This document shows, one piece after another, positions 1-64,000 of a stretch of 64,000 bases of DNA. Each line of letters starts with the position of its first letter. Within the stretch, counting starts at the first letter, position 1. Origin of the DNA: Oscillospiraceae bacterium. Its GTDB lineage: Bacteria; Bacillota; Clostridia; Oscillospirales; Ruminococcaceae. Location of the stretch: positions 62,001 through 126,000 of the forward strand of contig JAAYNJ010000017.1 of assembly GCA_012520915.1 (NCBI GenBank), written 5' to 3'. Position numbers and translations under genes: made by a program. The notes beneath the pieces are model-generated. The model saw only the letters and a program-made list of their open reading frames with translations. It ran no database searches and was not told the origin of the DNA.

Positions 1-665
1 ATGGTGATGTTTCGATCTATAACCAGACCCTCGATTTGATGAAAGGTCGGGGTATGGGTCGCATCCGGGGTGTCCACTCTGTAGCATCTGCCGGGAGAAA
101 TTATTCTGAAAGGAGGTTTCCTGCTGAGCATTGTGCGAACCTGGACAGAGGAGGTCTGTGTTCTGAGAAGGACTTTGTCGTTAATATAAAAAGTGTCCTG
201 GATATCTCTTGCGGGGTGCCCTTTCGGCATGTTAAGCATTCCGAAACAGTAATCGTCGAACTCTATATCGGGTCCTTCGGTTACCTCAAAACCCATTCCG
301 AGAAAAATCTCGACCACTTCATTTAAAACTTTCGTGCTCGGATGAAGCTTTCCCACTTTTTGAGCGGTTCCGGGCAGAGTCACATCCAGCTTTTCCGACA
401 TTAACTTTGCCTTAAGCTGAATATCCGACAACTCCCTTTTTCTTCTTGAAATTGAACCCTCAATTTCCGATCGGACATCGTTTGCCAGCTTGCCTATAAC
501 ACGGCGCTCGTCCTCGGCGATAGATCCCATGCTTTTGAGTACGGCGGTAAGCTCTCCTTTTTTTCCGAGATAGCGAACTCTTGCCGCCTCAAGTGTTTCA
601 ATATCGGCGGATTTTGCGATTTCGGCTGTCGCATTTCGGATTATCTCGTTTAATCTGTTTTTCAT
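1..665 (-). CDS. pheS: Phenylalanyl-tRNA synthetase alpha subunit, 5' part (truncated by window edge)
   Basis: Read on the minus strand, the frame from the ATG at 665 opens MKNRLNEIIRNATAEIAKSA, continues through the coiled-coil N-terminal arm (LGKKGELTAVLK), and enters the catalytic core with HPSTKVLNEVVEIFLGMGF, EGPDIEFDDYCF, HPARDIQDTFY and LLRTQTSSVQVRTM, all typical of class II PheRS alpha. A good Shine-Dalgarno (GGAGGAAAA) precedes the ATG. About 221 codons lie in the window; the rest of the roughly 340-residue protein, and presumably pheT, lie beyond base 1. It charges tRNA-Phe as an alpha2-beta2 enzyme in the cytoplasm. A Phe-type T-box leader lies just upstream, so expression should follow the charging state of tRNA-Phe. 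The family call is firm; only the 3' end is unseen. Confidence 0.96.
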   Translation of the reverse strand, partial: MKNRLNEIIRNATAEIAKSADIETLEAARVRYLGKKGELTAVLKSMGSIAEDERRVIGKLANDVRSEIEGSISRRKRELSDIQLKAKLMSEKLDVTLPGTAQKVGKLHPSTKVLNEVVEIFLGMGFEVTEGPDIEFDDYCFGMLNMPKGHPARDIQDTFYINDKVLLRTQTSSVQVRTMLSRKPPFRIISPGRCYRVDTPDATHTPTFHQIEGLVIDRNIT

Positions 666-741
666 TTTTCCTCCGGACAAGATTAAAATTAAATAATTAA
701 CATCAAATGGCTGCAAGGTGCGAAACAAAGTATGTTTAAAA

Positions 742-1000
742 TAAAAAACTCCATCCCTTAAACGGGACGAAGCTAAAATCACAAACTCCGCGGTACCACC
801 CGAGTTTTTGTCTTTGACAAACTCTCAATTCACCTTTAACGAAGGTTAACCGTCCGGCTCTACTGATAAAAAACTTTCAAGCCGGCCGCTCGCGGGCGAA
901 CTCCTCTATCCATACCTATGCCGCTTTCAGCCGGAGACGGCAATCTCTGAAAGGCTTTTGCGGACGGGATCTTCCGGTCACAGCGTTCTCAACGGGAATT
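742..1000 (-). promoter_or_regulatory. T-box leader of pheS (Phe specifier likely UUC)
   Basis: The minus strand carries the T-box core GGGTGGTACCGCGG (complement of about 789-802), followed by a terminator hairpin built on CGTCCCGTTTAAGGGATG and a T-run (742-772). Upstream is a long paired Stem I region, including CCGGCTGAAAGCGGC, and a Stem III-like GCCGGC/GCCGG helix. A UUC triplet at 898-900, on the 3' side of Stem I in a GAGUUCGCC context, fits a Phe specifier; I am less sure of this than of the T-box itself. Uncharged tRNA-Phe would stabilise the antiterminator and raise pheS expression. The Stem I boundary is approximate. The remaining bases up to 1224 hold the divergent promoter region for the Rrf2 gene; I see no gene there. 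Confidence 0.93.
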
Positions 1001-1224
1001 CTAACACCTTTTTGTCTTGTTCGCAAGTGCGGGAAATTATGAGAATGTCGAAGATTTAAAACTTTTATGTAACAATCCGTTGCCGTTCGTGTATAAATTA
1101 GATAATATTATATTTATTGGATATAAATGTGAATTTTTGTTTTGGATAGTATATAATCTCAAGTCGGGAAGTTTCCACGGATAATTTTCCGCTTTCACAA
1201 TTTATTGAATAACGGAGATGTAAA

Positions 1225-1635
1225 ATGTTGCTGCGAAAAGAACACGATTATGCGATAAGAATTATCAGAGTGCTGTACCATCATGAAAAAGCGTCGCTGG
1301 ATTTGATTTCAAAAACGGAAAACATCAGCAGATCTTTTGTGGGAAAAGTGGCGTCGAAGCTCAGAAAAGCAGGACTTATCGTATCAAAAAAGGGACCTTC
1401 GACAGGAGGATATTTCCTGAATGTCCCCGCGGATGAAATATCGCTCTATGATATTGTCTGTGCGGTGGACGGGGACCTTTATATCTCCGAATGCCTGGAA
1501 ACGGGTGAGATATGCGAGCGCGCCGACAGTGACGGAAGGTGCAGTGTGAACGAAAGATTATGGGATTTGCAGAATGCCATTATTAATATAGTGAAAGAAA
1601 ACAAACTCGGTGAGATTTTTCGGGCTTCAAAGTAA
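1225..1635 (+). CDS. Rrf2 family transcriptional regulator
   Basis: A 136-residue Rrf2/IscR-like winged-helix protein. The N-terminus MLLRKEHDYAIRIIRVLYHH and the helix-turn-helix/wing GKVASKLRKAGLIVSKKGPSTGGY match the family. Three cysteines (ECLETGEICERADSDGRC, spacing C-x6-C-x8-C) sit where IscR and NsrR bind an Fe-S cluster, although the spacing differs from E. coli IscR. It is therefore probably an iron-sulfur or redox-sensing repressor, which would suit an Fe-S-rich anaerobe, but its targets are not visible. It is monocistronic, with a terminator directly after it. The AT-rich upstream stretch 1088-1160 contains several TATAAT-like boxes (for example 1152-1157), and autoregulation there is plausible but not shown. 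Confidence 0.9.
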   Translation: MLLRKEHDYAIRIIRVLYHHEKASLDLISKTENISRSFVGKVASKLRKAGLIVSKKGPSTGGYFLNVPADEISLYDIVCAVDGDLYISECLETGEICERADSDGRCSVNERLWDLQNAIINIVKENKLGEIFRASK

Positions 1636-1649
1636 AAGCAATAATTTTA

Positions 1650-1688
1650 AAAGCCGCGGAACCGGTTCGGCTCTGCGGCTTTTTTGTT
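1650..1688. terminator. Rho-independent terminator, probably bidirectional
   Basis: AAAGCCGC ... GCGGCTTT arms with a T-run on the plus side and a matching AT-rich tail on the other. It lies between the convergent Rrf2 (plus) and ZIP transporter (minus) genes. Confidence 0.85.
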
Positions 1689-1716
1689 TTATAAACTTAC
1701 TAATTAAATACAAATT

Positions 1717-2514
1717 TTAAAAAATCATGATATTTACCGCCATCATAATCATCCCCGCGATGACACCGTATATGGGCAGATGACCGTCGCCGTACTCTTT
1801 TGCTGCCGGCAACAGTTCGTCAAGCGAGATGTATACCATTATTCCGGCAACGCCGGCGAAGAGAAGTCCGAGAAGCGTGTCCCCGAGAAAAGGCGCTAAA
1901 ATAAGGTAGCCGATGACGCCGCCTAAAGGTTCGGCAAAACCCGAAGCGAGAGATAAAAAGAAGGCTTTTTTTCTGCTTCCGGTGGCGCAATAAAAAGGAA
2001 CCGATATGGCGATGCCTTCGGGAATGTTGTGCAGCGCTATGGCGATTACAATCGATACGGCAAGTTCCGGCTGATAGAGTGAGGAGACGAATGCAGCGAG
2101 TCCTTCGGGAAAGTTGTGAATGGCGATACCCAAAGCGGTCATGACACTGGTTCTCATGAGACGGTTTTTGTCTAAAATTATGTCGTCGACATCACACATT
2201 GGCTTGGATTCATGCGGATTATGCATTTCAGGGATGAGACGATCAATCAATGCAATTAAAGCAATGCCTCCGAAAAAGGCCAGATTTGAATAAATCAGAC
2301 TTTTTGTATGACCATATATTTCGTCGAGACCGTTTACCGCAGAGGGAAGAAGCTCCATGAAGGAAACATAAATCATAACTCCTCCCGAAAACCCCATGCT
2401 GAAAGAAAGAAATCTTTTATCCGTCCTCTTTGAAAAAAAAGCGAGCAGGCTACCTATTCCGGTGGATAGACCCGCAAGGGTAGTCATCAAAAGGGCTCTA
2501 AGAAAGTCACTCAT
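1717..2514 (-). CDS. zupT: ZIP family divalent metal transporter (ZupT-like)
   Basis: A 265-residue membrane protein with about eight hydrophobic segments. The two ZIP signature motifs are visible: HNFPEGLAAF and HNIPEGIAIS in adjacent helices, which form the binuclear metal site of ZIP proteins. A short His/Asp-rich loop (MHNPHESKPMCDVDD) lies between helices, as often seen in metal transporters. It should import zinc, possibly also iron or manganese, across the cytoplasmic membrane. It starts 12 bases after murC ends and is probably cotranscribed with it. Which metal is carried cannot be decided from sequence. Confidence 0.92.
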   Translation of the reverse strand: MSDFLRALLMTTLAGLSTGIGSLLAFFSKRTDKRFLSFSMGFSGGVMIYVSFMELLPSAVNGLDEIYGHTKSLIYSNLAFFGGIALIALIDRLIPEMHNPHESKPMCDVDDIILDKNRLMRTSVMTALGIAIHNFPEGLAAFVSSLYQPELAVSIVIAIALHNIPEGIAISVPFYCATGSRKKAFFLSLASGFAEPLGGVIGYLILAPFLGDTLLGLLFAGVAGIMVYISLDELLPAAKEYGDGHLPIYGVIAGMIMMAVNIMIF

Positions 2515-2526
2515 AAAAACCTCAAT

Positions 2527-3900
2527 TTATCTGTTTTTAAGCCTCTCTGCAATCATTCTCGCCACTTTGTATACGTCGCCGCAACCCAAAGTGATTATAA
2601 GGCTTTTGGGATTTGCAATTTTTGTGCAATATTCCGCAACCTGTTCAAACTCCTTAAACCATACCGAGCCGGGGATCTTCTCGACAAGATCGGTGGTGTA
2701 AACACCGAATGTATTTTTCTCTCGGGCACCCATGATTTCGGTAAGAACAACTTTGTCGGCTATGGAAAGAGCCTCGGCAAACTCATTCAACATGGTTTTT
2801 GTTCTCGAAAAAGTAAAGGGCTGAAAGACGGCGATAACTTCGGAAAAACCCATTTCCTTAGCCGCAGTCAGCGTTACCTCGATTTCGGCGGGGTGATGTG
2901 CATAGTCGTCTACTATCGTCACATCTGAAAAAACGCCTAACTTTTCGAATCTTCTTCCGGACCCTGTGAATTCGCGAATATACCTTTGGGAACAATCCGT
3001 ATCACATCCGACAAGGTGCGCGGAAGCTAAAGCTGCTGCAGCATTTGAAACATTCTGTTTTCCGGGAACCGATAGCGTGAAATCTCCCGTCGAACCGTTA
3101 GGGAAGTTCATGGAGAAGCGGTATCTTGCGTTCTCAAGTTTTTCTACATCGAAAACTCTGAAATCGCATCCCTCGGACTCCCCGAAGAAATAGACTTTTT
3201 TATCTATCCCTTCAAGCGTTTCAACGGTATTTTTATCGTCTTTATTTGCGATAACCGCCTTTTTGGCCTTTTCTGCGAACCGCCTGAAAGATAATTTCAG
3301 ATTTTTCACGGTTTTAAAATAGTCGAGATGATCGCGGTCGATATTGAGAATAACCGAATAAGAAGGGTCGAGCTTTAGAAATGTGTCGGCAAATTCGCAT
3401 GCCTCACAAACCATAATTCCGCTCTTTCCCGACCTCCCGTATCCGCCGATAAGAGGAAGCTTACCCCCTATAACCGCCGAAGGGTCCATTCCCGACAAAA
3501 AAAGCACGGTGGTGAGCATGGAAGCGGTTGTGGTCTTTCCGTGGGTGCCGCTTATACAAACCGCATCATCAAAACCTCCGGTCAAAAATCCCAGCAATTC
3601 CGCCCTCGGGATTACGGGTATACCGAGACGTTCCGCACGCATTACTTCCGGGTTGCCGGGTAAAAGGGCGGCAGTGGTTACAAGGATTTCCGCATCCTTG
3701 ATGTTGTCTGCGGAATGCCCGATTGAGACCTCAATCCCCATATTTCTCTCGGCCTCGACAATGTCGCTTATCAGGTTATCGCTGCCGCTGATTTCATACC
3801 CGCGGGAGAATAGAATCTGGACAAGCGGATACATTCCCGATCCGCCTATGCCGACAAAATGAAGTTTTTTATGTTTTTTCAGTAAAGATTCGACATCCAT
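2527..3900 (-). CDS. murC: UDP-N-acetylmuramate--L-alanine ligase
   Basis: Starting at the ATG at 3900 (MDVESLLKKHKKLHFVGIGG) gives 457 residues, the usual MurC length; the frame is open another 70 codons upstream but that stretch has no MurC similarity, and GGGAG lies just before 3900. Seen motifs are the N-terminal Rossmann GIGGSGM, the ATP-binding GTHGKTTTASML, central NIDRDHLDYF, and the C-terminal domain with DDYAHHPAEIEVTL and FQPFTFSRT. It adds the first L-Ala of the peptidoglycan stem peptide in the cytoplasm. It is followed closely by the ZIP transporter and diverges from apbE. It is not in a dcw cluster here. Confidence 0.97.
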   Translation of the reverse strand: MDVESLLKKHKKLHFVGIGGSGMYPLVQILFSRGYEISGSDNLISDIVEAERNMGIEVSIGHSADNIKDAEILVTTAALLPGNPEVMRAERLGIPVIPRAELLGFLTGGFDDAVCISGTHGKTTTASMLTTVLFLSGMDPSAVIGGKLPLIGGYGRSGKSGIMVCEACEFADTFLKLDPSYSVILNIDRDHLDYFKTVKNLKLSFRRFAEKAKKAVIANKDDKNTVETLEGIDKKVYFFGESEGCDFRVFDVEKLENARYRFSMNFPNGSTGDFTLSVPGKQNVSNAAAALASAHLVGCDTDCSQRYIREFTGSGRRFEKLGVFSDVTIVDDYAHHPAEIEVTLTAAKEMGFSEVIAVFQPFTFSRTKTMLNEFAEALSIADKVVLTEIMGAREKNTFGVYTTDLVEKIPGSVWFKEFEQVAEYCTKIANPKSLIITLGCGDVYKVARMIAERLKNR

Positions 3901-4070
3901 TAAATTCTCCCGTCCGATTGTGATATAATCTCCCTTTAAGATTTGCTTTTCGGGCTTGTATAATACGGCAAACCTTGAGGACAAATACGAAAAAAATTGT
4001 TTCGGCGTGAATGCGGTTAAACTGCTTTTTGCATGGGTTTGAGCTAATATATACACCGTTGAGGTACTGT

Positions 4071-5123
4071 ATGTCAATAAAGAGGATCCTGTTTTTGTCG
4101 GTATTTGCATTGATTTTGATATTGATGCCGGGGTGCCGAAAGATGACGGAAACGGTGAAAGACACTAAAACTTCAGACGCTTCGGAAACATCGAGAATCG
4201 TTTTTGCCATGGACACCGTGATGGACATAAAGATGTATGGCGAAAACTCAAAAGCGGCGGTGGATGAGTGTGAGAAAGAAATCTACCGGCTTGAGAAACT
4301 TTTCTCGGCAACCGACCCTGAAGGCGATGTTTCGAAAATCAACGATTCTGCCGGTGAATGGAGTATGGTTTCGCCCGACACTTTGGAACTGATGAAGCTT
4401 TCTCTCGAGTTTTCCGCTATGACATCGGGTAATTTTGATATAACGACATACAGGATTCTAAAAAGCTGGGGATTTACCACGGGGGAATATCGTCTGCCGT
4501 CAAAGGAGGAAATGGATTCTCTTGTTCCGTTGATAGATTACAATTGCGTGGATATTGATAATGATTCGGTCAGAATTAAAGAAGGCCAACAGATTGATTT
4601 CGGAGGAATAGCCAAAGGGTATCTGGCGGACAGACTTGTTGAAACGGCATCGGAAAACGGTGTGGAATCTGCTGTCATCTCCCTTGGCGGAAATGTTGCG
4701 GTAATCGGAAAAAACAAAGAAGGAAATCTCTGGAGAGTGGGAATTCAGGATCCCGTCGACACAGCCGATTATTTGGGGGTTGTATCGATGACCGATACAT
4801 CCGTCGTGACATCGGGCAGTTACATGAGGTATTTTGAGAAGGACGGAATGGTCTATCATCATATTATCGATCCTTTTACGGGATATCCCGCCAAATCGGG
4901 TCTGCTTTCCATGACGATAATATGCAAAAGCTCCACAAAAGCGGACGCGTTGTCCACCGCCCTTTTTGTCATGGGAAAAGACAAAGCCCTGGAGTATTGG
5001 GAAAAGACGAAGGACTTTGATTTTGTAGCGGTGACCGATGATATGACGGTTTATGTTACCGAGGGAATAGCCGGCAGTTTTGCATTTAAGGATAACGGCA
5101 GGTACGAACTGGTATTATTGTGA
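4071..5123 (+). CDS. apbE: FAD:protein FMN transferase, lipoprotein
   Basis: The ATG at 4071 (preceded by GAGG) opens a lipoprotein signal MSIKRILFLSVFALILILMP followed directly by a lipobox Cys (LMPGC), so an upstream in-frame ATG at 4011 is unlikely. The mature part has ApbE landmarks: FAMDTVMDIKMYG, FSATDPEGDVSKIN, DFGGIAKGYLADRL, SAVISLGGNVAVIG and the late HHIIDPFTGYPAKSG with Mg/FAD-binding residues. At 350 residues it is full length. ApbE proteins attach FMN covalently to Thr of NqrB/RnfG-like subunits on the outer face of the membrane; no rnf or nqr gene is in the window. It stands alone between murC (minus) and the T-box-controlled symporter. Confidence 0.95.
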   Translation: MSIKRILFLSVFALILILMPGCRKMTETVKDTKTSDASETSRIVFAMDTVMDIKMYGENSKAAVDECEKEIYRLEKLFSATDPEGDVSKINDSAGEWSMVSPDTLELMKLSLEFSAMTSGNFDITTYRILKSWGFTTGEYRLPSKEEMDSLVPLIDYNCVDIDNDSVRIKEGQQIDFGGIAKGYLADRLVETASENGVESAVISLGGNVAVIGKNKEGNLWRVGIQDPVDTADYLGVVSMTDTSVVTSGSYMRYFEKDGMVYHHIIDPFTGYPAKSGLLSMTIICKSSTKADALSTALFVMGKDKALEYWEKTKDFDFVAVTDDMTVYVTEGIAGSFAFKDNGRYELVLL

Positions 5124-5160
5124 TAAATCCTACGAGGCTTTCCGGGTTTTTTAAAAGATG

Positions 5161-5189
5161 TTTACTTTTCGGATTCGAGAGTGTATAAT
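5161..5189 (+). promoter_or_regulatory. Probable sigma-A promoter of the symporter T-box transcript
   Basis: TTTACT (5161-5166), a 17-base spacer and a perfect TATAAT (5184-5189) just upstream of the T-box Stem I. Confidence 0.6.
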
Positions 5190-5202
5190 TCATAAAATCA
5201 AT

Positions 5203-5473
5203 TAGCGCTTATAGGCGTTGAATGGGATCAAGTAGTGTAAATTGACTTTTTTAGAGAGTCGGCGGACGGTGAGAGCCGACAGAGCTGTTTACATGAATAC
5301 ACCCCATGAGCCTGTTCTTCGAAACACTGTCGTAGGGGAACACGGTTGTGCCCGTTACAGCACCGGGATGTGTTGGCATTCTTAAGGGTTCGTTTTTATA
5401 TAACGAGCCGAATTGAGGTGGTACCGCGGGAATCGTATCGCTCGCCCTCTTTTTGCGAAGAGGGCTTTTTTAT
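5203..5473 (+). promoter_or_regulatory. T-box leader with a UAC (tyrosine) specifier
   Basis: The T-box core GAGGTGGTACCGCGGG spans about 5415-5430, followed by the terminator GCCCTC...GAGGGC with a T-run (5444-5473). Stem I is clear: ATGGG and the AGTA box (CAAGTAGTGTAAA) on the 5' side pair with TTTACAT...CCCAT on the 3' side, and the apical AGAGAGTCGGC/GCCGAC part is present. Directly after the TTTACAT strand comes GAATACACC, the usual GAA-XXX-A context of the specifier loop, giving UAC at 5298-5300, a Tyr codon. This is inferred from register rather than a folded model. The leader controls the symporter at 5500. It also accounts for the long gene-free stretch from 5124 to 5499. Confidence 0.93.
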
Positions 5474-5499
5474 TTCACATTTTCAGGAGAGGTAGGAAA

Positions 5500-6987
5500 A
5501 TGGTCATTAAATTATCTATGGTTTTATTGTTTGTTGTCATAAGTATCGGAGCCGGATTTTACAGCAAACGCAGTACATCGGGGGTAGAGGGATTTGTTTT
5601 GGGAGGCAATACCGTCGGCCCATGGCTGTCCGCATTTGCTTACGGTACGTCCTATTTCTCCGCAGTTATATTCGTCGGGTATGCGGGCCAGTTCGGCTAT
5701 AAATTCGGGATCTCGTCGACCTGGGTCGGGTTGGGAAATGCACTTTTAGGCTCTTTTCTCGCCTGGGCTGTTTTGGGCAGAAGAACCCGGATAATGACAA
5801 GGACCCTTAAAAGTTCGACGATGCCCGACTTTTTCGGTAAGAGATTCAATTCGAAAGTGATTAAAATTGCCGCCTCGGGCATAATATTCGTTTTTCTCAT
5901 ACCCTACACCGCATCGCTTTATAACGGACTGTCCAGAATATTCGGAATCGCATTCGATGTCGACTACACGGTATGTATACTCTTTATGGCTGTATTGACT
6001 GCAATCTATGTCGTCGTGGGGGGATATCTTGCAACCGCGCTGAACGACCTGATACAGGGGATAATCATGATTGCGGGAATTATTGCAACGGTGGCCGCCG
6101 TGCTTTCAAAAAACGGAGGTTTTACCGAGGCGATCAGAAGACTGGCGATGGTGGAAGACGCCGCCGTCTCAACGCAACCCGGAGTGTTTGCTTCCTTTTT
6201 CGGCCCTGATTTGATTACGCTGTTTTCGGTAATAATACTCACGTCGCTCGGAACCTGGGGCCTTCCTCAAATGGTCCATAAGTTTTATGCGATAAAGGAT
6301 GAAAAGGCGATTAAGGCGGGAACCGTCATATCGACGATATTTGCTACAATTGTCGCAGGGGGAAGCTACTTTATGGGAGGCTTTGCGAGGCTGTACGATA
6401 TCGATTTGAAGAACGGATATGACAGCATAGTTCCCACGATGATAGAGAGCTTATCGGATGTCTTAATAGGACTTGTCGCCATGCTGGTTCTCTCGGCATC
6501 AATGTCCACTCTTTCATCACTTGTTTTGACTTCATCATCGACATTGACGCTGGATCTTGTAAAGGGAAATATAATAAAGAATATGAGTGAAAAGCGGCAA
6601 CTCAGATGGATAAGATGGTTGGTAGTGGTGTTTGTCGTGATTTCGGTTGTCCTCGCGGTAATCCAATATCGTTTTAAGGTTGCTTTTATTGCGCAGTTTA
6701 TGGGCATTTCCTGGGGCGCGCTTTCGGGATCCTTTATCGGGCCTTTTATCTATGGTCTGTTTTGGAAGAGAACGACTTCTTCTTCGGTTCTGGCAAGCTT
6801 TATATTCGGCGTCGGTTTTACGACAGCCAATATGTTTTTAAAGATAATCCCCTCATCGGTGATGGCAGGTGCCGTCACTATGGCTGCCTCTCTGATAATT
6901 GTGCCGCTGGTCAGCCTGATGACAAAAAGAGTCCCGGACGATGTAATCGAACACAGCTTTTCCGATGTAAAAGCGCTTCTCGACTGA
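5500..6987 (+). CDS. Sodium:solute symporter (SSF) family, probable amino-acid transporter
   Basis: The start chosen is the ATG at 5500 with an AGGAGAGG ribosome site; an in-frame extension to 5413 would run back through the T-box terminator. The 495-residue product has about 13 hydrophobic segments and SSF-like features: an N-terminal GGNTVGPWLSAFAYGTSYFS (substrate and sodium region) and the helix SMSTLSSLVLTSSSTLTLDL, whose Ser/Thr cluster is typical of the Na2 site. SSF members carry proline, pantothenate, sugars and other solutes. The T-box with a Tyr specifier directly upstream suggests tyrosine or a related aromatic compound as substrate. That is inference from regulation, as sequence alone does not fix the substrate. 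Confidence 0.9.
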   Translation: MVIKLSMVLLFVVISIGAGFYSKRSTSGVEGFVLGGNTVGPWLSAFAYGTSYFSAVIFVGYAGQFGYKFGISSTWVGLGNALLGSFLAWAVLGRRTRIMTRTLKSSTMPDFFGKRFNSKVIKIAASGIIFVFLIPYTASLYNGLSRIFGIAFDVDYTVCILFMAVLTAIYVVVGGYLATALNDLIQGIIMIAGIIATVAAVLSKNGGFTEAIRRLAMVEDAAVSTQPGVFASFFGPDLITLFSVIILTSLGTWGLPQMVHKFYAIKDEKAIKAGTVISTIFATIVAGGSYFMGGFARLYDIDLKNGYDSIVPTMIESLSDVLIGLVAMLVLSASMSTLSSLVLTSSSTLTLDLVKGNIIKNMSEKRQLRWIRWLVVVFVVISVVLAVIQYRFKVAFIAQFMGISWGALSGSFIGPFIYGLFWKRTTSSSVLASFIFGVGFTTANMFLKIIPSSVMAGAVTMAASLIIVPLVSLMTKRVPDDVIEHSFSDVKALLD

Positions 6988-7011
6988 TTTGGGGGCCGTA
7001 CACATCAAATG

Positions 7012-7040
7012 TTGTAACGGGACACCAAAAAATATATAAT
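7012..7040 (+). promoter_or_regulatory. Sigma-A promoter of the RpiR-family gene
   Basis: TTGTAA (7012-7017), a 17-base spacer and TATAAT (7035-7040). Transcription should start near 7047, so translation must begin downstream of the long open frame that reaches back to 6762. Confidence 0.75.
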
Positions 7041-7073
7041 CATTATGTAATTTATGTGTGTTTGGTTAGTGCC

Positions 7074-7952
7074 GTGGAGAAAGATATTTTAAAAGAAATT
7101 TCGAACCGCATGCCTGTTTTTTCAAAGGGGCAAAGGAAAATTGCGAAATTTATTTTGGACCACTACGACGAAGCCGCGTATATGAACGCATCCATGCTCG
7201 GTTCGGTGACGGGTGTTTCCGAGTCGACGGTTGTGAGATTTGCCACGGCGCTCGGGTTTCAGGGATATCCCGACTTTTTGAGGGAACTCAATGATGCGGT
7301 AAAATCAAAGCTCACCTCCGTTCAAAGAGTAGGTGTGGGAAGCATGATGGTCGGCGAAGGGGATGTCGTGAAAAAGGTCATGAGACTTGATGCCGATTGT
7401 GTTAATAAAAGCGTGTCGCTTGTTAACCGCGAAGATTTTTCGGATGCGGTGGCATCAATTTCAAAGGCAAATCATATTTACATTATCGGTGCAAGGAGTT
7501 CATCCGCGCTTGCGGTGTTTTTAAACTACTATCTTTCGATGATGTTCAAAAACGTAAAACTCCTAATGGGTTCATCCTCCGGCGAAATACTTGAGCAGAT
7601 TCACGCCATAGATGAAGGAGATGTGATAATAGGCATCAGTTTTCCCAGATATTCGAGCATAACGGTAAAGGTGCTTGAGTATGCAAAAAAAAGAGGTGCG
7701 AAGGCGATTGCCATAACCGATTCGGAGCTTTCCCCGATATCACGGATATCGGATTACAAACTCTATTCAAAGTGTGAAATTATGTCGTTTGTGGATTCAC
7801 TGGTTTCGCCTCTGTCGGTGATAAACGCCCTCCTCCTTGCAATAGGCATACGTCATCCGAAAGAGCTTAACAAAACCTTTTCGGAGCTTGAAGAGTTGTG
7901 GGAAGAACATGAAGTCTATAACAGGGGGAAAGAATCTATAGATGAATCCTGA
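7074..7952 (+). CDS. MurR/RpiR family transcriptional regulator
   Basis: The frame is open far upstream, into the symporter gene, but the promoter at 7012-7040 limits the start to alternative codons such as GTG 7056, TTG 7062 or GTG 7074. I chose 7074 (MEKDILKEISNRMPVFSKGQ, 292 residues) because it matches the usual family length; the ribosome site is weak. The N-terminal HTH_6 domain (about 1-75) contains AAYMNASMLGSVTGVSESTVVRFA, split here as ASMLGSVTGVSEST and VVRFATALGF. The C-terminal SIS domain has IYIIGARSSSALAVF and GDVIIGISFPRYSS. Such regulators usually sense phosphosugars, but no sugar locus adjoins it. It overlaps the next gene by 11 bases. Confidence 0.9.
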   Translation: MEKDILKEISNRMPVFSKGQRKIAKFILDHYDEAAYMNASMLGSVTGVSESTVVRFATALGFQGYPDFLRELNDAVKSKLTSVQRVGVGSMMVGEGDVVKKVMRLDADCVNKSVSLVNREDFSDAVASISKANHIYIIGARSSSALAVFLNYYLSMMFKNVKLLMGSSSGEILEQIHAIDEGDVIIGISFPRYSSITVKVLEYAKKRGAKAIAITDSELSPISRISDYKLYSKCEIMSFVDSLVSPLSVINALLLAIGIRHPKELNKTFSELEELWEEHEVYNRGKESIDES

Positions 7953-9186
7953 TAAATATGATGTTGTTGTAATCGGCGCCGGTCCTTCCGGTATGATGGC
8001 GGCGGTTTTTGCAAAGAGAAGAGGACTTTCGACCGCCGTTATCGATGACGATTTTCATATGAAAAAGCTGTTGCTGACAGGTAAAGGGAGGTGTAACCTT
8101 ACCAACAACTGCAATGTTCAAAAAATTATTCTAAACGCCGTGAGGGGAGGTAAATTTCTCTACAGCAGTCTGTCGGAATTCTCATCTGCCGAAATTATGG
8201 ACTTTTTTTCCGAGAGAGGGGTCGATCTGGTTACGGAAAGAGGGGACAGGGTATTTCCCGCCAGCGGGAAATCTTATGATATTGTAAAAACCCTGATCTA
8301 CGAAGCGGAAAAACTTGGTGTGACTTTTATCCGCGAACGAGCGAAATCTCTGATTTTTGATGGCGACAAAGTATCCGGAGTAGCGGTTGGGAACGGCGAC
8401 GTATATTCAAATGCGGTAATAGTTGCAACGGGAGGGCTTTCCTATCCGTCAACCGGCAGCCGCGGCGAAGGGTATGAGTTTGCCAGACAGGCAGGGCATC
8501 ATGTCGTTGATACCGCTCCGTCGCTTGTCGGTATTATCTGCCGGGGAGATTTTTATAAAAGACTTAGCGGGCTGTCTCTTAGAAATGTGGAGTTGTCGGT
8601 TAAAAAGGGGAAAAAGCAAATCTTTCTGCAAAGAGGAGAGATGCTGTTCACGGACTTCGGAATATCCGGACCTTTAGTGTTGACCGCCAGCGCATATGTG
8701 ACATATGAAGATTTTAAAGAGCTCGATTTTTCTGTTGACTTAAAACCCGCCTTAAGCCGGGATTTGTTGGATAAAAGGGTGCTTCGGGATTTTGCGAAAT
8801 ACTCGAACAGAGAACTTCAAAACGGATTGGGAGATTTGTTGCCGAAGAGTATGATTCCCGAGGTTATAGCGACGGCGGAAATCGACCCGAACCGAAGAAT
8901 CAATGAAATAACGGCTGAAAGCCGGAGAAAGCTTGTAGATACCCTGAAGTCGTTTCCGCTGACGGCGACGGGAACCCGTTCCATATCTGAAGCTGTTGTA
9001 ACTGCCGGAGGGGTTGACCTCAAGGAAATTTATCCGAAGACAATGATGTCCAAAAAAATGTCCGAGCTTTATTTTTGCGGCGAAGTTTTAAATACCGATG
9101 CCTTGACAGGAGGTTATAACCTGACAATCGCCTTTTCGACAGGTGCCGCTGCAGGCAGAAATGTATTAAAGGGAGAATTGAAATGA
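7942..9186 (+). CDS. HI0933/YhiN family NAD(P)/FAD-dependent oxidoreductase
   Basis: A 414-residue flavoprotein. The N-terminus VVVIGAGPSGMMAAVFAKRR is a dinucleotide-binding fold, followed by the family hallmark LTGKGRCNLTNNCN. A second conserved block is VVATGGLSYPSTGSRGEGYE, and the C-terminus FCGEVLNTDALTGGYNLTIA closes the FAD site. Members are known as conserved flavoproteins of uncertain reaction, sometimes annotated as aminoacetone oxidase-like. The gene begins inside the end of the RpiR gene and its stop overlaps the cmk start (ATGA), so it belongs to the same transcript as cmk-plsC-ispH. This order is common in clostridia. Confidence 0.93.
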   Translation: MNPDKYDVVVIGAGPSGMMAAVFAKRRGLSTAVIDDDFHMKKLLLTGKGRCNLTNNCNVQKIILNAVRGGKFLYSSLSEFSSAEIMDFFSERGVDLVTERGDRVFPASGKSYDIVKTLIYEAEKLGVTFIRERAKSLIFDGDKVSGVAVGNGDVYSNAVIVATGGLSYPSTGSRGEGYEFARQAGHHVVDTAPSLVGIICRGDFYKRLSGLSLRNVELSVKKGKKQIFLQRGEMLFTDFGISGPLVLTASAYVTYEDFKELDFSVDLKPALSRDLLDKRVLRDFAKYSNRELQNGLGDLLPKSMIPEVIATAEIDPNRRINEITAESRRKLVDTLKSFPLTATGTRSISEAVVTAGGVDLKEIYPKTMMSKKMSELYFCGEVLNTDALTGGYNLTIAFSTGAAAGRNVLKGELK

Positions 9187-9848
9187 AAGCAATCGCAATA
9201 GACGGTCCGTCAGGGGCGGGAAAGAGTACGATGGCAAGAAAACTGGCTGAAAAATTGGGTTTCATTTATGTCGATACCGGTGCACTCTACAGGGCGATAG
9301 GCCTTTTTGCCTTATCGGTCGGCGCCAATATTTACGAACCCGCTTCGGTCAGCGGGATTCTTGCGGGAATTGATATCTCCCTTAAATACAGCGACGGACA
9401 ACAACAGGTGGTTTTAAACGGAAAAGATGTTTCGGGTGAAATCAGAAGCGAGGCAGTCTCAATGGCTGCTTCGGCAGTTTCCGCAATACCCCGGGTTAGG
9501 GAGTTCCTGCTTGATACTCAGAGAAAACTTGCCAGAGAGAATAATGTGATTATGGACGGCAGAGATATAGGTACGGTCGTATTGCCCGACGCCGATTTGA
9601 AAATATTTTTAACGGCTTCCCCCGAGGAAAGAGCAAACAGAAGGTACAACCAGCTGATAAAGAAAGGGGTATCTGCAAACTACGATGCCGTATTAAAAGA
9701 CCTTGAAAAGAGAGATTATGACGATTCCAACAGAGAAATCTGTCCGCTGAAACCTGCAGAGGACAGCATCATTGTTGATACGACGGGGAATGAACTTGAA
9801 GAATCCGTAGAACTCCTTTTCAATATAGTGAAAGAGAACCTGAAATGA
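9183..9848 (+). CDS. cmk: (d)CMP kinase
   Basis: A 221-residue kinase of normal length. The P-loop IDGPSGAGKSTMARKLA sits at the N-terminus, then YVDTGALYRAIGLFA of the CMP-binding region, IMDGRDIGTVVLPDADLKIF and the lid LTASPEERANRRY. It phosphorylates CMP and dCMP in pyrimidine salvage and nucleotide recycling. It overlaps yhiN-like upstream and plsC downstream by 4 bases each, so translational coupling is likely. Confidence 0.97.
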   Translation: MKAIAIDGPSGAGKSTMARKLAEKLGFIYVDTGALYRAIGLFALSVGANIYEPASVSGILAGIDISLKYSDGQQQVVLNGKDVSGEIRSEAVSMAASAVSAIPRVREFLLDTQRKLARENNVIMDGRDIGTVVLPDADLKIFLTASPEERANRRYNQLIKKGVSANYDAVLKDLEKRDYDDSNREICPLKPAEDSIIVDTTGNELEESVELLFNIVKENLK

Positions 9849-10438
9849 CCGGACTTTACAGATTTGCCCTGCAGTTTTTGACTCCCTTCCTTTATCTTTT
9901 TTTTCGCGTTAAAGTTGAGGGAAAGGAAAACATAGTCAGAAAAGGAAATGTGATTTTTGTAAGCAATCACATAAGTTTTTTGGATCCCTTTGCGATAATA
10001 CTCACGGGCAGACTGCATGTGCGGCCGCTGGCGAAGAAAGAGCTCTATAAATGCAGAGTAATCGGTTTTTTGCTGGAAAAACTCGGATGTGTTAAGGTTG
10101 ACAGACTCGACGGGATAACAGCTTTTTCAAAGGCAAAGAAAAGTCTTTTGGCAGGTGAGGACGTTATGATTTTTCCCGAGGGCACCAGATCAAAAACGAG
10201 AGAACTTTTGGACTTAAAACCCGGTGCGGCAATGCTTTCAAGGGCAACGGGAGTTCCCATACAGCCGGTGCAGATTATCGCCCCGAAAGGGGTAAGGCTC
10301 TTTTCGAGAATCAAGATTAAATTCGGAAAGCAGATGGATATGTCATTGATGAACATCGAAGGCGACCGGGACTTTTCAAAGGCTAATCAACATATAAAAA
10401 GTGAATTTGAAGCATTGAGAGCCGGAGAGATGCCATGA
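9845..10438 (+). CDS. plsC: 1-acyl-sn-glycerol-3-phosphate acyltransferase
   Basis: A 197-residue PlsC. The acyltransferase motif NHISFLDPFA (H-x4-D) and the substrate-binding FPEGTRSKT are both visible, with a hydrophobic N-terminal segment for membrane association. It makes phosphatidic acid from lysophosphatidic acid at the inner face of the membrane. It is flanked by cmk and ispH-rpsA with 4-base overlaps, matching the conserved clostridial cmk-plsC-ispH-rpsA string. Confidence 0.96.
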   Translation: MTGLYRFALQFLTPFLYLFFRVKVEGKENIVRKGNVIFVSNHISFLDPFAIILTGRLHVRPLAKKELYKCRVIGFLLEKLGCVKVDRLDGITAFSKAKKSLLAGEDVMIFPEGTRSKTRELLDLKPGAAMLSRATGVPIQPVQIIAPKGVRLFSRIKIKFGKQMDMSLMNIEGDRDFSKANQHIKSEFEALRAGEMP

Positions 10439-12666
10439 GAGAAAAGACCGTGACCGTTGCGAAGACAATCGGTTTCTGCTTTGGTGTAGACAGGGCGATA
10501 AAAATATGTGAAAAGCTGGGGGAAGAAGGAAAGAACGTCTTCACGCTCGGTCCGATAATTCACAACAGCGAAGTTGTGAGGAACCTGGAGAAAAAAGGTA
10601 TTGTCGCAATTGACTCTCTCGAAGAAGCGGGAGAGGGAACAGTGGTTATAAGAAGTCACGGCGTGCCCCCGTCGGTCTATGAAACCGCCGAAAAACTGAA
10701 AATTGATTATGAAGATGCTACCTGCCCGGTTGTTTCGAAGATACATTCCATTGTAAATAATGCTTCAACGAACAACAAAACAGTCCTCATTGCCGGAAAC
10801 CCGAATCATCCCGAAGTCATCGGTATAGCAGGATATTGTGAGGGAGCCAACTATATTTTTAAAGATGAGGACTCTCTTTGCGATGAAGTCATCAAAAAAA
10901 CAGGGGATATTCCCGTAATTATGGTTGCACAAACCACCTTTAATCTGTTACAATACAGTAAATGTGCAGAGATTGCCCGTTCTTTTTATTCTGATATAGA
11001 AGTGCATAACACGATTTGCGCCGCCACGGTGGACAGACAGAATGAAGCGCTCGAACTCGGGATGAACAATGATGTCTGTGTTGTAGTTGGCGGCAAAAAC
11101 AGTTCAAATACCCAAAAGCTTGTTGATATTTGCAGAAGTCGGGGTGCAACGACATATTTTGTTGAAAAAAGCGGAGATCTTGAATCAGTTATGTTTAAAG
11201 GGGTGTCAAAAATCGGCGTGACGGCAGGAGCGTCGACACCGACGCCACTAATCGAGGAGGTTCTCACACGGATGAGCGAATTAATCAAAGAAGAAGAGTT
11301 TAATTTTGAGGAAGCCCTGGAGGATTCATTAAAACCGATTACCCGCAACCAGAGGGTAAAGGGAGTGGTTACACACATAAACCCGAACGAAGTTGTCGTA
11401 GACATCGGTTCAAAACATACCGGGATTATACCGGCAGATGAACTGTCCGATGATTCTTCGGCAAAGATTGAAGACATAGTAAAAGTCGGGGACGAGCTTG
11501 ACCTTTTGGTCATGAAGACAAACGACCAGGAAGGTATAACCACGCTTTCTAAAAAGAGAGTAGATACTGCTGTCGGAATGGATTTCCTTATGCAGGCAGC
11601 CGATGAAGGCGAAGTGCTCAAAGCAAAGGTTACCGAGCTGGTGAATAAGGGTCTTATTGTGGTAATCAACGGGGTCAGGGTGTTTGTTCCGGCCTCGCAG
11701 GCAACGCTCAGACGTGGAGAGAGCTATGACAATCTCCTGAACACTGAAGTAAGGGTGAAGATGCTTGAAGTCAACCCCGCCAGGAGAAGGGCTATCGCTT
11801 CCATACGTGCGGTTCTTCAGGAGGAGATTGCCGAACTCAGAGAAAAGTTCTGGAGCACCGTGGAAGAGGGAAAGGAATACAGAGGTGTTGTAAAATCCCT
11901 TACAAGTTACGGAGCCTTTGTTGACTTGGGCGGTGTTGACGGAATGATACACATTTCCGAGCTTTCGTGGCAGAGAATAAAGAGCCCCGCCGAAGTGGTT
12001 TCGGTCGGCGATGAAGTCGACGTTTATGTGAAGGAGATTGACCGCGACAGAATGAGAATATCCCTTGGATACAGAAAAGAAGAAGACAATCCTTGGGAAA
12101 TGTTAAAGAACAGTCACGAAGTCGGGGATATCTTTAAAGCGCCTGTGGTTTCCACGACGAAGTTCGGCGCGTTTGTGAGAATAGTGCCCGGGATTGACGG
12201 GTTGGTACATATTTCGGAAATATCCGACGAACATGTTGAAAAGGTAACGGATTATCTCGATATCGGGGAGACGGTCGATGTCAAGCTTATCGGAGTGGAT
12301 TACGACCGCAGAAGAGTCTCCCTTTCCATGAAGTTTGAAGGAGCGACACCGGTGGCAAGGAAGAGGAAATCCGAGCCTGAAGAAAACGATGAAACAATCG
12401 AGGATGCACAGCAATCCGACTCATCAGTCGATGAAGCGGTTCAGGATGAGGTTGCGATATCAGCGGAACCCGAATCCGATGTAGTCGAGGAAATTCCTTC
12501 AGCCTGTGAAATCGTTGTTGAGGAAGTTGCGGAAGAAACGGAAGAAGCTGAAGAAGCAATCGCGGAAGAAGCTGAAGCTGAAGAAGCAACCGCGGAAGAG
12601 GCTGAAGATGCGGAAGAAAACGAGGCTTGCGATTTAAAAGCCGAGGATGTTGCTGATGAAGCTTAA
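10435..12666 (+). CDS. ispH: HMBPP reductase (IspH) fused to ribosomal protein S1-like domains
   Basis: A 743-residue fusion. Residues 1-285 are IspH: GFCFGVDRAIKICEKL, ATCPVVSKIH and NTICAATVDRQ supply the three Fe-S cysteines, with SHGVPPS in between. It makes IPP and DMAPP in the last MEP-pathway step. After a linker (about 285-310) follow four S1 RNA-binding repeats, for example VVTHINPNEVVVDIGSKHTG, VKSLTSYGAFVDLGGVDGMI and STTKFGAFVRIVPGIDGLVH. The tail after about residue 645 is very acidic and contains a recent-looking tandem duplication. Such fusions are known in clostridia, so it is not an assembly error. The S1 part may act in translation initiation; the benefit of the fusion is unknown. 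ispDF of the same pathway lies at 16217. Confidence 0.96.
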   Translation: MREKTVTVAKTIGFCFGVDRAIKICEKLGEEGKNVFTLGPIIHNSEVVRNLEKKGIVAIDSLEEAGEGTVVIRSHGVPPSVYETAEKLKIDYEDATCPVVSKIHSIVNNASTNNKTVLIAGNPNHPEVIGIAGYCEGANYIFKDEDSLCDEVIKKTGDIPVIMVAQTTFNLLQYSKCAEIARSFYSDIEVHNTICAATVDRQNEALELGMNNDVCVVVGGKNSSNTQKLVDICRSRGATTYFVEKSGDLESVMFKGVSKIGVTAGASTPTPLIEEVLTRMSELIKEEEFNFEEALEDSLKPITRNQRVKGVVTHINPNEVVVDIGSKHTGIIPADELSDDSSAKIEDIVKVGDELDLLVMKTNDQEGITTLSKKRVDTAVGMDFLMQAADEGEVLKAKVTELVNKGLIVVINGVRVFVPASQATLRRGESYDNLLNTEVRVKMLEVNPARRRAIASIRAVLQEEIAELREKFWSTVEEGKEYRGVVKSLTSYGAFVDLGGVDGMIHISELSWQRIKSPAEVVSVGDEVDVYVKEIDRDRMRISLGYRKEEDNPWEMLKNSHEVGDIFKAPVVSTTKFGAFVRIVPGIDGLVHISEISDEHVEKVTDYLDIGETVDVKLIGVDYDRRRVSLSMKFEGATPVARKRKSEPEENDETIEDAQQSDSSVDEAVQDEVAISAEPESDVVEEIPSACEIVVEEVAEETEEAEEAIAEEAEAEEATAEEAEDAEENEACDLKAEDVADEA
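12547..12606 (+). repeat. 30-bp tandem duplication in the acidic tail of IspH-S1
   Basis: Two adjacent 30-base units (12547-12576 and 12577-12606) beginning GCTGAAGAAGCAA differ at two positions. They encode AEEAIAEEAE and AEEATAEEAE. Slippage in this stretch could change the tail length without changing frame. Confidence 0.85.
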
Positions 12667-12735
12667 ATGATAAAATTGTGAATTTTTAAAAGCACGGGTG
12701 CCGATCAAAGTTGATATTTTATTGAATACTGACAA

Positions 12736-12766
12736 AAAGACAGCCGTTTGCGGTTGTCTTCTTTGC
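12736..12766 (+). terminator. Terminator after the cmk-plsC-ispH operon
   Basis: AAGACAGCCG-TTTG-CGGTTGTCTT hairpin with a short pyrimidine-rich tail, 70 bases after the stop of ispH-rpsA. Confidence 0.7.
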
Positions 12767-12796
12767 TTGTTACAGAGACATTTTTAATGGTACAAT
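12767..12796 (+). promoter_or_regulatory. Probable sigma-A promoter of the ATPase/oxidoreductase operon
   Basis: TTGTTA (12767-12772), an 18-base spacer and TACAAT (12791-12796), directly after the terminator and 40 bases before the TTG start at 12837. Confidence 0.6.
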
Positions 12797-12836
12797 AATA
12801 CGGCAAATATTGAATGCTGCAATACGAGGTGAACTT

Positions 12837-13496
12837 TTGTTTAAAAAACTTAAGAGGATAATAGTTGTAACAGGCCATTACGGATGTGGAAAGACAAATT
12901 TGTCGGTAAATCTTGCCCTCTACTTCAGCGACTTGGGCGAGAAGGTGACAATTATTGACCTCGATATTGTAAACCCGTATTTCAGAACGGCGGATTTTAA
13001 GGATGCGTTGCTTGACGAGAATATAAAGGTGTTGGAACCGAATTTTGCCAATACTCTGCTCGACATCCCTTCGCTGCCAAGAGAAGTTTCAGGTGCTCTA
13101 TCGAGCATGGAAAGAGTAATTATCGATTTGGGCGGAGATGACGCGGGTGCGGGAGTACTGGGCAGATATGAGAGGGAAATAGAGAAAGCCGGCGGTGCGG
13201 ACATGCTCTATCTTTTCAGTATATTCAGACCGGGAACACAAGATGCGAATGAAGTTGCGGAACACATTTCTTTTATAGAAAAGGCATCAAAACAAAAGGT
13301 GAAATATCTTGTAAATTCTTCGAATCTCGGTTCCGAAACATCCCGGGAAGATGTAGTTAAATCGATGGATTTTGCAAACGAAGTCGAATCGGTTTCCGGA
13401 ATACCTCTTATCGCCACCGTTGCACTGGAGAGTTTTTCCGAAGATATTGAAGGTTCATTTGCGGTAAAGCGTTTCGTAAAATTACCTTGGGAATGA
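12837..13496 (+). CDS. P-loop ATPase of the CobQ/MinD-like class next to the ferredoxin oxidoreductase
   Basis: The start is taken as TTG at 12837 because GAGGTG lies 7 bases ahead; the frame is open to another TTG at 12810 without a ribosome site. The 219-residue product begins FKKLKRIIVVTGHYGCGKTN, an unusual Walker A (GHYGCGKT) where related proteins have GSGKT or the KGGVGKT of true ParA/MinD. It continues LYFSDLGEKVTIIDLDIVNPYFR and RVIIDLGGDDAGAGVLGRYE, the second with acidic Walker B-type residues. SIMIBI-class ATPases of this kind help insert metals or clusters (CooC, Mrp) or move cargo. The 2-oxoacid:ferredoxin oxidoreductase genes follow 100 bases on, so a role in its maturation is possible but only inferred. 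Confidence 0.8.
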   Translation: MFKKLKRIIVVTGHYGCGKTNLSVNLALYFSDLGEKVTIIDLDIVNPYFRTADFKDALLDENIKVLEPNFANTLLDIPSLPREVSGALSSMERVIIDLGGDDAGAGVLGRYEREIEKAGGADMLYLFSIFRPGTQDANEVAEHISFIEKASKQKVKYLVNSSNLGSETSREDVVKSMDFANEVESVSGIPLIATVALESFSEDIEGSFAVKRFVKLPWE

Positions 13497-13531
13497 TATT
13501 TTGCGATTTCTTAACCGGTATCTATGGATCT

Positions 13532-13562
13532 CCGACTCTTAAAGGGGTCGGGGCATTTTTTA
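13532..13562 (+). terminator. Hairpin with T-run between the ATPase and oxidoreductase genes
   Basis: CCGACTC-TTAAAG-GGGTCGG followed by TTTTTT. It lies 35 bases after the ATPase stop and 34 before the oxidoreductase delta start. I see no clear promoter between it and 13596, so it may attenuate rather than fully end transcription. Confidence 0.65.
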
Positions 13563-13595
13563 AAAATAAATCAGCAAAGAGTTTTGGAGGATTAT

Positions 13596-13817
13596 ATGGC
13601 AAAAGGAAGGGTAGTTATAGATGAACGTTTGTGTAAAGGATGTTCCCTATGTGTTATTAACTGTCCTATGGGCGTGCTGGAACTGGACAGTTCAAAACTG
13701 AATGAAAAAGGTTACAATCCCGCAACACCCGTAAATGCGGATAAATGTACGGGATGTGCTATATGTGCCTTGATGTGTCCCGATGTGGCTATAACGGTTG
13801 AAAGGGGAGATAATTAA
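13596..13817 (+). CDS. 2-oxoacid:ferredoxin oxidoreductase, delta (ferredoxin-like) subunit
   Basis: The ATG at 13596 has TTGGAGG ahead and gives 73 residues; upstream in-frame codons to 13524 overlap a terminator and are discarded. Two [4Fe-4S] motifs are complete: CKGCSLCVINCP and CTGCAICALMCP. This small subunit carries electrons from the TPP catalytic site to ferredoxin. Its stop overlaps the start of the alpha subunit. In databases such genes appear as korD or vorD; I give no symbol because the substrate is not settled. Confidence 0.93.
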   Translation: MAKGRVVIDERLCKGCSLCVINCPMGVLELDSSKLNEKGYNPATPVNADKCTGCAICALMCPDVAITVERGDN

Positions 13818-14884
13818 TGTCTGAAAAGATTTTGATGAAGGGGAATGAAGCGTTGGCGGAGGCCGCCATAAGAGCCGGCTGTATCAGGTTTTTCGGTTAT
13901 CCCATAACGCCGCAGACGGAACTCGCCGCTTATATGGCAAAGAGGTTGCCAAAAATAGAAGGCGGTGTATATCTGCAAGCCGAAAGTGAGGTTTCTGCGA
14001 TAAATATGGTGCTCGGATCTGCGGCGTCCGGGGCAAGAGCTATGACAAGTTCTTCCTCTCCGGGAATAAGCCTTAAAGCGGAAGGCATTTCGTATATTGC
14101 AGGAAGCGACCTTCCCTGCCTAATCGTCAATGTGCAGAGAGCAGGTCCGGGACTTGGAGGAATTCAACCTTCTCAGGCAGACTATTGGGTTTCCACGAGA
14201 GGCGTGGGACATGGCGGAGCCAGACTGCTGGTGTTTGCACCCAACTCGGTACAGGAAGTAATTGATCTTGTCTTCGATGCGTTTGAGTTGGCGGAGAAGT
14301 ACCGTATTCCGGCAATGATACTGTCAGACGGCTTGTTGGGACAGATGATGGAGCCGGTTGTCTTTCCGGACAGGGCACCGGTGCTTTTGGAAAAACCCTG
14401 GGCAGCAAACGGACATAGAGATAAACGAAATAAAAATATAATTAACAGCCTCTATCTTCAGGCTTCCGAGCTCGAAGAGAAGGTGAGACAGAGAGAACTC
14501 AGATATAGGGAAATTGAAGAAAAACACTCCAAAGCTTCCGAATATATGATGGATGACGCCGAATATGCGGTGGTTTCCTACGGTGCGACCTCGCGTGTAG
14601 CCGGCAGCGCAATAGATGCCGCAAGAGAAAAGGGTATCAGGGTCGGGCTGATAAGACCTGTTACACTGTGGCCCTTCCCGTCAAAACAGATATTTGAGAA
14701 ATCCAAAAACCTGAAGGGAATTCTTGCCGTAGAGATGAGCAGCGGACAGATGGTAGACGATGTAAGGCTGGCAGTTAACGGCAATTGCCCTGTCAATTTC
14801 TTCGGAAGGACGGGAGGAATCATACCGACACCGATGGAAATATTGTCGGAAATTGAAAAAATGTCGAAGGGAGATATAAAATGA
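13817..14884 (+). CDS. vorB: 2-oxoacid:ferredoxin oxidoreductase, alpha subunit (VorB/KorA type)
   Basis: A 355-residue pyruvate:ferredoxin oxidoreductase domain I/II protein. The opening [20 protein letters not shown] then [19 protein letters not shown] is typical of the subunit usually named VorB (3-methyl-2-oxobutanoate) and related KorA proteins. Later blocks include [20 protein letters not shown] and [17 protein letters not shown]. With the beta subunit it forms the TPP site that oxidatively decarboxylates a 2-oxoacid with CoA and ferredoxin. Branched-chain 2-oxoacids are the likeliest substrates by resemblance, with 2-oxoglutarate the alternative. Order delta-alpha-beta-gamma is the common clostridial arrangement. 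Confidence 0.92.
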
Positions 14885-15636
14885 AAACAGTTTTTCAAAA
14901 ACCGCGTTCCCTTTCCGATACGCCTACGCACTACTGCCCCGGCTGTACGCACGGAATAGTACACAGGTTGGTAGCTGAAGCTATTGACGAACTTGGAATA
15001 GAGGGAAGAACTATCGGTATCGCACCGGTCGGTTGTTCCGTTTCCGCATATAATTATTTCAACAACGATATGGTTCAGGCGCCTCACGGCCGGGCGCCCG
15101 CGGTTGCTACCGGGATAAAGCGTTCGGTAAAGGACAGCGTAGTATTCACATATCAGGGTGATGGAGATTTGGCTGCAATCGGTACCGCAGAAACGGTTCA
15201 TGCGGCGACGCGAGGTGAAAACATTACCGTAATTTTCATTAATAATGCAATTTACGGCATGACCGGAGGTCAGATGGCGCCTACGACGCTCGAGGGACAG
15301 GTGACGCAGACCACTCCTTACGGCAGAGACGCTTCAATTGCCGGAAACCCGATACGAGTGAGCGAAATGTTGGCGACGCTTGACGGGCCGGGATATATCG
15401 AGAGAGTAGCGGTTGATTCTCCGGCACATGTAAGAGCGGCAAAAAAGGCAATAAAAAAAGCTTTTGAAACTCAAATAAAGGGAAAAGGTTTCTCGCTTAT
15501 AGAGGTAATATCCACCTGCCCGACAAACTGGGGGCTTTCTCCCGGCGATGCCATGGTGTGGTTGAGAGAAAATATGATCCCGCACTACCCGCTCGGAGTA
15601 TTTGTCGATTGGGAAAAGGAGGAAAATGATGGTTAA
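14881..15636 (+). CDS. 2-oxoacid:ferredoxin oxidoreductase, beta subunit (TPP-binding)
   Basis: A 251-residue TPP-binding subunit. [15 protein letters not shown] gives the first cysteine pair, [15 protein letters not shown] another conserved Cys, and the TPP/Mg motif is [19 protein letters not shown] with [13 protein letters not shown] completing it. It starts 4 bases before the alpha stop (ATGA) and is followed by the gamma subunit with a small overlap, so the complex is translated stoichiometrically. KorB and VorA are the usual names. Confidence 0.93.
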
Positions 15637-16159
15637 AAACATTATTTTTGCCGGGTTCGGCGGACAGGGAGTTCTCTTTGCAGGAAAAGTGACCGCATAT
15701 GCCGGGCTTTCACAAGGATACGAAGTATCATGGCTGCCTTCATACGGACCTGAAATGAGGGGCGGAACGGCTAACTGTTCGGTTGTAATAGCGGACAGAC
15801 CCATCGGCTCTCCTCTGGTAATAAATCCCGATGTGCTGATAGCAATGAACAAACCGTCTTTTGAAAAATTTGCCCCACTGGTGGCAAGCGGAGGAATAAT
15901 CATATATGACAGTTCTCTTATAGATTCCAAATGCGATAGAGATGACATAGAAATCTATGACATAAACGCTACGGAACTGTCACAGAGTGAAAATTTAAAA
16001 GGACTCTCCAACATGATTCTTCTCGGAAAGGCGATGAAAGTGGTGGGGATACTGAAGGACAAATCGATTGAAGAGGGGCTTGTCAAGAGCGTTCCTCCCA
16101 GAAAAAGCGAACTGCTTAAACACAATATGCGGGCAATAGAGTTGGGGAAAAATAACTGA
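15629..16159 (+). CDS. 2-oxoacid:ferredoxin oxidoreductase, gamma subunit
   Basis: The pair ATGATG at 15626/15629 follows AAAGGAGG; 15629 has the better spacing and gives [20 protein letters not shown], 176 residues. The GFGGQGV motif and [20 protein letters not shown] are the hallmarks of the gamma domain, which binds CoA and joins the subunits. It ends the operon, with a strong terminator 7 bases after the stop. Confidence 0.93.
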
Positions 16160-16165
16160 TATGGG

Positions 16166-16198
16166 AGTGTCGCGCGAATTTCAGCGCGACACTTTTTT
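16166..16198 (+). terminator. Terminator after the oxidoreductase operon
   Basis: Perfect 10-base arms AGTGTCGCGC/GCGCGACACT with an 8-base loop and a T6 run. ispDF starts only 18 bases later, so some read-through or an overlapping promoter must serve it. Confidence 0.92.
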
Positions 16199-16216
16199 GG
16201 TCTTTGCGGAGGAACT

Positions 16217-17356
16217 ATGGCTGGTAATGTAGCTGCAATAGTCGTTGCTGCCGGAAAGTCGAGCCGGATGAAGGGCATCAACAAACTCGAAATCGATTTG
16301 GGAGGCAAAACGGTCCTTCATCAATCTTTAGATAAAATGATGAATAATAAATATATAACCGAGATAGTTCTTGTCCTTCCGGAATCGGAAGTCTCGGCTG
16401 AAAAGGAACGGGAGTTTTCGTTTGTTGATAAGCCGCTCAAAATAGTATCGGGAGGGGAAACAAGGTTTGATTCGGTTCAAAACGGCGTATTAGCTGTTTC
16501 GGATAATGTGAGATATATAGCAATTCACGACGCGGCAAGACCGTTTGTCAGCGATGAGCTGATATCCAAAACTATAGAATCCGCATTTGTATATTCGGCA
16601 GCGGTGCCGGCGCTTCCGATTAACGAAACCGTAAAGATGACCGAACAGGGATTTATTGTAAGCACCCCCGACAGAAATAAACTGGTAAGTGTCGGCACAC
16701 CTCAGGTATTTGAGTTGTCACTTTACAGGGAGGCGGCGATGAATTTAAAAGATGCTTTTGACGACAGTGAAGTCGTGGAAGGAATGGGAGTGAAGGTATA
16801 TCCCGTTGAGGGAGAAAGAGATAATATAAAGATCACACATCCCGAAGACATACACCGCTTTATATACGATGAGCAAATCAAGATCAGAGTGGGTATCGGT
16901 TATGACGTGCATCGAACCGCAAAGGGGAGAAAACTGATAATCGGAGGGGTGGATATAGAAAACGACTTCGGTCTTGCCGGCCATTCGGATGCCGATGTAC
17001 TCACACATGCCGTAATAGATGCCGTGCTGGGAGCTGCCGGCATGGGAGATATAGGAGATATGTTTCCCGACAGCGATGAAAGATATAAAGATATAAACAG
17101 CATGTTGCTGCTTGAAAAAGCGGTATCGGCAATCAAAGAGGAAGGATTTGCCGTCAAAAATCTTGACTGTACGGTAATCTGTGAAAAACCGAAAATTCGG
17201 GATTTTAAAAGGGAGATTGAAAAAAATCTGGCGGATTGTCTTGAGATTAAGGCATCGGATGTCAATGTCAAAGGGACCACCGAAGAGGGGATGGGTTTTA
17301 CCGGACGCGGGGAAGGCATTTGTGCAAATGCAATCGTCCTGTTGTATAAAAAATAA
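16217..17356 (+). CDS. ispDF: Bifunctional IspD-IspF fusion (MEP pathway)
   Basis: A 379-residue fusion with a GGAGG site before the ATG. Residues 1-225 are IspD, MEP cytidylyltransferase: VVAAGKSSRMKGINKLEIDL, VSGGETRFDSVQNG and IHDAARPFVSDELI. From about 226 the IspF part begins IRVGIGYDVHRTAKGRKLII, with metal ligands in GLAGHSDADVLTHAVIDAVL and GDIGDMFPDSDERYKDI and the end NVKGTTEEGMGFTGRGEGI. The enzymes catalyse steps 3 and 5 of the MEP route, with IspE elsewhere. IspDF fusions are known in several bacteria. With ispH at 10435, two MEP genes of this window are fusions. Confidence 0.97.
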   Translation: MAGNVAAIVVAAGKSSRMKGINKLEIDLGGKTVLHQSLDKMMNNKYITEIVLVLPESEVSAEKEREFSFVDKPLKIVSGGETRFDSVQNGVLAVSDNVRYIAIHDAARPFVSDELISKTIESAFVYSAAVPALPINETVKMTEQGFIVSTPDRNKLVSVGTPQVFELSLYREAAMNLKDAFDDSEVVEGMGVKVYPVEGERDNIKITHPEDIHRFIYDEQIKIRVGIGYDVHRTAKGRKLIIGGVDIENDFGLAGHSDADVLTHAVIDAVLGAAGMGDIGDMFPDSDERYKDINSMLLLEKAVSAIKEEGFAVKNLDCTVICEKPKIRDFKREIEKNLADCLEIKASDVNVKGTTEEGMGFTGRGEGICANAIVLLYKK

Positions 17357-17442
17357 AGTCCCGGGATGTTTTGATTAACAAATGGAAAACAGCCGTTTAA
17401 TATGTTAAAATTTCATTGATTATTTTTAAAGTTGGTGTGATT

Positions 17443-18300
17443 GTGAAGGAATTTTTTGACTCTGTGTTAAATGCGATGAAGGGTGTCTTCAAAATAAGGC
17501 TGATATTTTCGGATATCCTGGATATAGCCATAGTCACCCTGATAGTATACGGCGTTATCCTTCTTATAAGAAGGACAAGAGCGGGACAGCTTGTAAAGGG
17601 AATAATTATTTCCGTACTGAGCTACTTTATTGCGGTGCAACTTGGACTTAAGACGGTAAAATACATTTTCAGCAATCTCTTTCAGATAGGATTGCTTGCC
17701 CTGATTGTGGTGTTCCAACCTGAAATACGCAGAGCGCTCGAACAGATGGGCAGAGGCGGATTTTCCTTCTTTTCGAATCGATTTGTCTCCCAACAGTTTT
17801 CGATGTGGCACAGGGCAATAGTTGATATATGTGAAAGTGTCGAGTATATGTCTCAGGAGAGAACCGGCGCTCTCATAGTTATAGAAAGAAACACGGGTTT
17901 AAATGAAATTGTCGGAACCGGTACCGAGATAGATTCCGAGATATCATCGGAGATTCTGGAAACGATTTTTTATCTCGGATCTCCTCTCCATGACGGCGCG
18001 GTGATAATTCGCGATGGGAGAGTGAGGGCTGCCGGATGTCTGCTGCCGCTGTCGTCAAATTTTGAGATAAGCAGAGATATGGGGACAAGACACAGGGCCG
18101 CACTCGGAATGAGTGAAACCTCCGACGCAATTGTCATTGTCGTATCCGAAGAGACGGGAATAGTATCGGTCGCGCAGAACGGCGTTATTATTCGAAAGGT
18201 CGACAACAAGTCTCTTTTCAGAATGCTCAGTATAGAATTGATGCCGTCTGAGAATGAGGAAAAACCCAACAGGAAAAAGTGGAGATTGTTCGGCAAATGA
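17443..18300 (+). CDS. cdaA: Diadenylate cyclase CdaA
   Basis: GTG at 17443 is preferred because GGTGTG lies ahead; the frame extends nine codons to a TTG at 17416. The 285-residue protein has three N-terminal membrane helices (about 20-85) and then the DAC domain with the catalytic SPLHDGAVIIRDGRVRAAG and GTRHRAALGMSE motifs. It makes c-di-AMP from two ATP at the inner membrane face; c-di-AMP controls potassium and osmotic balance in Gram-positives. The regulator cdaR overlaps its stop. The glmM gene that usually completes this operon is not next to it. Confidence 0.96.
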   Translation: MKEFFDSVLNAMKGVFKIRLIFSDILDIAIVTLIVYGVILLIRRTRAGQLVKGIIISVLSYFIAVQLGLKTVKYIFSNLFQIGLLALIVVFQPEIRRALEQMGRGGFSFFSNRFVSQQFSMWHRAIVDICESVEYMSQERTGALIVIERNTGLNEIVGTGTEIDSEISSEILETIFYLGSPLHDGAVIIRDGRVRAAGCLLPLSSNFEISRDMGTRHRAALGMSETSDAIVIVVSEETGIVSVAQNGVIIRKVDNKSLFRMLSIELMPSENEEKPNRKKWRLFGK

Positions 18301-19559
18301 AAAAGAGATTTTCCTTTTCGTCGTTATTCGACAACAAAATATTTGTTTTGATACTATCGTTGGCAATAGCAATCGGAGCGTGGCTGATTGTTTCTTTTAA
18401 CATCTACCCCGAGATGGAAATAACGATTAAGAATGTGGAAGTAATGAAAACCGAGGCGGATGCCGCATACAGGAGCAGGGGCCTCAACATCGTGGATGCG
18501 GAAAACGACTTTGTCGAGATAACCGTAAAGGGAGCAAGGGGACTGCTCCAGACTCTTACCGCCCAAGACATAAAGGTTGTTCCGATATATTCCTCGGTTG
18601 AAGCTCCCGGAATATATAATCTTCCGCTCACCGCCAGCAGAGTGGATAGCCAGAAGAACTTTCAAATTACCGGGATATCGCCGAAAGATGTCACCGTCAA
18701 GTTTGACGTTGCGAAGTCCGAAAAATTTCCGATATCCGCGAATATAATCGGACTTTCCGCTGCGGAAGATATGATACTCGGTACGATAAGTGTATTTCCC
18801 GGAGAACTGACTGTAAATGCACCCGAGGGAGAGATAGACAGGATAGAGAGAGTTGTGGTTGAATATGACCTGAATGAAACCCTGACCGAATCGCGAACTA
18901 TCATGCAGCTTCCCATAACAATTTATGACATAAACGGAAATGTTATGGATTTGAAGAACATGACTCTGTCGAGCGAAACCGCCGAGGTTACCATTCCGGT
19001 TTTAAAACAGGGGACAATGAAGCTCGATATTGCCTATCTGAATGTCCCGGAAGGATTTGATACCGATACACTCACCTATGTGATGTCTCAGGACGAGATT
19101 TCCGTTGCGGCGATAGAGAGCATAATCGACAATATGGGAACTCAAATAGTCGGATATATCGACCTTGCCCAGTTTGAAATCGGAAAGAGCACGGTATTTG
19201 ATCTGAACCTTTCATCGGCATTTACAAATTTAAGCGGGGTGGATTCGATTACCGTGACCTTCCCGAAGGATAAACTGTCATCGGATAAAATTCGGGTGAC
19301 CGACCTGAGGGTAGTAAATGCATCTGAAGAATTTGAAGTAACTATAGACAACCAGTCGGTGTCAAATGTCACTATTATCGGACCTGAGGAAGAACTTGCA
19401 AAACTTCTTCCCACCTCGGTGCTCGGAGTGGTTGACTTGGGAATGATGACATTAAAGGAGGGAAGCTCTCAGGTATATGTGAAGTTTATCGTGCCCTCTT
19501 CAAACTCCGTTTGGGTTGCGGGTTCTTACAGCGTGGTTATTACGGTTAAACAAAAATAG
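18297..19559 (+). CDS. cdaR: YbbR-domain protein CdaR, regulator of CdaA
   Basis: The ATG at 18297 overlaps the cdaA stop (ATGA). The 420-residue protein has one N-terminal membrane anchor (IFVLILSLAIAIGAWLIV, about 20-37) and then an extracellular region of YbbR repeats, seen as recurring units such as VTVKFDVAKSEKFPI, VVVEYDLNETL and GVVDLGMMTLKEGSSQVYVK. CdaR binds CdaA and tunes c-di-AMP output from the outside of the membrane. Sequence among YbbR repeats diverges quickly, so the exact number of repeats (about four) is approximate. Confidence 0.92.
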   Translation: MKKRFSFSSLFDNKIFVLILSLAIAIGAWLIVSFNIYPEMEITIKNVEVMKTEADAAYRSRGLNIVDAENDFVEITVKGARGLLQTLTAQDIKVVPIYSSVEAPGIYNLPLTASRVDSQKNFQITGISPKDVTVKFDVAKSEKFPISANIIGLSAAEDMILGTISVFPGELTVNAPEGEIDRIERVVVEYDLNETLTESRTIMQLPITIYDINGNVMDLKNMTLSSETAEVTIPVLKQGTMKLDIAYLNVPEGFDTDTLTYVMSQDEISVAAIESIIDNMGTQIVGYIDLAQFEIGKSTVFDLNLSSAFTNLSGVDSITVTFPKDKLSSDKIRVTDLRVVNASEEFEVTIDNQSVSNVTIIGPEEELAKLLPTSVLGVVDLGMMTLKEGSSQVYVKFIVPSSNSVWVAGSYSVVITVKQK

Positions 19560-19580
19560 CTCTAGGGGAATTAATCGGAT

Positions 19581-21599
19581 ATGGGTGTATTTCGTTGGAA
19601 ATTACCGAATGAAAATCTGAATATCAAACAGATTCTTGAGGCGGAGGGAAAATCGGTACTCCTTTCATCGGTAATGGCTTCGAGATACGATGATATAAAA
19701 GATGTTCTGAACTTCCTGACCCCGAAGGATATCGGCGGATATAAAGATCTTAAAGATATCGAAAGAGGCTCCGAGAGGGTGAGGAGTGCAATATCACTCG
19801 GGGAAAAAATTGCAATCTTCGGAGATTACGATGCGGACGGCATAGCGGCCGCAGCCATACTTCAAAGGTATTTTGCTGAAATCGGTGGAAATGTAACTAC
19901 ACTGTTGCCGTCGAGAGAGGAAGGCTACGGGCTCTCCGTATCTTCCGTCGATGAAATTAAAGAACTCGGCTGCAGCCTGATTGTTACGGTTGATAACGGG
20001 ATATCGGCGCACGAAGCGGTTAGAAAGGCTAATGACTCCGGTATAGATGTGGTGATAACCGATCATCACAAACCCGGCGATGACCTGCCTCCCGCATACG
20101 CGGTGATAAATCCCAACCGTTCGGACGATTTGAGCAGCGAAAAAAATCTTGCCGGAGTCGGTGTCGCTCTCAAATTTGCGTCGGCTGTTGGTGAAGTGGA
20201 ACCGGGAGAACTGTTGAAAAAATTCGCTCCGTTAGCTGCAATAGGAACTGTGGCCGACTCGAGTGAATTGGCGGGTGACAACAGAGTAATCGTCAGGGAG
20301 GGAATAGATTCCATTAGGCGCGGGGAAGACATTGCGATAGCCGCATTGGCAAAAAGCGCGGGCTTGAACCTTGAAAACATAGATTCCCAGGATATTGCAT
20401 TTGTCATTTCGCCCAGAGTGAATGCCGCCGGAAGAATAGCGGATGCCTTGACTGCACTTGAATTGTTTCTGACCGATGACCCGGGAGAGGCGGAGGTTAT
20501 TGCCGAAAAGCTGAATGTTCTTAATAGTGAGAGAAGAGAAGTTCAGGATCGAATTCTTGATATTGCATTTGAGCACAACTCTGCGAAGGAATTTGAGAAA
20601 AATCCGATTATTGTTATTGCCGGCGAGTTTTCGTCGGGAGTGAGCGGTATAGTATCCTCCAGAATATCCGAGAGATTTAATAAACCCAGTGTCGTAATAT
20701 CGGTAGAGGACGGGGTCGGAAAAGGTTCTGCCAGAAGTGTGTCGGGGTTTTCTATATTTGAAGCGCTGGACAGCTGCCGTGACATTTTGTCCGCATTCGG
20801 AGGACATGAGATGGCTGCCGGCTTCACATTGGAGCTGGACAAGATAGAACTTTTAAAGCATCGGCTCAATGAGTATTGCCGCTTGAAACCGAGAAGCATG
20901 CCGATTATAGAGGAGATTATAGACTCGGTTGTCGAATTCTCGGACATCGATGTTGAAGGGATTCGAGAATTGGAAATGCTCTCGCCGTTCGGTGCCGGAA
21001 ATACCGTTCCGGTTTTTGCTACGCTCGGAGCGGAAATCCTCTCGATAGACCCTCTCGGAAAAGGACATTCAAAAATTACATTCAGAAAGAATGCCGTTAC
21101 GCTTTCGACAGCTTCTTTCGGAAAGTCGCCGGACAACCATCCTTTCCGTGTCGGCGATATTCTTGATATATCATATAATTTGTCGATTTTCAGGTCGAAA
21201 TACGGCAGAGATTATATTTCAGCAAAACTGATAAATGCGACTCCCTGTTCCCTGGATGAAGAGGATTACCGGCTGATTGACGATTATCGGCTGTACAGAA
21301 TGGGAGTTGAAATGAATCCCGGGAGACTTCAGAAGGCGGCACCGAAAAGAGAGACAATCGTGGAGTTGTACAGAAAAATTAAAAGCGCTGATATTCAGAT
21401 TAATAATCTTGAAGATTTGATCATGTACTTCACCTCGATTCCTCCCGCAACGGTTTTGGCCGCCGCGGATGTTCTGATAGAATTGTCTTTGGTAAAAGTC
21501 GATTACAATTCGACGGGAGGAGTTATTAAAGCAGTTAAAGATCCTGATAAGAAGAAATTGGAAAATTCACCTACCTATAGATATTTGTGGGAAGTTTGA
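19581..21599 (+). CDS. recJ: Single-stranded-DNA-specific exonuclease RecJ
   Basis: A 672-residue RecJ. The DHH domain carries FGDYDADGIAAAAILQRYF, VTVDNGISAHEAV, VVITDHHKPGDDLPPAYAVI and GVALKFASAVG, and the DHHA1 domain has SSGVSGIVSSRISERF and AFGGHEMAAGFTL. A C-terminal OB-like part follows. It degrades single-stranded DNA 5' to 3' in recombination and base-excision repair. It sits 8 bases ahead of rel, an order common in clostridia and bacilli. Confidence 0.96.
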   Translation: MGVFRWKLPNENLNIKQILEAEGKSVLLSSVMASRYDDIKDVLNFLTPKDIGGYKDLKDIERGSERVRSAISLGEKIAIFGDYDADGIAAAAILQRYFAEIGGNVTTLLPSREEGYGLSVSSVDEIKELGCSLIVTVDNGISAHEAVRKANDSGIDVVITDHHKPGDDLPPAYAVINPNRSDDLSSEKNLAGVGVALKFASAVGEVEPGELLKKFAPLAAIGTVADSSELAGDNRVIVREGIDSIRRGEDIAIAALAKSAGLNLENIDSQDIAFVISPRVNAAGRIADALTALELFLTDDPGEAEVIAEKLNVLNSERREVQDRILDIAFEHNSAKEFEKNPIIVIAGEFSSGVSGIVSSRISERFNKPSVVISVEDGVGKGSARSVSGFSIFEALDSCRDILSAFGGHEMAAGFTLELDKIELLKHRLNEYCRLKPRSMPIIEEIIDSVVEFSDIDVEGIRELEMLSPFGAGNTVPVFATLGAEILSIDPLGKGHSKITFRKNAVTLSTASFGKSPDNHPFRVGDILDISYNLSIFRSKYGRDYISAKLINATPCSLDEEDYRLIDDYRLYRMGVEMNPGRLQKAAPKRETIVELYRKIKSADIQINNLEDLIMYFTSIPPATVLAAADVLIELSLVKVDYNSTGGVIKAVKDPDKKKLENSPTYRYLWEV

Positions 21600-21607
21600 G
21601 ATAAGCG

Positions 21608-23770
21608 ATGTATTTTGATGAACTTTCAAAACTTATAGAAAAGAGCGGTCGCCAGTATGATATGGCGCTTATCAAACGCGCCTACGATTTTGCCGAGAGC
21701 CGTCATGGCGGACAATACAGAAGAAGCGGAGAAGAGTATATTTCGCATCCCGTCTATGTGGCTTCCCTCTTGGTCGATTTGGGGCTGGACAGCGAGAGTC
21801 TGGCTGCAGCGCTGTTACATGATGTTGCGGAAGATACGGAAACGGAAATTTCAGCTATCGAAAAAGAGTTCGGGGAGGAGATAACTTCTCTTGTCAACGG
21901 CGTAACGAAGCTCGGAGAGGTGCCTTATTCCTCCGTGGAGGAAGAACAGGCGGAGAATATAAGAAAACTGCTTCTTGCAATGAGCAAGGATATAAGGGTG
22001 ATGATAATCAAACTCTGCGACAGGCTTCATAATATGAGGACTGCTGATTATTGGGAGGAGCAGAAGAGAAGGGTCAAGGCGCTTGAAACGATGGAGGTGT
22101 ATGCGCCGATAGCTCACAGATTGGGAATGACTCAGTTCAAGGAAGAGCTCGAGGACCTTTCGCTTGCCTATCTTGATCCGATAGGATATAAAGAAATATT
22201 GGAAGTGCTGTCGAAGAGAGATATGCGCGGTACGTTTGTAGAAGAGATATCAAATACAATCATAGAAAGACTGGAAGAAGTGGGAATAAAAAATCCCCTT
22301 ATAGAAAGCCGCATCAAGTCTAAATACGGCATTTACAATAAACTCATAGTTCAAAACCGTTCCATAGAAGAAATTTTCGACATTTATGCGATAAGGGTGA
22401 TTCTCGATGAAATAGGGGATTGCTACAACGCGTTGGGAGTTCTCCACGATGCATTCAGACCCATACCGCAGAGATTTAAAGACTACATCTCTACGCCCAA
22501 ACCGAACGGATACAGGTCGCTTCATACCACCGTCATAGTTCCCGGAGGCATTCCCTTTGAAATTCAGATAAGAACGCATGAGATGCACTATACCGCCGAA
22601 TACGGAATAGCTGCGCACTGGAAGTACAAGAGCGGGATTAAGGGAAAAGACAAGCTCGAAGAGAGGCTGGCATGGCTTCGTCAGCTGTTGGAAAGTCAAA
22701 AGGAATCGGAGGATTCGCTTGATATTCTCAGAGATATTAAGAGCGATCTTGTGCCGGAAGAAGTCTACGTATTTACACCGAAAGGGGATGTTGTAAATCT
22801 CCCGACAGGATCTACCGTAATCGACTTTGCCTACAGTATTCACTCAGCCGTCGGAAACAGGATGATAGGCGCAAAGGTTTCAGGAAAAATTGTCCCGATA
22901 ACATATGTTGTAAAGACCGGAGATTTTGTGGAGATACTGACAGGTCCCGCGGACAAGGGGCCGAGCAGGGACTGGCTCAATATCGTGAAAACCAGTGAAG
23001 CCAAGTCCAAGATTCGTTCATGGTTTAAAAAGGAGAAAAAGGAAGAGAATATCATAGAGGGAAAATCGAGGTTTGAAAAGGAACTGAGAAGAAACCTCAT
23101 AAACATCCCGCAGGACAGGATGGCGGATTTTACCGAAGAGGTGGCAAAACGTCAAAAATTCCCGTCTGCGGAGGAAATGTATGCTGCCATAGGCTACGGC
23201 GGCGTTAATATGTCGCGGATACTTCCGAAGGCGAAAGACGAATACGCGAAACTGATAAAACAGGACGACCCGCACACCATTTTTAAAATTCCGGAATCTC
23301 CCAAGAATAAGTCTGTGGACGGTGTAATCGTAGAGGGAATAGACAACTGCCTGACCCGGTTTGCGAAATGCTGCAATCCTCTGCCGGGCGATGAAATAGT
23401 CGGATTCATTACAAGGGGACAAGGGGTGTCCATACACAAAAAGGATTGTAAAAATGCTTCGGTGGCCAGCCTCGGAGAAGGAGATGCGCCCCGCTGGATT
23501 AAAGCCAGATGGAGTGATAATGTAAAGGAAACCTTCAGGGCAACTCTGGAAATCATAAGTCAGGCGAAAAACGGGTATCTCGCCAACATCACAACAGCTC
23601 TTTCCAACATGAGGGTTCCGATTTTTTCGATGAATGCAAAGACGACTCAGGACAAAAGGGCGACCATTATTACAACCATAGGTATCGACAATACCGAACA
23701 TCTTAAAACCGTAATGACAAAGCTGATGAAGGTCCCCGAAGTTCAACATGTAGAAAGGCTTAACAAGTAG
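21608..23770 (+). CDS. relA: Bifunctional (p)ppGpp synthetase/hydrolase Rel
   Basis: A 720-residue long RSH protein. The hydrolase HD domain is intact (ALLHDVAEDTETEISAIEKE and IIKLCDRLHNMRT), so it should both make and degrade alarmone. The synthetase domain shows KPNGYRSLHTTVIVPGG, EIQIRTHEMHYTAEYGIAAH. TGS follows (VYVFTPKGDVVNLPTGSTVI), then a zinc-finger-like CCNPLPGDEIVGFITRGQGV block and a C-terminal ACT domain. It senses uncharged tRNA on the ribosome. It lies between recJ and dtd. Confidence 0.97.
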   Translation: MYFDELSKLIEKSGRQYDMALIKRAYDFAESRHGGQYRRSGEEYISHPVYVASLLVDLGLDSESLAAALLHDVAEDTETEISAIEKEFGEEITSLVNGVTKLGEVPYSSVEEEQAENIRKLLLAMSKDIRVMIIKLCDRLHNMRTADYWEEQKRRVKALETMEVYAPIAHRLGMTQFKEELEDLSLAYLDPIGYKEILEVLSKRDMRGTFVEEISNTIIERLEEVGIKNPLIESRIKSKYGIYNKLIVQNRSIEEIFDIYAIRVILDEIGDCYNALGVLHDAFRPIPQRFKDYISTPKPNGYRSLHTTVIVPGGIPFEIQIRTHEMHYTAEYGIAAHWKYKSGIKGKDKLEERLAWLRQLLESQKESEDSLDILRDIKSDLVPEEVYVFTPKGDVVNLPTGSTVIDFAYSIHSAVGNRMIGAKVSGKIVPITYVVKTGDFVEILTGPADKGPSRDWLNIVKTSEAKSKIRSWFKKEKKEENIIEGKSRFEKELRRNLINIPQDRMADFTEEVAKRQKFPSAEEMYAAIGYGGVNMSRILPKAKDEYAKLIKQDDPHTIFKIPESPKNKSVDGVIVEGIDNCLTRFAKCCNPLPGDEIVGFITRGQGVSIHKKDCKNASVASLGEGDAPRWIKARWSDNVKETFRATLEIISQAKNGYLANITTALSNMRVPIFSMNAKTTQDKRATIITTIGIDNTEHLKTVMTKLMKVPEVQHVERLNK

Positions 23771-23773
23771 ATT

Positions 23774-24232
23774 ATGAGGCTTGTAATACAAAGAGTTCTC
23801 AGTGCGTCCATATCGATAGACGGCGGGCCGAAGGAATCGATGGGGGAGGGACTTGTCGTCTTTTTCGCCTCTTCACTTGATGACGGGTTACCGAGTGACG
23901 AAGCAATTAATAAACTTGCATCAAAAACCGCAAAAATGAGAATTTTTAACGACGGGGACGGGAAGATGAACCTGTCCGCGGAACAACTGGGTTTCGGCAT
24001 AATGGCGGTTCCGAACTTCACATTATTTGCCGAAACTGCAAGGGGCAACCGTCCGTCGTTTTCCGGTTCCGGAGAACGACAGCACGCGCTGGACGCATTT
24101 GAAAGATACTGTGAAGAGTTGGAAAGATACCCTTTGGCGCGGTTTATAAAGGGTAAATTCGGTTCGGATATGAAGGTCGAGCTGATAAACAACGGCCCGG
24201 TCACTATAATTGTCGATACGAAGGATTGGTAG
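23774..24232 (+). CDS. dtd: D-aminoacyl-tRNA deacylase
   Basis: A 152-residue Dtd. MRLVIQRVLSASISIDG opens the protein; the catalytic regions appear as VPNFTLFAETARGNRPSFSG (usually SQFTLxA; here the Ser-Gln pair is Pro-Asn) and the cross-subunit NNGPVTIIVDT. It hydrolyses D-amino acids and glycine from mischarged tRNA. The change at the SQ position is worth an alignment check but the rest of the site looks intact. It is 3 bases after rel and abuts the MBL hydrolase. Confidence 0.93.
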   Translation: MRLVIQRVLSASISIDGGPKESMGEGLVVFFASSLDDGLPSDEAINKLASKTAKMRIFNDGDGKMNLSAEQLGFGIMAVPNFTLFAETARGNRPSFSGSGERQHALDAFERYCEELERYPLARFIKGKFGSDMKVELINNGPVTIIVDTKDW

Positions 24233-24805
24233 ATGATGATAACTGTACTGCAAGTCGGATTTTTAGCTACTAACTGCTACATAGTAACCGATAAAAATAA
24301 TATAGGCGCGGTAATCGATCCCGGGGAAGAGGGCGACAGAATAATTCGTTCTATTGAGAGGCTCGGTATAGACTGCAAATTTGTGTTTTTGACTCACGGA
24401 CATTTTGATCATGTCGGCGCACTCGAAGAGGTGCTCTCCGCCACCGGGGCGAAACTCGTCGCTTCCTCTGCGGATTCGGAATACGGAATTATCCCCGATA
24501 TTGAAGCCGTTGAAGGTCTTGTTGTAAAAGTCGGAGATATCGATTTTAAAGTGCTTTCGACACCGGGACATTCAAAGGACAGTGTTTGTTATCTGACGGA
24601 GGGTGCGCTTTTTACCGGAGACACTCTATTTTTTGAAAGTATAGGAAGGACGGACTTTCCCGGAGGAGATTTGGGAGAAATGAAGAAATCCCTGAAAAGG
24701 CTGAGAGATATACAAATTGACAACATAGCTGTTTATCCGGGACACGGAAATACAAGCAGTCTGAAACATGAAAGAGAGAACAATCCCTTTATGAAGATGC
24801 TATGA
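24233..24805 (+). CDS. Metallo-beta-lactamase fold hydrolase (GloB-like)
   Basis: A 190-residue MBL-fold protein with the dinuclear metal motif LTHGHFDHVGALEEV (HxHxDH), then TPGHSKDSVCYLTEGALFTG, DTLFFESIGRTDFPGGD and the last His in YPGHGNTSS. It resembles the small glyoxalase II-like hydrolases found between dtd and hemZ in clostridia. A thiol-ester substrate is plausible but the true one is unknown. It overlaps the hemZ start by 4 bases. Confidence 0.9.
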   Translation: MMITVLQVGFLATNCYIVTDKNNIGAVIDPGEEGDRIIRSIERLGIDCKFVFLTHGHFDHVGALEEVLSATGAKLVASSADSEYGIIPDIEAVEGLVVKVGDIDFKVLSTPGHSKDSVCYLTEGALFTGDTLFFESIGRTDFPGGDLGEMKKSLKRLRDIQIDNIAVYPGHGNTSSLKHERENNPFMKML

Positions 24806-26271
24806 GGTTAATTCTTAACGGTCATGGATACATATACGAAATCGAGAACACCGTGAGGTCGTTCGGTATAAAGATTTCCGGTATTTTATATGACGGAACG
24901 ATAAAAAAGACCGGGTCTGACAGCTTCTGTTACAGCAGGTTGGCTAAGATTTCCGAAAAAAGTCTTCTTTTAATAGCCGTAAAAATAAATGGAAACATCA
25001 GAATAATAAAAACATCACTGCCCCGGGATGCCGAAAAGAAGGAGATAGAGTTTTCTTTCTGTGAGGCGATTTTTGGCATTCTGGCGGAATTAACCGGATT
25101 TTCTCCCGCATGGGGTTTGTTGACAGGCGTGAGACCTGTCAAACTCATGTTGGCTGTTCGTGACGAAGTCGGAAGTTTTGAGCGTGCGGAAGAGTTACTA
25201 AAAACAAAGTATAAAGTTTCAACAAAAAAGATTAATCTCCTGTCAAACGTTTCGCGATTCGCGGAAGGTGTATCGAAACGTGTCGACACCATGAGCTATT
25301 CCCTTTACATTTCCATACCGTTTTGCCCGTCGAGGTGCAGTTATTGCAGTTTTGTTTCAAAGGAAGTTGAAAGGGATATGGGGCTTCTTGAGGCTTATAT
25401 CGAAAAGCTGATTGAGGAAATCAGGTTGAGCTTTAAAATTGCGGATGATATCGGTCTCGGATTGTTTTCGGTTTATATCGGAGGGGGCACCCCTACCGTT
25501 CTTTCGGAAAACCTTCTCGACAGACTGATGGAGGAGATTTCTTTCTCCATTCCTCCCGATTTGGCGGAATTTACCGTTGAAGCCGGAAGGCCGGACACCC
25601 TAAACCGTGATAAACTGAAGGTGCTTTCCCGATATCCTGTGAACAGAATAGCCATAAATCCCCAGACTATGAACGACGAAGTGCTTAAGAATATCGGAAG
25701 AAATCACACTGTAAATGACTTTTTAAAAGCTTTTACAGCTGCGAGGGAGATAGGCTTTTCAAACATAAATTCGGATGTAATAGCCGGACTTAAGGGTGAG
25801 ACGTTAGAGGGTTTTGAAAGAGGCTTAAACCGATTGATAGAACTCAAACCGCAGGGTATCACCGTCCATGCGCTCACTTTAAAAAGAGGAAGCCAGATAA
25901 GGGAGGGAAGCAATATTATCTTAAATGGCGAAGCAGCCGATATGGTATCATTTGCAACCGACAGACTCGAGGAGAGCGGATACGGACCATACTATCTTTA
26001 TCGACAAAAAGGCACCGTCGACGGGTTGGAAAACACCGGATATTCTCTTCCGGGATTTGAAGGGATATACAACAGCTGTATCATGGATGAAATACATACG
26101 ATAATATCCTGCGGCGCCGGCGGAGTGACAAAGCTCAAGGAGCCTTATGGAAGAAAAATCAAAAGAACATTCAATTATAAATACCCGGTGGAATATATCG
26201 ACGGGTTTGAGGAAATATTAAAGAGAAAGGGATTTATAAAGAGGTTTTATGAAGAAGCGTTTCAGTCCTAA
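24802..26271 (+). CDS. hemZ: Oxygen-independent coproporphyrinogen III oxidase-like radical SAM protein HemZ
   Basis: A 489-residue protein. Residues 1-165 form a clostridial HemZ-specific N-terminal region (WGLLTGVRPVKLM). The radical SAM site is PFCPSRCSYCSFVSKEVERD, with C-x3-C-x2-C, followed by YIGGGTPTVLSENLLDRLME and VEAGRPDTLNRDKL. The downstream YYLYRQKGTVDGLENTGYSL region matches HemN/HemZ. No other haem genes are in view, so it could act in haem synthesis or be a HemW-type chaperone relative. It overlaps the next gene by 23 bases. Confidence 0.9.
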   Translation: MRLILNGHGYIYEIENTVRSFGIKISGILYDGTIKKTGSDSFCYSRLAKISEKSLLLIAVKINGNIRIIKTSLPRDAEKKEIEFSFCEAIFGILAELTGFSPAWGLLTGVRPVKLMLAVRDEVGSFERAEELLKTKYKVSTKKINLLSNVSRFAEGVSKRVDTMSYSLYISIPFCPSRCSYCSFVSKEVERDMGLLEAYIEKLIEEIRLSFKIADDIGLGLFSVYIGGGTPTVLSENLLDRLMEEISFSIPPDLAEFTVEAGRPDTLNRDKLKVLSRYPVNRIAINPQTMNDEVLKNIGRNHTVNDFLKAFTAAREIGFSNINSDVIAGLKGETLEGFERGLNRLIELKPQGITVHALTLKRGSQIREGSNIILNGEAADMVSFATDRLEESGYGPYYLYRQKGTVDGLENTGYSLPGFEGIYNSCIMDEIHTIISCGAGGVTKLKEPYGRKIKRTFNYKYPVEYIDGFEEILKRKGFIKRFYEEAFQS

Positions 26272-27178
26272 AACAACTAAGACGCAGGAATATATAAACA
26301 AGAGAGCGCTGATTGACGACAAGTTTATATCCAAAGCGGAAGAGAGATATAGAAAGAGAATCGCGCAGGTGGCCGACAAGCTCTCCGAGGCGGGCTGCAG
26401 AGTGCTTTTGATGGCGGGACCTTCGGCAAGCGGCAAGACCACCTCTGCCAAGAAAATTTCCTTGGAGCTCGAGAGCAGGGGAATAGAGACAGAGGTCATA
26501 TCGGTTGATGATTTTTTTAAGGATTCCAGCGAGTATCCCGTGGACGAAGAGGGAAATATAGATTTTGAGAATGTTCAAAACGTAGATATTGAATTGTTTA
26601 ATGTAAAGCTGGAAGAGCTTGTTGAAAAAGGGCGGGCGACAATCCCGAAATTCGACTTCAAGAGAGGCAGACGCAGTGAAGAAATCAAAGAGATCGAACT
26701 CGGAGAAAGCGGAGTTGCGATAATTGAGGGAATACATGCATTAAATCCTCTTTTGTCGGAGTCGGTAAACCATGACAGTATTCTGAGGGTTTATGTCGGA
26801 TTGAGAGAGGAATACCTGCTTTTAAATGATGAACTGCTGACGACCGGGATAATGAGGATTGTCAGGAGAATGATTAGAGATTCCAAGTTTAGGGCCTATT
26901 CCGCCGTAAACACCTTTAAGCTTTGGGAAAGCATAAAAAGAGGCGAGGAAAGGTGGATAAAGGTATTTATGAAGGAGGCCGACATGTTGCTCAACACCGC
27001 GTTCGACTATGAGCCGTGTGTGCTGAAACCGATATACTATAAAGTCTGTGAGGATTCGGGATTTGACGACAATCTTATGGAAATTTATGAAAATTTTAAA
27101 GACTTCCGATCTCTGCCGCTGGGTCTGGTACCTGCCGATTCCATGCTCAGAGAGTTTCTCGGAGGGCTTGTATTATAG
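26249..27178 (+). CDS. Uridine kinase-like / phosphoribulokinase family P-loop kinase
   Basis: A 309-residue protein. The P-loop VLLMAGPSASGKTTSAKKIS is preceded by about 50 residues of helical N-terminus, and is followed by VISVDDFFKDSSEYPVDEEG and VDIELFNVKLEELVEKGRAT, as in uridine kinases. IIEGIHALNPLLSES is the Walker B region. Longer clostridial relatives have a TGS and threonyl-tRNA synthetase-like N-terminal part that is absent here. Substrate is likely a nucleoside, not proven. The start lies within the end of hemZ. Confidence 0.88.
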   Translation: MKKRFSPKTTKTQEYINKRALIDDKFISKAEERYRKRIAQVADKLSEAGCRVLLMAGPSASGKTTSAKKISLELESRGIETEVISVDDFFKDSSEYPVDEEGNIDFENVQNVDIELFNVKLEELVEKGRATIPKFDFKRGRRSEEIKEIELGESGVAIIEGIHALNPLLSESVNHDSILRVYVGLREEYLLLNDELLTTGIMRIVRRMIRDSKFRAYSAVNTFKLWESIKRGEERWIKVFMKEADMLLNTAFDYEPCVLKPIYYKVCEDSGFDDNLMEIYENFKDFRSLPLGLVPADSMLREFLGGLVL

Positions 27179-27242
27179 CCGCAAAAAGTATAATATATCG
27201 CTATATAAGCGAAACACATGACTTTGAACAAGGAGTGATTAC

Positions 27243-27602
27243 ATGAGCGAAAAATGGGATAAGTTTGTCGACACAACCAAAGAGGTGGCGAGTTCCGTTG
27301 CTGATGCTGCAGAGAGCCTTATTGAGAAAGGCAAGGACTTTATCAATTTGAAAAAGCTTGAGGCGAGACTTAAGGAGTGCTATCGTTCTCTCGGTGAGTA
27401 TACGTATAAAGAAGTAATTGGGGAGACTGTTGTCGAAGAAGACAAAGAAGCCCTGGTCGAAGAGATATCATGTATAATCGAATCGATTGCCGCTCAAAAA
27501 GGCGAAGAAGCTTCGGAAGTTGAAGAGTTTTGCAAGGAATGTGGCACAGAGCTGCCTGAAGACTCGAATTTCTGCAAGAATTGCGGAGCCAAGGTAGAGT
27601 AA
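27243..27602 (+). CDS. Small protein with helical region and C-terminal zinc ribbon
   Basis: A 119-residue protein I do not recognise as a named family. Residues 1-90 are charged and helical (WDKFVDTTKEVASSVADAAE, then LEARLKECYRSLGEYTYKEV). The C-terminus is a short zinc ribbon, CKECGTELPEDSNFCKNCGA, with two CxxC knuckles. A strong AAGGAGTG precedes the ATG. Such proteins are common in clostridia and are usually annotated as zinc-ribbon domain proteins. The function is unknown. Its 5' end is only 64 bases after the kinase gene. Confidence 0.8.
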   Translation: MSEKWDKFVDTTKEVASSVADAAESLIEKGKDFINLKKLEARLKECYRSLGEYTYKEVIGETVVEEDKEALVEEISCIIESIAAQKGEEASEVEEFCKECGTELPEDSNFCKNCGAKVE

Positions 27603-27616
27603 TACAAAACTCAAAT

Positions 27617-27678
27617 GTCGGCCATCACTGTGAGGGAGAGGCTTTTGACTTGTCCTCTATGTAGGTGTGCCGACTTTT
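27617..27678 (+). other. Structured intergenic RNA element of unknown type
   Basis: GTCGGC (27617-27622) can pair with GCCGAC (27669-27674), with inner pairing CATCAC/GTGT and GAGG/CCTC, followed by TTTTAA. It lies 23 bases before the TTG start of the flippase gene. It could be a weak terminator of the zinc-ribbon gene or a leader element for the next one. I cannot match it to a riboswitch class. Confidence 0.5.
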
Positions 27679-27700
27679 AATGTTGTTCAGAGGGAAATAG

Positions 27701-29509
27701 TTGCCGGAAGATAGATTGAACTCAAAAAAAAGGATCAAGGGTGAAAAAACCGTAAACTCGCTCATAGGCGGGGGGTTGGTATTAACCGCAGCTCTTGCTT
27801 TGGTCAAGCTGATAGGGTTTTTATACAAGCTTCCTCAGACCGCCATTCTCGGCGGAAGCGGAATGGGAATATACAACCAGGCTTATGTGGTATACGGCAC
27901 TTTTTATTCCATAACGGTGACGGGCTTCCCTGTGGCTATAAGTAAAATTGTTGCCGGATATTTGAGCGAAGGAAGATACCGGGACATTAAGCGCACCGTC
28001 AGAGTTGCCAATTTGTTTTTTATGGCGGTGGGCATAGCGTCATCGGTGATTCTTATCGCCTTTTCAGGATTCTATTCCGAAAAGGTGTATCAAAACCCGA
28101 ATATGTACTACTGCCTCATTGCGGTTGCGCCTTCAATTGTTTTCAGCTGTCTGATGACGACCCAGAGGGGATTCACTCAGGGAATGAAGAACATGTATCC
28201 CACAGCTGTATCCCAGGTCATAGAAGTGATAGTCAAAAGCATAGTGGGTCTGCTCGGGGCATATCTTGTTAAAAATGCTCTTACCGTTGAATACGAGTCT
28301 TTAGGAAGCGTGTTGGGTATTTCCTACAAACTCGCAAACGATGCCGAAATGGCCATCAGTTCGCTTGCGGCGGCGGGTTCTATCTTCGGGGTTACGGCAT
28401 CCACTTTCGTAGGTTGGATATATTTGGTCATTCGCGGAGCGGTAAGAGGCGACAATATACTGAAGGCGGATTTGGATGACAGTCCTGCCGCAAATACGAA
28501 CAGGTACCTACTAAGACAGATACTTGCTGTCGGCATACCCATAGCTGTGGGTTCCGTTACGGTCGCATTGACACAACAGATAGACAGCATAATGATACAG
28601 CGCAGGTTGATTGATGTTCTCGAGTCTAATCCGGTTGCGCTTTTTAACTCGCATGGGGGATGGCTTGAAAAGGCCGGAAAAACCTTGCAGACGAAACCTG
28701 AAAATACAGCGGTTTTCTTATATGGCTGTTATACGTTCGGGTTTTCGTTTTTCAGTCTGGTACCTTCAATAACCGGTTCTTTCGGAATGAGCGCCCTTCC
28801 GCATATCACGGGAAGCTGGGCTATTAGGGATAGGGACGAAACTAAAAGATGCATTGATTCCACGTTGAAAATTATAGCCGTTTTTGCAGCTCCTTTGGGG
28901 TTCGGACTGACCGCGCTGGGCACACCCATACTGCACATGGTTTTTTCGAGATATACACCGGAAGAGGTTGCCATAGGAGGACCGCTTTTGAGTATGCTCG
29001 GAATCGCATCGATATTCCTCGCTTTGAACGGACCGGTTAATTCGATGCTTCAGGGAATAGGGAGGCTGGATATTCCGGTAAAACTTCTGTTTGTCGGAGG
29101 TCTTGTCAAAGTCGCGGCAAATTACATATTGGTGGGGATACCTTCGCTGAACATCAAAATCGCACCTCTCGGAAATATTCTGTGTTACGGACTGATTTCC
29201 ACATTGAGCATCTTTCTGCTACAGAAAAACACCAACCTGAAAATCGATATTAAAGGGTCGCTTATAAAACCGCTTGCGGCAGGTGCGGTATGCGGTTTGG
29301 CGGCAAAGGTTTCATATGAAGTCATGTTTCTTTTACTATTTGATGTAATCAGACAGAAACTCATAACCTTGATATCTATAGCGGTTGCGGGAGCCGTCTA
29401 TCTGATATTGCTCTTCGTTATGAAGATAATGACAAAAAACGAGATAAAATCCCTGCCGCGCGGTGAAAAGATAGCTTCTTTGCTTGAAAAGTGGAAATTA
29501 TTGGGGTAA
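27701..29509 (+). CDS. MOP-family polysaccharide/lipid flippase (YabM/SpoVB-like)
   Basis: TTG at 27701 has AGAGGGAAA ahead and gives 602 residues with about 14 membrane segments. ALALVKLIGFLYKLPQTAIL and GGSGMGIYNQAYVVYG are typical of the SpoVB/YabM/MurJ-like group of the MOP superfamily, which moves lipid-linked cell-wall precursors across the membrane. Several Arg/Lys pairs line the predicted cavity. It precedes mazG as yabM does in Bacillus. The expected sporulation neighbours are missing, so an envelope role in growing cells is likelier than a spore role. Confidence 0.9.
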   Translation: MPEDRLNSKKRIKGEKTVNSLIGGGLVLTAALALVKLIGFLYKLPQTAILGGSGMGIYNQAYVVYGTFYSITVTGFPVAISKIVAGYLSEGRYRDIKRTVRVANLFFMAVGIASSVILIAFSGFYSEKVYQNPNMYYCLIAVAPSIVFSCLMTTQRGFTQGMKNMYPTAVSQVIEVIVKSIVGLLGAYLVKNALTVEYESLGSVLGISYKLANDAEMAISSLAAAGSIFGVTASTFVGWIYLVIRGAVRGDNILKADLDDSPAANTNRYLLRQILAVGIPIAVGSVTVALTQQIDSIMIQRRLIDVLESNPVALFNSHGGWLEKAGKTLQTKPENTAVFLYGCYTFGFSFFSLVPSITGSFGMSALPHITGSWAIRDRDETKRCIDSTLKIIAVFAAPLGFGLTALGTPILHMVFSRYTPEEVAIGGPLLSMLGIASIFLALNGPVNSMLQGIGRLDIPVKLLFVGGLVKVAANYILVGIPSLNIKIAPLGNILCYGLISTLSIFLLQKNTNLKIDIKGSLIKPLAAGAVCGLAAKVSYEVMFLLLFDVIRQKLITLISIAVAGAVYLILLFVMKIMTKNEIKSLPRGEKIASLLEKWKLLG

Positions 29510-29515
29510 AATTGT

Positions 29516-30340
29516 ATGACTGGTGATTTTGAATTAAAGGATAAATACAATCTTTCCGATGCGGTGGATTTAGTAAAGCTGTTGAGGGATCCCGTTAAGG
29601 GTTGCGACTGGGACAAGGTTCAGACTCACCGCTCAATCAGAAACAACTTTATCGAGGAAGTTTACGAGGCTTGTGACTGCATAGACAGAGACGACAGCGA
29701 ATGCCTTTTGGAAGAACTCGGAGATGTTCTTCTTCAGGTTCTGCTCCATGCGGAGATTGAAAGGCAGCTTGGCGGATTTGATATCGATGAAGTATCCGAT
29801 TATTTGATAAAAAAACTGATTGCCCGCCACCCTCATATTTTTTCCGACGACGTTGTCGAGAATAAAGAAGAAGTTCTGGTCAACTGGGAAAAGCTGAAAC
29901 GCCGGGAAAAGGGACAGAAGAGCGGAACCGATTCAATAATGGATGTTCCCAAAGCCTATCCGGCGCTTATCAAGAGTGAAAAGTATCAGAAAAGAGCTGC
30001 ATATGTCGGCTTTGACTATCCGGGTGCGGAATGGGCTTTTTCAGACCTTGTGAGCGAGGTGTCTGAGCTCGAAGAGCGTATAGAGACCGGTGCTGAAAAA
30101 GACGGACTCGAGGAAGAGATAGGTGATGTGATTTTTTCTGCGGTTAATGTCGCAAGGTTTTACGACATAGATGCCGAACATGCCGCACAAAAATCCGCTG
30201 AAAGATTCGCTGAAAGGTTTAGGCTGGTTGAGAAATTCGCAGCAGAAGAAGGTGTGGAACTAAAAACCGGCGACATAAACCGTTTAAATGAACTGTGGTC
30301 GAAGGCAAAAAATGCCTTGGATTGTAGAAATATTAAGTAA
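29516..30340 (+). CDS. mazG: Nucleoside triphosphate pyrophosphohydrolase MazG
   Basis: A 274-residue protein with two MazG domains. The N-terminal one has LLRDPVKGCDWDKVQTHRSI, FIEEVYEACDCIDRDDSECL and EELGDVLLQVLLHAEIE, the EExxE...ExxD metal site. The C-terminal one has LVSEVSELEERIE and EEEIGDVIFSAVNVARFYDI. The enzyme hydrolyses NTPs to NMP and PPi as house-cleaning. It belongs to the yabM-mazG-HU-rqcP-divIC string. Confidence 0.95.
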   Translation: MTGDFELKDKYNLSDAVDLVKLLRDPVKGCDWDKVQTHRSIRNNFIEEVYEACDCIDRDDSECLLEELGDVLLQVLLHAEIERQLGGFDIDEVSDYLIKKLIARHPHIFSDDVVENKEEVLVNWEKLKRREKGQKSGTDSIMDVPKAYPALIKSEKYQKRAAYVGFDYPGAEWAFSDLVSEVSELEERIETGAEKDGLEEEIGDVIFSAVNVARFYDIDAEHAAQKSAERFAERFRLVEKFAAEEGVELKTGDINRLNELWSKAKNALDCRNIK

Positions 30341-30361
30341 TTTAAATTTGGAGGATTTAAA

Positions 30362-30637
30362 ATGACAAAATCAGAATTAATTGCAAGTGTAGCTGAGAAA
30401 GCGGGACTGACAAAAAAAGATGCCGATAAGGCGGTAAATGCCGCAATCGAAACTATAACTGAAGCACTCGTCTCGGGAGATAAGGTGCAAATCGTAGGTT
30501 TCGGTACCTTCTCTGTCAAGGATCGTAAAGCGCGCACCGCGATTAACCTCATGACAAAAGAAAAGATTGAAGTTCCCGCAACACGCGTCGCATCCTTTAA
30601 AGTAGGAAAAGCCCTTAAGGAAGCAGTTGCGAAATAA
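30362..30637 (+). CDS. hup: HU family DNA-binding protein
   Basis: A 91-residue HU of standard length. MTKSELIASVAEKAGLTKKD starts it and VQIVGFGTFSVKDRKARTAI with FKVGKALKEAV ends it. The saddle arm tip has NLMTKEKIEVPATRVASFK, a slight variant of the usual RNPxTGE. It bends and compacts DNA as a dimer. GGAGG precedes the ATG. Placement between mazG and rqcP is the common clostridial order. Confidence 0.97.
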   Translation: MTKSELIASVAEKAGLTKKDADKAVNAAIETITEALVSGDKVQIVGFGTFSVKDRKARTAINLMTKEKIEVPATRVASFKVGKALKEAVAK

Positions 30638-30684
30638 GAAAGGCAATATCCGGAATTTGGGATTGACATCGGAGACTGTTCGGT

Positions 30685-30924
30685 ATGAGGCTTGATAAAT
30701 TTTTGAAAGTCAGCAGGATTATTAAACGTCGAAGCGTTGCAAACGAATTGTGTGACGGAGGACGGGTCGCTGTAAACGGAAAAACCGCAAAAGCCTCCTA
30801 CAAAGTAGAAGTCGGCGATACCGTTGTCGTTACGATAGGTGAGAGAGTCGATTCTTTTGAAGTGTTGTCTACGGTTGAAAGACCGGGCAAAGAAGCTGCC
30901 GCGCTGATGTTTAAAAAGGTTTGA
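30685..30924 (+). CDS. rqcP: S4-domain RNA-binding protein RqcP (YabO)
   Basis: A 79-residue S4 domain protein: [20 protein letters not shown], then [20 protein letters not shown]. RqcP of Bacillus helps RqcH add alanine tails on stalled 50S subunits. Length and gene position between HU/mazG and divIC fit. yabP and yabQ, which normally come next, are absent. Confidence 0.95.
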
Positions 30925-30938
30925 CGGACGATATTGAA

Positions 30939-31256
30939 ATGGCAAAGAACAAAATGAGGAAAAATAAGAAGCTTTTAAAGTCGGAGAGAAGAAGAAAAGC
31001 TCTCTGTGTAGTTCTTGCCGCGTTTTGTGTTTACTTCATATACTCTATAGTAATGCTCAGGATAAACATCTCAAAAGAAAAAAAGCAACTTGATGAACTC
31101 AACCTGCTTGTCAAAGAACAAAAATATGACAATGAAGAGTTGGAACGAATCATATTTGACGGGGGTGAAAAAGAGTATATTGAACGCATCGCCCGCCAGA
31201 AGCTCGGATATGCGGCGATTGACGAAAAGATTTTTGTCGATTTATCCGGTTCGTAA
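30939..31256 (+). CDS. divIC: FtsB/DivIC-type septum formation protein
   Basis: ATG at 30939 gives 105 residues; a TTG overlapping the rqcP stop (30921) is possible but has its ribosome site too close. A basic cytoplasmic start (KNKMRKNKKLLKSERRRKA) is followed by one membrane helix (LCVVLAAFCVYFIYSIVML) and an extracellular coiled coil (SKEKKQLDELNLLVKEQKYD) with the family end YIERIARQKLGYAAIDEKIF. It acts in the divisome with FtsL and DivIB. It closes the operon. Confidence 0.92.
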   Translation: MAKNKMRKNKKLLKSERRRKALCVVLAAFCVYFIYSIVMLRINISKEKKQLDELNLLVKEQKYDNEELERIIFDGGEKEYIERIARQKLGYAAIDEKIFVDLSGS

Positions 31257-31283
31257 ATCCCTAATGCCAAATTGTTTCTTAAG

Positions 31284-31310
31284 ACCGAAGTTTTAAAACT
31301 TCGGTTTTTT
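31284..31310 (+). terminator. Terminator after divIC
   Basis: Perfect 11-base self-complementary arms ACCGAAGTTTT/AAAACTTCGGT followed by T6. Confidence 0.9.
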
Positions 31311-31368
31311 GACTTTTTCGGCAGATTATTTATTGAGGGATATATTGATTTAAAACCGGTGAATACCT

Positions 31369-31397
31369 TTGATTTGAACACTCTACAATGTTATAAT
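31369..31397 (+). promoter_or_regulatory. Sigma-A promoter of hpf
   Basis: TTGATT (31369-31374), a 17-base spacer and TATAAT (31392-31397), 30 bases ahead of the hpf start with its AGGAGG site. Confidence 0.75.
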
Positions 31398-31427
31398 TAA
31401 AAAAAAACAAAACTTTAGGAGGCCGAT

Positions 31428-31961
31428 ATGAATATCACTACAACAGGAAGAAAGGTCACTCTTAAAAACCGTTTTTTAGAGATGGTCGAAAAGCGGATGT
31501 CAAAGTTCGACAAGTACTTCGACCGTGATGCTGAAGGACATGTAACCGTCACGGTGGAAGGCAGCAGACAAACGGTTGAAATCACCGTAAACTACAGGGG
31601 ATTTATTTATCGTGCGGAACGCACTGCCCACGACATGGAACAGGCTTTTTTCGAAGCGGCGGATATTATCGACAGACAGATTGTCAGAAATAAGGGCAAA
31701 CTTGGAAGCAGAATAAAAAGAACGGATAATCAGATTGCGGCTGCTTCCGACTTCACATCGGCTGCAGAAGAACAGGAATTCAATATTGCACGTGAAAAGA
31801 GATTTTTGGTATATCCCATGACGGTCGATGAAGCCATTTTGCAGATGAATATGATAGGGCATACCTTCTTTATTTTCCTCAATGTCGAAGGTGAAGAGAT
31901 CTGTGTCGTTTACAAAAGAAAGGACGGGGATTACGGCCTGATCACGCCGGAACTGGCATGA
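31428..31961 (+). CDS. hpf: Long-form ribosome hibernation promoting factor
   Basis: A 177-residue HPF. MNITTTGRKVTLKNRFLEMV through IYRAERTAHDMEQAFFEAAD is the S30AE N-terminal domain that binds the decoding site. After a linker the C-terminal domain reads VYPMTVDEAILQMNMIGHTF then YKRKDGDYGLITPEL; it dimerises and joins two 70S ribosomes into 100S. It has its own promoter and is followed 24 bases later by rlmL. The (p)ppGpp enzyme at 21608 would often raise HPF levels in starvation, though no direct sign is seen. Confidence 0.96.
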   Translation: MNITTTGRKVTLKNRFLEMVEKRMSKFDKYFDRDAEGHVTVTVEGSRQTVEITVNYRGFIYRAERTAHDMEQAFFEAADIIDRQIVRNKGKLGSRIKRTDNQIAAASDFTSAAEEQEFNIAREKRFLVYPMTVDEAILQMNMIGHTFFIFLNVEGEEICVVYKRKDGDYGLITPELA

Positions 31962-31985
31962 GAAAATATAAACCCGAATTTTGAT

Positions 31986-33098
31986 ATGAATTACAGAGCT
32001 GTCGCAACCTGCCTTTTCGGACTTGAAAAGGTGGTGGAGTTTGAACTGAAGCGTCTCGGGATAGATGTGATTTCCGTCAGTGACGGCAGAGTCTCTTTTG
32101 AAGGGACAAAGACAGATATAGCCAGGGCAAATATAAACTGTTCTACGGCAGAGAGAATTCTCATTGTATTGGATGAATTTGACGCAAGTGATTTTGACAG
32201 TCTCTTTGATAAGACCGGTGAAGTTGTCTGGGGAGATATTATTTCCGAGAAGGATTCTTTTCCGGTCAAGGGATACAGTATAAACAGTACTTTAACCAGC
32301 GTGCCGGCATGTCAGAGAATAATTAAAAAGTCCATAGCGGAACGCCTGAAAAGAGATCTCGGCGTTAGGTCGTTACCTGAAAACGGCAGAAGAAAGATTG
32401 CAATTAGATTTTCGATAGTTTCCGACAGAGTAACCCTAATGGTCGACACTTCAGGAGAGGGACTCCACAAACGGGGGTACCGCCCCAATATCTACGGAGC
32501 ACCGATAAAGGAAACGCTCGCCGCCGGCATATCGGATTTTGCCAGAATCGGGCAGAACAGTACAGTGACGGATCCTTTCTGCGGTACGGGAACACTCATA
32601 ATAGAATCCGCCTTGAGGGCGAACAGAATAGCCCCCGGACTTAATCGTCATTTTGCCGCTGAGAGTTATCCGTTTATCGGCAAAGGTGCGTTTGACTTTG
32701 CGAGAAAAGAGGCGAGAGAGAATATAGTTCGAAACTCGAAGTTTACAGCGGTCGGAACCGACATTGACCCGAAAGCGATCGAGCATGCAAGATTTAATGC
32801 AAAAGCCGCAAAGGTTGATGAGTTCGTCAAGTTCGAAGTCATGGATGCGAGGAAATATATTCCGTCGAAGGATATGATTGTAGTTACAAACCCCCCCTAT
32901 GGTGAAAAACTCATGGATCCGGTTTCGTCGGGCAAACTCATAGGAGAGTTTTGCGAAAACTTCTTCAAATACGATTTTAAAGGACTGTACCTGATAAGCG
33001 GACAACCGGATTTTGAAGATATTGCAGGAAAAAAGGCAAAACGCCGCAGAAAGTTGTATAATGGGATGATAGTTTGTCAACTATATATGTATTTTTAA
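31986..33098 (+). CDS. rlmL: THUMP-domain 23S rRNA (guanine) methyltransferase, RlmL/YpsC-like
   Basis: A 370-residue protein. The THUMP domain (about 1-155) includes LFGLEKVVEFELKRLGIDVI and KSIAERLKRDLGVRSLPENG. The SAM-dependent part has LHKRGYRPNIYGAPIKETLA, DPFCGTGTLIIESALRANRI and the catalytic NPPYGEKL. It modifies N2 of a guanine in 23S rRNA, probably G2445-equivalent. No fused RlmK part is present, as usual in Gram-positives. Confidence 0.93.
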   Translation: MNYRAVATCLFGLEKVVEFELKRLGIDVISVSDGRVSFEGTKTDIARANINCSTAERILIVLDEFDASDFDSLFDKTGEVVWGDIISEKDSFPVKGYSINSTLTSVPACQRIIKKSIAERLKRDLGVRSLPENGRRKIAIRFSIVSDRVTLMVDTSGEGLHKRGYRPNIYGAPIKETLAAGISDFARIGQNSTVTDPFCGTGTLIIESALRANRIAPGLNRHFAAESYPFIGKGAFDFARKEARENIVRNSKFTAVGTDIDPKAIEHARFNAKAAKVDEFVKFEVMDARKYIPSKDMIVVTNPPYGEKLMDPVSSGKLIGEFCENFFKYDFKGLYLISGQPDFEDIAGKKAKRRRKLYNGMIVCQLYMYF

Positions 33099-33111
33099 TG
33101 TGGAGGCTAAT

Positions 33112-34011
33112 ATGAAGGTGCTAAATTTCGGTTCTCTAAATATTGACAATGTCTATGCCGTCGACCACTTTGTCAGAGCGGGCGAAACTCTTTCTTCGAC
33201 ATCGCTTAAGAAACATGTAGGAGGAAAGGGTTTAAATCAGACGGTCGCTCTTGCGCGCTCGGGAAGCCAGGTGTATATGGCGGGCAAGATAGGCAATGAC
33301 GGAGCTCATCTGCTTGAAGTATTGAAAAAGGAAGGCGTCAATGTTGACCATATTATGGTTGCCGATTACATTGATACGGGCCACGCAATAATTCAGGTGG
33401 ATAAAAACGGACAGAACTGTATACTGCTTTACGGTGGCTCAAACCTCGAGATAACCCGTGAGGACGTAGATGAAGTTCTGAAAAACTTTTCAAAAGGCGA
33501 TTTTATTCTGCTTCAGAACGAAATCAGCAATTTGCCCTATATTATTAAAAAGGCAAGCGAACAGGGAATGACAATTGCCTTGAATCCTTCGCCGATCGAC
33601 GATGACTTGGTAAATATGGAAGAACTGGCGCTTGTAGACTGGTTTATACTAAATGAGGTGGAGGGACTTGAGATTTCGGGTAAAAAGGATCCCGAAGAGA
33701 TATGTTCGGAAATACTCAGAAGATATCCCGGTGCACACGTAATGCTAACCCTGGGGTCAAAGGGAGCGATGTTCAGAGATGCCACCCGTTCCGCTGAACA
33801 CGGAATATATGATGTCCCGGTGGTCGATACCACTGCTGCGGGTGATACCTTTACGGGATACTTTCTTACAGGGGTTGCGGAAGGACTCGAAATAAATAAG
33901 GTGCTTGAGCTGGCAAGTAAAGCGTCTTCTCTTGCAGTTACAAAGGCCGGTGCTTCCAACTCCATCCCCATGAGAAACGAAGTGGAAGAAACCGACATGA
34001 AACTCTGTTAA
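33112..34011 (+). CDS. rbsK: PfkB-family carbohydrate kinase, ribokinase-like
   Basis: ATG at 33112 follows GTGGAGG; the upstream GTG is inside that ribosome site. The 299-residue product starts MKVLNFGSLNIDNVYAVDHF, then KKHVGGKGLNQTVALARSGS, NEISNLPYIIKKASEQGMTI and the anion hole DTTAAGDTFTGYFLTGVAEG, all as in ribokinase. It phosphorylates ribose or a similar sugar. No rbs transport genes are near. A PPi-type phosphofructokinase follows 31 bases later. Confidence 0.88.
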   Translation: MKVLNFGSLNIDNVYAVDHFVRAGETLSSTSLKKHVGGKGLNQTVALARSGSQVYMAGKIGNDGAHLLEVLKKEGVNVDHIMVADYIDTGHAIIQVDKNGQNCILLYGGSNLEITREDVDEVLKNFSKGDFILLQNEISNLPYIIKKASEQGMTIALNPSPIDDDLVNMEELALVDWFILNEVEGLEISGKKDPEEICSEILRRYPGAHVMLTLGSKGAMFRDATRSAEHGIYDVPVVDTTAAGDTFTGYFLTGVAEGLEINKVLELASKASSLAVTKAGASNSIPMRNEVEETDMKLC

Positions 34012-34042
34012 AAAGATAATTAAATATTTATAATTTGGAGGA

Positions 34043-35284
34043 ATGATGACGAGAAATGTTATTGTCGGGCAGTCCGGCGGACCGACTGCTGTGATTAACT
34101 CGACGCTGTGCGGCGTTTATGAAACCGCAAAGGCGCTCGGAGCAAAAATTGTATACGGTATGGTTCATGGTATTGAGGGCCTGATAAACGGCGAATATAT
34201 CAATATGTCCGATTACCTGAAAACAGAAGAGGATTTGGAACTTCTTAAGAGAACACCTTCCGCCTATCTCGGTTCCTGCAGATATAAACTGCCGAGAATG
34301 TCCGATTCTCCCCAGGTTTTTAAGGATATTTTCGAAACATTGAAGAAGCTTGATATCGGATACTTCTTTTATATCGGCGGAAACGACTCCATGGATACCA
34401 TAGACCAGTTGTCCCGCTATGCTCGGGAGACCGACAGCAGCATAAAATTTATCGGAGTGCCGAAAACTGTGGACAATGACCTTGTACTCATAGACCACAC
34501 TCCGGGGTTCGGAAGTGCGGCAAAGTTTATAGCTACCGCAACAAAAGAAGTTATACGCGACAATCGTGTGAACGACATTGACGCCGTGACGATAATCGAA
34601 GTTATGGGAAGGGATGCCGGATGGCTGACCGGGTCGACTGCAATATGCAGAGGTGATGACAGCGACGGACCCGATTTCATATACCTGCCGGAAATACCCT
34701 TTGATATTGATGAGTTTCTTGAGAGCATTTCTAAAAAGCAGAAAGAGAAGCGGTCGATAGTTGTTGCGGTGAGCGAAGGCATAAAGACAAAAGACGGCAA
34801 ATACGTCTGTGATTATTCCTCATCAAGCAGGGGGATTGACGCTTTCGGACACAAGCAGCTTACCGGTACAGCCAGAGTTTTGGGAGACATAGTAGCGGAA
34901 AAAACCAACAACAAGGTAAGGGCAATAGAGTTCAGTTCGCTTCAAAGATGCGCTGCTCACATAATGTCGAAAACCGACATGGAAGAGGCGTATCTCGTTG
35001 GAAAGGCAGCGGTTGAAGCGGCGAATGACGGCTATACTGGGAAGTTTGTTTCTATAAAGAGACTTGGAAACGACCCGTACGGCGTGACGACCGAACTGGT
35101 GGATGTCTCTGCCGTCGCAAATCTAAAAAAAGATGTACCGAGAAACTGGATAAACGAGGAAGGAAACTATGTGACGGATGAATTTATAGAATATGTCCTT
35201 CCGCTCATACAGGGCGAGGTGGAACAGTTCTATTACAGGGGAACACCCAAACACATTCCGAGTTTTGATCCCAGTAAACAGTAA
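34043..35284 (+). CDS. pfp: 6-phosphofructokinase, probably PPi-dependent
   Basis: A 413-residue PFK; ATG 34043 or 34046 both follow TTGGAGGA. VGQSGGPTAVINSTLCGVYE is the nucleotide/PPi loop, YIGGNDSMDTIDQLSRY has Asp after GGN where ATP enzymes have Gly (GGDGS), PKTVDNDLVLIDHTPGFGSA and MGRDAGWLTG complete the site. The Asp at that position is the known mark of PPi-linked PFKs. The enzyme would work reversibly in glycolysis and use the PPi made by biosynthesis, and it pairs naturally with the phosphorylase at 46827. Confidence 0.9.
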   Translation: MMTRNVIVGQSGGPTAVINSTLCGVYETAKALGAKIVYGMVHGIEGLINGEYINMSDYLKTEEDLELLKRTPSAYLGSCRYKLPRMSDSPQVFKDIFETLKKLDIGYFFYIGGNDSMDTIDQLSRYARETDSSIKFIGVPKTVDNDLVLIDHTPGFGSAAKFIATATKEVIRDNRVNDIDAVTIIEVMGRDAGWLTGSTAICRGDDSDGPDFIYLPEIPFDIDEFLESISKKQKEKRSIVVAVSEGIKTKDGKYVCDYSSSSRGIDAFGHKQLTGTARVLGDIVAEKTNNKVRAIEFSSLQRCAAHIMSKTDMEEAYLVGKAAVEAANDGYTGKFVSIKRLGNDPYGVTTELVDVSAVANLKKDVPRNWINEEGNYVTDEFIEYVLPLIQGEVEQFYYRGTPKHIPSFDPSKQ

Positions 35285-35356
35285 TTATCAACAGAAACAA
35301 TCCCAATGAAATCAGAGGAGTTGTACAGAAATTTATTAATTACCTGAAAAGGCGAG

Positions 35357-35382
35357 GGCGGACGGTTAAATGTCCGCCTTTT
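35357..35382 (+). terminator. Terminator after the phosphofructokinase gene
   Basis: GGCGGAC-GGTTAAAT-GTCCGCC followed by TTTT. The following 165 bases before the next start are AT-rich with no clear promoter match that I can defend. Confidence 0.8.
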
Positions 35383-35548
35383 GATATATTGAACATAATA
35401 ATGCTCAATGTCGTGTTGATAATTCATAAATTTGTCTTTTAACGGTTGTAATGTGAATAAAAAATGATAAAGTAATAATCAATAAAATGAAACGGTTATT
35501 CGCAGGTAAGAATTAAAAAAGACTATTGGTCCGTTGAAAGGTGATGTT

Positions 35549-36469
35549 ATGAAAAAGATAGCTGTAATCGGGGATGCTCTTGCCGACTTTACGACAAATA
35601 TAGTTGCATTTCCCAAAAAAGGCGACGGCACATACGGAACACCGATGAAACGCAACGGCGGGGGAACGGCTGCGAACGTGGCTGTCGGACTCGGTGTTTT
35701 AGGAGCGGATGTCTCGTTGATTTGTCGTGTAGGAGATGATGATGACGGTGACTTTCTTTGTCACGAACTTGAGAGAGATAATGTAGATATAAAGGGAATC
35801 TATAGAGATCCGGAGAATCAGAGCGGGACCGTTCTGATTGCGGTTGATCCGGAAGGAGAACGCTCGATATGGGTTCTATCGATAGGGTCGGCGTACGAAA
35901 AATTATCTGTTGAAAATTTAAAATATCTTGATGAAATCAATCCGGAGATAATTTTTGTCAGCGGCTTTATGATGGGAGTGCATCCCGCGGAAGAGGCAAT
36001 ATTTGAAGCGCTTGAAAAATGGAAAGACAGAGCCAGGATTTATTTTGACCCCAATCTGAGACATGCGACGGACGCGGTTCCGCCCGATGTCAGGTTATCT
36101 ATGCAGAAGTTGAGCGATATGAGTGATGTCGTTCTCAGCGGAAAAAGCGAGATGGAGTGCCTGATGCTGACACCCCGCAACGGGCAGACGTTTATCGTCA
36201 AGGATGGGAAAAACGGATCTTATTTATTGGATGATTACGGCAACAAAGCGTTTTCGATTGCCCCAACCGATCATGAAGCAATCGATGCGACGGGGGCAGG
36301 CGATACATATGCCGCTGCATATGTTTATGCCGAAGCGAACGGCATGTCGGTAAAGGAATCGATGGAATTTGCAACCGTTGCTTCGGGAATCTCGGTCACC
36401 ATTCCCGGAGCTCGAAGCATGCCTTCAATTGATTTAATCGAAAAAGAATTAAAAAAATATAAGGAGTAA
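35549..36469 (+). CDS. PfkB-family sugar kinase of the SIS/BtpA cluster
   Basis: ATG at 35549 follows AAAGGTGAT and gives 306 residues. MKKIAVIGDALADFTTNIVA, RNGGGTAANVAVGLGVLGAD, YFDPNLRHATDAVPP and the catalytic DATGAGDTYAAAYVYAEAN are typical of PfkB kinases. It is not obviously ribokinase or fructokinase. A SIS protein follows after 3 bases and a BtpA protein after that. In fructosamine systems a PfkB kinase works with a SIS deglycase, and this is one possible reading. Confidence 0.88.
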   Translation: MKKIAVIGDALADFTTNIVAFPKKGDGTYGTPMKRNGGGTAANVAVGLGVLGADVSLICRVGDDDDGDFLCHELERDNVDIKGIYRDPENQSGTVLIAVDPEGERSIWVLSIGSAYEKLSVENLKYLDEINPEIIFVSGFMMGVHPAEEAIFEALEKWKDRARIYFDPNLRHATDAVPPDVRLSMQKLSDMSDVVLSGKSEMECLMLTPRNGQTFIVKDGKNGSYLLDDYGNKAFSIAPTDHEAIDATGAGDTYAAAYVYAEANGMSVKESMEFATVASGISVTIPGARSMPSIDLIEKELKKYKE

Positions 36470-36472
36470 TTT

Positions 36473-37582
36473 ATGAACTGGTATGATTATTATTTTCCTC
36501 AGGAAATGATGGAACAGGCGGATGCGATTGAGAATTGTCTCAATCTTCTTGAAGAACAAATTGAACTGATAGCTCAGAAAAGCAAAAATGTTAAAGAAGT
36601 CCACATTGTGGGATCCGGGGACTGTTACTTTATCGGATTTGCCGCTGCCCACGCATTTAAAAAGTATTCCGGGATTTCCGCAACGGGATATGAAGCGTAT
36701 GATTACTTTTTGTTAAAACCTAAGGTTGATGAAGATACATTGGTCGTGCTGTTCAGTTCATCCGGAAGGTCTTTATATGTTCTCAAATCGCTTGAATATG
36801 TAAAACAGCAAAACGGAATCTCCGTAGGAGTAACCAACCACGAAGAAAGCGAGTTGGGCAAAGATTCTTCGATTCCTCTTATTACCGTGGCGACGGGAGT
36901 ATCCAAATCGTTCCCGACAAAGACAACCACAAGCGGTTTGGCACTGATGTATGCCTTAGCGTGTAAATTGGGTGTGATTAAGGGCTATATTTCATCGGAA
37001 GACGCCGTTGAATTTATGACCGAATTAAAGGTTGCCGTTCCCGACGTCATAAGAAGAATATATGAAACCGAATATCCGAAAATAAAAGATAATATCCAGA
37101 AATTCCTGGGTTCAAAATGTTATGCCTTCATCGGAAGCGGACCGTCGAGAAGTGCTTCCATGGTGGGGGCTGCCAAAATAATCGAAACGAACCACTGCCA
37201 CATCATGACGACGAATGCGGAAGAATACCTGCATATGAACGGATTTTGTATTATGAGTTCGGATTCCGTAATAGTTATTGGGAGCAATCTGACCGATCAC
37301 CGTGAGGCGCAGGCTGTTGAGTATGCGGAACAGCAGTGTGCAAGGGTGTTGGTTGTGGGGAATGTGCAGTGCGAAGAAAAGGAAAATACGGTTAAAGTTG
37401 CGCCCTTTATAAGCGAGCTGTCTCCCTTTGCGGCGGTGCTTGCAAGTATGGTCGTACTGCATTTGTTTGCCTGTGAGCTTGCGAGACTGTCAAATACGGA
37501 TCCGGATGTACCCCGTCACGTGAATCTGAAGCATGTAATCGGATTGCTGTACACAGGCCCTGTTGCGGGATGGCAGGTATAG
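36473..37582 (+). CDS. SIS-domain protein (phosphosugar isomerase or deglycase-like)
   Basis: A 369-residue protein with two SIS repeats. The first has VHIVGSGDCYFIGFAAAHAF and VVLFSSSGRSLYVLKSLEYV with SKSFPTKTTTSGLALMYALA; the second has YAFIGSGPSRSASMVGAAKI and ETNHCHIMTTNAEEYLHMNG. This is the layout of the GlmS isomerase domain, AgaS and FrlB, with a Glu (TNAEEYLH) at the usual catalytic place. Its immediate partner is the PfkB kinase. The substrate is a phosphosugar of unknown identity. Confidence 0.85.
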   Translation: MNWYDYYFPQEMMEQADAIENCLNLLEEQIELIAQKSKNVKEVHIVGSGDCYFIGFAAAHAFKKYSGISATGYEAYDYFLLKPKVDEDTLVVLFSSSGRSLYVLKSLEYVKQQNGISVGVTNHEESELGKDSSIPLITVATGVSKSFPTKTTTSGLALMYALACKLGVIKGYISSEDAVEFMTELKVAVPDVIRRIYETEYPKIKDNIQKFLGSKCYAFIGSGPSRSASMVGAAKIIETNHCHIMTTNAEEYLHMNGFCIMSSDSVIVIGSNLTDHREAQAVEYAEQQCARVLVVGNVQCEEKENTVKVAPFISELSPFAAVLASMVVLHLFACELARLSNTDPDVPRHVNLKHVIGLLYTGPVAGWQV

Positions 37583-37657
37583 GAATTGTGGCAACAAAAA
37601 AACTTCCAATATTTATTATTTAAGGAAATTTAAATTAATATTTTTAATCCGGAATTT

Positions 37658-37693
37658 ACCCGGTTGAGACTTCAAATAAAAACTCAACCGGGT
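37658..37693 (+). terminator. Strong hairpin between SIS and BtpA genes
   Basis: Perfect 11-base arms ACCCGGTTGAG (37658-37668) and CTCAACCGGGT (37683-37693) with a 14-base loop. No proper T-run follows, so it may be an RNA stability or processing element instead of a terminator. Confidence 0.6.
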
Positions 37694-37765
37694 GGTTTCA
37701 CAAAACATCTTTTAGTGAATTCAGCAGTAAAAGTGATATAAATATCTGTTCAGGTGGTGAGAAAA

Positions 37766-38578
37766 GTGAATTCAAAATTTGAAACGGTATTCGGCAATCA
37801 AAAACCTGTTATCGGGATGATACATTTAAAGGCTCTGCCCGGTTCCCCCGGACATACTGAAAAGTTGGACAAAATATTTGATTCGGCATTAAGGGATGCG
37901 GATTCCCTTGTAGAAGGGGGAGTGAGTGCTATTCAGGTGGAGAATCAGTTCGACACTCCCTACTTTCTCCCGGATGATATAGGTCCCGAAACGGTGGCGT
38001 TTATCACTGTAATAGCGGATAGGATAAAGAAAAATTATCCCGATACTCCGTTGGGGATAAATGTACATTTAAATGGCGCAAAACAGGCGATTGCTATCGC
38101 AAAAGCGACGGGTGCGGAGTTTGTACGGTGCTTTAATTTGATGAATGCTTACATATCGACAAGCGGCTATATCAGTGCATCGGCGCCCGAGGTAATGAGA
38201 TATAAAAAGTCCATATCTGCGGAAGATGTAATGGTTTTCGGAGATTTTCAGGTGAAGCACGGAAGTCATTCAATAACTCAGGACCGCACAATAGAAGAGA
38301 AAGCGCACGATATTCAAATAGCAAAGGCGGATGCGGCAATACTTACGGGAATATCCACCGGTGTCGCTCCCAATGCGGAGAACGTCACTCGTGTAAAAAG
38401 CTCCTTATCAATTCCGTTGCTTGTGGGAAGCGGAATAACAAAGGAGAACTCTTTTGAACTGTGGCCTTTAATTGACGGAGCCATAATCGGAAGCGGGTTT
38501 AAACCGAATAAGGATTTGACCGCTCCGATAGACAAGGATTTAGTAAAAGAGTTCATTAAGACTGTGAAATCTCTATAA
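37766..38578 (+). CDS. BtpA/SgcQ family TIM-barrel protein
   Basis: GTG at 37766 has CAGGTGGTGAG ahead; GTG codons at 37754 and 37757 are part of that ribosome site. The 270-residue protein reads IGMIHLKALPGSPGHT, GGVSAIQVENQFDTPY, then AEFVRCFNLMNAYISTSGYI and ILTGISTGVAPNAENVTRVK with LLVGSGITKEN. These are BtpA family features. BtpA was linked to photosystem I in cyanobacteria, but in fermenters SgcQ-like members sit in sugar operons. Next to a PfkB kinase and SIS protein, a phosphosugar-related enzyme is likely. This is inference. Confidence 0.88.
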   Translation: MNSKFETVFGNQKPVIGMIHLKALPGSPGHTEKLDKIFDSALRDADSLVEGGVSAIQVENQFDTPYFLPDDIGPETVAFITVIADRIKKNYPDTPLGINVHLNGAKQAIAIAKATGAEFVRCFNLMNAYISTSGYISASAPEVMRYKKSISAEDVMVFGDFQVKHGSHSITQDRTIEEKAHDIQIAKADAAILTGISTGVAPNAENVTRVKSSLSIPLLVGSGITKENSFELWPLIDGAIIGSGFKPNKDLTAPIDKDLVKEFIKTVKSL

Positions 38579-38621
38579 GAAAAAAATATCTGATTAAGCG
38601 GTAGAAACTCCCGACAGAACA

Positions 38622-38662
38622 AAAGAACCATAGCTAAGGCAACTTCTGCTAGGGTTCTTTTT
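38622..38662. terminator. Terminator after the BtpA gene
   Basis: AAGAACC(A)TAGC ... GCTAGGGTTCTT arms followed by TTTTTAT. It lies between the convergent BtpA (plus) and alr (minus) genes. Confidence 0.8.
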
Positions 38663-38732
38663 ATATTTGTTTCGAATTCCCGAGTTTAAAGGATATTTGA
38701 AACAGTTCAGGTTTGATTGAGTTTTTAATATC

Positions 38733-39911
38733 TCAGATTTCTACGCTGTAATCTATTGTTTTTATCACTTCGCCGGATTTTATATAGACTCTGGGGATTC
38801 TCCGTGAAATATTACAGGAGAGTTCATAATTGATGGTTCCCGCCATCCCGGCAAGGTTGCAGAGGCTAATGGGGGAGCGTCCGCCGAAGAATGTGACGAC
38901 ATCATCCCTTTTGACATCCAATCCGGTAACATCCAGCATCAGCTGGTCCATGCATATATTTCCCACGATGTTTACCAGCCTGTCCGCAATCCAGGCCTTT
39001 GCCTTGTTTCCGAATATCCGGGGATATCCGTCGGCATAACCCAGCGGAACGGTGGCAATTGTCATTTCCTGCCTTGCAATGTAACTGCAGCCGTAACCGA
39101 TACAGCTTCCTTTTTCTATTGTTTTAATTTGTGATATCGCTGATTTCAAAGACATTACAGGTTTGAGTCCGAGCGAATCGGAAGCTTGGCGTGTCATAGG
39201 GGAAAGTCCGTAAAGCAGGATTCCCGGCCGCACCATAGTGTGATGACTTTCCGGATAGTTTATTATACCGGCGCTGTTGCAACAGTGGATGCATTTAAAG
39301 GATATGCCTCTCTGAAAGAGTCCGGAAACGACTGCGGCGAATTGTGCATGCTGATTTTCCGTGAAACTTCGGCTCTCTTCATCGTCTTTATCTGCAGATG
39401 CAAAGTGAGTGAATATCCCTGTAGTTATAAGATTTTTCATGTGACAGACTTCTTCTATTTCTATTGAAGCCTCGACGGGATCGACAGCCCTGAAGCCGAG
39501 CCGCGACATACCGGTGTCGACCTTGATATGTATTTTTATGTCTTTTCCGGATATTGATGCCTCTTTTGAGAGAGCTTTTGCATATTCGAGATCGGTTACG
39601 GTCTGGGATACATCCAAATCGCGTATAATCCTCGCCAGCTTCGGCGGTGTGTAACCGAGTACGAGAATGGGTTTTTTGATACCGGCTTTTCTTAAAACCT
39701 CCGCTTCATTGAGATTTGAAACTCCGAACCAATCGACACCGAAATGCTGAAGATATAGTGAGACAACCTCCGACCCGTGACCGTATCCGTCTGCCTTGAC
39801 GACTGCCATCATGTCGGTGCCGCCGCTCAACATATCTCTTACGATTTTGTAGTTGTGTTCAAGATTGTCCAAATCGATTTCCGCCCAACTGCGGTGCAAA
39901 AACGAACCCAT
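38733..39911 (-). CDS. alr: Alanine racemase
   Basis: A 392-residue Alr with an AAAAGGAGTGG site. WAEIDLDNLEHNYKIVRDML, the PLP lysine in MMAVVKADGYGHG, HIKVDTGMSRLGF, CIHCCNSAGI and YGYCS-type region (GSCIGYGCSYIARQEM) with CMDQLMLDVTGL are all present. It supplies D-alanine for the cell wall. It is the last gene of the zapA-to-alr minus-strand block, 14 bases after aspS. Confidence 0.97.
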   Translation of the reverse strand: MGSFLHRSWAEIDLDNLEHNYKIVRDMLSGGTDMMAVVKADGYGHGSEVVSLYLQHFGVDWFGVSNLNEAEVLRKAGIKKPILVLGYTPPKLARIIRDLDVSQTVTDLEYAKALSKEASISGKDIKIHIKVDTGMSRLGFRAVDPVEASIEIEEVCHMKNLITTGIFTHFASADKDDEESRSFTENQHAQFAAVVSGLFQRGISFKCIHCCNSAGIINYPESHHTMVRPGILLYGLSPMTRQASDSLGLKPVMSLKSAISQIKTIEKGSCIGYGCSYIARQEMTIATVPLGYADGYPRIFGNKAKAWIADRLVNIVGNICMDQLMLDVTGLDVKRDDVVTFFGGRSPISLCNLAGMAGTINYELSCNISRRIPRVYIKSGEVIKTIDYSVEI

Positions 39912-39925
39912 CTTTCCACTCCTTT

Positions 39926-41722
39926 TTAGCTATCTGTTTGTTCATCACCGTCGTTTGACACAATTTGTAGACCCAACTCCTTTAACTGTATGTCATCAAG
40001 CTTTGATGGGGCTTTAAGCATGAGGTCTGCAGAACTCTGAACTTTTGGAAATGCTATTACCTCCCTGATACTCTTTTTGTTGAGCATCAGCATTGCCAGT
40101 CTGTCCAACCCGAATGCCAACCCGCCGTGAGGAGGTGCGCCGTATTCATAAGCTTCCAAAAGGAATCCGAACTTTTCGTGAATCTGTTCCTTTGACAGTC
40201 CGAGGGCGTTGAACATTCTGTTCTGAATTTCCGGATTGCTGATTCTTATTGAACCGCCTCCGACCTCATTGCCGTTAATTACCATATCGTATGCTTTTGC
40301 CCTGCATTTTAACGGATTGGTTTCGAGTATCGGGAGGTCTTCATCCATGGGGGAGGTAAAGGGGTGATGCTTAGCGCTGTAGGTGTTTGTCTCGGCATCG
40401 AATTCGAAGAGGGGAAATTCGGTTATCCAGAGAACATCGAATCCGTTTTCAAGTGCGGGGAAGTAGCGGTTTTGAATTTCCAGGCGAAGCGAGCCGAGTG
40501 AAGTGTAGGAAACCTCGCTTTTTCCGGCTACGGCGAATATAGCCCCGCCCTCTTTCGCCTTTAATCTGTCAAAGAGGGTCTCTTTGAATTCTTTATTAAG
40601 AAACTTTAAGAACCCGTGCTGTCCGTCTTCGGTAATCTTTGCAAAGGCCAGACCCTGTGCACCGTAAGTTTTCACAATCGAGGTAAGAGCGTCCTGTTCC
40701 TTTCTTGTCACCTTTTCGGAGATGTCGTCGGCGTATATAAGCAAAACTTTACCGTTGTCGGCAACGGCATTTTCGAATACGCCAAAACCGCACTCCCCGG
40801 AAATATCGGTAATATCTGTTATCTCCAAACCGAAACGGGTATCGGGTTTATCGCTTCCATAGCGCTCCATCGCTTCTTTATATGTCATCCTCCTAAGGGG
40901 AAGCTCAATTTTATAGTCCAGAACATCTCGAAACAGCCTCGCAATAAACCTTTCATTGAGATCCATTACATCCTCAGGTGTACAGAACGCCATTTCAATG
41001 TCTATTTGCGTAAATTCAGGCTGTCTGTCTGCACGAAGATCTTCGTCCCTGAAACATTTGGCGATTTGGAAATAGCGGTCGACGCCGCCTACTATCAGAA
41101 GCTGTTTTAGAATTTGAGGGGATTGGGGCAAAGCAAAAAAACGGCCTTTGTGCACCCTCGAAGGTACGACATAATCCCTCGCCCCTTCCGGTGTCGAGTT
41201 TATAAGAATAGGGGTTTCGATTTCGACAAATCTGTTTTCGTCAAAGAAATCACGGGTGACTTTCGTTATTCTATGTCTCATTGCCAGGGATCTTGCAAGA
41301 GACGGTCTTCGAATATCGAGGTAGCGGTATCTGAGCAACAATTCCTCTTTTACGCTGACCTCATCGCGTATTTCGAAAGGTGTTGTCTTTGCGATACTCA
41401 ATATTGACATGGATTTTACAAATATCTCCAAATTTCCCGTTGGAATATTCGGGTTTTTATTTGAGCGTTCTCTCAGAACACCGGACGCAATTACGACATA
41501 TTCGCTCTTTAACGATTTAGCCTTTTCAAAGAGTTCGGGTGAAGTCGAATCGTCAAAAGCAAGTTGAACAATTCCCGTAAAATCCCGCAAATCTGCGAAA
41601 CAGAGGTTTCCGATATCCCGAAATCTTGCAATAAAACCTGCGACACAGACATCATCGCCCGGTGTTGCTTTTAAAAGGTCAAGACAATAATGAGTTCTTC
41701 TCATTTCCTGCATAGAATCCAT
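39926..41722 (-). CDS. aspS: Aspartyl-tRNA synthetase
   Basis: A 598-residue bacterial-type AspRS. The start at 41722 has GGAGGA ahead; an inner ATG at 41704 (MRRTHYCLDL) is the alternative. Seen are the OB-fold anticodon domain, class II motif 2 CFRDEDLRADRQPEFTQIDI, the GAD insertion domain and motif 3 GGLAFGLDRLAMLMLNKKSI. Whether it also charges tRNA-Asn depends on gatCAB and asnS, not in view. hisS lies 20 bases upstream in the same transcript. Confidence 0.97.
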   Translation of the reverse strand: MDSMQEMRRTHYCLDLLKATPGDDVCVAGFIARFRDIGNLCFADLRDFTGIVQLAFDDSTSPELFEKAKSLKSEYVVIASGVLRERSNKNPNIPTGNLEIFVKSMSILSIAKTTPFEIRDEVSVKEELLLRYRYLDIRRPSLARSLAMRHRITKVTRDFFDENRFVEIETPILINSTPEGARDYVVPSRVHKGRFFALPQSPQILKQLLIVGGVDRYFQIAKCFRDEDLRADRQPEFTQIDIEMAFCTPEDVMDLNERFIARLFRDVLDYKIELPLRRMTYKEAMERYGSDKPDTRFGLEITDITDISGECGFGVFENAVADNGKVLLIYADDISEKVTRKEQDALTSIVKTYGAQGLAFAKITEDGQHGFLKFLNKEFKETLFDRLKAKEGGAIFAVAGKSEVSYTSLGSLRLEIQNRYFPALENGFDVLWITEFPLFEFDAETNTYSAKHHPFTSPMDEDLPILETNPLKCRAKAYDMVINGNEVGGGSIRISNPEIQNRMFNALGLSKEQIHEKFGFLLEAYEYGAPPHGGLAFGLDRLAMLMLNKKSIREVIAFPKVQSSADLMLKAPSKLDDIQLKELGLQIVSNDGDEQTDS

Positions 41723-41742
41723 GTATGGGAGTCCTCCAAAAA

Positions 41743-43002
41743 TTATAAAATTGCAATTAGCGAACCGATATTTAAATCTATCGTTGTTTCTTCTTTTGTT
41801 TTCATGTCTCTTATGGTCGCCTTTCCGCTTTCGAGTTCCGAATCGCCGATGACCAGATATCTCTTTGAAGAGACTTTATCGGCAAATTTAAGCTGAGCTT
41901 TCAGACCTCTGCGGTTGATATCATACAGAGCATATATCCCGCTTTTTTGCAGCTCGAATACCAGGTTTGCGGCTATTTTTTGAGAATTTTCTCCGATATG
42001 CGCTATGAAAATTTCCGGACCTTCCGGAACCGGAATTTCTATCCCTTCCGCTTCCATAATAAGCAATACCCTTTCAAGTCCCATTCCGAAACCTATACCG
42101 GGACACGGGTCGCTTCCGAGATATTCGACCAACCGGTCATATCTTCCGCCGCCGCAAACCGTACCCTGCGCGCCTGCTCCTTCGTGCACAAATTCAAACA
42201 CCGTTCTCGAATAATAATCCTGACCCCGGACAATTCTCGGGTTTATTATAAACTCTATTCCCGCATCGCTGAGCTGTTCCTTCAGAAGACCAAAGTGCTC
42301 GGAACACGGTTCGCAAATAAAGGAGAGAATATCCGGTGATTTTGAAGCGATCTCTTTGCAAATTTCGCTCTTGCAGTCAAGTATTCTCAGAGGATTTCGT
42401 TCAAGCCTTTCATTGCACGTGGGGCACATTAGGTGGATATTTTGCTTAAAATAATCTTTTAATGATTTTATATATTCCGCCCTGCATTCCCTGCAGCCGA
42501 GAGAATTGATTTCAAGCCGGGTATTCTTTATCCCCAGTTCCCGCAGTGCATGGTATGCAAGTTTTATAACTTCGCTGTCGGCATCGGGGTAATGGGATCC
42601 CATAAGCTCAACACCTATTTGATGATGTTCTCTATACCTTCCGGATTGGGGTTTCTCATATCTGAAACAGGAGGAAATATAGTAAACTCTGACCGGAAGC
42701 AAACCTTTGAGCAGACCGTGCTGGATAAGTGCCCGCATTGTATTTGCCGTGCCTTCCGGCCTGAGAGTGATCGATCTGCCGCTTTTATCGAGCATGGTAT
42801 ACATTTCTTTGCCGACAATGTCGGTGGATTCACCGAGTCCGCGGGAAAATACTTCAGTATATTCAAATGTGGGGGTGCGTATTTCCGAATATCCGAATGA
42901 TTTACAGATAGATGTCAAAATATTCTCTATATAGTGCCACTTGTAAGACTGATCGGGAAGAAGGTCATAAGTCCCTCTTGGAGCGGTTATCGGTTCTGCC
43001 AT
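41743..43002 (-). CDS. hisS: Histidyl-tRNA synthetase
   Basis: A 419-residue HisRS with CCGGAGG before the ATG. PRGTYDLLPDQSYKWHYIEN, LRPEGTANTMRALIQHG, CFRYEKPQSGRYREHHQIGV (motif 2) and VCGGGRYDRLVEYLGSDP plus GIGFGMGLERVLLIM (motif 3) are visible. I see no T-box ahead of it, unlike many clostridial hisS-aspS operons. A TATAAT on the minus strand at 43083-43088 may be its promoter, but the -35 is poor. Confidence 0.97.
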   Translation of the reverse strand: MAEPITAPRGTYDLLPDQSYKWHYIENILTSICKSFGYSEIRTPTFEYTEVFSRGLGESTDIVGKEMYTMLDKSGRSITLRPEGTANTMRALIQHGLLKGLLPVRVYYISSCFRYEKPQSGRYREHHQIGVELMGSHYPDADSEVIKLAYHALRELGIKNTRLEINSLGCRECRAEYIKSLKDYFKQNIHLMCPTCNERLERNPLRILDCKSEICKEIASKSPDILSFICEPCSEHFGLLKEQLSDAGIEFIINPRIVRGQDYYSRTVFEFVHEGAGAQGTVCGGGRYDRLVEYLGSDPCPGIGFGMGLERVLLIMEAEGIEIPVPEGPEIFIAHIGENSQKIAANLVFELQKSGIYALYDINRRGLKAQLKFADKVSSKRYLVIGDSELESGKATIRDMKTKEETTIDLNIGSLIAIL

Positions 43003-43121
43003 TTTTACCTCCGGAATTGTTAATGCTGATTTATATGAAATGTTGAGAAGATAGGCATAAAAAACAAATAGTGCGGAAATATATTATAACACAAAGTTCA
43101 GAGCTACACTCTATAAACAGA

Positions 43122-43155
43122 AAACAGACTGCCGCTGCGGCAATCTGTCTTTTTA
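43122..43155 (-). terminator. Terminator after mgsA
   Basis: On the minus strand, AAGACAGATTGCCGC-AGCGGCAGTCTGTTTT forms a hairpin 20 bases after the mgsA stop and is followed by a T-rich tail. Confidence 0.75.
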
Positions 43156-43174
43156 TCCGGGTTAAAAGCATAAA

Positions 43175-43582
43175 CTACTTTCTTTTCGGGTTTACAATAT
43201 TTCTCCAATCAAGGTCTCCTCTTTCAAGACCGTGAATCAACACTTCGGCCGTTGCGATGTTTGTAGCCAGAGGGATGTTGTGGACTACACAAAGTCTTAT
43301 CATGTTGAGATCGTTGGATTCGCGGGTGTTTGAGGTGTTCGGGTCGGGGAAAAACAACAGAAGATCAATTTCGTTGCAGGCGATTCGAGCGCTTATCTGT
43401 TGATCTCCGCCCTGCGCACTGCTGAGAAATCTTTGTATGGGAAGACCGGTAGCATCGCTGACGAGTTTACCTGTTGTGCTCGTTGCACATAACCTGTGCT
43501 TTGAAAGCACCCCGCGATATGCGATGCAAAACTGAACCATTAATTCTTTTTTGGAGTCATGTGCTACCAATGCGATGTTCAT
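43175..43582 (-). CDS. mgsA: Methylglyoxal synthase
   Basis: A 135-residue MgsA. NIALVAHDSKKELMVQFC, STTGKLVSDATGLPIQRFLS, SSAQGGDQQISARI (phosphate-binding) and FFPDPNTSNTRESNDLNMIR with catalytic Asp residues are visible. It turns DHAP into methylglyoxal, a bypass that relieves sugar-phosphate build-up. It follows the MinD-like gene by 30 bases. In typical clostridia rodA and the min genes precede it. Confidence 0.96.
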   Translation of the reverse strand: MNIALVAHDSKKELMVQFCIAYRGVLSKHRLCATSTTGKLVSDATGLPIQRFLSSAQGGDQQISARIACNEIDLLLFFPDPNTSNTRESNDLNMIRLCVVHNIPLATNIATAEVLIHGLERGDLDWRNIVNPKRK

Positions 43583-43612
43583 CAGACACTCCTTGTAAGT
43601 AATAACATATGA

Positions 43613-44341
43613 CTATTGTACACTGAGCGGGATTTCCTCGCCCAGCATTCTCTTCGCAATGTTATCAAATATCTTTTTTGATTTTGAACTTCGGGGAAGA
43701 GCCAAGATTCCCGAAGAAGCAGCCGCAATATCATCGCTTTCCGGAACAACGCCTATCAGCCTTGAACCGATGCTGTCTATCACAAAATCAAGATCCGGAA
43801 AAATCCCGGAGGTTATTCTCGAAGGAACCAACCTGTTAATTATCAATCTTATATCAAATACCGAGTTTTCAATAAGTCTGTCCCTTGCGCTGTTTGCCTC
43901 TCTGATGCCGGCGGGGTCGGCTGTGGTAACCAGAAGTGCGTTCATTGCACACGAACAGGCTGCAAACATGGCTCCCATTGATGACGCTGAGTCGATGATG
44001 ACATGATTATATTCTTCGCCGAGTGAAGACACCAACTTAAAAAACTCATCAATTGATAAACTGCTTTGAATAAAGGGAGCCGATAGGACAAAAAGACCCT
44101 TGGCTACGGGACTTTCGACAATTGCTTTTGCAGGTTCGATTTTTCCGCTCAGCACATCGTTTATATCATAAATAAGCTTGCCGTATGTACCCGATACGAT
44201 ATCTATGCTCCGTTGCCCGCTGTCCAACTCTATCACGAGAACTTTTCCGCTTATCGATGCAAGAGAAGCTCCAATGAAAACACTCAAAGTGGATTTGCCT
44301 ACTCCGTCCTTCCCGGAAGCGGTTACCGTAATAGTTCCCAT
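43613..44341 (-). CDS. Divergent MinD-like P-loop ATPase
   Basis: A 242-residue protein. TVTASGKDGVGKSTLSVFIG is a deviant Walker A in which the standard KGGVGKT has Asp in place of the first Gly; the signature Lys is kept. VLVIELDSGQRSIDIVSGTY, NHVIIDSASSMGAMFAACSC and LLVTTADPAGIREANSARDR match MinD. The end IAKRMLGEEIPLSVQ stops where MinD usually continues into its C-terminal amphipathic membrane helix, so membrane attachment of the usual kind seems lost. No minC or minE adjoins it. It sits where minD lies in the conserved maf-mre-min-rodA-mgsA order. It may be a reduced septum-site protein or something else. Confidence 0.82.
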   Translation of the reverse strand: MGTITVTASGKDGVGKSTLSVFIGASLASISGKVLVIELDSGQRSIDIVSGTYGKLIYDINDVLSGKIEPAKAIVESPVAKGLFVLSAPFIQSSLSIDEFFKLVSSLGEEYNHVIIDSASSMGAMFAACSCAMNALLVTTADPAGIREANSARDRLIENSVFDIRLIINRLVPSRITSGIFPDLDFVIDSIGSRLIGVVPESDDIAAASSGILALPRSSKSKKIFDNIAKRMLGEEIPLSVQ

Positions 44342-44450
44342 TTAAACACCTCGGAATTTGATTATAACAGACCTTTTTTTTAAACACAACATCAAATTTT
44401 TTGACAAATTATCATATTTAATTCGAAGAGGTGTTTTAATACACAATATT

Positions 44451-45014
44451 TTACAGAACAACATTTAAATCTCTTAATTCGTTGTACAACCTTGAAACGG
44501 GCAATCCCATGACGGTATAGTAATCGCCGATTATCATACTGACGAACTTAGATGCCGTGCCGCTTATTCCGTATCCGCCCGCTTTGTCGTAGGGTTCGTC
44601 CGAATCGATGTATTCGGCAAGAGTTTCGTCGTCGATATCCGAAAAGATAACTCTGGTGGAGGAACAAAAGCTCCTCTTTTTTTCGGGCGACATTATGCAG
44701 ATTCCGGTATAGACGGTGTGGGTGCGGTTTTTGAATTTTGACAACATGGCGAAAGCGTCTTCTCTGTCTTTAGGTTTTCCGAAGACTTCATCTCCCATTG
44801 AAACAACGGTATCGCAACCCACGACGACGGAGTCGGGGTGAAGGTTAAATACCGATTTGCATTTGAGTTCCGCAATTTTTAGGGTTTGAATCTCGGCTGT
44901 AAAAAGCTCAAACCCCGATTCGTCTACGACAGGGTCCACAGCTATATAGTCCTTGGTAATGAGATTAAAAAGCTCACGTCTTCTGGGCGATTTGGATGCG
45001 AGGTAAATTGTCAT
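44451..45014 (-). CDS. maf: Maf-family nucleotide pyrophosphatase
   Basis: ATG at 45014 gives 187 residues beginning MTIYLASKSPRRRELFNLIT; an upstream frame to 45062 lies inside the DUF4321 gene and is rejected. VVGCDTVVSMGDEVFGKPKD and EPYDKAGGYGISGTASKF are the conserved blocks. Maf enzymes hydrolyse non-canonical or canonical nucleotides (dTTP/UTP pyrophosphatase type) and slow septum formation when overproduced. mreB does not follow, as it does in many rods. Confidence 0.95.
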   Translation of the reverse strand: MTIYLASKSPRRRELFNLITKDYIAVDPVVDESGFELFTAEIQTLKIAELKCKSVFNLHPDSVVVGCDTVVSMGDEVFGKPKDREDAFAMLSKFKNRTHTVYTGICIMSPEKKRSFCSSTRVIFSDIDDETLAEYIDSDEPYDKAGGYGISGTASKFVSMIIGDYYTVMGLPVSRLYNELRDLNVVL

Positions 45015-45027
45015 AAGTATTTTCCGT

Positions 45028-45294
45028 TTATCTTTTGAATTTGAAATAAAGAAACATTGCAATTCCGATTGTGATTATATGCGCTATGGTTATCGTAAAG
45101 GATATGCCTATTGAAAGCAGGAAAACAGACAGGTCTAAAACCGCAGGCTGAGGATGTCCGAATCCTACGGTTGTACCGAATGCCAGCCATGAAAGCCAGG
45201 ATATCTCCTTGGAAACGGCTGCCAATAGTGAACCGAGAACAATCCCGGATATGAGATAGAAGAAAAACAAAAAATTCTTTCCTGCATTTTTCAT
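45028..45294 (-). CDS. DUF4321 membrane protein
   Basis: An 88-residue protein with two or three membrane segments (FLFFFYLISGIVLGSLLAAV; LDLSVFLLSIGISFTITIAH). It fits the small DUF4321 family that sits beside maf in clostridia, with the conserved LDLSVF region after a Gly/Pro-rich turn. The function is unknown. It lies 6 bases from dut and 13 from maf. Confidence 0.8.
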   Translation of the reverse strand: MKNAGKNFLFFFYLISGIVLGSLLAAVSKEISWLSWLAFGTTVGFGHPQPAVLDLSVFLLSIGISFTITIAHIITIGIAMFLYFKFKR

Positions 45295-45300
45295 AAAAAG

Positions 45301-45741
45301 TTAACTCCCGGTTGAGCCGAATCCGCCGTCTGAACGCTTTGTGTTGCTCAACTCATCTACTTCTACAAGGGAAACCTCAGGTATTCTTATGGGGAGAAGC
45401 TGCGCCACCCTGTCCCCGGGGTTTACCGTATAAACTTCGTTTGATGAATTCATCAGCGAGACGACAATCTCTCCCCTGTAGTCACTGTCAATCACGCCGA
45501 CCGAATTGGAAAGGGATATCATAAACTCTGCTCCCATTCCGCTTCTGGAAAAAAGAAGCGATACCCACCCGGAATCAGGTTGTTCCAAAGCGATTCCCGT
45601 AGGTATCTTTGCCTTTCCCCCGGCAGCAATTTCAACGGGTGAGTCCAAAACTGCATACATATCAAATGCAGCGGAACCGGGTGTTGATTTTTTCGGTTTG
45701 ACAGCCCTGTCATCCAATTTTATGAAACGAATAATGTTCAC
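45301..45741 (-). CDS. dut: dUTP diphosphatase
   Basis: GTG at 45741 (MNIIRFIKLDD in translation, AAGGGA ahead) gives 146 residues, the standard length; upstream codons lie inside zapA. Motifs: PGSAAFDMYAVLDSP, RSGMGAEFMISLSNS, GVIDSDYRGEIVVSLMN and the C-terminal KRSDGGFGSTG. It removes dUTP and supplies dUMP. It is translationally coupled to zapA. Confidence 0.94.
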   Translation of the reverse strand: MNIIRFIKLDDRAVKPKKSTPGSAAFDMYAVLDSPVEIAAGGKAKIPTGIALEQPDSGWVSLLFSRSGMGAEFMISLSNSVGVIDSDYRGEIVVSLMNSSNEVYTVNPGDRVAQLLPIRIPEVSLVEVDELSNTKRSDGGFGSTGS

Positions 45742-45743
45742 CG

Positions 45744-46538
45744 TCAAATATCCCTTGTCCAACCGAGATCGGGCATTTCCTCTTCGGGATAATCCTCGTT
45801 TATATGGCCTTTGAAGTTCGAGGTTGCGGGAGGAATTTCCTCAAAAAGAGAACTCTGCTCCTCCTCTTCCCTCACAGAAGAATATTCGTCTGAAATTACC
45901 GAGCTTTTTCTTTCGGAGCGGTGCTCGGGTCTCATCATAAGCCGGTTTTTAAGCTCATTAATGACGCTTTCACTTCGGGAAATAATGTCTTCAAGCTCGG
46001 AAATTCTGCCGGATTGCAGGCCTATTCTCTCGACCTGTTCCGTTTCGATGTTTCTCAACCTGGAAATTTCCCTGTCCTGCTTTGCAATGTATTCATTCTG
46101 AGAAACCAGTCTGTCGTTAAGAGCTTTGAGCTGAAGCAGAAGATTCTCTCTTTCCTTTTCATCAACGAGATTTCTTGCGTTGGACTCTTCCTTCGCTCTG
46201 CGCTCGAAACTTCTTTTGAGTTCCTCCATCTCTGCAGACATGATTTGATTCTTTTTGCGTTCTTCATCATATTGGAGCTTTGCATCTGCAGCATCCGAAA
46301 GATAGCCTTTTATCTGGGTCCTCATATTGGAAGCGGACCGGTTTGCTTTTTGAAATCGATCCATATAATCGATAGCACAGAGTAGGGCGGCACTTGTAAC
46401 CGACGCTTTGGAGTTTTCGAGCAGCATCTGCATATCCCTGTCGATGGCATCAGCTATTCTCTGAACATAACTCTCTTCTTCTTCAGTGGAAATAACTATA
46501 GATATCCCGGATATATTCACATGCACCTTGTTTGACAC
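45744..46538 (-). CDS. zapA: ZapA-like cell division protein with long coiled-coil extension
   Basis: GTG at 46538 behind GAGGGTGA gives 264 residues. Residues 1-90 are a ZapA domain (HVNISGISIVISTEEEESYV, then QRIADAIDRDMQMLLENS). Residues 90-210 are almost wholly charged coiled coil (KLQYDEERKKNQIMSAEMEE, LSRLRNIETEQVERI-like heptads). The last 50 are acidic and disordered. ZapA normally has 90-110 residues and bundles FtsZ. The extra coiled coil could span further along Z-ring filaments. A good promoter lies directly upstream. Confidence 0.85.
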   Translation of the reverse strand: MSNKVHVNISGISIVISTEEEESYVQRIADAIDRDMQMLLENSKASVTSAALLCAIDYMDRFQKANRSASNMRTQIKGYLSDAADAKLQYDEERKKNQIMSAEMEELKRSFERRAKEESNARNLVDEKERENLLLQLKALNDRLVSQNEYIAKQDREISRLRNIETEQVERIGLQSGRISELEDIISRSESVINELKNRLMMRPEHRSERKSSVISDEYSSVREEEEQSSLFEEIPPATSNFKGHINEDYPEEEMPDLGWTRDI

Positions 46539-46557
46539 AGCTCACCCTCACTTTCAA

Positions 46558-46586
46558 AATATATGGCATACTCTTAAAACCGTCAA
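46558..46586 (-). promoter_or_regulatory. Sigma-A promoter of zapA
   Basis: On the minus strand TTGACG (46586-46581), a 17-base spacer and TATATT (46563-46558). The predicted start near 46551 leaves a very short leader before the GTG at 46538. Confidence 0.7.
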
Positions 46587-46736
46587 ATGTTGGAAATAAA
46601 TCTGATAAACTTTAAACTATATTATAATATAACACCGCTCGGAAAAAAAGAGAAAGATATTTGCATTGTGAACAAAATCGTGTGATATCCGTTAATGTCC
46701 CCTTATTTCTATACAAAATGTTATATATTGCGACAA

Positions 46737-46765
46737 TTGAAAAAAGTATGAAAAGAATATATAAT
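46737..46765 (+). promoter_or_regulatory. Sigma-A promoter of glgP
   Basis: TTGAAA (46737-46742), exactly 17 bases, then TATAAT (46760-46765), 62 bases before the ATG at 46827. Confidence 0.8.
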
Positions 46766-46826
46766 GCACACTGAATGCGTTTAAAAATAAAGATAATATA
46801 AGATATAGAAGTTAGGAGATTTAATT

Positions 46827-49235
46827 ATGAGCGCTTTATTGCCTTATTCTTTTAAATCGGAATACGAAAAAAAATTCTCAAAGATGTACGGGATCGACAT
46901 TACTCAGGCACTGCCCGAACAGGTGTATTTTACATTAACCGAGGTTGTAAAGGAAAAACTCGGAAATAAGTACAGGCGACATATTGCAGATGCTTACGGA
47001 AAAGGTGTAAAGAGAGTTCACTACCTTTCCATTGAGTTTCTTGTCGGGACATCTTTAAAGAATAACCTCTACAATCTCGGTCTTGTGGAAGAGGCTGAGG
47101 AAATCGTCGAACAGTGCGGGCTCACGCTTGAAGATATTTATGCGGAAGAACCCGATGCGGGACTCGGCAACGGCGGATTGGGAAGGCTTGCCTCCTGCTA
47201 CCTCGACGCTTTTGCAACGGGGAATTATTTCGGAAACGGCCATTCGATTCTCTACGAGTTCGGAATTTTTAAACAGAAATTAATAAACGGCTGGCAGAGA
47301 GAGGAAGTGGACGATTGGCTGCCGAAGGGCGGCGTTTGGCTCGACCAGCGCAACGAAGACAAAGTCGAAGTGAGGTTCGGCGGAGATATAGAACAGTTTT
47401 GGGATAACGGTTATAACCATATCAAACACAGCAACTACGAATCGGTAATAGCAATACCCTACGATATGTACATTTCAGGCTACGGCTCTTCGGGTGTCAG
47501 CAAGCTCAGACTATGGAAAGCTACCTCGCCGGGTTTTGATATGGACAGCTTTAACCGCGGAGATTATGCCAAAGCCACGAGAAGCGGGGGACGGGCGGAA
47601 CTCATATCTAAAGTGCTTTATCCCAATGACAACCACCTCGAGGGAAAACTGCTCAGGCTCAGACAGGAGTATTTCCTTTGCTGCGCCGCAATGAGCGACA
47701 TATTTAAAAAGCATATGGCACAGTACGGCACGATGGACAATTTTGCCGAAAAGAATGCCATACACATAAACGACACGCACCCGACACTCATGATACCTGA
47801 GCTCATCAGAGTGCTTTTGGATGACTGCGGATTTGAATGGGAGCATGCAATGAGAATTGCCAATGCGACTTTCAGCTATACAAACCACACCATTATGAGT
47901 GAAGCGCTTGAACAGTGGAATATCGATCTTGTGAGAGTAAATCTGCCGAGAATCTACAGCATAATTGTCGAAATCAACCGCAGACAGAGAATTGCGCTTG
48001 AGAAACGGTACGGCGATGACTACGGAAAGATTAACTACATGAGTGTAATCCGTGACGGAAACGTAAACATGGGTAACCTCTGTTGCTATGTCTGTCACAG
48101 TATAAACGGGGTTTCGAAAATACACAGCGACATAATTAAAGAACAGCTGTTTCACGACTACTACAACTATACCCCTTACAAGTTTAAGAATGTCACTAAC
48201 GGGATAGCCTATCGCAGGTGGTTGTTGCAAAGCAACCCGGATCTGACAAACCTGCTGACATCTCTTATCGGCAACGGCTTTAAGAAAGATGCCTCGGTTT
48301 TGGAAAGACTTGTCGAGTTTAAGGATTCTCCCGAAGTGCTTGAATCGATTTGCGAAGTAAAACACAAGAACAAGATAAGGCTTGCGGAATATGCAAATAA
48401 ATATACCGATTATCCTGTTGACCCGTCATCAATTTTTGATGTTCAGGCAAAGAGGATGCATGAGTACAAACGCCAGCACCTCAATGCACTCCATATAGTT
48501 CACAGATACCTTCAGATAAAGAACAACAAAAACAAAGACTTCTTGCCGCGCACCTATTTCTTCGGGGCGAAAGCGGCTCCGGGATACTACCTTGCCAAGC
48601 AGATGATAAGGTTGATATACGGTCTTGAAAAACTCCTTGAGGAAGACGCCGATGTCAGAGATCTTATGAGGGTGGTATATCTTGAAGATTATCGCGTGTC
48701 GGTATCCGAAATACTTATGCCGGCGACGGAAGTCAGCGAGCAAATCTCCCTTGCGGGAACCGAGGCGTCCGGAACCGGAAATATGAAGCTGATGATGGGC
48801 GGAGCAGTCACACTCGGCACATATGACGGAGCGAATGTCGAGATATCCCAGGTTGTCGGAAAGGACAATTTCGTTCAGTTCGGACTTACCAAGGGCGAAG
48901 TTGCCGGGATAAGGAAATACGGCTACCATCCCGAGGAATACTACAAGAGCAATGACGACATAAGGGAAGCCATAGATTTCATCGACAAGGGCTTTATGGG
49001 CAATAATTATCCGGAACTTGCCGGAAACCTAAAAACCTTGGATCCCTATCTTGTCCTCGCGGATTTCAACAGCTACGCAGATGCACAGAATAAGATTGAT
49101 ACCCTCTATGCCGATAGGAATGTCTGGGGACGCATGTCTCTGATGAACACTGCAAAGTCGGGAATCTTCTCGGCCGACAGATCGATAAGGGATTATGCGC
49201 TTAATATCTGGAGAGCCGGAACCGTCAGACAGTAA
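46827..49235 (+). CDS. glgP: Glycogen/maltodextrin phosphorylase
   Basis: An 802-residue GT35 enzyme with GTTAGGAG before the ATG. HYLSIEFLVGTSLKNNLYNL, EPDAGLGNGGLGRLASCYLD, and the PLP-lysine region EASGTGNMKLMMGGAVTLGT followed by YDGANVEI are visible. It releases glucose 1-phosphate from alpha-1,4 glucans in the cytoplasm, saving ATP. It has a strong own promoter. A GH13 enzyme follows 61 bases later, so they likely act together. Confidence 0.97.
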   Translation: MSALLPYSFKSEYEKKFSKMYGIDITQALPEQVYFTLTEVVKEKLGNKYRRHIADAYGKGVKRVHYLSIEFLVGTSLKNNLYNLGLVEEAEEIVEQCGLTLEDIYAEEPDAGLGNGGLGRLASCYLDAFATGNYFGNGHSILYEFGIFKQKLINGWQREEVDDWLPKGGVWLDQRNEDKVEVRFGGDIEQFWDNGYNHIKHSNYESVIAIPYDMYISGYGSSGVSKLRLWKATSPGFDMDSFNRGDYAKATRSGGRAELISKVLYPNDNHLEGKLLRLRQEYFLCCAAMSDIFKKHMAQYGTMDNFAEKNAIHINDTHPTLMIPELIRVLLDDCGFEWEHAMRIANATFSYTNHTIMSEALEQWNIDLVRVNLPRIYSIIVEINRRQRIALEKRYGDDYGKINYMSVIRDGNVNMGNLCCYVCHSINGVSKIHSDIIKEQLFHDYYNYTPYKFKNVTNGIAYRRWLLQSNPDLTNLLTSLIGNGFKKDASVLERLVEFKDSPEVLESICEVKHKNKIRLAEYANKYTDYPVDPSSIFDVQAKRMHEYKRQHLNALHIVHRYLQIKNNKNKDFLPRTYFFGAKAAPGYYLAKQMIRLIYGLEKLLEEDADVRDLMRVVYLEDYRVSVSEILMPATEVSEQISLAGTEASGTGNMKLMMGGAVTLGTYDGANVEISQVVGKDNFVQFGLTKGEVAGIRKYGYHPEEYYKSNDDIREAIDFIDKGFMGNNYPELAGNLKTLDPYLVLADFNSYADAQNKIDTLYADRNVWGRMSLMNTAKSGIFSADRSIRDYALNIWRAGTVRQ

Positions 49236-49296
49236 ACGGAGGGCGGATATCAAAGAGGGGCAAGAGTAATACATTAACAAAACAAAACGAGATTAT

Positions 49297-51087
49297 ATGA
49301 ACTATAACCGGGACGTAATTTACAATAGCAGGGATATCTTTTTCAAGAAACCTTTCGGAGCAGTTAAAAACGGTACTCAGGTGTTGTTTCGCATCAGATG
49401 GCCGAACGACGAAGAGGCATTCTTAACCATTCTCAGGGATGCCAAAGACGCGGTAGATAAAGTTCCCCTAAAATACAACCCTTCAACGGGAATGCATGAG
49501 GTTTCGTACACATTTTCCGACATAGGTCTTTTCTATTACAGATTCGGGGGTGACAGCGGTTTCGTCGGCAGAAAACATCCCTCGTCGGAAGGGTTTTTGA
49601 CAAAAGATAAATCCTCCGGATGGTTTATCCAGTTTGTCTATGACAAAAACTTTAAAGCTCCCGAGGGTTTTGAGGGCAAGGTCATATACCAGATATTTCC
49701 CGACAGATTCCACAGAGAAAATGTAATCGAAACGGAATTTGATGACAGGATAATCCATACCGACCTTCGGACACAACCCCTGTTCAGACCGGTTTCCGGC
49801 AAAGTTTGGAACAATGACTATTTTGGCGGAAATCTCGACGGGATAGTAAGAAAACTCCCCTATCTGAAAAGCCTTAATGTAGGTATAATCTACCTAAATC
49901 CCATATTCGAAGCGCATTCAAATCATCGATACAACACGGCAAACTATATGAAGGTGGACCCGCTTTTGGGGACAAATGATGATTTTGCAAGACTTGCCAA
50001 AGAGGCCGCAAAGGCAGATATCAAGATAATTCTTGACGGGGTCTTCAGCCATACCGGTTCCGACAGCATATATTTCAACAAATACGGCAGATATGGAGAC
50101 GGCGGCGCCTACAGGGACATCAACAGCCCCTACAGGAGCTGGTACCAGTTTGATAAAAGCAAGGCGGGTTATAAGAGCTGGTGGGGTTTTGACACTCTTC
50201 CCGAGGTAAACGAAAACGACGAGGGGTACAGGGAGTTTATCTGCAAAGAGGGCGGAGTTATTGACTACTGGCTCAAAATGGGAGCGTCCGGGTTTCGACT
50301 CGATGTAGCGGATGAACTCCCCGACGAATTTATTACCGAAATAAGAAAAGCCGTAAAGAGAAACGGCGATGACAAAATTCTTATCGGAGAAGTTTGGGAG
50401 GACGCCGCGACCAAGATAAGTTACGGACGCAGAAGAAAATTTTTGTGGGGTAATTCATTGGACTCGGTGATGAACTATCCCTTCATGAATGCAATTACCG
50501 ATTTTATTTCAAACGGAAATGCAGCCCTGTTTATTGACAATGTCATGAGTGTCGTCGAAAATTATCCGAAACCGATGATGGATATAACGATGAACCATCT
50601 CTCGACACACGACACAAGGAGGATAATCACCGCCCTTGTATATAAGGGTAAAACGGGTGACAGGGAGTGGCAGTCGGTGCAGCATCTGAACAAAGATGAC
50701 TATCTCAGGGGAGTGGAGATGGTGAAACTCGCATTTGTGACGATGGCTACTCTGCCCGGACTTCCCACTATTTACTACGGCGACGAGATAGGAATGCAGG
50801 GGTTCAGCGACCCGTTTAACCGTGCGTATTTTGAATGGGACAATATCGATGAAAACTTGCTGAGCTTTGTCAGAATGATAATGAATGTAAGAAGTGAACA
50901 TTCTGCATTTGCAAACGGGACAATAGTGCCGCTAAGGGCGGAAAACGGATGCGTTGCCTATATCAGGGAGAATGATGAGGAGAAAATCCTTGTTGCGATA
51001 AACAGGGGGGAATTCGATGAAATCGTCCGGTATAAAAGCAGATGTTTCCTGGTGAAACCCTGGTCATTCAGAATTCAGAAACTGTAA
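49297..51087 (+). CDS. GH13 alpha-amylase family enzyme (neopullulanase/maltodextrin hydrolase-like)
   Basis: A 596-residue cytoplasmic GH13 enzyme with no signal peptide. Residues 1-130 form an N-terminal beta domain as in neopullulanases. The catalytic barrel has ILDGVFSHTGSDS (region I), GFRLDVADELP with the Asp nucleophile, ILIGEVWED with the acid/base Glu, and NHLSTHDTRRI with the third Asp. It would cut malto-oligosaccharides or branch points for GlgP. The ribosome site before ATG 49297 is weak (GAGATTAT). Confidence 0.92.
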   Translation: MNYNRDVIYNSRDIFFKKPFGAVKNGTQVLFRIRWPNDEEAFLTILRDAKDAVDKVPLKYNPSTGMHEVSYTFSDIGLFYYRFGGDSGFVGRKHPSSEGFLTKDKSSGWFIQFVYDKNFKAPEGFEGKVIYQIFPDRFHRENVIETEFDDRIIHTDLRTQPLFRPVSGKVWNNDYFGGNLDGIVRKLPYLKSLNVGIIYLNPIFEAHSNHRYNTANYMKVDPLLGTNDDFARLAKEAAKADIKIILDGVFSHTGSDSIYFNKYGRYGDGGAYRDINSPYRSWYQFDKSKAGYKSWWGFDTLPEVNENDEGYREFICKEGGVIDYWLKMGASGFRLDVADELPDEFITEIRKAVKRNGDDKILIGEVWEDAATKISYGRRRKFLWGNSLDSVMNYPFMNAITDFISNGNAALFIDNVMSVVENYPKPMMDITMNHLSTHDTRRIITALVYKGKTGDREWQSVQHLNKDDYLRGVEMVKLAFVTMATLPGLPTIYYGDEIGMQGFSDPFNRAYFEWDNIDENLLSFVRMIMNVRSEHSAFANGTIVPLRAENGCVAYIRENDEEKILVAINRGEFDEIVRYKSRCFLVKPWSFRIQKL

Positions 51088-51100
51088 AACAATACGCAAT

Positions 51101-51127
51101 AAAAGCCCCGCAACATGCGGGGCTTTT
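51101..51127. terminator. Bidirectional terminator
   Basis: AAAAGCCCCGC-AACAT-GCGGGGCTTTTT with A- and T-runs on either side, between convergent GH13 and DUF1461 genes. Confidence 0.9.
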
Positions 51128-51151
51128 TGTTTTGAATTATTCATTCGGACT

Positions 51152-51787
51152 TTATCTCTTCTTTTTGGACAACCCGATGACCGAAAGTGCAATGGTAAAG
51201 AAAATAAGAACAAAAGCGATAAAGAGAGCGCAGTGCATAAAGAACTCCTGAGGCAGAATTTTTATTATGGGATCGGTTTTGCTGTCAAAAATCCAGAGGT
51301 CGTTATTGAAAAAGAGTTTGTGGAACAGAGTAAAAAAACCGTCAAAGTCGATTGCCGCACCGATTATCAGAATCGCAGGAAGGACAATGGTTCCAAGAGA
51401 GGAAAAGAAAAATGTGTTTCGCCCGACTCTTTTTTTGAAGATAACAAGCAGTGTCAAAATCGCAAACAACGATGCAAAACCCGCAAGATACAATATGTTT
51501 ATGATGTTTTTTACTTCCTCGAAATGAACGGCTCCTCCCTCGGAAAATTCCATGCCGGCAAGCTTGAATTCGCCGTCATGGAAGGGGGAAAGATATTGGG
51601 TTACCGCATGGTAATTGTCCAGTATGAAGTCCTTTTCATACCCCGTTGAGGACTGTATTCCCAGCTTTTCTATATCAAAACGATAGAGAAAGTCAAAATT
51701 CAAAAGCAGGAACACCGCCAGTGCAACTGCAAAAACCGAAAAGAGTATACCTAGTAAAATCCCGAGAGTTTTGCTGTCTTTACGCAT
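51152..51787 (-). CDS. DUF1461 (TIGR01906-type) integral membrane protein
   Basis: ATG at 51787 overlaps the queH stop; a longer frame to 51925 lies inside queH. The 211-residue protein has four membrane segments (LGILLGILFSVFAVALAVFL; ILYLAGFASLFAILTLLVIF; GTIVLPAILIIGAAIDFDGF; HCALFIAFVLIFFTIALSVI) and a loop with YLSPFHDGEFKLAGMEFSEG. That loop and layout match DUF1461 proteins of Gram-positives. The function is unknown. Confidence 0.85.
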   Translation of the reverse strand: MRKDSKTLGILLGILFSVFAVALAVFLLLNFDFLYRFDIEKLGIQSSTGYEKDFILDNYHAVTQYLSPFHDGEFKLAGMEFSEGGAVHFEEVKNIINILYLAGFASLFAILTLLVIFKKRVGRNTFFFSSLGTIVLPAILIIGAAIDFDGFFTLFHKLFFNNDLWIFDSKTDPIIKILPQEFFMHCALFIAFVLIFFTIALSVIGLSKKKR

Positions 51788-52400
51788 CGTCGCCACCCCG
51801 AAATGAAAATTCACAACCGCAGTAATTTTGTCTGTATAAATTATATTTCTTTGACAGTTGAATCGATTTGAGATAACCGTCCTTTTTTTTGAAGTTTGCG
51901 GGAATCCATTTGACATTGAATTCACGCTCGGCCTCTTCGCCGATTTTGTTTATAAGATCCGAGTTTTTCATGGGACTGACGCTCAGGGTTGTCCCGAAAT
52001 ATTCAAAACCCATCAGCGAAGCTTTCTTTGCGGTCTCTCTTATCCTCAGTCTGAAACACTCACCGCATCTGGCGCCCCCTTCTTCTTCCGATTCATATCC
52101 TTTTACGGCTTTAAGAAAGTCGGAATGATTGCTGTCGATATCATAAAAAGAGAGATCGGAACGATTTAGAATTTCGATAAATCTCTTCTGCTCGGATTTT
52201 CGCTTTTGGTATTCTTCGTTCGGAAAGATGTTTGGGTTGTAGAACAACACGGAAACCGAAAAACAGTCACATATTGTGTTGAGAACATGAGTGGAGCAGG
52301 GGGCACAGCAACTGTGAATCAAAGCTCTCGGTTTTGTCGGCAGAGCATTGACTTCTATTAACAATTTTTCCATTTTAATGTGTGCCGGAAGATGTTTCAT
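51780..52400 (-). CDS. queH: Epoxyqueuosine reductase QueH
   Basis: A 206-residue QueH (DUF208). LIHSCCAPCSTHVLNTICDC gives the CC-x2-C cluster ligands and FYNPNIFPNEEYQKRKSEQK the conserved region; GARCGECFRLRIRETA adds the second Cys pair and FGTTLSVSPMKNSDLINKIG follows. It reduces epoxyqueuosine to queuosine in tRNA anticodons using Fe-S chemistry. Other queuosine genes are not in the window, so the cell may salvage the base. The start codon choice (52400, or an internal ATG nine codons on) is not certain. Confidence 0.93.
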   Translation of the reverse strand: MKHLPAHIKMEKLLIEVNALPTKPRALIHSCCAPCSTHVLNTICDCFSVSVLFYNPNIFPNEEYQKRKSEQKRFIEILNRSDLSFYDIDSNHSDFLKAVKGYESEEEGGARCGECFRLRIRETAKKASLMGFEYFGTTLSVSPMKNSDLINKIGEEAEREFNVKWIPANFKKKDGYLKSIQLSKKYNLYRQNYCGCEFSFRGGDDA

Positions 52401-52462
52401 TTTACGCCCCCATTATATGCGAATTTTAACACAATGACTTTCATATCGCAAAAAGCATTAGC

Positions 52463-52491
52463 TTAACAAAAAAAATGCACTGTGATATAAT
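52463..52491 (+). promoter_or_regulatory. Sigma-A promoter of the class A PBP gene
   Basis: TTAACA (52463-52468), a 17-base spacer and TATAAT (52486-52491). The ATG at 52546 has TGGAGGA. Confidence 0.78.
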
Positions 52492-52545
52492 TACCGAGTA
52501 CAAATAATGAGATTGCGATACATTTCCTATTGGAGGAAAATATAG

Positions 52546-55125
52546 ATGAGTCTTGACAGTCCTGAAAAAAACAGTGAATTTAAAGTCGACCCTTTGATAG
52601 AGGACGACTTTGCCAAAAAGGAAAGAATTGACAGGTTCTTTTCAAAAATGGAGGAAAACAGAAAAAATCCTCTTACCGACGAATTAAAGCTTCCCGACGG
52701 AATCAGATATATGACAACGGATGGGGAAGTCTATCTGTACAAGGGCAAAGAAAGCGGGTATACGGCCGACCCTCAGAAGAAAGCGGATAATGACAATATT
52801 CCGCCCCGAGATGAAAAACGCCAAAAAATTGTGGAAGCAAACAAAAAAAGAAAAGCAAAGAGAAGAAAGAAAGATCAAAAGAGAGCCGACAGGCCTGCGA
52901 AGAAAAAGAGCATTGTCGGGAGAATCATTGCTTCAATTTTCAGAATAATACTGATTATAGGCTGCCTGGGAATAATTGCCGGTTGTGTGGCAGCAGTATC
53001 GGTTTCGATCTATCTCGTAAATGTAACCAAAGACGACGACAAAATATTAAACCTGAATACCCTGCCTCTCTCATACGCCACCATACTTGAGTATCAGGAT
53101 CGGGAAACGGGCGAATGGGTTGAATATCAAAGGCTTTTCAGCGGAGAAAACCGTGTGTGGGTAAAATACGACGAGATGCCGAGACATCTAATTGATGCAC
53201 TGGTAGCCTCAGAGGACAAGAGGTTTTGGGAGCACAAGGGAGTCGACTGGCAGAGAACAATAGCGGCCTTTTTAAACGAATACATCCCGTCGCTCAACCT
53301 CTTTCCGTCAAGACAGGGCGGTTCGACATTGGTCCAACAGCTGATTAAAAACATCACCGGCGATGACGAAACCGATGCCATGAGAAAGATAAGGGAAATA
53401 TATCGTGCGCTGGTGTTGGAAAAATACTATTCCAGAGAACAGATACTGGAAGCTTATCTGAACACGTTTAACCTCGGAGGCAAGGTCGGAGGTATAGAGG
53501 CGGCTGCAAACTACTATTTTGACAAGAGCTGCAGTGAGCTTACCATCGCCGAAAGCGCGGCTATTGTCTGTATCACAAAACAACCGACAAAAAACAACCC
53601 CTATCTCAATCCCGGGGAAAATAGAATACAGCGGGATACGATTATAAATCAGATGAAGGAGCAGGGGTATCTGACAGACAGTCAGTTTACCGCGGCGAAG
53701 AAGGAATCCGAATACATGGTATTCGGCAAACCCAACGAAAAGCTTACCGGGACTAATGTCTATTCATATATGACCGACACCGTCATTGCAGAAATATATG
53801 ATGACCTGGTTAACATTCTCGGATGGGAACCTGAAACTGCGCTTGAAAAGTTCAACAGCGGCGGTTACCGTGTAAAGATGACGATGGATCCCTTTATACA
53901 GAGCACCGTCGAAGAGGTGGCGCTGAACGGCAGGAGAACGGAGGAGCAGGAGGCAGGCTATACCTGGCCGAAATACGAGGACGGCTATATATGGCCATGG
54001 TATACCGAAGACGGCAGGGCATACGGTGAAGTTGCGGAGATTCAACCCCAATCCGCGATGGTGGTTATGAACTACGAGGGCGAGATTTTGGGAATTGCCG
54101 GCGGTTTGGGAGAAAAAACCGGAAGTCTCGAACTAAACAGAGCGGTCGACTCGAAAAGACCGACAGGCTCATCCATGAAACCGCTTGCGGCATACGGACC
54201 CGGCATAGAGGTCAACAGACTTCACTTTTCAATGCTGTTTCCCGACCAGCCGCTGCCCCCCTATACCATTCCAGGATACTACAGATTCCCCGACAACTAC
54301 GACAGCTCCTACGGCGTTCCGGTGACGGTTGCTGAAGGAATAGCGAGATCGCTCAATACCACCGCCGTTCATGCGATAAGAAGGGTCGGAATAGACTTCT
54401 CCTTTGATTTTATGAGAAATTTCGTCGGACTTGACACCCTCTCCGATCCGGAGGACAGGACGCACTCCCTCGCGTTGGGAGGGCTTCATACCGGAATTTC
54501 GCCCCTCGATATGTGTGCCGCATACGCCCCTTTCGGAAACGGCGGAACCTATTATTCTCCCCACAGCTATTCCATGATAGTGGACGCCAACGGCGAGGTT
54601 TTAATAAATAAGAAGAACCATATAAATGTAATTCAGGCATACAGCGAACCCTCCGCCTTTATCATGAACAAGCTTTTGAGAAATGTTATGTACAGCGGAT
54701 GGGGCGGAACCGGAGTCAGGGCGCGTCCCGATGGGGATATGCCTTATGTGGGCAAATCCGGAACGCATTCCGAAAACAAAGACTATTGGTTTATCGGGAT
54801 GAACCCCTACTATGTTATGTCAATATGGCAGGGATATGACCAACCCAAATACCAAAACAATATAAGGCCTCACCCGATACAGATTGCATTCAAAAAGGTC
54901 ATGGGAACCATAAGCGCCGACCTTGAGGTGATATCTTTTCCGACACCTCCGGAGGGGACCGTCAAAACCGCGACGTTCTGTAAGGATACCGGACTTATCG
55001 CAGGCGAGGGGTGCCCTGACAGGAGAACGGGGTATTATAAGCCCGAGATGATGCCTGACGGTGTATGCAACCATGCGCTCGACGCGCCGAGGCCTGAAGA
55101 TTACGCACCTCAACCGACTCCGTAA
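52546..55125 (+). CDS. Class A penicillin-binding protein (transglycosylase/transpeptidase)
   Basis: An 859-residue PBP1a/1b-like protein. Residues 1-120 are cytoplasmic and very basic near the membrane (KKRKAKRRKKDQKRADRPAK). One helix follows (IFRIILIIGCLGIIAGCVAA). The GT51 domain has ASEDKRFWEHKGVDWQRT and GGSTLVQQLIKNITG. The transpeptidase has the active-site Ser in PTGSSMKPLAAY, ARSLNTTAV (SxN) and VGKSGTHSENKDYWF (KSG). It ends in a short Pro-rich tail. It polymerises and cross-links peptidoglycan. In a cell apparently lacking mre genes it would be a main wall synthase. Confidence 0.95.
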   Translation: MSLDSPEKNSEFKVDPLIEDDFAKKERIDRFFSKMEENRKNPLTDELKLPDGIRYMTTDGEVYLYKGKESGYTADPQKKADNDNIPPRDEKRQKIVEANKKRKAKRRKKDQKRADRPAKKKSIVGRIIASIFRIILIIGCLGIIAGCVAAVSVSIYLVNVTKDDDKILNLNTLPLSYATILEYQDRETGEWVEYQRLFSGENRVWVKYDEMPRHLIDALVASEDKRFWEHKGVDWQRTIAAFLNEYIPSLNLFPSRQGGSTLVQQLIKNITGDDETDAMRKIREIYRALVLEKYYSREQILEAYLNTFNLGGKVGGIEAAANYYFDKSCSELTIAESAAIVCITKQPTKNNPYLNPGENRIQRDTIINQMKEQGYLTDSQFTAAKKESEYMVFGKPNEKLTGTNVYSYMTDTVIAEIYDDLVNILGWEPETALEKFNSGGYRVKMTMDPFIQSTVEEVALNGRRTEEQEAGYTWPKYEDGYIWPWYTEDGRAYGEVAEIQPQSAMVVMNYEGEILGIAGGLGEKTGSLELNRAVDSKRPTGSSMKPLAAYGPGIEVNRLHFSMLFPDQPLPPYTIPGYYRFPDNYDSSYGVPVTVAEGIARSLNTTAVHAIRRVGIDFSFDFMRNFVGLDTLSDPEDRTHSLALGGLHTGISPLDMCAAYAPFGNGGTYYSPHSYSMIVDANGEVLINKKNHINVIQAYSEPSAFIMNKLLRNVMYSGWGGTGVRARPDGDMPYVGKSGTHSENKDYWFIGMNPYYVMSIWQGYDQPKYQNNIRPHPIQIAFKKVMGTISADLEVISFPTPPEGTVKTATFCKDTGLIAGEGCPDRRTGYYKPEMMPDGVCNHALDAPRPEDYAPQPTP

Positions 55126-55140
55126 TTTTTGACTTTTACA

Positions 55141-55171
55141 AAAACCTTCGCTTTCTCGGCGAAGGTTTTTT
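55141..55171 (+). terminator. Terminator after the PBP gene
   Basis: AAAACCTTCGC-TTTCTCG-GCGAAGGTTTT hairpin ending in TTTTTT. Between 55172 and 55325 I see no gene or clear site. Confidence 0.92.
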
Positions 55172-55325
55172 GTTATTAATCTTTTCAGGTGCGTATCGAT
55201 ATTATTAACCGTGTCCGAAAAGACAACGATATACTGTACTTCTTAATCATGAAATGCATCTTTGCCGTATCAGCTTAAAAACAGTTAACTTATGTAAGCA
55301 AATGAGCAAGCTCAAAAATAAGAAC

Positions 55326-55357
55326 AGGAGGGCGGAATCAACAGATTCCGCCCTCCT
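55326..55357 (-). terminator. Perfect 14-bp palindromic hairpin at the 3' end of the hyd operon
   Basis: AGGAGGGCGGAATC (55326-55339), loop AACA, GATTCCGCCCTCCT (55344-55357). It lies 28 bases after the hydA stop. On the minus strand the tail GTTCTTATTTTTG is only partly T-rich, so it is an imperfect intrinsic terminator or a 3' stabilising structure. Confidence 0.75.
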
Positions 55358-55385
55358 ATAATCAATTTTCTTAATTCACGGGATA

Positions 55386-57128
55386 TCAGTAGATTTCCCT
55401 CTCAACATAGGTTGTGTGAAGAATTTCATGTGCCTTATGGCTACCGGGCTTTCCGAAGTATGTGTCGTAAAGCTCGTTCATAACGGGGTTGTCAATGCTC
55501 TTTCTAAGCTGCATTCCCGCATCCTGATTGTAAAGGCCCATGGCTCTTGTATGGCGCAGGTTGAGGTTGTTTGTGACAAAGCTGGGCTGAATTGGCTGCC
55601 CGCCGCCGTTGACACAGCCTCCGGGACATGCCATGACTTCAATGAAGTGATATTCCTTCTCTCCGTTTTTAATCATGGTGAGAAGCTGATGGGCGTTTTC
55701 AAGACCGGAGGTAACAGCAACCTTGACTTTTATTCCCGCAAGGTCGTATTCGGCTTCTTTTATGCCTTTTGTACCTCTGACTTCCGAAAAGTCGATTTTT
55801 GGAGCATCGTCGCCCGTGAGTATCTCTGATACCGTTCTGAGCGCGGCTTCCATTACTCCGCCGGTTGCTCCGAAGATATGAGCCGCACCGGAAGCCATGC
55901 CGAATACCGGATCGAAATCTTCGTCGGGGAGTTTGTCAAATATTATATTTGCTCTCTTTATCATGTTTGCGAGTTCGCGGGTCGTGAGAACGGCATCGAT
56001 GTCGGGATATCCCGAGGCGCTTTGACCGGCTCTCGTCTTTTCAAATTTCTTTGCCGTACAGGGCATGATGCTGACCACGAAGATATCTTTCGGATCGATT
56101 CCCTGTTTTTCGGCGAAGTATGTCTTTGAAACCGAACCCATCATCTGCTGGGGTGATTTACAGCTCGAGAGGTTGGGGATAAATTCCGGGAAATAATATT
56201 CGCAGAACTTTATCCATCCCGGCGAACAGGAGGTGATGAGAGGGAGAACCCCGCCGTTGTTTATGCGATCCAATAACTCCGTGCCCTCTTCCATAATGGT
56301 GAGATCGGCAGCGGTATCGACGTCAAAAATACTGTCAAATCCCATCCTGCGGAGAGCGGCAGGTAATTTTCCGTGCACATTTGTGCCTATGGGCATTCCG
56401 AAACACTCTCCGAGCTGGACCCTGACGGAAGGTGCGGGTGCCGCAATGACATGCTTGGTGGGGTCGGCCAATGCAGCCCAGACCTGTTCACTCTCGTCCT
56501 TTTCGGTGAGTGCACCCACCGGGCAGACAACTATACACTGACCGCAGTGTATACATGAAGTCGCATCCAGAGGATCGCCGAAAGCGGAACCTATGTGAGT
56601 GTCATAGCCTCTTTTAGTAGGTCCTATAACCGCTACATGCTGATTGACGCTGCAGGCTGCAACGCATCTTCTGCAGAGTATGCACTTTGAATTGTCTCTA
56701 ATGAGGTGTACGGCCGAGTCGTCAATATCCGGCTCCAGGTTGGAACGACCGAATCTGTCCATATCTACGTTGTTTTCATGACACAGCGTCTGAAGTTCGC
56801 AGTTCGTGTTTCTTGCACACGAGAGACAGTCGGTTCTGTGATTGCTCAGTATGAGCTCGAGGGTTTTCTGTCTTGACTTTCTCAATGCGGGGGTGTTGGT
56901 ATTGACAACCATTCCCTCGGATACGGTGGTGACGCAGGCTGCCAGATAGGAGCGCGCACCTTCAACCTCTACCAGACACAGACGACATGCACCTATGGCA
57001 TTCAGGTCTTTCATATAGCAGAGGGTGGGAATTTTGATTCCGGCTTTATATGCGGCGTCGAGTATGGTGTAACCCTCGGGAACTTCAACATTTACGCCGT
57101 CTATCTTTAAATTCACGGTTTTGCTCAT
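55386..57128 (-). CDS. hydA: [FeFe]-hydrogenase catalytic subunit HydA (bifurcating type)
   Basis: ATG at 57128 gives 580 residues; the longer frame to 57224 lies within hydB. Domains: [2Fe-2S] with C37, C48, C51, C65; the His-ligated cluster (H97, C101, C104, C110); two [4Fe-4S] (C149-C159, C192-C202); then the H-cluster domain with ITSCSPGWIKF (C301), MPCTAKKFE (C357) and MACPGGCVNGGGQP (C501, C505), and the small-subunit-like C-terminus YDTYFGKPGSHKAHEILH. The L1 motif has Ser in place of the second Cys of TSCCP. With HydB and HydC it should couple NADH plus reduced ferredoxin to hydrogen formation. Confidence 0.95.
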   Translation of the reverse strand: MSKTVNLKIDGVNVEVPEGYTILDAAYKAGIKIPTLCYMKDLNAIGACRLCLVEVEGARSYLAACVTTVSEGMVVNTNTPALRKSRQKTLELILSNHRTDCLSCARNTNCELQTLCHENNVDMDRFGRSNLEPDIDDSAVHLIRDNSKCILCRRCVAACSVNQHVAVIGPTKRGYDTHIGSAFGDPLDATSCIHCGQCIVVCPVGALTEKDESEQVWAALADPTKHVIAAPAPSVRVQLGECFGMPIGTNVHGKLPAALRRMGFDSIFDVDTAADLTIMEEGTELLDRINNGGVLPLITSCSPGWIKFCEYYFPEFIPNLSSCKSPQQMMGSVSKTYFAEKQGIDPKDIFVVSIMPCTAKKFEKTRAGQSASGYPDIDAVLTTRELANMIKRANIIFDKLPDEDFDPVFGMASGAAHIFGATGGVMEAALRTVSEILTGDDAPKIDFSEVRGTKGIKEAEYDLAGIKVKVAVTSGLENAHQLLTMIKNGEKEYHFIEVMACPGGCVNGGGQPIQPSFVTNNLNLRHTRAMGLYNQDAGMQLRKSIDNPVMNELYDTYFGKPGSHKAHEILHTTYVEREIY

Positions 57129-57144
57129 ATTTTTACAATCCTTT

Positions 57145-58935
57145 CTATTTCCTGACAATCGCGCCGAACTTGCATGCTTCCACACAGGCGCCGCACTTGA
57201 TACAAGCATCCTTGTTGATGACAAACGGCTCTTTGCCCAACACGCCGGTTATGGCATCGGCAGGGCATACTTTTGTACAGAGTCCGCATTTTTTGCATTT
57301 GTCGGCAATTATCGAATAGGACAACAGACCTTTGCAGACTCCCGCAGGACATACCTTGTCAACAACATGAGCAATATATTCTTCTCTGAAGAATTTAAGG
57401 GTTGACATAACGGGGTTGGGAGCAGTCATGCCAAGCTGACAGAGGGAGTTCTTGCTGATGTATTCACAGAGTTCATCAAGAATATCAAGATCTTCGGGTT
57501 CACCTTTTCCCTCGGTTATTTTATCAAGGACTTCGTACAGCCTTTTGGTGCCGATTCTGCAGGCGGTGCATTTTCCGCAGGATTCTTCGACGGTAAAACC
57601 GAGGAAAAATTTGGCTATATCGACCATACAGTTATCTTCGTCCATGACAATCAGCCCGCCGGAACCCATCATGGATCCTGCTTCAGCCAGGCTCTCGTAG
57701 TCTATCTTTACATCGAAGAGATCAATAGGAATACATCCGCCGGAAGGGCCGCCTGTTTGAGCTGCTTTGAATTTCTTGCCTCCGGGTACGCCCCCGCCGA
57801 TTTCATCGACAACCTCTCTGAGTGTGGTGCCCATGGGTACTTCAACCAATCCGGTATTGTGGATTTTTCCCCCAAGGGCAAATACCTTTGTACCCTTGCT
57901 CTTTTCCGTGCCTATCGATCTGAACCAATCAGCTCCGTTGAGAATGATTTGCGGTACGTTGGCCAAGGTTTCTACGTTGTTAATTGTTGTCGGTTTTCCG
58001 AAAAGACCTCTTTCGGCAGGGAAGGGAGGCCTCGGTCTCGGCTCTCCGCGCCCGCCTTCGATGGACGCCATGAGAGCGGTTTCTTCGCCGCAGACAAATG
58101 CGCCTGCACCGAGCTTTATAGTAATGTCAAAGGAAAAATCGGATCCGAAAATATTATCTCCCAAAAGTCCGTATGCCTTTGCCTGTTCTATGGCGATATT
58201 GAGACGCTTTATGGCTATGGGGTATTCCGCACGGACATAGATGAATCCTTTGCTTGCATCTGTGGCATATCCGGCTATTGCCATGGCTTCGATTATTACA
58301 TGAGGATCGCCTTCGAGAACGGAGCGGTCCATAAATGCGCCGGGATCGCCTTCGTCGGCATTGCAGATTACATATTTCTGATCGGCATCATATCCGCGTG
58401 CAAATTTCCATTTGAGACCGGTCGGGAAACCCGCACCGCCTCTTCCGCGAAGCCCGCTGTCGGTTATGAGCTGCACCGTCTCTTCGGGCGTCATCTCGGT
58501 CAGAACCTTGCCCAAAGCCTGGTAACCGTCAAAAGCTATATACTCGTCTATGAGCTCCGGATTTATTCTGCCGCAGTTTCTGAGTGCAAGCCTCATCTGC
58601 TTTTTATAGAAAGGGGTTTCGTGAAGACCGGCTATTTCATCTTCCTTCACCGTCTCGTCATAGAGCAGCCTGGTTACCGGACGACCCTTTAAGAGATGCT
58701 CGCTCACTATTTCGGGAACGTCGTCCACCTTTACCATGCTGTAGAAGGTGCCTTCGGGATGGATAATGACTATGGGGCCGAGGGCGCAGAGGCCGAAACA
58801 GCCCGTTTTAACTATATTAACCTCGTCGGAAAGCCCCTGATTTGCAATTGCTTCGGCAAAAGCTTCCGCCACCTTTGCGCTGCCGGAGGACGCACAACCT
58901 GTACCGGCACATATCATGACATGACTTCTGTACAT
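57145..58935 (-). CDS. hydB: NADH/ferredoxin-linked hydrogenase subunit HydB (NuoF-like)
   Basis: A 596-residue flavoprotein. Residues 1-90 are a thioredoxin-like [2Fe-2S] domain (C9, C14, C46, C50). The NuoF core has RGRGGAGFPTGLKWKFA (FMN), CNADEGDPGAFMDRS and GAGAFVCGEETALMASIEG (NADH), then ESCGKCTACRIGTKRL for a [4Fe-4S]. The C-terminus adds two ferredoxin clusters, CKKCGLCTKVCP and CIKCGACVEACKFG. This architecture is that of the bifurcating HydB of Thermotoga and clostridia. It sits 16 bases upstream of hydA. Confidence 0.96.
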   Translation of the reverse strand: MYRSHVMICAGTGCASSGSAKVAEAFAEAIANQGLSDEVNIVKTGCFGLCALGPIVIIHPEGTFYSMVKVDDVPEIVSEHLLKGRPVTRLLYDETVKEDEIAGLHETPFYKKQMRLALRNCGRINPELIDEYIAFDGYQALGKVLTEMTPEETVQLITDSGLRGRGGAGFPTGLKWKFARGYDADQKYVICNADEGDPGAFMDRSVLEGDPHVIIEAMAIAGYATDASKGFIYVRAEYPIAIKRLNIAIEQAKAYGLLGDNIFGSDFSFDITIKLGAGAFVCGEETALMASIEGGRGEPRPRPPFPAERGLFGKPTTINNVETLANVPQIILNGADWFRSIGTEKSKGTKVFALGGKIHNTGLVEVPMGTTLREVVDEIGGGVPGGKKFKAAQTGGPSGGCIPIDLFDVKIDYESLAEAGSMMGSGGLIVMDEDNCMVDIAKFFLGFTVEESCGKCTACRIGTKRLYEVLDKITEGKGEPEDLDILDELCEYISKNSLCQLGMTAPNPVMSTLKFFREEYIAHVVDKVCPAGVCKGLLSYSIIADKCKKCGLCTKVCPADAITGVLGKEPFVINKDACIKCGACVEACKFGAIVRK

Positions 58936-58946
58936 TTATTATCCCC

Positions 58947-59318
58947 CTATCTCGCAACGCGGCCGTATGTGAATTCAGCAACCGGTTTTCCGCCGATTAC
59001 ATGTTCGCTGATAATTCTGCCGACCTTATCGGTGGTAACGTTTACATATGTGACTTTCTCATGACCCGGCACGAGAACTTCGACGACCGGCTCATACTGG
59101 CATATGCCGATGCAACCGGTTTGCGTTACAATGACGTTGTGGAGTTCGCGACGTGCGATTTCCGCAGTAATTTCGCTCAACACCGGTCTTGCTCCGGCTG
59201 CTATCCCGCATGTAGCCATGCCGACGACTATTCTGATGGTGTCTTCATCCGATTCGCGGGTGTCAATCAGATTTTTCATCTTGTCGCGTATAGCAGTAAT
59301 GTCCGCCAAACTCTTCAT
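58947..59318 (-). CDS. [2Fe-2S] thioredoxin-like ferredoxin of the hyd operon
   Basis: A 123-residue protein. Four cysteines fit a thioredoxin-fold [2Fe-2S] site: MATCGIAAGA (one Cys), then TQTGCIGICQYEPVVEVLVP, with a single Cys in the first knuckle as seen. It resembles the small subunit often found between HydC and HydB in clostridia. The spacing C...(CxxxC) gives three clear Cys rather than four, so the cluster may be unusual or absent; I count C in ATCG, GCIG and GICQ. It is 11 bases ahead of hydB. Confidence 0.85.
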   Translation of the reverse strand: MKSLADITAIRDKMKNLIDTRESDEDTIRIVVGMATCGIAAGARPVLSEITAEIARRELHNVIVTQTGCIGICQYEPVVEVLVPGHEKVTYVNVTTDKVGRIISEHVIGGKPVAEFTYGRVAR

Positions 59319-59339
59319 AGATTTCTCCTTAAAATGTCT

Positions 59340-59882
59340 TTATTTAGATTCTGTAATCTGTAAAAAATTATCGTTTGCGTATTCTTCAATAAACAATGCC
59401 ACCTGGGGCGTGGATACCGGAACCCCGTCCAAAAGTATCTTTATTTCCGCAGAATCAAGGATGAATTCAAGCTCTCCTCTTGAGATGTGAAAAACGAAAT
59501 CCACATCGGGACTTCCGGAAATCAGTGTTGAGGCGGTAGAACCGAGATTGCCGATGGGCAGCATGTCGATGCTGTTTGCATCAAATAATGCGGTTATTTT
59601 AGTACCTGCTCCGACCTCGCTCTCTATTTCCACATACCCTCCGGTCTGCTCCGCCAAAAGTGTCAGAAAGGGTATTCCGAGTCCCACCTTTCTGGTGGTT
59701 CTGGAGGTGTAAAAAGGATCCTTGAGTTTATTCAAAACCTCTTTTGTCATTCCCGAGCCGTCGTCGCTTATAATAAGCTTCAGATGATTTTCATCATATA
59801 TAAGCGAAATATTTACGAGTTTCGCTCCGGCCTTTACGGAGTTGTTGGCCACGTCGAGGATGTTTAAAGATAGTTCCTGCAA
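59340..59882 (-). CDS. Histidine-kinase-type ATPase protein embedded in the hyd operon
   Basis: TTG at 59882 behind GCGAGGCGG is the only start after the in-frame stop upstream. The 180-residue protein begins directly with the N-box (LNILDVANNSVKAGAKLVNI), then SDDGSGMTKEVLNKLKDPFY, TRKVGLGIPFLTLLAEQTGG and GAGTKITALF, so the HATPase domain is complete. There is no dimerisation/His-phosphorylation domain and no sensor. A further 75 residues follow with no motif I know. It sits between hydC and the [2Fe-2S] gene. It may be an anti-sigma-like or partner kinase for the divergent signalling genes. Confidence 0.87.
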   Translation of the reverse strand: MQELSLNILDVANNSVKAGAKLVNISLIYDENHLKLIISDDGSGMTKEVLNKLKDPFYTSRTTRKVGLGIPFLTLLAEQTGGYVEIESEVGAGTKITALFDANSIDMLPIGNLGSTASTLISGSPDVDFVFHISRGELEFILDSAEIKILLDGVPVSTPQVALFIEEYANDNFLQITESK

Positions 59883-59909
59883 AACCGCCTCGCTTTCACA
59901 CCTTTAAAG

Positions 59910-60398
59910 TCAATACTTTGCCAATATTCCTTCCAGTTCGTCGCCCGTCAGCCTTCCGTAAACATCTTCGTTTATCATAATTACGGGTGCAAGACCGCAT
60001 GCGCCGATACATCTGCAGCTCTCGAGACTGAATTTTCCGTCGGGAGTCGTTTCGCCCTCTTTAATTTTCAGCAATACTTCAAGTTTATCCAATATGTTCT
60101 GACTGTTTTTTACGTAACATGCCGTTCCCATACAGACGCTTATTTTATAGTCGCCTACGGGGTATAGTCTGAACATCGAATAAAATGTGGCTATACCGTA
60201 AAGTTCTTCAAGCGAGACGCCGGTATGTTCGGAAATAATGGTTTGAGCTGCTCGGGGCAGGTAGCCGAATATTTCCTGAGCTTTTTGAAGGGCGGGCATG
60301 GTAAGACCCTGCATATCCTTGTTTTCGATGAGCCACTCTTTTAATTCGTTTTCCTGTTCCGGTGTGCCGGTGTAAGGAACTACGACGGTGTTTTTCAT
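59910..60398 (-). CDS. hydC: Hydrogenase subunit HydC (NuoE-like [2Fe-2S])
   Basis: A 162-residue NuoE/HydC with TTGGAGG before the ATG. MPALQKAQEIFGYLPRAAQT, YGIATFYSMFRLYPVG, and the cluster ligands in CMGTACYVKN (C-x4-C) and SCRCIGACGLAPVIMINEDV (C-x3-C) are as expected. It carries electrons with HydB between NADH and the H-cluster subunit. It is the first gene of the operon; a minus-strand TATAAT lies at 60462-60467. Confidence 0.95.
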   Translation of the reverse strand: MKNTVVVPYTGTPEQENELKEWLIENKDMQGLTMPALQKAQEIFGYLPRAAQTIISEHTGVSLEELYGIATFYSMFRLYPVGDYKISVCMGTACYVKNSQNILDKLEVLLKIKEGETTPDGKFSLESCRCIGACGLAPVIMINEDVYGRLTGDELEGILAKY

Positions 60399-60585
60399 TC
60401 CGTTTCCTCCAAAGATTTAATTTTAAACAACACAAAAATGCGTTAAATAGATAACAAATAAATTATATCATAGAGGTGTTTAAAAAGGTAGGAGAAAAAA
60501 CAGGGATTTTATTGTAATATCTTCTAAAAGACAAAATGCATTTTTCGAGAAAAAGCACGAACTTCGGGGTGTTGAAGGTCTTTGC

Positions 60586-60615
60586 TTGTCACTTCCCGAA
60601 GAGATATCGTATAAT
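60586..60615 (+). promoter_or_regulatory. Sigma-A promoter of the DRTGG/HydS-like operon
   Basis: TTGTCA (60586-60591), an 18-base spacer and TATAAT (60610-60615) in the 310-base gap between the divergent hydC and DRTGG genes. A minus-strand TATAAT at 60462-60467 could serve hydC. Nothing else coding is seen in the gap. Confidence 0.72.
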
Positions 60616-60632
60616 GTGTTTGGATAAGTCTG

Positions 60633-60659
60633 AATTATCCGTTGTATGAACGGATAATT
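60633..60659 (+). promoter_or_regulatory. Inverted repeat in the leader of the HydS-like operon (operator or attenuator)
   Basis: Perfect 11-base arms AATTATCCGTT (60633-60643) and AACGGATAATT (60649-60659) around GTATG, starting about 11 bases after the predicted transcription start. It is followed by GTTTTAA, a poor T-run. It could be a repressor site or a weak terminator; it does not fit the Rex consensus as I know it. Confidence 0.7.
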
Positions 60660-60708
60660 GTTTTAACGGATTGATTTTTGTCGACTATAAGAACAAAAAG
60701 GAGACTCT

Positions 60709-61065
60709 ATGAAGATATCTGAAATTGCAAAAATACTCAGTGCCAGAATAATGACGTCCGGGATAAGCACCGATACGGAAGTCCATACGGCCTGCGGCAG
60801 CGATATGATGAGCGATGTGCTCGCCTATGTTAAGAATCAGGCGGTTCTATTGACGGGACTTAACAATCCTCAGGTCATAAGAACCGCCGAGATGATGGAC
60901 ATGGAGTGTGTGGTGTTCGTCAGGGGTAAGGTTCCCAACGAAGACCTTGTAAAAATGGCACAGGATAAGGGCATTGTTTTGATGACGACCGAAAAAACTA
61001 TGTTTCTGGCATGCGGAGTCCTTTATGAAAAGGGTCTCATGGAAGGGGAAGGAGCTTGGGAATGA
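60709..61065 (+). CDS. DRTGG-domain protein (first of two)
   Basis: A 118-residue single-domain protein behind AAAAAGGAGACT. The N-terminal MKISEIAKILSARIMTSGIS and central VHTACGSDMMSDVLAYVKNQ, then LLTGLNNPQVIRTAEMMDME, match the DRTGG domain known from phosphotransacetylase and CBS proteins. DRTGG is thought to bind a ligand, but what it binds is not known. It ends 10 bases past the start of the next gene. In clostridia it recurs with hydrogenase genes. Confidence 0.85.
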   Translation: MKISEIAKILSARIMTSGISTDTEVHTACGSDMMSDVLAYVKNQAVLLTGLNNPQVIRTAEMMDMECVVFVRGKVPNEDLVKMAQDKGIVLMTTEKTMFLACGVLYEKGLMEGEGAWE

Positions 61066-61481
61066 ATCCCATCTTAATTAGGCATGATGTTTCGGGTGAA
61101 GACTTTTCGCTTGCCGGCGAGGCGTCCGTCGATATAAAGAACCAGCTCAGAAAAATGGGAATTCCCGCAGATGCCGTAAGAAAAGCCGCCATATCCATCT
61201 ACGAGGCGGAGATTAATCTCGTGATACATGCAACCGGAGGAACGGTGGAAGCGGAAGTGGAGAACAATGAAATCAGAATAAGGATAACCGATAACGGACC
61301 GGGAATCCCCGACGTAAATCTCGCGGTGTCCGAAGGGTTTTCCACAGCAACTGATGAAATCAGAAATTTGGGGTTCGGAGCAGGCATGGGGATTCCGAAT
61401 ATGATTAGATATACGGATGAGTTCGACATCAAGTCAACACCCGGCGAAGGGACCGAAATCAATATGACGGTGAGATTTTAG
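61056..61481 (+). CDS. RsbW-like anti-sigma factor/serine kinase-type ATPase
   Basis: A 141-residue HATPase_c_2 protein. The N-box is YEAEINLVIHATGGTVEAEV, the G1 box ITDNGPGIPDVNLAVSEGFS and the G2 box GFGAGMGIPNMIRYTDEFDI. This is the fold of RsbW/SpoIIAB, which phosphorylate partner proteins on Ser. No sigma or anti-anti-sigma factor is adjacent; its partner may be one of the DRTGG proteins or HydS-like. It starts within the end of the first DRTGG gene. Confidence 0.9.
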   Translation: MGMNPILIRHDVSGEDFSLAGEASVDIKNQLRKMGIPADAVRKAAISIYEAEINLVIHATGGTVEAEVENNEIRIRITDNGPGIPDVNLAVSEGFSTATDEIRNLGFGAGMGIPNMIRYTDEFDIKSTPGEGTEINMTVRF

Positions 61482-61509
61482 CTAACAGAATCCTCTGGAG
61501 GAGACGCAA

Positions 61510-62844
61510 TTGAGTGACAATGATAACGGCGGAAAAATTTTTTTGCATTCCGTCACGCTGGATTTGGATAAATGCAAAGGATGCATAAACTGTATAAAAC
61601 GATGCCCCACCGAAGCTATAAGAGTCCGCGACGGAAAAGCATCCATAATATCAGAACTCTGCATTGACTGCGGTCAGTGTATCAGGGTTTGTCAAAACAA
61701 GGCCAAAAAGGCAAATTACGATGACTTGTCGGTTTTGGATAACTTTGAATACACCGTTGCGCTTCCCCCTCCCAGCCTATATGCTCAATTTAATAATATA
61801 GACGACCAGAAAATCGTGCTGGATGCGCTGAAAGCCGTAGGATTCGACGATGTCTTTGAGGTTGCTGCCGCGGCTGAAATCATTACTGCAGCTACCGAGA
61901 GATATCTAACAAGAAACAAAGGCAGACTCAAGTATCCGGTTATTTCCACAGCCTGTCCCGTGGTGACAAGGCTTATAAGTGTCAGATATCCCGACCTTTT
62001 GGACAATCTGCTGCCTTTGATTACGCCCGTCGAACTGGCGGGAAAGATGGCGAAAAAAAGGGCGTCTGAAAAGACGGGGCTGTCTCCCGATAAAATCGGA
62101 TGCATTTTTCTTACGCCATGTCCGGCAAAAGTCTCCGCAATTCATTCCCCGATAGGAACGGAGCATAAATACGTCGATGCCGCTATTGCGATAAATGAAG
62201 TGTATCCGCTTCTGCTCAAGGAAATGAAAAAATTGGGGGCGGAATTGCCGGATCAACAACCCCTTGCAGGCGCCGTCGGTCTCGGATGGGGTATTATCGG
62301 GGGAGAGAGCACATCGCTTAAATCAACCGACAAACACCTTGCCGCAGACGGCATAGACAATGTAATAATGGTCCTCGAGGATCTCGAAAACCACAGATAC
62401 GGTCTCGAGTTTGTAGAGCTGAATGCCTGTTCCGGGGGTTGTGTGGGGGGAGTTCTCCAGGTGGAAAACCCCTACATTGCGAGGGCGAAAGTCAATAAGA
62501 TGAAGTCCAATATAAAGGTAAACGATGAGCCTTTGGATGACGACTATGTAAAATTGATGTGGGATAAGGAACTTGACTACAACCCCGCAATGGAATTGGG
62601 AGACACAATGGAGGAGAGTTTTGAGAGATTCACCAGATTGCAGAGTCTCATTGAGAGCCTTCCCGGTCTCGATTGCGGAAGTTGCGGTGCACCTACATGT
62701 GCCGCATTTGCGGAGGATGTTGTAAAAGGGAATGCGGAAGTAATGGACTGTGTAGTTCTGTTGAGAAGAAAAACGGAGGAAATTTACAAGAGAATGGAGT
62801 CTTCTTTTGACAGCGTGGGATTTTCCAACAGAACTGAAGACTGA
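61510..62844 (+). CDS. Hydrogenase-like iron-sulfur protein, putative sensory [FeFe]-hydrogenase (HydS-like)
   Basis: TTG at 61510 behind CTGGAGGAG gives 444 residues. Two ferredoxin clusters come first (C22-C32 and C51-C61). The H-cluster domain is altered: L1 is ISTACPVVTRL (C149, the relay Cys position is Ala), L2 LTPCPAKVSA (C204; Met replaced by Thr, final Glu by Ala), L3 ELNACSGGCVGG (C307, C311). All four ligand Cys for [4Fe-4S] plus the bridge remain. A C-terminal Fe-S domain has C389, C392, C397 and C414. Known sensory HydS proteins also lack the relay Cys. The PAS domain of group C is absent. It likely senses hydrogen or redox state. Confidence 0.88.
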   Translation: MSDNDNGGKIFLHSVTLDLDKCKGCINCIKRCPTEAIRVRDGKASIISELCIDCGQCIRVCQNKAKKANYDDLSVLDNFEYTVALPPPSLYAQFNNIDDQKIVLDALKAVGFDDVFEVAAAAEIITAATERYLTRNKGRLKYPVISTACPVVTRLISVRYPDLLDNLLPLITPVELAGKMAKKRASEKTGLSPDKIGCIFLTPCPAKVSAIHSPIGTEHKYVDAAIAINEVYPLLLKEMKKLGAELPDQQPLAGAVGLGWGIIGGESTSLKSTDKHLAADGIDNVIMVLEDLENHRYGLEFVELNACSGGCVGGVLQVENPYIARAKVNKMKSNIKVNDEPLDDDYVKLMWDKELDYNPAMELGDTMEESFERFTRLQSLIESLPGLDCGSCGAPTCAAFAEDVVKGNAEVMDCVVLLRRKTEEIYKRMESSFDSVGFSNRTED

Positions 62845-62882
62845 AGATAAATATATGCAAAAGTTTTTAAACGGGAGATTAA

Positions 62883-63215
62883 ATGAATACATCAGATTTG
62901 TATGAGCTCGGATTCAGTGAAATATCGCACTCCCGGGACAGGGAGATAACGGGCGGATTTTGCGGAGACCTTCTCAGCTGGGTAATGGGACGGGCAAAAG
63001 AGGGAGACCTCTGGTTCACCATCATGGGCAATATTAATACGATAGCCGTGGCAAGCTTGACGGACGTTAGTGCGGTCGTATTCTGTGAGGGAGTGACGGC
63101 GGCAGAAGATGTCATAAATAAGGCGGGGGAAGAGGGGATTAATCTTTTTTCCACCGAGCTTCCCGTGTTTGAAGCCGCGACTAAATTCCACGATTTTTGC
63201 AAAGACGAAAGGTGA
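62883..63215 (+). CDS. DRTGG-domain protein (second of two)
   Basis: A 110-residue DRTGG protein, little like the first except in the fold. SRDREITGGFCGDLLSWVMG contains the name-giving motif as DREITGG, and VASLTDVSAVVFCEGVTAAE follows. It lies between HydS-like and the PHP gene, with 38 and 15 bases of spacing. Together the two suggest a small ligand-binding pair. Confidence 0.85.
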   Translation: MNTSDLYELGFSEISHSRDREITGGFCGDLLSWVMGRAKEGDLWFTIMGNINTIAVASLTDVSAVVFCEGVTAAEDVINKAGEEGINLFSTELPVFEAATKFHDFCKDER

Positions 63216-63230
63216 AGTTCGGGTGAGGAA

Positions 63231-63932
63231 ATGAAACTGAAGTACGATCTTCATATTCATTCCGCGCTTTCACCCTGTGCGGATAACGACATGACCCCCT
63301 CGAGCATTGCGGGATTCAGGCTGCTTTCGGGAGCCGATGTGATTTCCCTATGCGATCACAACAGCGCATTGAACACGCCGTTTGTAAAAAAGGCGTGTGA
63401 CGAGTATAAAATAAGGTTTATTCCGGGCATTGAGGTAAATACGGCAGAGGAAATACATGTCCTCTGCTATTTTTCCGATGTGGATGCAGCTTTGGAGATG
63501 GGAGAAATAATCTACAGATCCCTCCCAAACATTAAAATTGACAGTGAAATATGGGGAGAACAGCTGGTTGTCAATGAAAGCGATGAGGTTGTCGGAAGGG
63601 TGGAAAAACTCCTCACTGTCGCCTCTTCTCTCGATATCTATGCGGTAAAATCGGAGTGTGAGAGACTGGGCGGGATTGCCGTTCCCGCCCATGTGGACAG
63701 GGACAGTTATTCGGTGCTGTCGGTGTTGGGGTTTATGCCGGATGATCTCGGGTTTCACGCTGTAGAGATGGTTAATCCCGAGAAATACCGAAGCTTTGCA
63801 GACAAAAAGATGCTCCCCGAAAATGTCGAGGTTTTGAATTCTTCCGATGCCCATAATCTCGCCGCACTTATAAATGAAGATCTCCCTTACCTTGATGACG
63901 ACAGTGCCTTGATGAGACTGCTTGGTTTATAG
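63231..63932 (+). CDS. PHP-domain phosphoesterase
   Basis: A 233-residue PHP protein. YDLHIHSALSPCADNDMTPS has the HxH metal motif, DVISLCDHNSALNTPF the next His, FIPGIEVNTAEEIHVLCYFS a Glu and His, and VPAHVDRDSYSVLS and NSSDAHNLAAL the last ligands. All metal ligands look present, so it should be an active phosphoesterase. PHP enzymes act on histidinol phosphate, nucleotides or oligonucleotides. At the end of the HydS-like operon it could end a signal by removing a phosphate or by cleaving a signalling nucleotide. That is inference. Confidence 0.9.
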   Translation: MKLKYDLHIHSALSPCADNDMTPSSIAGFRLLSGADVISLCDHNSALNTPFVKKACDEYKIRFIPGIEVNTAEEIHVLCYFSDVDAALEMGEIIYRSLPNIKIDSEIWGEQLVVNESDEVVGRVEKLLTVASSLDIYAVKSECERLGGIAVPAHVDRDSYSVLSVLGFMPDDLGFHAVEMVNPEKYRSFADKKMLPENVEVLNSSDAHNLAALINEDLPYLDDDSALMRLLGL

Positions 63933-63957
63933 ATTAAAGGTAAATTTTAATATGGTA

Positions 63958-63995
63958 AAACAGCCTGTCGGTTGATTACGGCAAGGCTGTTTTTA
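63958..63995 (+). terminator. Terminator after the HydS-like operon
   Basis: AAACAGCC ... GGCTGTTT arms with TTTTTA after them, 26 bases past the PHP stop. Confidence 0.85.
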
Positions 63996-64000
63996 CATGT

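Follow-up and report, generated by a model that had tools for sequence, protein, structure and literature searches.

A putative sensory [FeFe] hydrogenase with RsbW-like, DRTGG and PHP neighbours: a candidate signalling module attached to HydABC

Sensory hydrogenases and the HydS cassette

In a survey of 2012 (PMC3561251), sensory hydrogenases are described as usually placed upstream of the trimeric bifurcating enzymes, often with a histidine or serine kinase in between. The arrangement and the regulatory guess found there are the same as for the cassette described here, and that group D enzymes occur near kinases and bifurcating hydrogenases is already known. DRTGG and PHP proteins, gene fusions, CBS variants and modules without HydS, on the other hand, belong to the present data and do not figure in the cited passages of that survey; a description of this module was not found in the open-licence literature searched. 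Research on group D sensory hydrogenases has dealt with the purified enzymes; for one of them, TamHydS, the identification of its partners is described as critical for the signalling mechanism in the cited part of a 2026 paper (PMC13104023). In TamHydS, the enzyme of Thermoanaerobacter mathranii, H2 reduces an N-terminal 4Fe-4S cluster and not the C-terminal one (PMC13104023), turnover is low but measurable (PMC10407848) and an AraC-type regulator adjoins the gene (PMC8163306).

The window, a 64,000-nucleotide stretch of contig JAAYNJ010000017.1 from an Oscillospiraceae bacterium, encodes a HydS of 444 amino acids on the forward strand (61510-62844; TTG start, GGAGGA ahead). Pfam recognizes Fe_hyd_lg_C (118.3 bits), 4Fe-4S motifs and FeS PF04060 (52.4 bits). 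The four H-cluster cysteines (C149, C204, C307 and C311) are kept in all 156 aligned sequences. The original prediction of a HydS-like protein lacking the relay Cys was right and could be sharpened to group D/M2e: the motif reads ISTACP, and A148 stands in place of the relay Cys (C299 of CpI), a position that is Ala in 84% of the 156 sequences and that is likewise replaced, mostly by Ala, in group D (PMC10407848). The protein has two N-terminal 4Fe-4S sites, a C-terminal Cx2Cx4Cx16C (C389, C392, C397 and C414) and no PAS domain, as in the group D motif of PMC6984386, and every one of its cluster Cys is kept in 156/156 sequences. In a tree built without TamHydS, 23 HydS rows formed one group (support 99/99, with a long-branch warning), separate from the rows that we labelled as group A (7) and group C-like (5). 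By its sequence, the window HydS agrees with group D (M2e), the putative sensory [FeFe] hydrogenases.

TamHydS, as far as the cited parts of its descriptions go (PMC8163306, PMC10407848, PMC13104023), shares with it the two N-terminal 4Fe-4S sites, the H domain, the C-terminal Cx2Cx4Cx16C site, the lack of PAS and the change of the relay Cys to Ala, and its gene too has a bifurcating hydrogenase and an ATPase in its neighbourhood. The glutamates of the alternative proton path appear to be common to both: E266 (98% of the 156 sequences) and E303 (100%) were paired with E252 and E289 of TamHydS by counting from the published numbers, not by alignment. The two enzymes differ at the equivalents of CpI M353, which is Thr (T202) here and reported as Ser in TamHydS, and of M497, which is Asn (N305) here and Leu in TamHydS.

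HydS is the third of five genes on the forward strand at 60709-63932, all of which were found as predicted and are conserved in relatives. It is preceded by DRTGG-1 (60709-61065, 118 aa) and by an RsbW/SpoIIAB-like GHKL ATPase, a candidate serine kinase (61062-61481, 139 aa) whose ATG overlaps the stop of DRTGG-1, and is followed by DRTGG-2 (62883-63215, 110 aa) and a PHP phosphoesterase (63231-63932, 233 aa). Among the five, Pfam finds neither a sigma factor nor a response regulator nor a PAS domain, as had been noted. The divergent hydCBA operon is also present, in the order hydC, HydE-like ATPase, hydD-like 2Fe-2S protein, hydB, hydA (55386-60398, reverse strand), and its HydA is an NADH-dependent group A [FeFe] hydrogenase (NF040763, 865.7 bits against a cut-off of 765). 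A promoter of the cassette's own, also predicted, has a candidate in TTGTCA-18-TATAAT (60586-60615, forward strand), which matches the consensus in 11 of 12 bases in a consensus scan; this is a weak sign, since 9 such sites were found in the region where 5.2 (sd 2.2) are expected. Between this site and DRTGG-1 lies a perfect 11-bp inverted repeat, a candidate operator (60633-60659, forward strand), of which the genome has no second copy even when 3 mismatches are allowed. Directly upstream of the cassette, a Rex gene occurs in 7/161 loci, and a response regulator lies close upstream in 4/161.

Gene order, fusions and the exchangeable sensor

The relay idea had been staked on the co-occurrence of the five genes across genomes, and it came through strongly. 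In 138 of 161 loci chosen by HydS (136/159 after two duplicate loci were dropped), DRTGG, RsbW, HydS, DRTGG and PHP follow each other in one order and on one strand, with median intergenic gaps of -4, 25, -4 and -4 nt by mechanical start codons. Of the remaining 23 loci, 8 contain fusions, 5 run into a contig end, 3 have a split module, 5 lack a part, 1 has DRTGG-2 and PHP on the opposite strand, and one (L116) begins at a contig start and has no PHP. Across the phylum, counted genome-wide in 298 other genomes, the RsbW-like gene accompanies HydS in 118, HydS only occurs in 1 and the RsbW-like gene only in 7; the corresponding numbers for HydS and PHP are 111, 8 and 4. Of the 299 genomes sampled, 120 have a HydS match, and named fermenters that carry the full cassette include Coprococcus catus (L136) and [Clostridium] asparagiforme (L157). 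Neither HydS nor PHP is obligatory, because HydS is absent at L212, L213, L214 and L260 and PHP at L064 and L068.

Natural fusions in relatives suggest that the cassette proteins work together physically. A systematic scan returned six DRTGG-RsbW fusions in three families, two HydS-DRTGG fusions in one family, two PHP-HydE fusions in one family (L113 and L115) and a single RsbW-HydS fusion, which places the ATPase directly against the N-terminal 4Fe-4S domain of HydS; each type occurs in few genomes. The module can also be split: at L093, L099 and L109 only RsbW and HydS stand together, and DRTGG-DRTGG-PHP-HydE stands elsewhere in those genomes (L222, L224 and L221). HydS would be the usual sensor of the cassette, as had been supposed, but it is replaceable, some loci without it carrying CBS domains on the RsbW-like protein. 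Such proteins were seen at six loci only: at L215, L216, L217 and L218, in three genomes without a group D HydS match, and at L056 and L119 together with HydS.

The hydrogenase neighbour expected of the cassette was found at most linked loci, with a hydB or hydA-like gene within the fetched stretch in 118/161, and 115 of the 125 genomes with an RsbW-like gene have an NF040763 HydA. At four loci, however, rnfC is next in line after the cassette instead of hydABC (L112, L116, L119 and L217), so HydABC is not the target everywhere. At this locus, the divergent hydC-hydA operon is likely to be the target.

We put the odds at about even (near 0.5) that the locus encodes a six-protein signalling module attached to HydABC, in which HydS feeds a switch made of the RsbW-like ATPase and the DRTGG proteins. 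What this reading has behind it is gene order, co-occurrence, fusions, an exchangeable sensor and intact active-site residues; from these we infer hydrogen sensing by the window HydS, kinase and phosphatase chemistry, the direction of the signal and its target.

The ATPases, the DRTGG proteins and PHP under rival explanations

The sixth proposed member is the HydE-like second GHKL ATPase (59340-59882, reverse strand, 180 aa), which the prediction of a five-gene relay unit overlooked. It scores 54.5 bits with HATPase_c. The gene adjoins PHP or DRTGG with no hydABC in between in several loci, and of the 127 loci with such an ATPase, 109 have it flanked by HydC and the 2Fe-2S protein. HydE of Acetobacterium woodii (hydA1-hydE operon, Awo_c27000) likewise stands next to hydC, with hydC first, and has a histidine-kinase-like ATP-binding domain; the likeness is one of position and description. 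In the cited passages that HydE is outside the active enzyme and is possibly concerned with assembly or signalling, and the partnership with PHP and DRTGG seen here does not figure in them (PMC3315566).

That possible assembly role of HydE, in the same place of the hyd operon, lends something to a rival explanation in which HydABC or Rnf is built or reactivated with the help of ATP, by both GHKL ATPases together with the two DRTGG proteins and PHP, HydS reporting the need or serving as a scaffold. The AlphaFold model of the HydE-like protein (mean pLDDT 90) has a GHKL fold (MutL 1bkn, Z 13.8, rmsd 3.7 over 144 residues) and is compatible with MutL/GyrB-type GHKL proteins and histidine kinases alike, and at L260 the HydE-like ATPase stays with the hydrogenase where HydS, DRTGG-1 and PHP were not found. 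However, the RsbW-like gene is missing from 96 genomes that have the hydrogenase, the module occurs without hydABC in the fetched stretch at L100, L114 and L118, and the exchange of HydS for CBS domains better fits an altered input signal than an altered chaperone. We consider an assembly or repair machine unlikely.

DRTGG-1 scores 31.7 bits with PF07085, above the cut-off of 25.2, and its AlphaFold model (mean pLDDT 90) resembles 2ioj, a DRTGG structure, with Z 15.9 and an rmsd of 2.0 over 111 residues. DRTGG-2 falls below the same cut-off at 16.7 bits; in a profile comparison it matches DRTGG-1 with probability 99.4 (E 8.5e-22). D32, S35 and G50 of DRTGG-1 are present in 141/141 aligned relatives, and D29, S32 and N52 of DRTGG-2 in 148/148. 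The invariant Ser may be only a helix cap. The DRTGG-1 model is less sure around it (mean pLDDT 78, residues 31-40), and the CBS-pyrophosphatase-like DRTGG domains compared by eye have S or N near this position, without the Asp. The PHP protein of the window scores 21.0 bits with PF02811, below the cut-off of 26.4, and a relative in L113 reaches 39.1 bits; profile matches include EndoQ (5zb8, E 1.2e-10), TM0559 (2anu) and 2yb1. Its identity as an intact PHP enzyme, as first proposed, follows from the site residues H8, H10, D42, H43, E68, H76, H154, D206 and H208, which are kept at 99-100% in 140 relatives. From family knowledge we take this His/Asp/Glu set to be metal ligands, and we know of no PHP enzyme that is a serine-protein phosphatase.

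The solved PHP relatives found are by name mostly nucleases or nucleotide enzymes, which favours another rival: DRTGG and CBS domains would bind an adenine nucleotide that PHP makes or destroys, the RsbW-like protein would read ATP and HydS would add H2 or redox state, giving a joint reading of energy charge and hydrogen. The DRTGG-1 model also matches the CBS-DRTGG regulatory part of a pyrophosphatase (3l2b, Z 13.8, rmsd 3.9, 112 residues). The CBS domains of family II pyrophosphatase bind AMP, ADP, ATP and diadenosine polyphosphates, and its DRTGG fold works with CBS domains as it would here; there it forms one chain with the catalytic part, whereas here the DRTGG proteins are free-standing and have an invariant D-x-x-S (PMC10742508, in the part cited). 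The fusion of CBS domains to the RsbW-like protein points the same way, but it is confined to the six loci named above, the pyrophosphatase nucleotides are bound by CBS and not by DRTGG in the cited part of PMC10742508, and the module shows no enzyme that would make a nucleotide. Nucleotide signalling of this kind seems improbable to us.

The RsbW-like protein scores 44.5 bits with HATPase_c and 39.1 with HATPase_c_2, and its profile matches SpoIIAB (1til, E 1.2e-10) and RsbW (6m36, E 4e-5). Like them it is a lone GHKL domain of similar size, and the alignment to 1til shows the N box E-x3-N-x3-H kept with SpoIIAB spacing. The Glu, Asn and His of this box, which we take to be catalytic, are present in 156/156 aligned relatives. 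It differs in a longer G2 lid (GFGAGMG). This similarity could speak for a classical partner switch, with H2 controlling hyd transcription through an unlinked sigma factor or STAS protein on which the RsbW-like protein acts as anti-sigma factor or kinase, and so could the AraC-type regulator flanking TamHydS (PMC8163306, in the part cited). However, it scores far below the curated cut-offs (54.6 against 135 bits for SpoIIAB, TIGR01925; 22.4 against 145 for RsbW), no STAS or sigma-factor domain was found among the proteins scanned with Pfam, which are part of the neighbours, and unassigned neighbour families are each limited to 16/161 loci or fewer. Control of transcription in this way is quite improbable. 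Finally, the intact H-cluster ligands and the measurable if low turnover of TamHydS (PMC10407848, in the part cited) would also suit a slow catalytic HydS that passes electrons to HydABC or ferredoxin among unrelated passengers, a very remote prospect given the gene order, the co-occurrence, the fusions and the lost relay Cys.

Proposed mechanism and meaning

In the signalling module that we favour, HydS, a group D-type protein without the usual proton relay, would in most cases sense hydrogen or redox state. Placed against the RsbW/SpoIIAB-like ATPase, it would change the ATP-dependent state of that protein. The ATPase would in turn act on the DRTGG proteins, either by phosphorylation, with the invariant D-x-x-S as candidate site, or by ATP-gated binding, and PHP, partnered by the HydE-like ATPase, would reverse this state. 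As with SpoIIAB and RsbW, an ATP-using centre would drive a small protein switch, but DRTGG proteins and HydS would stand where those systems have a STAS partner and a sigma factor. The output would most likely be a tuning of the neighbouring ferredoxin/NADH machine, HydABC here and at most linked loci and Rnf at a few, and of the machine itself, because the conserved core holds no transcription factor. More tentatively, the cassette may represent a new soluble bacterial switch: a SpoIIAB-type GHKL protein paired with DRTGG and not STAS, reset by PHP and a second GHKL protein, fitted with pluggable sensors (HydS or CBS) and tuning ferredoxin/NADH machines post-translationally.

Gene order, co-occurrence and fusions name candidate partners for HydS: the RsbW-like ATPase on its N-terminal side and DRTGG-2 on its C-terminal side, then PHP and HydE. 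The cassette occurs in fermenters, where hydrogen turnover matters.

The cassette in the window and its order among relatives

Five tightly packed genes occupy 60709-63932 on the forward strand of the window, divergent from a hydC-ATPase-hydD-like-hydB-hydA operon (55386-60398), as the original prediction had described. By Pfam and NCBIfam they encode a DRTGG protein (DRTGG-1), a lone GHKL ATPase nearest SpoIIAB (the RsbW-like ATPase), an [FeFe] hydrogenase-like putative sensor (HydS) whose N-terminus has 4Fe-4S motifs and whose C-terminus has an FeS domain, and two weaker matches, a second DRTGG (DRTGG-2) and a PHP. The two DRTGG proteins and the intact PHP that had been predicted were confirmed, since the predicted fold of DRTGG-1 agrees, profile comparison ties DRTGG-2 to DRTGG-1, and the PHP protein has conserved site residues as well as profile matches. 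The sole match of the Pfam DRTGG model in the window's own genome at E <= 0.001 is DRTGG-1 of the cassette.

A promoter-like site was found upstream of DRTGG-1 in the window, together with a perfect 11-bp inverted repeat, AATTATCCGTT-GTATG-AACGGATAATT (60633-60659), which lies between that site and the gene. Allowing up to 3 mismatches, the genome has no second copy of the repeat. Other inverted repeats were seen upstream of DRTGG-1 in 7 of 24 other loci examined, and because the window repeat is not among the best repeats of those 24 loci, we claim no conserved operator. A Rex-like site pattern was rejected, since its 5 matches are no more than the 5.3 that chance would give, and Rfam gave no match within 59000-64000.

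The proposed survey of gene co-occurrence was run on 161 loci, namely 80 phylum-wide or family neighbourhoods and 80 loci from named records, all picked by HydS matches, plus the window. The named loci are the best 80 of 576, mostly near relatives and nearly all from Clostridia. The loci were searched with profiles of ten proteins; the RsbW-like profile and that of the HydE-like ATPase, a second GHKL ATPase, came from iterated searches. These two profiles cross-match, and so do those of HydS and HydA; each assignment went to the best score. The window's gene order, with all five genes on one strand, was found in 138 of the 161 loci (the named part being the best 80 of 576), or in 136 of 159 without two duplicates of other loci. 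By sample, the full order is present in 64 of the 80 phylum-wide or family loci, in 73 of the 80 named loci (best 80 of 576) and in the window. The median gaps between the cassette genes, with start codons set mechanically, are -4, 25, -4 and -4 nt.

The 23 loci without the full order include six DRTGG-RsbW fusions (L057, L060, L066, L070, L096 and L117). L095, with a HydS-DRTGG fusion, and L121, with an RsbW-HydS fusion and with DRTGG-1 and PHP also missing, are not in full order either. Contig ends interrupt the cassette in five loci (L151, L183, L197, L199 and L206), and L116 begins at a contig start, is without PHP and has rnfC next. The module is split in three loci (L093, L099 and L109), DRTGG-2 and PHP lie on the opposite strand in L181, and a part is missing in L064, L068, L082, L102 and L194; in the case of L082 a DRTGG-2-like gene is found on a different contig of the same genome.

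HydS and its candidate partners across genomes

The four H-cluster cysteines and the eight N-terminal 4Fe-4S cysteines of HydS are invariant in the 156 relatives aligned, the C-terminal cysteines follow the pattern Cx2Cx4Cx16C, and the window protein has Ala at the position of the proton-relay Cys, which bears out the predicted loss of that residue. Sequences outside the length ranges were dropped before the residue-conservation alignments (7 of 148 for DRTGG-1, 3 of 159 for RsbW, 3 of 151 for DRTGG-2, 7 of 147 for PHP and 5 of 161 for HydS). Residues E252, E289, D265, R30, R32 and K35 of TamHydS, the group D counterpart in Thermoanaerobacter mathranii, correspond to E266, E303, D280, R38, R40 and K43 of the window HydS, and K58, D378, E392, D393 and D403 to K66, D388, E402, D403 and D413, by counting offsets from the residue numbers printed in PMC10407848 and PMC13104023 rather than by alignment to TamHydS. 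These 11 group D residues are kept at 81-100%. In a tree of 35 rows, all 23 HydS rows group together with support 99/99 and separate from the 7 rows that we label group A and the 5 that we label group C-like; the tree was flagged for long branches that meet. We file the window HydS as a probable group D (M2e) enzyme. That hydrogenases of group D act as sensors is published opinion, short of proof. For TamHydS, PMC13104023 describes the reduction by H2 of one N-terminal cluster, the C-terminal cluster not being reduced.

Because the 161 loci had been selected by HydS, co-occurrence was measured separately in 298 other genomes of the phylum. HydS was matched in 119 of them (E <= 1e-45), the RsbW-like ATPase in 125 (E <= 1e-14) and PHP in 115 (E <= 1e-14). 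HydS and the RsbW-like ATPase occur together in 118 genomes, HydS only in 1 and RsbW only in 7; for HydS and PHP the figures are 111 both, 8 HydS only and 4 PHP only. The Fisher tests used a total of 299 for the exact 298, with negligible effect. Within the window's own family the HydS search matched 57 of 100 genomes at E <= 1e-30, 49 of them, the window's genome included, at E <= 1e-110. The weaker matches are mostly longer, group C-like proteins; G043, a genome of the family with a match at 1.2e-55, has the full module too (L089). The NADH-dependent HydA (NF040763, E <= 1e-150) is present in 115 of the 125 RsbW-positive genomes and in 96 genomes without an RsbW-like gene, so the module is an optional companion.

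Fusions, a proposed sixth member and an exchangeable input

Reading frames of at least 150 residues from L052-L231 and the window were scanned for two module domains in one frame. The scan gave six DRTGG-RsbW fusions, two HydS-DRTGG (L095, L225), two PHP-HydE (L113, L115) and one RsbW-HydS (L121), as well as a kinase-type ATPase domain on two group C-like HydS; in the same frames no fusion of a module domain to a HydABC subunit was found. Examples were checked with Pfam, which found no DRTGG in L117, where our own DRTGG profile scored 92.6 bits. In L121 residue 144 is the last of the RsbW part and 150 the first of HydS, which sets the ATPase directly against the N-terminal 4Fe-4S domain. The DRTGG part of the L095 fusion comes after the C-terminal FeS domain of HydS.

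The HydE-like ATPase lies between HydC and a 2Fe-2S protein in 109 of the 127 loci that have such an ATPase, and likewise in the window (59340-59882, reverse strand). We count it as a module member, because it adjoins DRTGG or PHP in the HydS-less loci L212, L213, L215, L216 and L218 and in the split loci L221-L224, and is fused to PHP in L113 and L115. PMC3315566 reports that the HydE of A. woodii was judged to be outside the active enzyme. The predicted HydE-like fold does not decide between a kinase and a MutL-like ATPase: the Foldseek list is headed by a histidine kinase (853, E 1.7e-6) and the VIA list by MutL (Z 13.8).

Three of the seven genomes with RsbW and no HydS match (G189, G216 and G249) have CBS-RsbW proteins at four loci. 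The layout is DRTGG-[CBS-RsbW]-DRTGG-PHP-HydE in L215, L216 and L218, and in L217 DRTGG-[CBS-RsbW] with a 2Fe-2S protein and rnfC next in line. Among the other four of these seven genomes, L212 and L213, from two genomes of one genus, read DRTGG-RsbW-DRTGG-HydE, L214 has DRTGG-RsbW only, and L219 is a 4-kb contig. CBS-RsbW also stands alongside HydS in L056 and L119. In G005 of the window's own family, the RsbW-like and DRTGG-2 genes were the only ones of the five found (L260, 5965-6728), and this stripped module adjoins hydC, HydE-like, hydD-like, hydB and hydA genes. From the CBS-RsbW and HydS-less loci we infer that HydS is the commonest input, not the sole one, and that the RsbW-like ATPase and DRTGG are the lasting core.

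Neighbours, output and a proposed switch

A hydB or hydA-like gene is in the fetched stretch of 118 of the 161 loci (named part, best 80 of 576). In four loci rnfC follows the cassette on the same strand and replaces hydABC (L112:3925-5229, L116:2511-3833, L119:2686-4014 and L217:7897-9225). These genes have RnfC_N and Complex1_51K domains, and an RnfB-like gene lies further along in L112, L116 and L217; in L212 and L214 an RnfC N-terminus is found some 6 kb away, at the border of the sequence fetched. The rnf neighbours tie the module to Rnf in some lineages and speak against a purely hydrogenase-bound role. HydABC and Rnf share ferredoxin and NAD(H).

A conserved dedicated transcription factor as the output gene is not supported, as no cluster of unassigned neighbours occurs in more than 16 of the 161 loci (named part, best 80 of 576). 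The cluster representatives are by Pfam mainly ABC transporter, Mur-ligase/FolC-like, valyl-tRNA synthetase, 2-hydroxyacid dehydrogenase and aminotransferase. Rex (called from the cluster representative L131, checked with Pfam) is near 11 of the 161 loci, again with named loci that are the best 80 of 576: 4 at 3-6 kb downstream and 7 immediately upstream of DRTGG-1 or the DRTGG-RsbW fusion and co-directional with it (L057:8995-9627; L054, L056, L060, L066, L070 and L096). The original prediction had noted no response regulator, which holds for the five genes; one lies close upstream of RsbW and HydS in four loci (L093:8502-9203, L099:8249-8950, L109:8919-9620 and L098:9083-9808). Those of L093 and L109 are OmpR-type by Pfam, and this arrangement suggests coupling to two-component signalling at these loci. 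L093 has a large kinase-like protein along with the response regulator. In L106 (5127-5675) and nine other loci, DRTGG-1 is preceded at 0-375 nt by a same-strand gene for a small SPOR-domain protein (representative checked).

A second, group C-like HydS is found near the group D module on the same strand in L095 (10969-13272), L225 (10643-12979) and L117 (9753-11978), with a kinase-type ATPase domain attached in L095 and L225. A paralogous HydS-DRTGG pair precedes a hydrogenase operon in L229 (2317-7999), L230 (6357-12197) and L231 (1845-7669), in whose stretches RsbW-like, PHP and HydE had no match. L102, from the same genome as L230, is a fuller module.

Sensory hydrogenases including M2e are described in PMC3561251 upstream of trimeric bifurcating hydrogenases, often with a histidine/serine kinase between; the same paper lists Cthe_0335, the group D gene of Clostridium thermocellum, near a bifurcating hydrogenase. 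The HydDB paper (PMC5037454) links sensory groups C1-C3 to histidine kinases, chemotaxis and phosphatases. Behind these statements lies the 2010 survey of Calusinska et al. The open-licence papers searched on HydS, M2e and sensory hydrogenases yielded no description of the six-gene module, and the one paper there with both DRTGG and hydrogenase concerns an unrelated gene. The module is real and widespread, a sharper version of an already known suspicion. Apparently new, at least to us, are its unity, its sixth member, the chain of fusions, the loci at which it is split, the exchange of CBS for HydS and the cases linked to rnf.

All 156 aligned relatives of the RsbW-like ATPase keep Glu, Asn and His spaced as in the N box of SpoIIAB; the G2 lid is extended compared with SpoIIAB. 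The Asp and Ser of a D-x-x-S motif are kept in every DRTGG sequence aligned (141 DRTGG-1 and 148 DRTGG-2). This Ser, which the DRTGG-1 model places at a helix start in a lower-confidence stretch, is only a candidate phospho-acceptor; it may be structural, because three long CBS-pyrophosphatase-like proteins outside the module have DRTGG domains in which, by eye, a Ser or Asn stands close to that helix start. The conserved N box, D-x-x-S and PHP site fit an ATPase-DRTGG-PHP switch, short of proving phosphorylation, in which the RsbW-like ATPase would modify or bind the DRTGG proteins and PHP would reset the switch. The signal may pass to the ATPase from the N-terminal side of HydS, where H2 reduces a cluster in TamHydS, a possible route suggested by the RsbW-HydS fusion, which puts the ATPase by that side. 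Given the tight link to HydABC, the position of HydE inside the hyd operon and the Rnf cases, we favour action on the HydABC/Rnf enzymes themselves.
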